Positions 1 through 23,842 of a DNA stretch of 23,842 nt are shown here, one piece after another; position 1 is the stretch's first letter; every line of letters starts with the position of its first letter. The position numbers were made by a program, and so were the translations under genes. This stretch comes from a virus: IMG/VR virus record IMGVR_UViG_3300028772_000064, positions 1 through 23,842 of that record; one strand, given 5' to 3'. The notes under the pieces are model-generated. The model was not told the origin of the DNA, searched no databases, and saw only the letters and a program-made list of their open reading frames with translations.

Positions 1-1
1 G

Positions 2-391
2 TCACAGGGCTAAAGGCGGTAAGGATTTGCCCCCCCTACCCCAGCCGTCTTCACGGGCTGTCTTTATGCTGTGGCACGATGCACATAAGCTCTGCCAGTT
101 GTTACGATCCCAGAATAGGCTCATGTCGCCTTTGTGAGAGATGATGTGATCGACAACCAACGCAGCGGTGATGATTCCACGCTGTTCGCAATGCACACAC
201 AGTGGATGTGAACGTAGATGCGAGTCACGCGCCGTGCGCCATTTGCTTCCGTAGCCACGCGCCGCTGTCTTTCCGCGTCGCTGATCCTGCTCGCTCTCCT
301 TTGCCCTTTGATGCTTATCACATCGACTGCCCGAGTAAACCAGAGCAGGGCATCCTGGATGATTGCACGGCCTTGGTGCTGATCTTGGCAT
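2..391 (-). CDS. HNH endonuclease, phage packaging type
   Basis: This 129-residue protein has an N-terminal zinc-knuckle-like part (C9, C14, C24, H27) followed by a typical HNH core: C65-x2-C68, then the DH pair at 81-82, N97/N98, and C103-x2-C-H107. HNH proteins of this size usually sit immediately upstream of the small terminase gene and assist terminase in cutting DNA at packaging. The reading direction is leftwards, so terminase is expected beyond the left edge. The start is the first ATG of the frame and the opening 'MPRSAPRPC' resembles other members. The ribosome site is weak. The stop codon lies at bases 2-4, so the gene is complete. Family assignment is firm from the motif; the packaging role is inferred from family habit and position. 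Confidence 0.85.
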   Translation of the reverse strand: MPRSAPRPCNHPGCPALVYSGSRCDKHQRAKESEQDQRRGKTAARGYGSKWRTARDSHLRSHPLCVHCEQRGIITAALVVDHIISHKGDMSLFWDRNNWQSLCASCHSIKTAREDGWGRGGKSLPPLAL

Positions 392-435
392 GGTCTTCAG
401 CGTCTGAGCGGGCTTAGGTGCTATTATGGGAAAAT

Positions 436-1020
436 TTACACAAAAGCGTTGCGGTTGTCAACATCCAATTTATTCGATCTTCTCAGCACGGAATTAACAC
501 GTTGATCCAGGTCGGCCACATGCCGATAAACCAACTCATAGCGACTGTGCCAAGTCCTGCAAAAGTTTGATTTATCGATACCCATAGCCGCGCTTATTTT
601 GCTGTCAGATAACCCCTTGAAACCCGAACCATTGCAAGTCGGACAAACCCGGTTCGCTTTCAAGCCGACGCCCGAACAATGACAGCAACGATTGGGCCGC
701 ACCACCTCAAACACTGCCAGCGCCGCCATGTTAACCACCGTCGGCCTGCCCCTGACGATATTCCACATGTCCCTGACAGCAACACCAGCCGCCCAAACGC
801 GCACTTGAGCAATCAACAACCGTTCGGCTTCACGGTCTTCAGCGTACTTTGCAAACGCCAGATTCATCGACGCCGCATCCAGCCCAGACAACAAACCTGC
901 CAGCTCATCACGCGTTAACTGATCACCGGAGCGCCTGCTACTGCTTGGCCTGCCCATCAGTGAAGCGTGATACCGCATGGAACCCGCACACAATAATCCT
1001 ATTATTTCTACGCTTGCCAT
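436..1020 (-). CDS. Q-like late antitermination protein with zinc-binding motif
   Basis: The 194-residue product has two CxxC pairs (C112/C115 and C126/C129, the second followed by NGSG), then a helix-turn-helix-like stretch (about 138-160, 'LSDSKISAAMGIDKSNF') and a C-terminal helix. This arrangement of a zinc ribbon inside a DNA-binding C-terminal half is what lambdoid Q-type antitermination proteins show. Such proteins load onto RNA polymerase at the late promoter and allow lysis and structural genes to be read through. The start at 1020 has a GGTGAG ribosome site 5 bases upstream. An internal Met at 975 is a possible alternative. It follows the helicase in the same direction across the iteron region and precedes the HNH gene, as Q does at the end of lambdoid early operons. 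The identification is by motif only; another zinc-ribbon regulator is possible. Confidence 0.65.
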   Translation of the reverse strand: MASVEIIGLLCAGSMRYHASLMGRPSSSRRSGDQLTRDELAGLLSGLDAASMNLAFAKYAEDREAERLLIAQVRVWAAGVAVRDMWNIVRGRPTVVNMAALAVFEVVRPNRCCHCSGVGLKANRVCPTCNGSGFKGLSDSKISAAMGIDKSNFCRTWHSRYELVYRHVADLDQRVNSVLRRSNKLDVDNRNAFV

Positions 1021-1048
1021 CTAACTCACCAAAAAGTTGCAAACTACC

Positions 1049-1397
1049 GTGGACCACCTGGACCACCTGGACCAAGCCACGAACTACAAGGCTTTCCAAA
1101 ATCTTCAAATGTGCCGGTTTTTTGAAAACTACCGCTACCCTGGACCACCCTGGACCACCATGGACCAAAAATAGATATATTAATTAATTACTTATATTTA
1201 CTGGTCCATATGGTCCATATGGTCCATAGTAAATAATGATATTAGTAATATATATGTCTGCATGTTTTATATAGGGGTATATAACCCCGTATAAAAAAAA
1301 CGCGCACTCGCGCGCACGCGCGAATTTGTAACGTGGACCACCTGGACCACCTGGACCAAGCCACGAAATTCGCGGGTTACTGGTCCAGGGTGGTCCA
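1049..1397. repeat. Iteron array of TGGACCA/TGGTCCA, candidate replication origin
   Basis: Fourteen copies of TGGACCA or its complement TGGTCCA occur in five clusters: 1050-1074 (3 copies, period 9), 1141-1167 (3, period 10), 1202-1226 (3, inverted orientation, period 9), 1334-1358 (3, period 9) and 1381-1397 (2, inverted, period 10). A 35-bp sequence is repeated exactly at 1049-1083 and 1333-1367. Between clusters lie an AT-rich tract (about 1168-1300) and a run of alternating CG dinucleotides (about 1309-1324). I see no gene in this 400-bp gap. Iterons plus an AT-rich segment next to a replicative primase-helicase are the classical parts of an origin. Origin function is inference. Confidence 0.75.
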
Positions 1398-1420
1398 GGG
1401 TAAAAATCAATGACTGCGAT

Positions 1421-4060
1421 TTATTCCCATTCCTCCAGCGGAATTGAGCAAATTTTAGAGAATATTTCCCTGCATTCTTGCAAAGTAGAAAACCCGTAAG
1501 AACGTTTCCTTCCGGCGGTGTTTCTGGATCGCTCAGCGTTAAAAAGCCCCCAACTCATCAACTTCTTGCCCACTACACAATCACTTTCTATATGCATTAT
1601 TCTCAACTTAGTGCAATATCCCACATAATGATCATAAACTTTTCGCTTAACCTCCTCCTCAGGCCAAACGCATTCCGGCTCTTCAGCATAACCTTCCGAT
1701 TCCCACAAATATCCGTCATACAAAACCGAAAACCACCACTGCACAATCGACCCCCCAGATCGTATCTTCAGCTCCCAACCCACCTCCTTCAAATGCTCCG
1801 GCACCGTGCGCGGTTCAAAGTTTGTCAAATCCAGCGCCAACAATTCCGCCATTAGCGCCTGATAACCGCCATTCACCAACTCTTTCTTGATCCTCGCAAA
1901 ATAGGGATGGTTTTCTTTCCAATCGGCAGACACATCGGCAATAATAAAGCGCCTGTCATCCAGCCCGCGCGGAATGACCCAATCCTCGTTTGAAGCCGCA
2001 ATCAACCGCTTGTAATTGTTCATCGCGATAATATCCCGGCCCTTGCGTTCGATCGCCGTGATCGGATCGGTTACCATGTGCTTCAAAGCGCCCTCTGCGG
2101 TCTTGTCACCGCCCCATATCGCCTCGTTTGCGAAAACCAGCAGGCAATCTGCCAGGTGACCTGAAAAACGCCCGGTAACCTGCAAAATATTCGATAACTG
2201 AATATAGTGAGCCGTCCCAACCAATATCCCAATCGCCTCGACAAAGGTATTCTTGCCCACCCCCTGCTTGCCGCGTAAAACAAAAGCCGTCCCCGGCAAC
2301 TCATCCGGCTTCTGAAACAAATGCGCAAGCCAACACCACAAATAATCGAACAGCTCCTGAACTTCTGAACAGATCACCTCAAATACAAACTTTTTGAAAT
2401 ACGTGCAAACGCCAGGCTTAGGCTCAATGCCAAAACCCTGAAACAGATTGAAATAATCCGGCGTGTCCTTGTGCGGCGCGAACACCACGCCCTCATATTG
2501 CCGACGCTCAGGATGCTCCAACCATACCGAGGCAATATCGGCCAACTTACCCTTGCTCCAGGTTTTCAGGTTGAAATAGCGCAATTGTAAATCTTGAGAA
2601 CTCGAAAACGTGACCATATTCCGCATCAGCGCCGGGTCCCATTCCTGATTCATCACCAACACGCGCCCCGCAATCGGGACGATCGCGTGTTTAGCATTCA
2701 AGTCCTCGACAAAATGATCAGAGTTAGGCCCCTTTTCACCCCCATCCGGGGGGGCGCGTTGCGGGCTTTTTTTCAGCAAATTGACGGGCACGCCCAACGC
2801 CTTGGCTCCCCGTTTCAACAACAACTCAATTTCGGCAGGATGCAGCGGCGACAATTGCAACGTTGAGCAAATGCGCAAAATAGCGTCAACATCCGCCCCG
2901 GCCGCGTTCAGTTCGTCCTCGAAAAGTTGTCTTGAAATCGCGGTAGCCAATATCGGATCAGCGCTGCTTTTATCAGCCGCCTTGCCCAAATCCGCTTCCG
3001 CCATCAGCTTACTGTTATCGCGTAAATACTGAAGCAAGGCCTCACCCGTCAGGCCCTCGTCTATTGCATCCACCACATCCCATCCGGACTTTTTTTCACC
3101 CGGCGGGGGAATGTCCATAACCCAAAGCCTGCCGCCGTTTTTCGGCAACAAGTTCGTCACGATATACGCAATTTTTAGCGCCGCCATCCAGCCTGGCTGC
3201 TTGTCCTGTGGCAGCAACACACCGGCTTTATCCCGTTGCGCATCGCAATCCGCCCAAATAATCACATCGCGGCCAGCTAACGGCGAAAAGTCCGTTTTAT
3301 TAACCGCCTTGCCACCACCAGGCCACGACACGCACGCCATGTTGGGCAACTGCGCAGCCGCTGCGTCGGCGCATTTCTCGCCCTCGACGATCAAAACCGG
3401 TGCGTCCGGCTTGGCTGCAAGACGATCCAGGCCGTACAACCAACGCGGCTTTGCGAACGCCATCCAACGCCATTCCTCAAGCCCCGTTAACTTGTGCTTG
3501 CACCATGACAGCGGCAACACTTCCTTACCGCCATCCGACGTTTTAAAGCGGTAAACATAGCCCAGGGTATTGCCCGCCTCGCCCCGATAACACCACACCT
3601 GTTCCGGCAGGCCGCGCTTGACGTGCGCCTTGGGCGGCGGCGGAGGGTCAACGGGGGTGAGGGGCTGCCAGGGCGAAACCTTGGCGGATTTTGGTTGTGT
3701 TACAGGCTTGGCGCGAGTTGAACCGCCCTGCAACTGTTCGGAAAGCCCGAACTGTTCAGCCAAGGCCTTTGCCGCGTCACCCTGATTATTATTGTGGAAA
3801 AGATAAGCGTACAGCGAAACAGGATCGCCGCCGCTGTCGCCGGTCGCGAAATCCTCCCACACGCCCGAATTAACATTGATCGAAAATGAACCGGCATGGC
3901 CATCACTGCGCGTCGGATTGCGCGCCACATACTCGGCGCCTGATTGCTTGCCATCCGGCAACCACTGCCTAAGCAACGATTCAAAACGGGGCGACGCAAC
4001 CGCATTGATCGCGTCAAAATACGGTTTTTTAGAGCGCGGTTGGCCGGTTGAAGGTTTCAT
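1421..4060 (-). CDS. Phage primase-helicase (Toprim plus DUF5906/D5-like ATPase)
   Basis: This 879-residue protein combines an N-terminal primase-type region (about 1-120), a Toprim-type fold (VEGEK at about 225-229 with E226 as the likely catalytic acid, and a later WADCDA) and a C-terminal superfamily-3-type helicase. The helicase has a Walker A GKQGVGKNT with K603, a Walker B-like LLVFANEA and an arginine-rich LDDRRF. The helicase part matches the DUF5906 (NrS-1 polymerase-like helicase) family found in phage and island replication proteins. It would prime and unwind DNA at the prophage origin. A C-terminal winged-helix-like extension follows from about 750. The gene lies between two repeat arrays (iterons downstream, palindrome plus 32-bp repeats upstream), which supports a role in initiation. 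The ribosome site before the ATG at 4060 is weak. Confidence 0.88.
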   Translation of the reverse strand: MKPSTGQPRSKKPYFDAINAVASPRFESLLRQWLPDGKQSGAEYVARNPTRSDGHAGSFSINVNSGVWEDFATGDSGGDPVSLYAYLFHNNNQGDAAKALAEQFGLSEQLQGGSTRAKPVTQPKSAKVSPWQPLTPVDPPPPPKAHVKRGLPEQVWCYRGEAGNTLGYVYRFKTSDGGKEVLPLSWCKHKLTGLEEWRWMAFAKPRWLYGLDRLAAKPDAPVLIVEGEKCADAAAAQLPNMACVSWPGGGKAVNKTDFSPLAGRDVIIWADCDAQRDKAGVLLPQDKQPGWMAALKIAYIVTNLLPKNGGRLWVMDIPPPGEKKSGWDVVDAIDEGLTGEALLQYLRDNSKLMAEADLGKAADKSSADPILATAISRQLFEDELNAAGADVDAILRICSTLQLSPLHPAEIELLLKRGAKALGVPVNLLKKSPQRAPPDGGEKGPNSDHFVEDLNAKHAIVPIAGRVLVMNQEWDPALMRNMVTFSSSQDLQLRYFNLKTWSKGKLADIASVWLEHPERRQYEGVVFAPHKDTPDYFNLFQGFGIEPKPGVCTYFKKFVFEVICSEVQELFDYLWCWLAHLFQKPDELPGTAFVLRGKQGVGKNTFVEAIGILVGTAHYIQLSNILQVTGRFSGHLADCLLVFANEAIWGGDKTAEGALKHMVTDPITAIERKGRDIIAMNNYKRLIAASNEDWVIPRGLDDRRFIIADVSADWKENHPYFARIKKELVNGGYQALMAELLALDLTNFEPRTVPEHLKEVGWELKIRSGGSIVQWWFSVLYDGYLWESEGYAEEPECVWPEEEVKRKVYDHYVGYCTKLRIMHIESDCVVGKKLMSWGLFNAERSRNTAGRKRSYGFSTLQECREIFSKICSIPLEEWE

Positions 4061-4074
4061 GCCGTGGATTTTGT

Positions 4075-4092
4075 CTTATTTTGCAAAATAAG
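4075..4092. promoter_or_regulatory. Perfect 18-bp palindrome upstream of the helicase gene
   Basis: CTTATTTTGCAAAATAAG is a perfect palindrome ending 15 bases before the helicase start codon. Its position and symmetry suit an operator for a dimeric repressor acting on the helicase transcript. No binding protein can be named from the sequence; the HTH protein at 5429-5629 is one candidate, although its own upstream palindrome differs. Confidence 0.5.
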
Positions 4093-4099
4093 CATTATT

Positions 4100-4188
4100 C
4101 AAAACCGCCAATCTGCGGGTTTTGAACTATCCAAAACCCGAAATCTGCGGGTTTTGAACTATCCAAAACCCGAAATCTGTAGGTTTTG
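4100..4188. repeat. Three tandem 32-bp repeats, each an inverted repeat
   Basis: Units at 4100-4124, 4132-4156 and 4164-4188 share the pattern CAAAACCCG, a 7-base spacer (AAATCTG), then CGGGTTTTG, and repeat every 32 bp. The middle unit is exact; the outer ones differ at a few bases within one arm. They fill the 133-bp gap between the dNMP kinase stop and the helicase start on the minus strand. Three regularly spaced dyads suggest cooperative protein binding (operator or second iteron set). As RNA each unit would form a 9-bp hairpin, so an attenuator or processing role is also possible. Confidence 0.7.
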
Positions 4189-4192
4189 AACT

Positions 4193-4759
4193 TCATTCAA
4201 CACGATCCTTGCCATCATGCCCGCCAACCACAATCAGCACATCCGTCAAAAAACTTTCCAGATCCCCGTCATTATCGATAAACCGGTCAGCAGTCTGATC
4301 ATAAATACCATCCTCGCTGCGATGCCTGTCATTGTCATCATTCCCCAGGCGGTCAACATGAATAATCAACCCGCCCAGTTCGCGAATCATCGACGCCTCA
4401 TTCTCAAAGCGCACATCGTCAAACACAATATCCGCATCGCCATAGCGCTCAATCTGGGCGCGTGCCGCAATTACCCATATATCCGGATGGATCAAATCAC
4501 GCCCCCACTCCGTCCCCAATAACTGCATCATTTGCCGGCAGGATTTGTAAAACGGGGGAATCGACTGCTCCTTGTCTTCATTCATCAACTCGTCGATCCG
4601 GATGCGTCCATAACCCAAGGTCATCAGTAAGCCCGTTAGCATCATACGGATGCCATGCGCAAACGACAGGCCGACAAAGCCCGACTTCATCAGATGTTTA
4701 GCGGCAGTGGTTTTTCCGGATTGTTTGCGGCCTGTGAAGCCGATGAGCAGTCTAGCCAT
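4193..4759 (-). CDS. Deoxynucleoside monophosphate kinase
   Basis: The 188-residue product opens with a P-loop, GRKQSGKT at residues 10-17, directly after a hydrophobic strand. Later it has an acidic strand end (DIVFDDVRFENEA) and a small lid-like region with 'RHRSEDG'. This is the pattern of phage dNMP kinases, which phosphorylate dNMPs to dNDPs to feed phage DNA synthesis. I chose the start at 4759, with GGGG 7 bases upstream. An upstream in-frame ATG at 4819 would add 20 residues encoded by the 28-bp palindrome at 4771-4798, which is probably not native coding sequence. It is the first gene of the minus-strand replication block and is followed by the helicase. Confidence 0.75.
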   Translation of the reverse strand: MARLLIGFTGRKQSGKTTAAKHLMKSGFVGLSFAHGIRMMLTGLLMTLGYGRIRIDELMNEDKEQSIPPFYKSCRQMMQLLGTEWGRDLIHPDIWVIAARAQIERYGDADIVFDDVRFENEASMIRELGGLIIHVDRLGNDDNDRHRSEDGIYDQTADRFIDNDGDLESFLTDVLIVVGGHDGKDRVE

Positions 4760-4770
4760 AAGCCATCCCC

Positions 4771-4798
4771 GTAGAGACGCAAAATCTTGCGTCTCTAC
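4771..4798. repeat. 28-bp palindromic repeat, copy 1 (loop AATC)
   Basis: The arms are GTAGAGACGCAA and TTGCGTCTCTAC, a perfect 12-bp inverted repeat around a 4-base loop AATC. It lies 11 bases upstream of the dNMP kinase start. This copy is identical to the one at 22487-22514. No T-run follows on either strand, so it is not a classical terminator. Confidence 0.9.
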
Positions 4799-4816
4799 CT
4801 TTATTTTTTGTATAAA

Positions 4817-4852
4817 CAAAAACTGGTTTATTTGGGTTTTTGTATCTACAAT
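4817..4852. promoter_or_regulatory. Divergent promoter/operator region
   Basis: Between the divergent kinase and DUF1640-like genes lies an inverted repeat CAAAAAC (4817-4823) / GTTTTTG (4836-4842). A -10-like TACAAT (4847-4852) reads rightwards, 35 bases before the ATG at 4888. A TATACA reading leftwards is visible around 4807-4812. No convincing -35 hexamer is seen for either. The assignment rests on position and base composition. Confidence 0.35.
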
Positions 4853-4887
4853 AAGTTGAAACTTTCACCCAACAGGAATTAAAAATC

Positions 4888-5124
4888 ATGACTACAGTTA
4901 CTTTCGATACCCACGCGTTTATTAAAAAACTGACCGAAGCCGGTTTTACCGATGAACAAGCTGAAGTGTTAATCGATACGGTACGGGCGGCACAAGGCGT
5001 TGATCTTTCCAACCATGCCACTAAAACAGATTTGCTGGAACTGGAAAACAGGCTGGTTAAATGGGATATAGGTATCGATTTGGAACAAATAGCGGTTATT
5101 TCCGCATTGATAAAATTGCTTTGA
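4888..5124 (+). CDS. Small DUF1640-like protein
   Basis: This 78-residue protein starts MTTVTFDTHAFIKKLTEAGF and continues with 'ATKTDLLELENRLVKW', a short coiled-coil-forming stretch, and a hydrophobic C-terminus 'IAVISALIKLL'. That order (MTTVTFDT opening, helical ATKxDL repeat, terminal membrane anchor) is typical of the DUF1640/CCDC90-like small proteins common in methanotroph and related genomes, whose function is unknown. Here the usual hydrophobic anchor is interrupted by acidic residues (WDIGIDLEQ), so membrane insertion is doubtful and this copy may be degenerate. AGGA lies upstream of the ATG. It abuts the BrnA-like gene with no gap, suggesting one transcript. Confidence 0.6.
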   Translation: MTTVTFDTHAFIKKLTEAGFTDEQAEVLIDTVRAAQGVDLSNHATKTDLLELENRLVKWDIGIDLEQIAVISALIKLL

Positions 5125-5298
5125 ATGAACTTTCCAGCGCCTAAAAAGACCGGCAGGCCACGTTCTGATTCACCCAAGATAGCCTTCGCCATACGCCTTG
5201 ATCCTGAAGTGCTTGAAGCTTTCCGCGCCACAGGCAAAGGCTGGCAGACGCGCATAAATGACGCGCTGAAAGAATGGCTCAATGGCCGTGCGGTGTAA
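5125..5298 (+). CDS. BrnA-type ribbon-helix-helix antitoxin, orphan
   Basis: The 57-residue product carries the BrnA signature: a basic GRPR stretch, then the RHH strand-helix 'KIAFAIRLDPEVLEAF' and the closing 'RATGKGWQTRINDALKEWL'. BrnA proteins bind their promoter as tetramers with the BrnT toxin and neutralise its RNase activity. Here the N-terminal extension usual in BrnA is absent, and no BrnT gene is upstream; that slot is taken by the DUF1640-like gene. The ATG follows immediately after the TGA of that gene (5122-5124) and has no ribosome site, so translation probably depends on coupling. It could be a solitary regulator, a relic of a toxin-antitoxin pair, or an anti-toxin element kept by the prophage. 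Confidence 0.75.
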   Translation: MNFPAPKKTGRPRSDSPKIAFAIRLDPEVLEAFRATGKGWQTRINDALKEWLNGRAV

Positions 5299-5373
5299 GC
5301 TTGCGCTTGCATTAGTACATAACATCCAATCCTGTCGGAAGTTTTAGTTGTCTAGCTTTGCCTGTGTGCCGTT

Positions 5374-5397
5374 AAGCCGCTGGCTGAGTGGCTTTTT
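5374..5397 (+). terminator. Weak candidate terminator after the BrnA-like gene
   Basis: AAGCC (5374-5378) and GGCTT (5390-5394) form a short stem with an 11-base loop followed by TTTTT. The stem is only 5 bp, so this is a low-confidence call supported mainly by position, about 75 bases after the stop of the plus-strand pair. Confidence 0.3.
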
Positions 5398-5428
5398 GGG
5401 TGGCATTGGATAGTTTTGCGTTTTGTAT

Positions 5429-5629
5429 TTAACTATCGTTTTTTGAATTATTGTTTGTTATAAATTTTTCCAATTTATGTATATTTATAAGCGTTGGATT
5501 TTTAATGCTTCCTTGTGCAAATTTTGTTAGCCAATGGTAATTAACGCCACTTTGTTTCGATATGGCCATATAGTTTCCAATTGTTTTTATTTCGTCCCTT
5601 ATAGAATTTACATAATTTAATAGTTTCAT
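5429..5629 (-). CDS. Small HTH regulator, Cro/CI-like
   Basis: This 66-residue AT-rich gene encodes a helix-turn-helix: a first helix 'NYMAISKQSGVNYHWLTKFA' holding the turn, then 'QGSIKNPTLINIHKLEKFI'. The W-L-x-K-F-x-x-G-x-x-x-N-P pattern is that of short phage Cro-like regulators, which consist of little more than the DNA-binding domain. It would be a candidate switch regulator of the prophage. A perfect-armed palindrome lies 33 bases upstream of the start, suggesting autoregulation. Neighbours on both sides face the other way. The ribosome site is poor (GAAAAA). The HTH call is from pattern; partner genes such as an opposing repressor are not visible here. Confidence 0.6.
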   Translation of the reverse strand: MKLLNYVNSIRDEIKTIGNYMAISKQSGVNYHWLTKFAQGSIKNPTLINIHKLEKFITNNNSKNDS

Positions 5630-5661
5630 TTTTCAAAAATAACAGGATTAAGATCAAAAAA

Positions 5662-5679
5662 CAAGCAATGACTTGCTTG
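5662..5679. promoter_or_regulatory. Palindromic operator candidate CAAGCAATGACTTGCTTG
   Basis: Two perfect 7-bp arms (CAAGCAA / TTGCTTG) flank TGAC. The site lies 33 bases upstream of the HTH gene start at 5629, in the place expected for an operator of a dimeric Cro-like protein. Confidence 0.5.
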
Positions 5680-5715
5680 CATTAAAATAAAACATTGGAA
5701 GCGATCATGGATGAG

Positions 5716-5760
5716 CGCGACCCCCCAGTGGAGTCGCGTAACGAAGTGGAGCGCGGAACG
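5716..5760. repeat. GC-rich imperfect tandem repeat and hairpin beside the TnpB element
   Basis: An inverted repeat CGCGAC (5716-5721) / GTCGCG (5733-5738) overlaps two imperfect direct units, 'AGTGGAGTCGCGTAACG' (5727-5743) and 'AGTGGAGCGCGGAACG' (5745-5760). It lies just beyond the stop of the minus-strand RHH gene, so it may be the 3' hairpin of that gene or the left-end structure of the TnpB element. Its GC content contrasts with the AT-rich flanks. Confidence 0.5.
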
Positions 5761-5771
5761 CGAGGGCCGAT

Positions 5772-5930
5772 TTAAATGGCATCCGCTTTCTGCTTTAATT
5801 TTTCTTTAAGCGCATCTTTTATGTATTCGGACATAGACACACCTAGATTTTCAGAGGCTTTAACAAGCTCTATTTTCAGGTATTCGGGTAATACAATCTG
5901 GAATCGGACTGTTTTTATTTTTGATTTCAT
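5772..5930 (-). CDS. Ribbon-helix-helix (CopG-like) protein divergent from tnpB
   Basis: Bases 5930 down to 5772 encode a 52-residue protein beginning MKSKIKTVRFQIVLPEYLK and ending in a lysine-rich helix. A short basic strand (KTVRFQIVLP), helix A, a GVSMSEY turn and helix B (IKDALKEKLK) are the ribbon-helix-helix plan. RHH proteins bind DNA as dimers through the strand and usually repress their own promoter. The gene starts 46 bases from tnpB in the opposite direction, across a symmetric spacer. On the other strand the same bases could be read as an N-terminal extension of tnpB, but that extension has no TnpB features, while this reading is a clean RHH. Its role in controlling tnpB is inference. 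Confidence 0.7.
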   Translation of the reverse strand: MKSKIKTVRFQIVLPEYLKIELVKASENLGVSMSEYIKDALKEKLKQKADAI

Positions 5931-5979
5931 GTGTAATTTACTGTGCATGTGTGTTTTACTGTGCTATATTATACACATG
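5928..5979. promoter_or_regulatory. Symmetric divergent operator between RHH gene and tnpB
   Basis: The gap between the two divergent genes is bounded by an 8-bp inverted repeat that includes both start codons: CATGTGTA (5928-5935) and TACACATG (5972-5979). Inside are direct repeats TTTACTGTGC at 5937-5946 and 5955-5964, 18 bp apart, and a leftward TATAAT (complement of 5968-5973). Repeated short sites are how RHH proteins bind, so shared control of both genes is likely. Confidence 0.55.
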
Positions 5980-7107
5980 AAAATCATGAAAGCCTATAAA
6001 TTCAAGTTTGAACCAACAAAAGCACAAGCTGCACAACTGGCTATCGAGTTCGGTTGTGCGCGGTTTGTCTGGAATCGTGGATTGATTGAGAGGGATTATG
6101 CCTATAAAAACTGGGATGTTAGCCTGAACTCAAACGATTTGAGCCGACATATTACCCAGTACAAGAAAACAGAATATCCGTGGTTGTGTGATGCAACAGC
6201 CGGTGTGTTGAACCAAAAACTGATTGACCAGGATAAGGCGTTCGATAACTTTTTTAAGGGCCGGGCAAAGTTCCCAAAGTTCAAGAAAAAGAGCCATGCA
6301 CAAAGTATCAGGTATCAACTGGATCAACGGATTGTACTGAATAATTTTCGTGCTGGTGAGTTGCTGAAGTTGCCTAAACTTGGCGAATTGAAAGTGAAAT
6401 GGTCACAAGTACCCGGTGGAATACCCAAGATGGTTACGGTTAGCAAGTCTGCCAGTGGCAAGTATTTTGTCGGTTTCATGTGCGAGGTTGAGCAGGGCTT
6501 AATGCCAATGACTGGAAAGGTTGTCGGTATTGATGTCGGCATAAAGGACGTAGTTGTAACCAGTGATGGATTTCACTCAGGCGCACCGAAGTATACGTAT
6601 TATTACCAGCGTAGGCTCAAGAAGGCGCAACGGGTTTTAAGCAGGAAAAAGAAAGGTAGTAACGGATGGAAGAAGCAACGGATTGTTGTAGCGAGGATTC
6701 ATGAGACGATAACCAACTCTCGGAAGGATTTCTTGCACAAGCTCACGACTAAACTTGTGAGTGAAAATGATGTTATCTGTGTTGAGGATTTGAATGTATC
6801 CGGCATGTTGAAGAATCGCAAGTTATCAAAAGCGGTTGCAGATGTGGGTATATTCGAGCTAAACCGGCAGATTGAATACAAGGCGCAATGGTACGGAAAA
6901 GAAGTGGTTAAAATTAGTCGCTGGTTTCCGAGTACCAAGACGTGCTCAAGTTGTGGCGAAATAAAGCCTATGAAATTGAGCGAAAGAGTTTATGAATGTG
7001 GTTGCGGATTGTCTCTTGATAGGGATTTGAATGCAGCCATAAATATAAAAATGGCTGGGTTAGCCATGAGTGGAGCCATATATCAACCAGAGAAGGTAGC
7101 AGCGTGA
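5977..7107 (+). CDS. tnpB: RNA-guided endonuclease TnpB
   Basis: The 376-residue protein has the N-terminal 'AYKFKFEPTKAQ' opening of TnpB and a split RuvC nuclease: D186 in GIDVGIKD, E270 in VICVEDLNV, and DRDLNAAINI with D348/D350. A zinc finger, C323-x2-C326 and C341-x-C343, lies before the last acid. All catalytic residues are present, so the nuclease is probably active. TnpB uses an omega RNA from the element's right end to cut DNA next to a short motif, which retains the element at its site. The start at 5977 was chosen because sequence upstream belongs to the divergent RHH gene; Met at 5986 is equally possible. The omega RNA would overlap the end of this gene and the hairpin after it. 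Confidence 0.93.
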   Translation: MKIMKAYKFKFEPTKAQAAQLAIEFGCARFVWNRGLIERDYAYKNWDVSLNSNDLSRHITQYKKTEYPWLCDATAGVLNQKLIDQDKAFDNFFKGRAKFPKFKKKSHAQSIRYQLDQRIVLNNFRAGELLKLPKLGELKVKWSQVPGGIPKMVTVSKSASGKYFVGFMCEVEQGLMPMTGKVVGIDVGIKDVVVTSDGFHSGAPKYTYYYQRRLKKAQRVLSRKKKGSNGWKKQRIVVARIHETITNSRKDFLHKLTTKLVSENDVICVEDLNVSGMLKNRKLSKAVADVGIFELNRQIEYKAQWYGKEVVKISRWFPSTKTCSSCGEIKPMKLSERVYECGCGLSLDRDLNAAINIKMAGLAMSGAIYQPEKVAA

Positions 7108-7117
7108 GTTGTTGCTT

Positions 7118-7138
7118 GTTTCAGGATGGCCGTGAAAC
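7118..7138 (+). other. Right-end hairpin of the TnpB element
   Basis: GTTTCA (7118-7123) and TGAAAC (7133-7138) pair around a 9-base loop, starting 10 bases after the tnpB stop. IS605-group right ends carry such hairpins, and the 3' end of the guide-scaffold RNA normally lies here, with the following bases acting as guide. Beyond it, 7139-7288 shows no gene that I recognise and no clear promoter for the structural operon. Confidence 0.4.
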
Positions 7139-7288
7139 TCGACCCGCACTAACTGTTAGCTTTCGCTTGGAGCGAGGCGGTCAGTTTGAAAGCGGATTCC
7201 AATTCCACCTTCCAGGCTGTTATTTTTGCGCCCAACTTTACCGGCCTTGGTAATGGGTCATTTGGGTCTTTTAAGAAAAGGAAAAACC

Positions 7289-8191
7289 ATGAAACGCCAG
7301 TTGTTATTAGCCCAATTTGCCTCAACGCCCTGGGCGCTAACGCCTGATTACCTGGCATTAATGGCCGATGTCTTGACCCGCTGGGCAATTGACGCCCCGG
7401 TATCGGCTGAAATCCAGGAAAAAATCGACGACGACAAACAAATCCGGGCAGCCAGGCAAACGCAAGGACAAAAATCCGGCGCTATCGCCGTTATTCCTGT
7501 TTACGGCGTACTGACCCAAAGACCCCCGCAAAATATCAGCGGCCCTGGCGGCACCTCCACCGCCTCAATCGCCAACGCGGTCAAAGCGGCGGCCAATAAT
7601 TCAAGCGTGGCACAAATTTTGCTCGATTTAGACGGACCCGGCGGCAGCGTTTTCGGCACCTCCGAAGCCGCCGACGTAATCTACCAGGCCAGGGCGCAAA
7701 AACCTATCATTGGCATCGTCAACAGCATGGCGGCCAGCGCCACGTATTGGCTAGGCTCCCAATGCAGCGAATTATACTGCACACCGGGCGGCGAAGCGGG
7801 CAGCATAGGCGTTTATGGCGCGCACCGCTACCTGGGCAAGATGCTGGAAAAAGACGGCATTGAAACGACCTTAATCAGCGCCGGAAAATACAAAACCGAG
7901 GGCAACCCGTTTGAACCGCTCTCGGAAGAAGCCAAAACCGCTTATGAAATGCGTATAAACGAGTATTACACGCTATTTATAGCCGCCGTCGCCCGTGGTC
8001 GCGGTGTTAACGCCGCAACCGTACAAAAAGGCATGGGCCAGGGCCGCATGTTGGGCGCTGAAGCGGCGCAGGCTGAAAATATGATTGATGGCGTCATCAC
8101 CTTCGATGCCCTGCTAGAAAATATGATCCGGTCAGCGAAACCCAGCCGCTCGAAACTCGCCAGCGCACGGCGCGATTTGGCGTTGATGTAG
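7289..8191 (+). CDS. S49-family prohead protease (SppA/lambda C-like)
   Basis: This 300-residue protein is an S49 serine peptidase. It has the 'LDGPGG' strand, an 'NSMAASATYW' segment with nucleophile S150, 'GGEAGSIGVYGAH', and the general-base lysine in 'SAGKYKTEGNP' (K202, possibly K200). Such proteins in phage process the prohead by removing scaffold or capsid delta domains. The start at 7289 follows AAAGGAAAAACC, a good ribosome site. Portal normally precedes this gene, but here the TnpB element does. The length matches the family without a fused scaffold domain. The stop codon TAG is formed by a partial copy of the GTAGAGACGC repeat, so the original C-terminus may have been altered. Confidence 0.92.
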   Translation: MKRQLLLAQFASTPWALTPDYLALMADVLTRWAIDAPVSAEIQEKIDDDKQIRAARQTQGQKSGAIAVIPVYGVLTQRPPQNISGPGGTSTASIANAVKAAANNSSVAQILLDLDGPGGSVFGTSEAADVIYQARAQKPIIGIVNSMAASATYWLGSQCSELYCTPGGEAGSIGVYGAHRYLGKMLEKDGIETTLISAGKYKTEGNPFEPLSEEAKTAYEMRINEYYTLFIAAVARGRGVNAATVQKGMGQGRMLGAEAAQAENMIDGVITFDALLENMIRSAKPSRSKLASARRDLALM

Positions 8192-8226
8192 AGACGCCGT
8201 AGAGACGCAAAATATTGCGTCTCTAC
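8188..8226. repeat. 28-bp palindromic repeat, copy 2 (loop AATA), plus half copy
   Basis: The full copy is 8199-8226 with the same 12-bp arms as the others and loop AATA. A half unit, GTAGAGACGC at 8188-8197, precedes it directly and supplies the TAG stop of the protease. The half copy suggests repeated insertion or duplication at this spot. Confidence 0.9.
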
Positions 8227-8245
8227 AAAACAAAAATTAATATTT

Positions 8246-8572
8246 ATGCAAAACGACCCCACCACATGGCCGGCCATTACCTGGATCATTGCGCTAACCA
8301 TGGCGCTATCCGGTGGTTTGATCAACTGGTTTGGGCAAAGTAAAAAATTTATCGCCGGACAATTCAGCATTTTTGAATTGTTTGGGGAACTTTTCACCAG
8401 CGGCTTTGTAGGCGTCGGTCTGTTTATGTTTATCGATTCGCTTAACCAACCTATGGGGCTAAGTGCAGCTTCAGCGGGTATCGGCGGACACATGGCCACC
8501 CGATTCCTATTTTTAGTTGAGCGCCGCATAGAAAAAAAATTATTGGATGACGAAGTAAAGGAAAAATTATGA
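8246..8572 (+). CDS. Holin-like membrane protein (LydA/phage holin type)
   Basis: The 108-residue product has an N-terminal cytoplasmic stub, hydrophobic segments at about 10-30, 45-66 and possibly 72-90 (rich in G, A, S), and a charged C-terminus 'ERRIEKKLLDDEVKEKL'. Size, segment number and the G-F-V-G-V-G motif fit LydA-like holins, which form membrane lesions to release the endolysin. No endolysin is in the window, and a holin between protease and capsid gene is unusual, so a structural or other membrane role cannot be excluded. It overlaps the next gene by ATGA. A palindromic repeat lies immediately upstream. Confidence 0.65.
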   Translation: MQNDPTTWPAITWIIALTMALSGGLINWFGQSKKFIAGQFSIFELFGELFTSGFVGVGLFMFIDSLNQPMGLSAASAGIGGHMATRFLFLVERRIEKKLLDDEVKEKL

Positions 8573-8709
8573 TTGTAGTAACCGTTATTTTTACGGCATT
8601 GATTTGCGGCACCGTCATCTGGATGCTCCATGGTATCGGTAGAATTTTGATGTACGAAGATCAGAAAAACGCAATTAAAGATGAAGATGACTTCCCACCT
8701 GCCCGCTAA
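8569..8709 (+). CDS. 46-residue single-span membrane protein coupled to holin
   Basis: This small gene starts within the holin stop (ATGA) after AAAGGAAAAATT. It encodes an N-terminal membrane span (residues about 2-20, 'VVTVIFTALICGTVIW') and an acidic tail 'EDQKNAIKDEDDFPPAR'. There is no lipobox, so it is not an Rz1-type spanin. A small one-span partner of a holin could be an antiholin or a holin modulator; that is inference from translational coupling. The stop codon lies inside the terminator hairpin that follows. Confidence 0.6.
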   Translation: MIVVTVIFTALICGTVIWMLHGIGRILMYEDQKNAIKDEDDFPPAR

Positions 8710-8722
8710 CGCGGGCTTTTTT
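8701..8722 (+). terminator. Rho-independent terminator after the holin pair
   Basis: GCCCGC (8701-8706), loop TAAC, GCGGGC (8711-8716), then six Ts (8717-8722). The hairpin overlaps the stop codon of the 46-residue protein. It would separate protease/holin transcription from the capsid gene unless read through, for example by an antiterminated polymerase. Confidence 0.8.
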
Positions 8723-8757
8723 ATGCCCTTAAGGGCCCATTTAAAGTGAGTAAACTT

Positions 8758-10050
8758 ATGCGTACCAGTAAAAAATTGCGCGATCTCCAGGCAAAGAAAG
8801 CCGGTTTGGTCGCATCCGCCCGCGCGTTGACCGATTTGGCAGAAAGCGAAACGCGCGATATTTCCGCCGAAGAAAGCACCCAATTTGAAGCGTTGCGCGA
8901 TCAGATAACCGCCATCAACACGGCCATCGATCGTGAAAATGAATTGCTCGCAGAGGAAGCCAGTCTTGGTTTCAGCGCGGGTAGCAGCGTCATCGACATG
9001 GGCGACAACCGGGAAAAGGACGAAAAGCGGGGCTTTAAAAGCTTTGGTGAGTTCTTACATGTTGTGAAAGTGTCTTCAGCCGGTCGTAATGCCATGGATG
9101 AACGCCTGTCACTAGTGGCAGCGGCCCCTAGTACTTTTGGCGGGGAATCAACCGGCACTGACGGTGGATTTTTAGCCCCCCCTGAATTTAGCAGAGAAAT
9201 ATTTAGCTTATCACTGACTGAAGATTCCCTGTTACCGTTGACCGACAACATCGAAATCAGCGGCAATTCCATGGTTTTCCCTAAAGACGAGACTACTCCA
9301 TGGGGTACTGATGGCGTCCGCGCCTATTGGCAGGCGGAAGCTACCGCAGCCACAGCCACCAAGCCGAAATTTGGCACCTCGATTTTGCGCCTGCAAAAAC
9401 TGATGGCTTTAGTGTATCTATCAGATGAAATGATAGACGACATTAACGCAATGAATACGTACCTGCCCCGCAAATTTGCAGATTCCATTCGCTGGAAAAC
9501 TAATGAATCGCTATTGTTCGGCACCGGTAACGGTCAACCATTGGGTTGTTTCTCAAGCGCCGCGTCAGTCATGCAAGCCAAGGACGGTAACCAGTCAGCC
9601 AGCACGGTTTCAACAGCCAACATTCTCAACATGATAGCGCGCTTGATACCCGGTTGTTTCCCCCGCTCTCAATGGCTGATCACGCCGGATGCTTTGCCTT
9701 CGCTATTCGGTTTGACACTTGGTAATTATCCAATTTACCTGCCGGTCAATCAGGGCATTCAGGGCAATCCCTACGGCACCCTGATGGGCAGGCCGATTAT
9801 GGTCAGCCAACATTCACCGGCATTTTCATCGCAAGGGGATATTTCGCTTATCGATCCAAGCTATATTCGCTCAATCACCAAAGCGGGCGGCATCCAGACC
9901 GCAAGCTCGCTTCATATTGCTTTCGATGCCGATGCCACTGCGTTCAGAGCCACTTTCCGCGTTGACGCCCAACCCAAAATTGCAGCGCCGGTCACGCAGG
10001 CGAAAGGCAGCAAAACCCTGTCTGCGTTCATCCAGCTCGAAGCCCGTTAA
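8758..10050 (+). CDS. HK97-fold major capsid protein
   Basis: The 430-residue product begins with a charged helical region (about 1-85, 'RTSKKLRDLQAKKAGLVASA' onward) that resembles the HK97 delta domain acting as scaffold. The capsid domain follows with 'GGFLAPPEFSREIF', 'AYWQAEATAATATKPKFG', 'LVYLSDEMIDD' and 'FADSIRWKTNESLLFGTGNGQPLG', all hallmarks of HK97-type major capsid proteins. It forms the icosahedral head after cleavage by the S49 protease at 7289-8191. I chose ATG 8758 with GTGAG upstream; a GTG at 8746 would add four residues. A decoration-like protein and connectors follow. Confidence 0.95.
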   Translation: MRTSKKLRDLQAKKAGLVASARALTDLAESETRDISAEESTQFEALRDQITAINTAIDRENELLAEEASLGFSAGSSVIDMGDNREKDEKRGFKSFGEFLHVVKVSSAGRNAMDERLSLVAAAPSTFGGESTGTDGGFLAPPEFSREIFSLSLTEDSLLPLTDNIEISGNSMVFPKDETTPWGTDGVRAYWQAEATAATATKPKFGTSILRLQKLMALVYLSDEMIDDINAMNTYLPRKFADSIRWKTNESLLFGTGNGQPLGCFSSAASVMQAKDGNQSASTVSTANILNMIARLIPGCFPRSQWLITPDALPSLFGLTLGNYPIYLPVNQGIQGNPYGTLMGRPIMVSQHSPAFSSQGDISLIDPSYIRSITKAGGIQTASSLHIAFDADATAFRATFRVDAQPKIAAPVTQAKGSKTLSAFIQLEAR

Positions 10051-10055
10051 TCGAT

Positions 10056-10083
10056 GTAGAGACGCAAGCTATTGCGTCTCTAC
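10056..10083. repeat. 28-bp palindromic repeat, copy 3 (loop GCTA)
   Basis: It has the same 12-bp arms GTAGAGACGCAA/TTGCGTCTCTAC with a different loop, GCTA. It lies 5 bases after the capsid gene stop and 33 bases before the next start. Confidence 0.9.
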
Positions 10084-10116
10084 GAAAACCGAAATTATTT
10101 ATTTCAGGAGTAAAGC

Positions 10117-10560
10117 ATGTTTCCGAATCAAAAAATATCAGAATCCTTGGTGATGGTAGCCAACATCGCCCCCATCAGTCAGGGCGTCGGCTCGGCCGCT
10201 ACCGCCTGGGTCCCTGTTAAAAACTACCACCAACTTGCAGCGATCATCAATACCGGCGTGCTGGGCACAGCGGCGACGGTTGACGCCAAGCTACAGCAGG
10301 CGCAAGATGCCAGCGGCACCGGCGCGAAAGACATTACCGGTAAAGCGATTACCCAGATCGTCAAAGCGACCGGCGACGGCAAACAGGCGATTATCAACGT
10401 GCGCACGCAGGAACTGGACACCAACGGCGGGTTTACCCATGTTGGTTTATCGGTCACTGTTGCCGCTGCCGCCAGTCTGGTATCGGCGGAACTGGTCGCC
10501 ATGCCCCGTTATGCACCGGCATCTTCACTTAACCCAGCCGCTGTCGTTCAAGTCGTCTGA
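10117..10560 (+). CDS. Probable head decoration/structural protein
   Basis: This 147-residue protein is placed directly after the capsid gene with a strong ribosome site (AGGAG). Its beta-rich sequence includes 'AATAWVPVKNYHQLAAIINTG', followed by 'LQQAQDASGTGAKDI' and 'TQELDTNGGFTHVGLSVTV'. Proteins with this pattern (W-x-x-x-K-N-Y, then A-x-D-x-x-G-T-G) are common after capsid genes in HK97-like phages and are usually unannotated. Position suggests a capsid-surface or head-stabilising protein. Function is inference; the sequence shows no catalytic motif. Confidence 0.55.
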   Translation: MFPNQKISESLVMVANIAPISQGVGSAATAWVPVKNYHQLAAIINTGVLGTAATVDAKLQQAQDASGTGAKDITGKAITQIVKATGDGKQAIINVRTQELDTNGGFTHVGLSVTVAAAASLVSAELVAMPRYAPASSLNPAAVVQVV

Positions 10561-10563
10561 TTT

Positions 10564-11445
10564 ATGCCGCTAAAAATACTCACGCCGCCGGTTGCGCTGC
10601 CCTTGCACATCGCCGATGTACGTCAACATTTGCGGCAGGACATCACCGACGACGACAATCTGATTACCACTATCTATCTGCCGCAAGCGGTGGCCAGTGC
10701 GCAAATGGAAACCCAGCGGCAATTAGTGGCCGCGCGTTATCAGTACATCCTTGACGCATTCCCTGGCCCGAGTTTGATGGGCGTACCCATGGGCAAAGCG
10801 TTCGGCATTCCACGGCACGCCATTCAGATGCCGGTTGGCCCGCTTATACAGGTTATCAGCATCGAATATACCGCGATGGATGGCAGCACGCAAACGATGC
10901 CGACCACGGATTACACCGTTGACCTTACGTGCGATCCGCCCCGGATTACGCCGGTATTCGGCAAGATTTGGCCGATTACCTTGCCGCAAATAGGATCGGT
11001 GCGCGTGACTTTCGACGCGGGCTATGTCGCGGCGTTTGTTGCCAATGCAACGTCAAACACCGTTGCTATCAGCGGCTGGAAAACGCTGTTGGTAGGCGAC
11101 ACCGTCAGGCTTAGCAATTCCGGCGGCGCGTTGCCAGCGCCATTAACGATTAAGACCGATTACTTCATCCAGTCTGTTGTCAGTCCCGGCGTTTACACAC
11201 TGGCTGCAACATTCGGCGGCGCTGTAATCGATATTACCAACGTGGGAACCGGTCTTAATTTTGTCGGGCAAACCGGCTTCAACGGCAGCGCCGGGGAAAT
11301 ACCCGGCGGACTATTAGCCTGGCTATTGATGGCGGTTGAAACCCGATATTCATACAGAGGTCAATTGATCAATACGCCTGGCGTGATCACCAATAACCCC
11401 TATGTTGACCGGTTGCTTGATCCTTACCGGATGGTAATCCTATGA
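10564..11445 (+). CDS. gp6-type head-tail connector with inserted beta domain
   Basis: The N-terminal part 'PVALPLHIADVRQHLRQDI' and helix 'TTIYLPQAVASAQMETQRQ' are those of HK97 gp6/phiE125 gp8-like connectors, which sit under the portal. Normally the 'VTFDAGY' strand is followed soon by the last helices. Here residues about 156-243 form an extra beta-rich domain (VGDTVRL, TDYFIQSV, VYTLAATFGGAVIDI) before the C-terminal helix 'IPGGLLAWLLMAVETRYSYRG'. A similar domain occurs in the protein at 20923-21495. The length of 293 is therefore well above simple gp6 proteins (about 100-190). It ends with an ATGA overlap into the head closure gene. Confidence 0.85.
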   Translation: MPLKILTPPVALPLHIADVRQHLRQDITDDDNLITTIYLPQAVASAQMETQRQLVAARYQYILDAFPGPSLMGVPMGKAFGIPRHAIQMPVGPLIQVISIEYTAMDGSTQTMPTTDYTVDLTCDPPRITPVFGKIWPITLPQIGSVRVTFDAGYVAAFVANATSNTVAISGWKTLLVGDTVRLSNSGGALPAPLTIKTDYFIQSVVSPGVYTLAATFGGAVIDITNVGTGLNFVGQTGFNGSAGEIPGGLLAWLLMAVETRYSYRGQLINTPGVITNNPYVDRLLDPYRMVIL

Positions 11446-11813
11446 CAGCCGCTGTCGCCCGCTGGCCGGACACCGGCGAACTGGTGCGCCGCGTCACCAT
11501 TCGGCGCTGGACGGACACCGCCAATATTGGTTTTGGCATCGACCAGAATTTTGATGCCGGTATCACCCGTTGGGCAAAAATTCAGCCGGTTCTGGGCGAA
11601 GCGTATTATGGCGCGAAACAAATCGGTGAGGACATCACGCACCGTATCTGGTTGCGCTATGGCCCAGGCACCCGGACGGAAGAAATAACGGGCCAGCATG
11701 TTATTGATTATTCACAAGGCAACCGGCGCTTTCGCGTCGTGCGGACAACGAATAGCAGCGACGCGCAGATGTTTACGATGGTTGAATGCAAGGATTTGGG
11801 GGCAATAACGTGA
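11442..11813 (+). CDS. Phage head closure protein
   Basis: This 123-residue protein belongs by pattern to the gp16/head-closure group (SPP1 gp16-like, PF05521 type): 'GELVRRVTIRRWTDTAN', 'ITRWAKIQPVLGEAYYGAKQ', 'THRIWLRYGPG' and 'RFRVVRTTNSSDAQMFTMVECKD'. It closes the head after DNA filling and forms the joint for the tail. It starts in an ATGA overlap with the connector gene and ends in a GTGA overlap with the next, indicating tight translational coupling. Confidence 0.85.
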   Translation: MTAAVARWPDTGELVRRVTIRRWTDTANIGFGIDQNFDAGITRWAKIQPVLGEAYYGAKQIGEDITHRIWLRYGPGTRTEEITGQHVIDYSQGNRRFRVVRTTNSSDAQMFTMVECKDLGAIT

Positions 11814-12232
11814 CCGATTTGCTCAATCTCCGGATTACCCTGGAACCGCATTTTAACCGGTTGCTGTTTGACAAACGCCAACTTAAAGCGGCCATCCGCA
11901 AAAGCGGCGCTGTCGTGCGAAGGGAATCCAGGCGCTTGATTTCCAGCCGCGCGGTATCCTCGGCCGGCGATTTCCCCGGCTATGATTCCGGCACGATGAG
12001 CAGGGCAATCAAGATTAAGGTAGGTTCAGGCGGCGGTTATGTGCGGATTATGCCGTACAGAACGGCGGAAATGGGCGACGATTTTTATCCGGCTTATCTG
12101 GCCGTCGGCACCCGGCGCGGCTTGCAACCCCGTAAAGATTTTATGGAGGCCGCCTTGAACAACAAACAGGCCGAAATCAGGGCGGCTATTTCAGCGTCCC
12201 TGGCTAATTCACTTAGAGCGCAATTGCGCTAG
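11810..12232 (+). CDS. HK97 gp10-like tail completion/joining protein
   Basis: The 140-residue protein starts at GTG 11810, overlapping the upstream TGA, with GGGGG upstream. It has a basic helix 'LKAAIRKSGAVVRRESRRLI', a 'YDSGTMSRAIKIKVG' strand, 'GGGYVRIMP', 'YPAYLAVGTRRGLQPRKDFM' and a C-terminal helix 'EIRAAISASLANSL'. The pattern (long helix, then beta strands, then 'Y-x-x-G-T-x-x-x-x-P-R-x-F') is that of gp10-type proteins that complete the neck. A GTG start is preferred over an upstream ATG (11786) that would lie inside the head-closure gene. Confidence 0.8.
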   Translation: MTDLLNLRITLEPHFNRLLFDKRQLKAAIRKSGAVVRRESRRLISSRAVSSAGDFPGYDSGTMSRAIKIKVGSGGGYVRIMPYRTAEMGDDFYPAYLAVGTRRGLQPRKDFMEAALNNKQAEIRAAISASLANSLRAQLR

Positions 12233-12254
12233 ACTTACAAAGCAGGAAAAAAAG

Positions 12255-12887
12255 ATGAGCTTATTACGTGGACAATCCAACGCAGTGGGCGGCGGTGATA
12301 TACCCGTTTTTGTTGATGCGGCAACTAACGCCATGTTAACTAAATCAGCATCAGGCGCGTTAGCGTCGGGCGAGGCCCATATAGGTGAAGTCGGCGGCAA
12401 TATGCTTACGATTTCCGCCGAAATGACACGGCCAGCCGACACCACGGCTTATACGGCTGGTGATGTGGTCAGCAATAACGCGACAACGACAACACCCGTG
12501 CAGTTAGCCAATATTTTCAGGGTGGCTAGCGGCAGTGGTTATATCGTTAAACTGCGTCTGGTCACTGATAAAAAATCAATTACGCCACGATTGAGACTGC
12601 ATATTTTCAATGTCAACACCGCGACAGTAGCAGCAGATAACGCGCCGTATAAAGAACTTTACGCTGATTCAGACAAGCGCCTGGGTTATTGGGATATGCC
12701 CGCGATGATAACAGCAGCCGATACTACCAATTCCGATATGAGTCGGACATTGGATTTAAACTGTCGAATAGCCGTTACTGCGGCCAATGGATCACGCGAT
12801 CTGTTTGTCGTTTATGAAGCCTTGGACGGATTCACCCCGGCATCTGGGCAAAAATTCAATATAACGGCTGTGATGGACAATAACTAA
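12255..12887 (+). CDS. Cassette A carrier protein: beta-rich, shared domain with 18293-19270
   Basis: This 210-residue protein is unrelated to head or neck proteins. It shares its domain (about residues 40-209) with the C-terminal half of the product of 18293-19270: HIGxV, then RPA-x-x-TAY, 'RVASGSGYIVKLRLVT', 'RLRLHIFNV', 'GYWDM' and 'DGFTPASGQKF'. This is a jelly-roll-like beta domain by appearance, with no known catalytic residues. It has a good ribosome site (CAGGAAAAAAAG). Its stop overlaps the next start as TAATG. It likely carries or anchors the following adhesin-like protein on the virion, an inference from pairing and shared domain. Confidence 0.5.
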   Translation: MSLLRGQSNAVGGGDIPVFVDAATNAMLTKSASGALASGEAHIGEVGGNMLTISAEMTRPADTTAYTAGDVVSNNATTTTPVQLANIFRVASGSGYIVKLRLVTDKKSITPRLRLHIFNVNTATVAADNAPYKELYADSDKRLGYWDMPAMITAADTTNSDMSRTLDLNCRIAVTAANGSRDLFVVYEALDGFTPASGQKFNITAVMDNN

Positions 12888-14368
12888 TGTTCCGGCTTCG
12901 TGAAAGGCGATTATTTACGTCTAAAGCTGCTGCAATTCCCAGCTTTTACCAAAATTATGCCACCACGCCACAGATTGATTCCCGCATAACGTGGGCGCGT
13001 AACATTACCGCAACCTGCATGGCTTATGCACCCACAGCCGTAGCAGGCGATTTGCCGATATTAACAACGTGTGCGGCTAATGAACCACGTTTTAACAATG
13101 CAAGGCGTATCGGTCAGAATAATTGGAGCGCAATATTAAATGATGGCTCGGCAATACCATTGCCAATTACCTTGTTGGCGGAGGAAGCCCGTACTAATTT
13201 ACTGGTAACACCCGCTACACCAGCAACGCAGAATATAACGACGACTGCACAGCCCTATACTGTTTCAATGTGGGGGACAGGCACATGTGTTTTAACAGGA
13301 ACAGCGACAGGAACACTAACAGGAACAGGCGCAACGGATAGAGTTTCATTAACAGTACCAGCTACAGCCGGGACTTTAACGCTGACATTTTCTGGAACTA
13401 ACACTAATGGACAGTTTGAAGCTGGTCCTACTATGTCTAGTTATATTCCTAACAATACGCCTCGTGTGGCCGATGTTGCCAGTTTAACAGGTGTAGGTTT
13501 AAGTTGGTACAACGCCGAGCAAGGCACTTTTGTTATCAAAGCATCTGGAAAATACTCATCGGCTCCTGGTAATATCGGTGTGTGGAATCCCTTATTAACG
13601 GGCGAAGGCACGTATGCCATTCGGTACAATAAAAACATTGATAATAGTGCATATCTCTATTTGCCCAATGCGCAAGCGGGTGTAAATCCTGTTGAATATC
13701 AATATATTCCAACGCCGACGACGATTTTACTGTGTGAACAGGGCATTATTAATATCAGTAGTTGGACATATTATCCGAGTGATCTAACGCCTTCTGTTTG
13801 TGCTGGTTTGGTTAATGGCACATTGACGACGATTTTTGATACTAGCTATGCGGCAACCTCAAATTTTACTAGCGCATTTCAAACCTATCCCTGGTTTAGT
13901 GCAAAATATTTTCCAAAAATTAACACGTCTAACGCAACAAATTTAAGTCTTGCATGGTATCAATTACCTGTACCGACTTTTCCAAGTATTGACACCACTA
14001 AAGTTACCAACTTTACATCAGCATTTAGAGTTTTAATTAATTTAGTTATCTTTCCGCTATTGAATACGATAGCCGCTACCAATTTTAACTTATCATGGGA
14101 CGGGGATACTTCATTGACCACATTCCCTCCTAACTTTTTTGATAATGCTAAAGCTACTGTTTATACAAATTCCTTTAGAAACTGTGCATTGTCTCAAACA
14201 TCCGTTGATAATATTCTGGTGTCTATTAATCAGTCGAGATTGAATACGCCAAGTTTGATTAACGGCACTCTAAATATGACAGGCGGGACTAACGCAACTC
14301 CATCAGCGACAGGGCTTGCAGCGAAAGCTGCATTAGTAGCAGCAGGATGGGCAGTGAGCCATAACTAG
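12887..14368 (+). CDS. Cassette A adhesin-like protein with BspA-type repeats
   Basis: This is a 493-residue AT-rich gene. The N-terminal third has the phage-tail pattern 'PRFNNARRIGQNNWSA', 'LLAEEARTNLLV', then beta strands ending at 'GQFEAGPTMSSYIPNNTPRV', typical of fiber-associated carbohydrate-binding proteins. The C-terminal part (about 310-450) is a run of degenerate ~20-residue repeats (NATNLSLAW, FPSIDTTKVTNFTSAF, FPLLNTIAATNFNLSW, LTTFPPNFFDNAKATVYTNSF) like BspA/DUF285 leucine-rich repeats. It closes with 'TNATPSATGLAAKAALVAAG'. The likely role is host-surface binding. It is coupled to its carrier by TAATG. Confidence 0.6.
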   Translation: MFRLRERRLFTSKAAAIPSFYQNYATTPQIDSRITWARNITATCMAYAPTAVAGDLPILTTCAANEPRFNNARRIGQNNWSAILNDGSAIPLPITLLAEEARTNLLVTPATPATQNITTTAQPYTVSMWGTGTCVLTGTATGTLTGTGATDRVSLTVPATAGTLTLTFSGTNTNGQFEAGPTMSSYIPNNTPRVADVASLTGVGLSWYNAEQGTFVIKASGKYSSAPGNIGVWNPLLTGEGTYAIRYNKNIDNSAYLYLPNAQAGVNPVEYQYIPTPTTILLCEQGIINISSWTYYPSDLTPSVCAGLVNGTLTTIFDTSYAATSNFTSAFQTYPWFSAKYFPKINTSNATNLSLAWYQLPVPTFPSIDTTKVTNFTSAFRVLINLVIFPLLNTIAATNFNLSWDGDTSLTTFPPNFFDNAKATVYTNSFRNCALSQTSVDNILVSINQSRLNTPSLINGTLNMTGGTNATPSATGLAAKAALVAAGWAVSHN

Positions 14369-14394
14369 AGTATAATCAATACGTTATAACAGTT

Positions 14395-14478
14395 TTGTGT
14401 CTAGGTTTAGCGGCTGAAAAGAGGGAAACCTACCCTCCTGACACAATTTTTAAAGTAGGTATTTTGATGAGGTGTCAG
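14395..14478 (+). ncRNA. Predicted pseudoknot leader RNA with alternative start-site hairpin
   Basis: P1 pairs TTGTGTC (14395-14401) with GACACAA (14440-14446). Inside, P2 pairs TAGGTTT (14402-14408) with AAACCTA (14426-14432). The P2 loop GAGGG (14421-14425) pairs with CCCTC (14433-14437), forming an H-type pseudoknot. CTGACAC (14438-14444) can instead pair with GTGTCAG (14472-14478), just before the ATG at 14480 and next to the GAGG ribosome site, so P1 and the start-site hairpin exclude each other. This looks like a translational switch for the HNH gene. I do not recognise it as a named motif. Confidence 0.5.
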
Positions 14479-14479
14479 A

Positions 14480-14739
14480 ATGTTAACGCAAGAAATAGTA
14501 AGAGAACACATAAATTACGATCCACAAACCGGAATCGTAAAATGGATAAAGCCAAGAGCTAGACGGGTAAAGGTTGGAGATACCGTAGATTGTTTAATTC
14601 ATGGGTATCTAAGGATTGTTTTATATTCAAAATATTATGCACTTATTCAAAACGGTTTGATACTTTAGAAGAAGCAGAAATGAATATAAAAATAGTAAGG
14701 GAACATATCCACAAAGAATTTGTGTGTCATGGCGAATAA
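14480..14739 (+). pseudogene. Decayed HNH homing endonuclease (internal deletion)
   Basis: The first frame encodes 62 residues beginning MLTQEIVREHINYDPQTGIV, with 'GDTVDCLIHGYLRIVLYSKYY', the opening of free-standing phage HNH/AP2-type endonucleases. It stops at 14666-14668 without HNH residues. The +2 frame from about 14639 continues 'CTYSKRFDTLEEAEMNIKIV' and 'REHIHKEFVCHGE', the AP2-like C-terminal end of such proteins. The catalytic middle is therefore missing. A short repeat, TATTCAAAA, flanks the join and could have mediated the deletion. Selfish HNH genes commonly sit between phage structural genes, as here after cassette A. Confidence 0.6.
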
Positions 14740-14746
14740 CTAAATT

Positions 14747-15340
14747 GTGAATTTAAACCTCGTCATTGCTCAACTGCGCACGTATTGCCCGTCTTTCGGC
14801 GGGCGCGTGGCCGGTTCTGCGCGTTTCAAGCGTTTGGATGAAGCGGGCAACCTGACCGTCCCGGCCGCCTACGTGATCCCGTTGGACGACAACCCCGGCG
14901 AACGGATGAGTCTTAACGATGTCAGGCAGCCGATTACCGAATCATTTGCCATCATCGTAGCGCTCAGCAACACGCCGGATGAACGCGGTCAGGCAGCTAT
15001 TAATTCTGCGCATGACAGCATTCGGGCTGAGCTCTGGAAGGCCTTAATAGGCTGGCAACCCGACCCCGTGACCTATCGCGGCGTCGAATACCAGGGTGGC
15101 AACCTGCTTGATTTGGACCGCTCTCGCCTATGGTATCAATTCGATTTTGGCGCGTACATGGAAATAGCCCCGGAAGACGGTTGGCAGGGCGTTGAACTGG
15201 CCGCCTTGCCGCATTTTGTTGGTGCAACGATTAACGTTGACGACATCGATCCTGCCGCCGACCCTAATTTGCATTACCCCGGCCCGGACGGGCGCATAGA
15301 ACATATTGTAAAATCACCCCCCACCGGCGTTTTGCCCTAG
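14747..15340 (+). CDS. Tail terminator, Mu gp37-like
   Basis: The 197-residue product has 'NLVIAQLRTYCPSFGGRVAG', 'VPAAYVIPLDDNPGE', 'ITESFAIIVALSNTPDERG', an 'IRAELWKALIGWQPD' helix and 'LLDLDRSRLWYQFDF'. This fits the phage tail terminator family (Mu gp37/DUF1834 type), which caps the tail and joins it to the neck. The start is GTG 14747 with no obvious ribosome site; the upstream cassette and HNH remnant probably displaced it. Next are a DUF2635 protein and the sheath, the Mu order. Confidence 0.75.
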   Translation: MNLNLVIAQLRTYCPSFGGRVAGSARFKRLDEAGNLTVPAAYVIPLDDNPGERMSLNDVRQPITESFAIIVALSNTPDERGQAAINSAHDSIRAELWKALIGWQPDPVTYRGVEYQGGNLLDLDRSRLWYQFDFGAYMEIAPEDGWQGVELAALPHFVGATINVDDIDPAADPNLHYPGPDGRIEHIVKSPPTGVLP

Positions 15341-15348
15341 GAGTTACC

Positions 15349-15531
15349 ATGTTTGTAAAACCCGCTTCCGGACTGTTTGTGACTGATCCGGATCGCAACG
15401 ATATTTTGCCTCCCGAAGGGCGAAACGTCGAACCACATCAATACTGGCTGCGCCGTCTGGAAGATGGCGACGTAATAGAAACAACGCCGCCGGTCGATGC
15501 GCCGGTTAAAGCGGAAAAGGACAAGGGGTAA
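15349..15531 (+). CDS. DUF2635 (Mu gp38-like) small tail protein
   Basis: A 60-residue protein, 'MFVKPASGLFVTDPDRNDIL' then PPEGR and 'YWLRRLEDGDVI'. This is the DUF2635 signature of a small protein encoded just before the sheath in Mu-like phages. Its role in tail assembly is not established. It has a good ribosome site (AGGAG) and lies between the terminator and sheath as expected. Confidence 0.88.
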   Translation: MFVKPASGLFVTDPDRNDILPPEGRNVEPHQYWLRRLEDGDVIETTPPVDAPVKAEKDKG

Positions 15532-15534
15532 GTT

Positions 15535-17052
15535 ATGGCCGTCTCATTTAATTATATTCCCGCCGGTAACGGCGTTCGCGTCCCGCTGTTTTATGCGGAA
15601 ATGGACAATAGCCAAGCCGGTTATTTCACCCAGTCGTTGAGATCCTTGATGATCGGGCAAAAACTGGCCGCCGGTACTGCCGTCGCCAACGTGCCTTATC
15701 TGGTTTCGCAAACCAGCCAGGCCATAGCCCTGTTTGGTCAAGGCTCCATGCTGGCCCGTATGCATGCCATTTACCGCCTGTCCGATCCGACCGGCGAGCT
15801 TTGGTGCATGGCCGTGGCTGATGCTGGTGGCGGCGTGCAGGCGACCGGGACGATCACGGTAACCGGTCCTGCCACGGCGGCGGGTACGATCAATCTTTAT
15901 ATCGGCGGCCAACGCGTGCAAGTCGCGGTCGGCAGTACCGATATTGCTACCGCCATCGCGACCAACATTAACGCCGCCATCAACGCGGCGCTGGATTTGC
16001 CGGTCACGTCAACCGTGGCAAGCGCTGTCGTAACGCTCACCTGCCGTTGGAAAGGGGCGACCGGCAACGATATTGCCGTGCTGGATTCCTATCGGGGCAG
16101 TGCAGGCGGTGAAGCGCTGCCCACTGGCGTGGCGCTGACCTATACAGGCAGTAATTTCCTTACAACAGGCGCAACTAACCCGACACTGACCGGCGCGATT
16201 ACGGCCATGGGCGATGACGCCTACGACTTTGTTATTCATCCTTTCACCGACAGCGGCAGCCTGGATGTATTCGCCACTGAATATGGCGATTCTTCCGGAC
16301 GCTGGTCGTGGTCTCGGCAAGTTTACGGGCATTGTTATTCAGCTTTACGCGGCGCATTAGGCGCACTCAGCACCGCCGGTGGTTTGCGTAACGATCCGCA
16401 CCATACCATTGCCGCCATCGATCTTGATTGCCAGCATCCCTGTTGGGAATACGCAGCGGCTTACGGCGCACGCAATGCGGTTTATATCGCCGCCGATCCG
16501 GCACGACCCACGCAAACCGGTGAACTCACCGGCTTGATGGCTCCACGGGCGGGGAAAAAGTTTATCTGGTCTGAACGCAATGTCCTGCTTAACTACGGCA
16601 TCGCCACCAGCTTTATCGTATCCGGCGTGATCCAGATTGAGCGGGCCATCACGACTTATCAGAAAAACACCTTTGCACAGGCCGATCCCAGTTATCTGGA
16701 TTCGGAAACCTTGCATACAGCGGCCTACGTGTTGCGCTATCTGCGCTACGCCATCACGCAGAAATACGCACGCCACAAACTGGCCAATGACGGCACCCGT
16801 TTTGGACCAGGCAACGCCATTGTCACGCCATCAGTGATTCGCGGCGAGCTGTTGGCGGCTTACGATACACTGATGATGTTAGGTATTGTTGAGAATAAAG
16901 AAGCGTTTAATACCTATCTGATTGTCGAACGTGATGGGCTTAATCCCAATCGCGTCAATGTGCTATTCCCTCCAGATTACGTGAATCAGCTAAGGGTTTT
17001 CGCTGTGCTCAATCAATTCCGTCTACAGTATCCTGTTCAGGCCGCCGCGTAA
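15535..17052 (+). CDS. Contractile tail sheath protein, Mu gpL-like
   Basis: This 505-residue sheath has the Mu gpL layout. The N-terminal strand 'NYIPAGNGVRVPLFYAEMDN' is followed by 'LIGQKL'-type segments and 'QAIALFGQGSMLARMHAIYR'. A surface domain ('GTINLYIGGQRVQVAVG', 'DIATAIATNINAAINA', 'KGATGNDIAVL') precedes the sheath core ('YDFVIHPFTD', 'IVERDGLNPNRVNVLFPPDY'). The sheath surrounds the tube and contracts at infection, so the particle is a myovirus. The tube gene would normally follow directly; here a 4.4-kb fiber cassette intervenes. Confidence 0.95.
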   Translation: MAVSFNYIPAGNGVRVPLFYAEMDNSQAGYFTQSLRSLMIGQKLAAGTAVANVPYLVSQTSQAIALFGQGSMLARMHAIYRLSDPTGELWCMAVADAGGGVQATGTITVTGPATAAGTINLYIGGQRVQVAVGSTDIATAIATNINAAINAALDLPVTSTVASAVVTLTCRWKGATGNDIAVLDSYRGSAGGEALPTGVALTYTGSNFLTTGATNPTLTGAITAMGDDAYDFVIHPFTDSGSLDVFATEYGDSSGRWSWSRQVYGHCYSALRGALGALSTAGGLRNDPHHTIAAIDLDCQHPCWEYAAAYGARNAVYIAADPARPTQTGELTGLMAPRAGKKFIWSERNVLLNYGIATSFIVSGVIQIERAITTYQKNTFAQADPSYLDSETLHTAAYVLRYLRYAITQKYARHKLANDGTRFGPGNAIVTPSVIRGELLAAYDTLMMLGIVENKEAFNTYLIVERDGLNPNRVNVLFPPDYVNQLRVFAVLNQFRLQYPVQAAA

Positions 17053-17061
17053 AAAAAAGCC

Positions 17062-17089
17062 GTAGAGACGCAATATTTTGCGTCTCTAC
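17062..17089. repeat. 28-bp palindromic repeat, copy 4 (loop TATT)
   Basis: The same 12-bp arms flank loop TATT. It lies 9 bases after the sheath stop and 31 bases before the first gene of cassette B, at the left junction of that cassette. Confidence 0.9.
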
Positions 17090-17120
17090 AAATAATTCCA
17101 AGCGAATAGATTAAGAAATC

Positions 17121-17474
17121 ATGACGGCCGCTAAATTAAACCTACCTGTTATTGAAAAAGGCGCAACGTATCGGCATACGCTGATCTGGCAGGATTCAAA
17201 CGGCCAACCGATTAACCTGACTAATTGTACCGCAAAATTACAGGTACGTGAGGACCCTGCGGCGATAACGGCTTTGCTTGAACTTAGCACCGAGAACAGC
17301 CGCATTACGCTTACGCCGTCCACGGGGAAAATAGACTTTTATGTCACCGCTCATGATACCGACGCGCTAATAGGCGCGGGCGGTTTTTATGATCTGGAAA
17401 TCTATTTTTTAAACGGGGACACGGTGCGCTTGTGTTCCGGTATGCTGCCGTTTAGCGAACAAATAACGCGATGA
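17121..17474 (+). CDS. Small beta-rich tail-associated protein
   Basis: This 117-residue protein begins 'LNLPVIEKGATYRHTLIWQD' and continues 'INLTNCTAKLQVRE', then 'ITLTPSTGKIDFYVTAHDTD' and 'GGFYDLEIYFLNGDTVRLCSG'. The pattern K-G-A-T-Y/F, then 'LTxxTAxLQVR', is a common immunoglobulin-like fold found in phage fiber clusters, often first in an operon of fiber genes. No enzyme motif is present. It ends in an ATGA overlap with the collagen-like gene. The exact role is unknown. Confidence 0.6.
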   Translation: MTAAKLNLPVIEKGATYRHTLIWQDSNGQPINLTNCTAKLQVREDPAAITALLELSTENSRITLTPSTGKIDFYVTAHDTDALIGAGGFYDLEIYFLNGDTVRLCSGMLPFSEQITR

Positions 17475-17788
17475 CCGACACAATTGTTTTAGTCACGCCG
17501 GTCATTGATGTACTTGTTACAGACCCACAATCGGTCAATGTAATAAAGACAGCCGAACAAGGTCCGCCGGGGTCAACGGGCGCAACAGGGGCGACAGGGG
17601 CAACGGGTGCAACAGGGGCGACAGGGGCGACAGGGGCAAAAGGTGACAAGGGGGATACGGGTAGTATCAGTAATTTGAATGCCATAATTAACTTACCCAA
17701 TATAACTGGAACTATTGATTTTAATAATAAATATCGTCTGGCTTATAACCCTAATACGAATAGTTTAGACTTTACCTATCTTGGCTGA
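17471..17788 (+). CDS. Collagen-like virion protein
   Basis: The 105-residue product has about 30 residues of N-terminal beta-like sequence, then eleven G-x-y triplets (residues 31-64: GPP, GST, six GAT, GAK, GDK, GDT) and a C-terminal region 'NLNAIINLPNITGTIDFNNK'. Phage collagen-like segments form trimeric stalks in fibers, and GAT triplets are typical of bacterial versions that lack hydroxyproline. The repeat is encoded by near-identical 9-bp units. It overlaps the upstream gene by ATGA. The likely role is a trimeric spacer in a fiber. Confidence 0.8.
   Translation: MTDTIVLVTPVIDVLVTDPQSVNVIKTAEQGPPGSTGATGATGATGATGATGATGAKGDKGDTGSISNLNAIINLPNITGTIDFNNKYRLAYNPNTNSLDFTYLG
17579..17632 (+). 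repeat. Tandem 9-bp units coding the collagen-like stalk
   Basis: Six near-identical 9-bp units (pattern GGxGCxACx) encode six GAT triplets. Arrays like this are prone to slippage and can change stalk length by whole triplets without frameshift. Confidence 0.75.
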
Positions 17789-17793
17789 TAACC

Positions 17794-18282
17794 ATGCGAG
17801 AGATACAGATAACTCACCGGTTTGCCAGTGCTAAGCCTGACAGTTCAGACCTTACCTTAATACAGCCCTCCAACTGGAATGATAGCCATGTCGTCGGTAA
17901 TTCAATACCCCATGAATTAGCACAGACCGGCACTAATATCGCCGTTGATACCTCAGTATCTACGTCATTTAAAGCGGTTCTGTCAGGCAATCATTTTTTA
18001 GAAAACCCGACGCATTTGGTTGAGGGTGACACGCTGTTATTTATATTTACGCAAGATTCAACCGGTAAGCGGCTGCTGACGTTTGACACACTGTATAAAG
18101 TTTCGGGCAGTTCATCGTTGAGCACTAAAGCGGGTTCAATTGATGTACTGAGTTGTTATTACAATGGCGCCTATTTGCTGTGTACCTTACAGCGTAACTT
18201 TACGACACCCATTTCCTACTCGGCAGGAACGATGGATTTTAGTGTGATACAAGGTTCTGGACTCATAACCCTAATTCAGTGA
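17794..18282 (+). CDS. Fiber-type protein with phage tail N-terminus
   Basis: This 162-residue protein opens with 'ITHRFASAKPDSSDLTLIQP' then SNWNDSH, an N-terminal motif shared by many phage fiber and collar proteins (HRF-x-S-x-K-x-D, then QPSNWN). The rest is beta-rich ('LLFIFTQDSTGKRLLTFDTL', 'LLCTLQRN') and has no catalytic motif. Many relatives place this motif at the start of a long fiber; here it is a short separate gene. It could be a virion attachment subunit for neighbouring proteins. Confidence 0.55.
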   Translation: MREIQITHRFASAKPDSSDLTLIQPSNWNDSHVVGNSIPHELAQTGTNIAVDTSVSTSFKAVLSGNHFLENPTHLVEGDTLLFIFTQDSTGKRLLTFDTLYKVSGSSSLSTKAGSIDVLSCYYNGAYLLCTLQRNFTTPISYSAGTMDFSVIQGSGLITLIQ

Positions 18283-18292
18283 AAAATTTATT

Positions 18293-19270
18293 ATGCCAAC
18301 CACTATAAAAGTTTTAGATTCTGACGGCGTGCCGCAGACTATCAATACGAATCCCGCACTCGGACAAGCGCTCGCTGCTGCCAGTCTCCCTGTCGTATTG
18401 GCAAGCGATCAGCCCACGATTCCTGTTGCAACCAATGCGGAAGGAACCATAGGCGCAGGGAGCGCACCCAGCAAATCATTAATTGGCGGGGGTATTTATA
18501 ACGCATCAAGATTAACGTTGGCATCCGGGCAAGGGTCAGCTTTGCAATTAGATTCAGATGGTTCTTTATACGTTAATGTGGCCGATATAGGTAGTGTTGC
18601 GACTTCTGCAAAACAAGATACGCAAACAACAGCCCTTGGAACCTTAGCCTTAGAGAACGGGGGTAATCTTGCCGCTATTTTAGCCAAGATTATTGCAGCG
18701 CCTGCAACAGCAGCTGCGCAAGCCACCTTGTTATCTGCTATTCAAGCAGGACTTTATCCCAGTGAGAACCACATAGGCTTTGTTTCAGGCAGCAGTATCG
18801 TCGTGACGGCCACGTTCAACAGACCTGCGAACGCAACGGCTTATGCGGCTTTAGCGTCAATCTCGGATTCAACAACTGCGCCCACTATTCTCACGTTTGC
18901 CAATATGGGCAGAGTAAACGCGGGGAGCGGCTATATCACGAAAGCGCGATTAATAACCAATCAAAGCACCAACACGGCGCGTTATCGATTGCATCTTTAC
19001 AATGTAGCGCCGACCGCTATTAACGATGGCGCGGCGTATACAAATTTATCGGCTAATAAAGCCAATAAAATCGGTTATATCGATTTTGACCCGATGGCAA
19101 CCGAAGGGGCGGGTTCAGACATCGCAGAGTCTCTAAACGCGACCTGCCGATTAGCGTTTTTATGTGCCGCCGCCTCCAGGACTTTATATGGGGCATTGCA
19201 AACCAAAGACGTTTTCACGCCTGCCAGCGGTCAAACTTATTTTGTAGAGCTAACACCTGAGCAAAATTAA
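18293..19270 (+). CDS. Cassette B carrier protein with shared C-terminal domain
   Basis: In this 325-residue protein, residues 1-160 carry the phage-structural pattern 'TIKVLDSDGVPQTIN', 'AAASLPVVLASDQPTIPVAT', 'SLIGGGIYNASRLTLASGQG', and 'ATSAKQDTQTTALGTLA', seen in many tail-associated proteins. Residues about 160-325 match the whole cassette A carrier (12255-12887): HIGFV, RPANATAY, 'RVNAGSGYITKARLIT', 'RYRLHLYNV', 'KIGYIDFD' and 'DVFTPASGQTYF'. It joins the SGNH esterase gene by TAATG. The two-domain form suggests that the N-terminal part attaches to the virion and the C-terminal part holds the partner; that is inference. Confidence 0.55.
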   Translation: MPTTIKVLDSDGVPQTINTNPALGQALAAASLPVVLASDQPTIPVATNAEGTIGAGSAPSKSLIGGGIYNASRLTLASGQGSALQLDSDGSLYVNVADIGSVATSAKQDTQTTALGTLALENGGNLAAILAKIIAAPATAAAQATLLSAIQAGLYPSENHIGFVSGSSIVVTATFNRPANATAYAALASISDSTTAPTILTFANMGRVNAGSGYITKARLITNQSTNTARYRLHLYNVAPTAINDGAAYTNLSANKANKIGYIDFDPMATEGAGSDIAESLNATCRLAFLCAAASRTLYGALQTKDVFTPASGQTYFVELTPEQN

Positions 19271-20661
19271 TGAGGCCGTTCAATGCCCGTAGTCTAGTAG
19301 CTTCTGCCTTAGTCAGGAAGAAGTATACGTACGCTCAAGTTTCATCAGGCTTTACTGGGCCATTGGATGCGACTACTACAGCTAATACGCTCTATGGCAT
19401 CGTCAATGGCGCGACGACCTGGAATGGCTGGGTGACCGGGACAGATTTATATATGACGGCTTCTTCAGGATCGGGCACTGTCGCCGCTCTTTTGGAAGTC
19501 AGCATTGATGATGGCCTTTGGTTTACGCCCTCTTACCTTTCCTCAATGCCAGGTTTCTATACTATTTTTACTGGAAAACCCCATAGCCAGTATCAAGTCT
19601 GTATACGGTTCAAAGGCTCTGCATTCAACCCAAAGTGGATGACGAACACAAGCACGGAAGCTAATCCGTTGTTTATTGTTGACGGAGCCTATTCGCCGTC
19701 TATTGTACCCGTTTTAACGTGGGTTCAATGCAATGACGGCAATGCCTTAACTGCTTGGAGTTCGTGTAATGTGGCGGCAACCGGAGGCGGCGGCACTAAC
19801 TATGTCCCCGCTTACTTGCCAGGATCAATAAGCCTGGTTTCAGGGACTGCCATACCGTCGGTAAAATTTAAAACTAACGCAACCCGGATGGTCGTCATTA
19901 ATCCTGATCCGTATGTTTTTGTTTCTATAGACGGAGCGGCTTACACCCGGTACAAGTGTTCTTTGGCGACTCAGGTCTATCATACGACCCACATTCCACT
20001 GGATGGCGCTACACACACCTATAACGTATGGCAAAGCTCAGCACGGGGGACGTTTAACGTTTTTGCTGTCGGGCTTGATGCGGCGGTCGTCGATTGCGGT
20101 ACAAAAAGGCGGATGGATCAATATGGTTCATCAACGACAGCAGGCGCCGGGGTAGGCGCGTCCAATTCAGACGGGCAGGTTGATACGATGTCCGTGGCTT
20201 CCGCATTAGGTTTGGTAGGTTCCACTTATGGCATATCCGGAGAAAACATAGCCGGGTTTGTTGCCAGAATGACGGCCTTGTTAGCCGCAAAAACCGTGGC
20301 ATCTACTGATGTTTGCATCCTTCAACTAGGCGCTAATGATATTGGCGTATTGGATGCAACGGCGCAAACGAATATAACAAACATAATCACCGCAATGTTA
20401 ACGAAAGGTTATGGAAAAATCATTGTACGTGGAAATTTAACCGTGTTGGGCGAGGCGGGTTCAACGACGACGCTTAAAACAGCTGATAATATAACAATCG
20501 GTAATTTGGTGACCGCCTACGGCAATGCGAATGTACGTTTTGTAAACCCCATTGCGCTAGCTTGGGGCGTTGTCGATTCACCGGATGCAACGCATCCATC
20601 AGTCGTTGGTTATCAAACGATTACACCCCTTGAAGTGACTGCCTATAGCCCTTTAATTTAA
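19270..20661 (+). CDS. SGNH/GDSL hydrolase, likely tail-borne deacetylase/esterase
   Basis: This 463-residue protein has an N-terminal beta-rich region (about 1-270) and a C-terminal SGNH hydrolase: block I 'YGSSTTAG' with nucleophile S288, block III 'QLGANDIG' with N356, and block V 'DATHP' with D439 and H442. The full triad is present. Phage-tail SGNH enzymes remove acetyl or other esters from surface polysaccharides to reach the cell. There is no signal peptide, which fits a virion protein rather than a secreted enzyme. It is coupled by TAATG to its carrier (18293-19270). Confidence 0.82.
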   Translation: MRPFNARSLVASALVRKKYTYAQVSSGFTGPLDATTTANTLYGIVNGATTWNGWVTGTDLYMTASSGSGTVAALLEVSIDDGLWFTPSYLSSMPGFYTIFTGKPHSQYQVCIRFKGSAFNPKWMTNTSTEANPLFIVDGAYSPSIVPVLTWVQCNDGNALTAWSSCNVAATGGGGTNYVPAYLPGSISLVSGTAIPSVKFKTNATRMVVINPDPYVFVSIDGAAYTRYKCSLATQVYHTTHIPLDGATHTYNVWQSSARGTFNVFAVGLDAAVVDCGTKRRMDQYGSSTTAGAGVGASNSDGQVDTMSVASALGLVGSTYGISGENIAGFVARMTALLAAKTVASTDVCILQLGANDIGVLDATAQTNITNIITAMLTKGYGKIIVRGNLTVLGEAGSTTTLKTADNITIGNLVTAYGNANVRFVNPIALAWGVVDSPDATHPSVVGYQTITPLEVTAYSPLI

Positions 20662-20662
20662 G

Positions 20663-20923
20663 ATGGCCTTTAGTCCTGCCTTTAACCCAGCATTTTATCA
20701 GGTTAATCTAGGGCCCCTTCTAGGGATTGTTCTCGTTAGAATAACCTCTGATTTAGAACTCCGTTGTTTAGGCGAGTTTATTGAAGGAAACGGGCCCGTA
20801 TCATTGGACACCCAAGGCAATATTAAAGCCTATGAGTTTATTGAGATGGCTAATATCTTAAGATTGAATGATCAATCAGGTTTGATGGCTTGCCAATTGA
20901 CTGAACAGGTGGGCAATATCTAA
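20663..20923 (+). CDS. Small protein of cassette B, unknown function
   Basis: This 86-residue protein, 'MAFSPAFNPAFYQVNLGPLL' followed by beta-prone sequence and 'EFIEGNGPVSLDTQGNIKAY', has no family I recognise. It starts 2 bases after the esterase stop and ends in a TAATG overlap with the next gene, so it is surely expressed with the cassette. The N-terminal 'NPAFYQ' and the lack of catalytic residues suggest a structural or chaperone part of the fiber. Confidence 0.45.
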   Translation: MAFSPAFNPAFYQVNLGPLLGIVLVRITSDLELRCLGEFIEGNGPVSLDTQGNIKAYEFIEMANILRLNDQSGLMACQLTEQVGNI

Positions 20924-21495
20924 TGGCACAGTTAAAAACAGGGACAACGGTAGGCGGTTACCAAGTATTGACGGGGCAAGATGTCGCCTACCTTGCCCAA
21001 TTAGTATTAGCGCCGCCCCCGGTTATTATTACCGGGACATCGACAGCAGGCTCAACCCTTATCACAATGGCTTCAACGACAGGTGTTTTGTCGGGAATGC
21101 AGGTTAACGGTGTCGGCAGTCCCTTAACCACGGCTTTGGCCTGTATGCTGCAAGGCGCGAACGATACGGTAACGGCAACCGCACATGGCTTGGCAAATGG
21201 CGATCTAGTCTCGTTTGCAACGCTGGTCACCACGACGGGCATTGCTATCTATACGCCGTATTATGTCGTCAATGCAACGACTAATATATTCCAGCTTGCT
21301 TTAACCGCAGGCGGCGCGGCTATAGATTTAGGTGGTGATGGCAGCGGAACAATTTTATATAGAGCAACAATAACGACTGTCAATACCAATGTCAGCGTGG
21401 TACTCAATCGGAAAATGACCGGTTCAGGTTTGGCTAATTTTGAATATCGGGCATTTAATACGGGATTAGCCTTGATGAGAGGCTGGGCAATTTAA
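20923..21495 (+). CDS. Fiber/tail protein with FCCH-like beta domain
   Basis: The 190-residue product starts 'MAQLKTGTTVGGYQVLTGQD', a motif frequent in phage fiber proteins. It then has an embedded beta domain (about 80-146: 'NDTVTATAHGLANGDLVSF', 'YTPYYVVNATTNIFQLALT', 'GGAAIDLGGDGSGT') of the kind often found inserted in phage structural proteins. The same domain type occurs in the gp6 connector. The C-terminus 'NRKMTGSGLANFEYRAFNTG' is beta-like. It ends cassette B before the tail tube gene. The role is probably adhesion; a receptor is not predictable. Confidence 0.5.
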   Translation: MAQLKTGTTVGGYQVLTGQDVAYLAQLVLAPPPVIITGTSTAGSTLITMASTTGVLSGMQVNGVGSPLTTALACMLQGANDTVTATAHGLANGDLVSFATLVTTTGIAIYTPYYVVNATTNIFQLALTAGGAAIDLGGDGSGTILYRATITTVNTNVSVVLNRKMTGSGLANFEYRAFNTGLALMRGWAI

Positions 21496-21500
21496 TTATC

Positions 21501-21517
21501 GGGCGAAATTCTCGCCC
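21501..21517 (+). other. Hairpin at the end of cassette B
   Basis: GGGCGA (21501-21506) and TCGCCC (21512-21517) pair around AATTC, between the last cassette B gene and the tail tube ribosome site. No T-run follows, so it is more likely an mRNA boundary or processing site than a terminator. Confidence 0.4.
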
Positions 21518-21535
21518 TAATCTGGAGAAAATATC

Positions 21536-21895
21536 ATGGGTGGTAGAGTCGCAGGAATCTGTTTCGTCAAATGCGACGGGACTCAACTTGAAATCAAGGG
21601 CAAAATAGAAGAGCCGTTAGTTCAATTAGCACGGGAAACAGTCATGTCGCTGGCAGGCAACGCCGGGTATAAAGAAACGGCTCAGCGTCAGTATTTAAAA
21701 GTTGACGCCATCTTTACGCGCGATTTTCCGCTGAACAAATTAGCGCAAGGCACCAACATGACCGTGACTGCCGAACTAGCTAACGGCAAGGTTTACACCT
21801 TGACTAACGCGTATGTCGAAGGCGAGATGACCGGCAATGGCGAAGAAGGAACGGTGGAAATTGAATTTTCCGGCATTACCGGCGTTTGGCAATGA
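21536..21895 (+). CDS. Tail tube protein, Mu gpM-like
   Basis: This 119-residue protein has the gpM pattern: 'GGRVAGICFVKCDGTQLEIK', 'KETAQRQYLKVDAIFTRDFP', 'MTVTAELANGKVYTLTNAYV' and 'GEEGTVEIEFSGITG'. It stacks into the inner tube within the sheath. A strong ribosome site (GGAG) precedes it. It overlaps the chaperone gene as ATGA at the stop. Normally it follows the sheath directly; cassette B separates them here. Confidence 0.93.
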   Translation: MGGRVAGICFVKCDGTQLEIKGKIEEPLVQLARETVMSLAGNAGYKETAQRQYLKVDAIFTRDFPLNKLAQGTNMTVTAELANGKVYTLTNAYVEGEMTGNGEEGTVEIEFSGITGVWQ

Positions 21896-22188
21896 TTGTA
21901 AAACTGTCAAAGCCGATCACGGTGGCCGGTGAACCTGTGGCCGAGCTGGACTTACGGGAACCCACCGTCGAGGATGTTACCGACATCGGCTATCCGTTTT
22001 CGATGATTCCTACCGACAATGGCACAGAGATCAAGCTGGATGTTAAAGCCGTCCTGAAATATGCGTCACGCCTGGCCGGTGTACCGCCCAGCAGTCTGAA
22101 AACTATCTCGCTGGGTGACCTGAGCAATCTGCAAACAGCGGTGATGGGTTTTTTCGGGGACGAGGCGGCGACGCCTCCGAACTCCTAA
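21892..22188 (+). CDS. Tail assembly chaperone, short form (Mu gp41-like)
   Basis: The 98-residue product has 'KPITVAGEPVAELDLREPTV', 'DVTDIGYPFSM', and the helix 'LKYASRLAGVPPSSLKTISL' followed by 'LSNLQTAVMGFFGDE'. This matches the Mu-like tail assembly chaperone family, whose members keep the tape measure protein soluble while the tube polymerises. The start is the ATG at 21892 in the upstream TGA. A TTG codon at 21886 in the same frame lies in the tube gene and is rejected. The gene ends 36 bases after a slippery site, as expected for a -1 frameshift pair. Confidence 0.9.
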   Translation: MIVKLSKPITVAGEPVAELDLREPTVEDVTDIGYPFSMIPTDNGTEIKLDVKAVLKYASRLAGVPPSSLKTISLGDLSNLQTAVMGFFGDEAATPPNS

Positions 22189-22316
22189 ACAGGATATTTG
22201 AAATTGCGTGGTTCTTCAAGATCGACCCGGCTCAGGTTTTCGCGTTAACGCTGGACAAGTTTGAATTGTATTCCAGCCAGGCTGAACGCATCGCCGAACT
22301 GACAAATAAAACATGA
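21892..22316 (+). CDS. Tail assembly chaperone, -1 frameshifted long form
   Basis: Slippage at 22146-22152 lets ribosomes continue in the -1 frame from 22152 to the TGA at 22314-22316, adding 54 residues to the 87 decoded before the slip (141 in total). The extension 'SELLNRIFEIAWFFKIDPAQ' then 'VFALTLDKFELYSSQAERIA' is the well-conserved second domain of the Mu-type chaperone pair (gp42-like). This frame has no start codon with a ribosome site of its own, so it must be made by frameshift. The ratio of short to long form usually sets correct tail assembly. Confidence 0.85.
22146..22152 (+). promoter_or_regulatory. Programmed -1 frameshift site G_GGT_TTT
   Basis: The heptamer GGGTTTT in frame G_GGT_TTT matches the X_XXY_YYZ rule, with four further pyrimidines after it. 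The zero frame ends 36 bases later and the -1 frame extends 165 bases with a conserved chaperone sequence. A following GC-rich stretch (GGGGACGAGGCGGCG) could act as a stimulator. Confidence 0.8.
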
Positions 22317-22522
22317 CACCTGCTGACACACTGCCAGCCAATTTGACGCGCTGCAAAGGTCGCGATTGCACCGAAACAGCCGCCTGTTTGCGGTACGTGA
22401 CCATAGGACGTGACCCAATAGATCGGCATTACTCCTATATCGAAACCGGTATGCACAAAGAATCTGGCTGTATTTTCAAAATCGAGGTAGAGACGCAAAA
22501 TCTTGCGTCTCTACGGGGATAA
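22313..22522 (+). CDS. Cysteine-rich small protein, C-terminus made of palindromic repeat
   Basis: This 69-residue protein starts in an ATGA overlap with the frameshift product's stop. It carries 'RCKGRDCTETAACLRY' (C14, C19, C25) and one later Cys (C53), so it may bind zinc. Small Cys-rich proteins of this kind occur between chaperone and tape measure in Mu-like tails; the function is unknown. Its last 13 or so residues (VETQNLASLRG) are translated from the palindromic repeat at 22487-22514, so the native C-terminus was probably displaced by insertion. It stops 3 bases before the tape measure start. Confidence 0.6.
   Translation: MTPADTLPANLTRCKGRDCTETAACLRYVTIGRDPIDRHYSYIETGMHKESGCIFKIEVETQNLASLRG
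22487..22514. repeat. 28-bp palindromic repeat, copy 5 (loop AATC)
   Basis: Identical to copy 1 at 4771-4798. It lies inside the 3' end of the small Cys-rich gene and 11 bases before the tape measure start, and is translated in the upstream gene. Confidence 0.9.
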
Positions 22523-22525
22523 TCA

Positions 22526-23842
22526 ATGGCCAATTCCTTCAACCTCCGCGCTATCATCAGTTGCGTCGATCGCCTCACGCCTGTCCTAAACGCCCAATCG
22601 CGCCAAATCCGTGCTTGGGGGCGGCAATTCGAGCGGGCAGGTCGTGGCGCTATTCCGATGGCGGCAGGACTGGCCGCAGCGGTTCTGATTCCTGCCCGTG
22701 CGTTCATGGAAGCCGAAGACGCGGCAACGCAGTTAAAAAGCGTGCTGATGACCCGAGACGGGCTGTCAGGCGGGTTTGAAGACCTGATGAAAATCGCCAC
22801 CGATCTGGGCAACAAACTGCCGGGAACCACAGCGGATTTCGCGCACATGGCCACCGTCATGAAGGCCAACAATCTGAATACCTCGGTGTTGATCAACGGG
22901 GGCTTGAAAGCCGCCGCTTATCTCGCCGTAGCCACAAAGGGGCTCGGCGAAACCTACGACACGGCAGCTGTTGGTATAGCCAAAATATCTAATGTTTTTT
23001 CAGTCGCAGACAGTGACCTGGTAGGTCTTGCCGATACCATGCAGCGCGTTGTTCACATGGGCGTCGGCATCGATGATTTTGTGCAGGCCATGTCTAAAGC
23101 CGGTGGCCCGTTAAAAGGTCTTAAGGTTCAGGGATTGGAAGTCGCTAACCAGATGGCCCCTTTAATAGCAATGTTGGTGCAGTCCGGGGTCGAAGCCAGC
23201 GAAGCGGGAACCGGCCTCAAGAAGATGATTTCAGAGGCTGCCGGGGAAGGAAAGTTCACGTCAATCGCCAATTTGGTTAAAGATCTGCAAAAGGCTAGTA
23301 AACTGAAAATGACCAAGCTTTTCCCAGAATTTACAGAGCGTTTCGGCGCAGAACACGCCTCAAAAGCCTTAATTATTTCAACTGGCAATTATGCTGAAAT
23401 GGTTAAAAAAATGAAAAATCAGGCCGATTTACAGATGCGCATTAATGCGGCGCTGGGATCGCTGACTAATCTTTGGGATGCCGCAACCGGTACGTTCACG
23501 AATGCGATGGTGGCATTCGCAACCGCCTACGCACCGGAAATGAAACAGCTTGCACAATCCATCAATGATGTGTCCGGAAGTTTGCAGACCTGGGCCACCA
23601 ACAACGGCCCCGCGATAAAAATGGTGCTGGAAATGGCGGGGGCATTTGTCGCGCTTAAATTGGCTTTATGGGGCGCTAGTTTGGCTTTTAGGGTATTGAA
23701 CGGAGTTATGGCTACCAATATTTGGATATTGTTGCTCTCGGCTATAGTTACACTAGCACCGTTGATTTATGAAAACTGGGGAGCAATCTGTGACTTCTTC
23801 AAAACGGCCTGGCAAGGTACTACTAACGGGACAAAATCCATT
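22526..23842 (+). CDS. Tail tape measure protein (partial, 3' end beyond window)
   Basis: At least 439 residues, running off the right edge. The start is at 22526 with GGGG upstream. It has an amphipathic helix at the N-terminus, then 'GGFEDLMKIATDLGNKLPGT', 'AVATKGLGETYDTAAVG' and the TP901-type core 'LVGLADTMQRVVHMGVG', 'GLKVQGLEVANQMAPLIAML', 'GVEASEAGTGLKKMIS'. It continues into a hydrophobic stretch near 390-425 (IWILLLSAIVTLAPLIY) of the kind used for membrane insertion. The protein sets tail length and is ejected first during infection. Position after the chaperone pair is standard. Confidence 0.92.
   Translation, partial: MANSFNLRAIISCVDRLTPVLNAQSRQIRAWGRQFERAGRGAIPMAAGLAAAVLIPARAFMEAEDAATQLKSVLMTRDGLSGGFEDLMKIATDLGNKLPGTTADFAHMATVMKANNLNTSVLINGGLKAAAYLAVATKGLGETYDTAAVGIAKISNVFSVADSDLVGLADTMQRVVHMGVGIDDFVQAMSKAGGPLKGLKVQGLEVANQMAPLIAMLVQSGVEASEAGTGLKKMISEAAGEGKFTSIANLVKDLQKASKLKMTKLFPEFTERFGAEHASKALIISTGNYAEMVKKMKNQADLQMRINAALGSLTNLWDAATGTFTNAMVAFATAYAPEMKQLAQSINDVSGSLQTWATNNGPAIKMVLEMAGAFVALKLALWGASLAFRVLNGVMATNIWILLLSAIVTLAPLIYENWGAICDFFKTAWQGTTNGTKSI

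Follow-up and report, generated by a model that had tools for sequence, protein, structure and literature searches.

Anchor-branched receptor-binding proteins, as described for the K1-5 gp37 adapter, G7C gp66/gp63.1, and the KP32/KP34 groups, consist of a mount and a docked branch (PMC6872550). In these systems, an exchangeable depolymerase or esterase docks by a short conserved N-terminal peptide of at least 7 residues (PMC6872550). The window studied here, which is the whole 23,842-nucleotide stretch of an IMG/VR virus record, belongs to a contractile-tailed phage. Pfam and PHROGs identified its core genes as capsid, head completion, tail completion, tail terminator, sheath, tube, tail assembly chaperone, and tape measure. 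Two cassettes, A and B, stand among these genes, each with a carrier gene and a different partner gene directly behind it (Table 1). By analogy with the anchor-branched systems, we lean, with slightly more confidence than doubt, towards a carrier that would act as a socket on the virion and a partner, adhesin or esterase, that would plug in through an Arg-rich docking peptide, the two being linked by coupled translation.

Table 1. Features of cassettes A and B in the window
Feature	Position	Strand	Evidence and remarks
Carrier A	12255..12887	+	210 aa; predicted jelly-roll domain, residues 36-210 (12360-12884); HMM match 5e-57
TAATG stop/start overlap A	12885..12889	+	sequence
Partner A	12887..14368	+	493 aa repeat protein, C-terminal half plausibly BspA-like; phrog_34853 E=2e-34
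Proposed docking peptide of partner A, MFRLRERRLFTSKAAA	12887..12934	+	basic N-terminus common to partners; putative function
LtfC-like adaptor, first gene of cassette B	17121..17474	+	phrog_1084 E=1e-20; phrog_3304 (L-shaped tail fibre assembly) E=4.6e-6
Collagen-like fibre protein	17471..17788	+	PF01391 above cut-off; 9-nt tandem repeats 17559-17657
Tail-fibre-like protein	17794..18282	+	phrog_4549 tail fibre E=4.5e-7
Carrier B	18293..19270	+	325 aa; N-terminal 155 residues low-confidence, then predicted jelly-roll 18752-19267
TAATG stop/start overlap B	19268..19272	+	sequence
Partner B	19270..20661	+	463 aa SGNH/GDSL esterase; hydrolase domain ~residues 285-451
Proposed docking peptide of partner B, MRPFNARSLVASALVRKK	19270..19323	+	basic N-terminus
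Small protein of cassette B	20663..20923	+	no convincing family (PHROGs, Pfam)
Fibre-like protein, last gene of cassette B	20923..21495	+	phrog_9370 tail fibre E=2e-10

Cassette A (12255-14368), which has only the carrier and partner genes, separates the tail-completion gene from the tail terminator (PF23840); cassette B (17121-21495) separates sheath (PF04984) from tube (PF10618). The comparison covered 76 other relatives of the sheath gene (52–83% identity), many of them so close to one another that they are not independent witnesses. The gap from sheath to tube is no more than 98 nt in 74 of the 75 measurable cases, and that from the completion to the terminator gene no more than 73 nt in 64/67. 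Since both flanking gene pairs are adjacent in relatives, cassettes A and B are insertions into the structural gene series, which agrees with the claim of an earlier sequence-only reading that the cassettes break core adjacency. The open reading frames do lie at the coordinates given in that reading. Cassette B had been drawn too small in it; it comprises seven genes. GC3 is 0.53–0.64 in the core genes vs. 0.34–0.52 in the cassettes, so that flanks adjacent in relatives without the cassettes and a different composition, the marks of a moron-type insertion, are both present. Sites resembling sigma-70 promoters, the type searched for, were at chance level (13 vs. 15.5) as a sign of promoters of the cassettes' own, and terminator-like sites were not above it (15 vs. 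11.8). In the nearest relative, L006, whose sheath is 96% identical, cassette A is present, its two genes paired and overlapping as they are here, and cassette B is absent. Thus, A most likely arrived before B, with B gained in the present phage, or else B was lost from L006.

Smaller insertions with no detectable carrier were also observed at these boundaries, namely a sheath-tube gap of 624 nt in L106 and completion-terminator gaps of 631 nt (L152), 485 nt (L158), and 278 nt (L120). Cassette A is bordered on its right by a low-GC gap (34%) with a short open frame (14480-14668) that resembles the beginning of an HNH homing endonuclease; this frame may be left over from the insertion, and L006 carries a different gene at this place. 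The palindrome GTAGAGACGCAA(N)TTGCGTCTCTAC has five copies (4768-4801, 8196-8229, 10053-10086, 17059-17092, and 22484-22517) in or near intergenic gaps, one of them at the left edge of cassette B; it resembles the intergenic repeats of bacteria, here present in a phage. Elsewhere, the window holds a TnpB-like IS605 OrfB gene (5776-7107; PF01385, PF07282, PF12323) and, near the primase gene, three 32-nt tandem repeats (4096-4191) and a 50-nt direct repeat with inverted TGGACCA-rich arms (1045-1402).

Residues 36-210 of carrier A align to residues 154-325 of carrier B with 39% identity (E=1e-33), so the domain that the sequence-only reading had seen in carrier A and the C-terminal half of carrier B is indeed shared; these are the only two copies in the whole record. 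Their presence in one genome could reflect duplication inside the phage, which would by itself explain their likeness, but we regard this as very improbable given the low identity between the two, the closer relatives found elsewhere (83% identity to A in L006, and 49–50% to B in L019-L022), and the occurrence of A without B in L006.

Profile scans of viral contigs, with carriers found through one or two conserved motifs, returned 112 and then 308 carrier relatives. A scan of genome contigs gave one carrier locus only, probably owing to a strict pattern. The named phages with carriers are Rhizobium Schitoviridae and Kleczkowskaviridae, Rhizobium phage PPF1, Caulobacter Lullwatervirus (Autographiviridae), and Aphanizomenon phage CL131, for which virion proteomics gave 23 structural proteins (PMC6293099). 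No PHROGs family catches more than one of 51 carrier members, and no solved structure in the PDB matches the carrier profile by sequence. The carrier domain is an unnamed family of its own, present in phages of several families. The model of carrier B residues 160-325 (pLDDT mostly >90) predicts a jelly-roll that weakly resembles the cement proteins Pam1 and KHP40 (7eel_H: E=7.6e-4, TM by target 0.44; 7dou: E=1.7e-3) as well as TNF-like lectins. The best 50 PDB fold matches listed were jelly-rolls, lectins, and similar folds, and T4 gp10 was absent among them. Tandem carrier domains precede one partner in L046 (5521-6498 and 6501-7094) and likewise in L045, indicating that some phages stack carriers.

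To the question of whether carrier and partner are anything other than ordinary late-operon neighbours, the carrier being a capsid or tail decoration, the partner a separately attached fibre, and their spacing the usual compactness of such genomes, the loci give answers of both kinds. Carrier relatives occur in head regions as well as tail regions; in L054, L074, L070, and L020, they are found close after the major capsid gene, unlike in the window, and the weak resemblance of the predicted fold to cement proteins points the same way. In about ten loci, what comes after the carrier is not an adhesin gene but one for a portal or head-tail adaptor (e.g., L081, L039, and L040) or an unrelated gene. 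We dereplicated the first carrier set to 61 loci, picked gene starts by a simple rule, and used 420 gene pairs from the same loci as controls. The next gene starts within −14 to +12 nt of the carrier in 54/61 loci; control pairs are often tight as well (218/420), though less so. One-base overlaps were found for 20/61 carriers vs. 44/420 control pairs (p=1.7e-5), and junctions elsewhere have 2–6 nt gaps or 4-nt overlaps instead. A second scan added 25 dereplicated carrier clusters, with 23/24 coupled.

The close neighbours of carriers fall into 26 families by blastp. Among 51 partners scanned with Pfam, LamG was found in nine and SGNH in two, and DUF285, arabinofuranosidase, Ig-like, and carbohydrate-binding domains were also seen; the partners that can be named are mostly glycan-binding or esterase-like. 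This recurrence of the pairing with unrelated partners in unrelated phages argues against ordinary neighbours. The sequence-only reading had taken the TAATG at which each carrier stop overlaps the next start, present at both junctions of the window, as part of an exchangeable carrier-plus-effector system. The coupling to a next gene and the variety of partners do extend to unrelated phages, with TAATG merely enriched among them. Partner bodies are also found in hundreds of phages without a carrier and, since some carriers precede head genes, the idea is right in outline and not universal. As a defining mark, TAATG was rejected because of this mere enrichment and because a one-base overlap of the same kind at 20923 joins two genes with no carrier involved. 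A frameshift fusion, for which the partner does lie in the −1 frame, was likewise rejected, given that no canonical slippery site is seen at the two window junctions; no natural carrier-partner fusion was present among the loci fetched by that stage.

Partner B had been read as an SGNH esterase, and its match to PF13472 (E=1.6e-10; 42.2 bits vs. a curated cut-off of 32.9), together with its GSS, GANDI, and DATHPS blocks, bears this out. In L024, L045, and L046, a homologue of the last gene of cassette B is found no more than a few kb from a carrier. The description of partner A as BspA-like is plausible rather than proven: it gains from the PHROGs match of the C-terminal repeat half and from strands spaced ~23 residues apart in a low-confidence model (mean pLDDT 51, not used for fold search), while the window copy has no Pfam match of its own at E<1. 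Homologues of partner A in L006, L184-L186, and L254 likewise come after a carrier. In L184-L186, these homologues (56–60% identity) stand behind a very different carrier, a case of re-pairing, and keep their basic N-terminus.

This basic, Arg-rich N-terminus, missed by the sequence-only reading, is a stronger common feature of the partners than TAATG. Residues 2-16 have a mean net charge of +1.9 vs. 0.0 in controls (p=1e-8) and 2.1 vs. 0.85 Arg (p=2e-10), and the charge falls to baseline past about residue 21. Examples are MFRLRERRLF (A), MRPFNARSLV (B), MPTLQQKRLIL, MTIQRRRLF, and MAIRRAVRNI. The motif match is loose (35/54 partners vs. 66/218) and does not describe a fixed peptide. Arg outnumbers Lys 104:23, and all six Arg codons are used with no preference, which speaks against Arg codons as a ribosome-binding signal. 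A signal peptide or membrane anchor was also rejected, as hydrophobicity is too low in 43/44 N-termini and only one passes the hydropathy cut-off. The codon use and the low hydrophobicity suggest that selection acts on the protein. Taken over the 26 partner families, the signal from charge is less strong (p=0.0017), with p=6e-6 reached only by the post hoc choice of setting head and other genes aside. In the second sample of 25 clusters, the charge was +1.7 (p=7e-6), with most partners from families already seen; at the family level p was 0.067, and three unrelated new families had no charge signal. Support for the Arg-rich N-terminus is therefore good where partners are related and only moderate where they are not. 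As a group, carriers are slightly acidic (−2.9) and those with no adhesin partner are more so (−5.1), so electrostatic matching between an acidic carrier and the peptide gets no support.

We then consider partner-body homologues with no detectable carrier. In 16 of these (15 with readable N-termini), the mean charge was +0.7 vs. +2.5 (p=0.005), and they begin with different N-termini or form part of fusions with other domains, several lying deep inside a larger protein; carrier-free homologues of partner B align only from residue 25-49 onward. It looks as if another anchor replaces the peptide in such proteins. With spacing, one-base overlap, and N-terminal charge all above the control pairs of the same loci, and carrier-free homologues mostly lacking the basic N-terminus, we judge that ordinary neighbours are an unlikely explanation, though one to be taken seriously. 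The peptide might instead attach the partner to some generic site of the virion, such as the capsid, the neck, or another fibre, with the carrier co-inherited in a travelling block. The partner B homologue phiK7A1_064 begins MSHLARLLMM behind a different fibre-like gene with a 4-nt overlap, so the peptide perhaps lacks specificity for this carrier, and the further fibre genes of cassette B could be the mount. We nevertheless think a generic site rather improbable, because cassette A offers no gene other than carrier and partner, and because the related partners of L184-L186 retain the basic N-terminus next to a distant carrier. In Rhizobium phage vB_RleM_PPF1, the SGNH gene PPF1_32 (L195 5683) seems to have been given too late a start in its annotation: the annotated start is 112 nt past the carrier, whereas the open frame can begin 1 nt past the carrier stop, with MAVSRATRRLLLSKRGYP. 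It was the N-terminal motif of the partners that pointed to this start.

In the preferred socket reading, each cassette would be an adhesin module gained horizontally. The carrier would be a small structural protein with a jelly-roll head, and we infer its location on the virion, its oligomeric state, and its role as a socket. The next gene would encode an exchangeable host-contact protein, a repeat adhesin in A and an SGNH esterase in B, that docks via the short Arg-rich peptide at its N-terminus. A one-base stop-start overlap permits termination-reinitiation and hence coupled synthesis; partner translation may restart at the carrier stop, which would keep the two products in step. More tentatively, and with doubt somewhat outweighing confidence, we propose that one jelly-roll socket family takes non-homologous adhesins and enzymes via an Arg-rich plug as a standard across phages, shared by several phage families and tail types, with the pair insertable at many places in structural operons. 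If so, a socket family not described by PHROGs or Pfam could serve to find host-contact proteins in unannotated phages via the gene at the carrier stop. It would also be a second, unrelated solution to the problem that T4gp10-like mounts solve, and a natural case of a standard connector reused by unrelated viruses.

Compared with known systems, the cassettes share with moron genes the presence of extra genes of other composition between genes adjacent in relatives, and differ in that their products are predicted to be structural and that promoter and terminator signals are not above chance. Trimeric phage cement proteins (Pam1, KHP40; 7eel, 7dou) are likewise small beta-sandwiches with a similar predicted fold, and some carrier relatives lie near the capsid gene; however, the fold match is weak (E ~1e-3), there is no PDB sequence match, and the window carriers are in the neck/tail region. 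PPF1 and Lullwater resemble cassette B in that an SGNH or lipase gene comes after a homologous carrier (PPF1_31; Lullwater gp47), with the difference that a 40-aa gene (MSWTTRIATLSKG) intervenes in Lullwater. In both records the carriers are annotated as hypothetical and no pairing is mentioned. Anchor-branched systems show the closest likeness in plan: one protein as mount, an exchangeable enzyme on an N-terminal peptide, and synteny broken by exchangeable genes (PMC6872550). A short N-terminal peptide was found here too, as basic residues 2-16 across many partner families with a loose motif. Their mount has a T4gp10-like domain, whereas the present carrier is a predicted jelly-roll, small and with no known receptor-binding domain of its own. 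The present peptide is Arg-rich, whereas positive charge is missing from the conserved peptides of Klebsiella phages; in G7C gp63.1, the surface is positively charged. We do not file the carrier systems as anchor-branched because a T4gp10-like mount went undetected and the peptide is of another kind. By analogy, they may nonetheless work like anchor-branched receptor-binding proteins, with a different socket.
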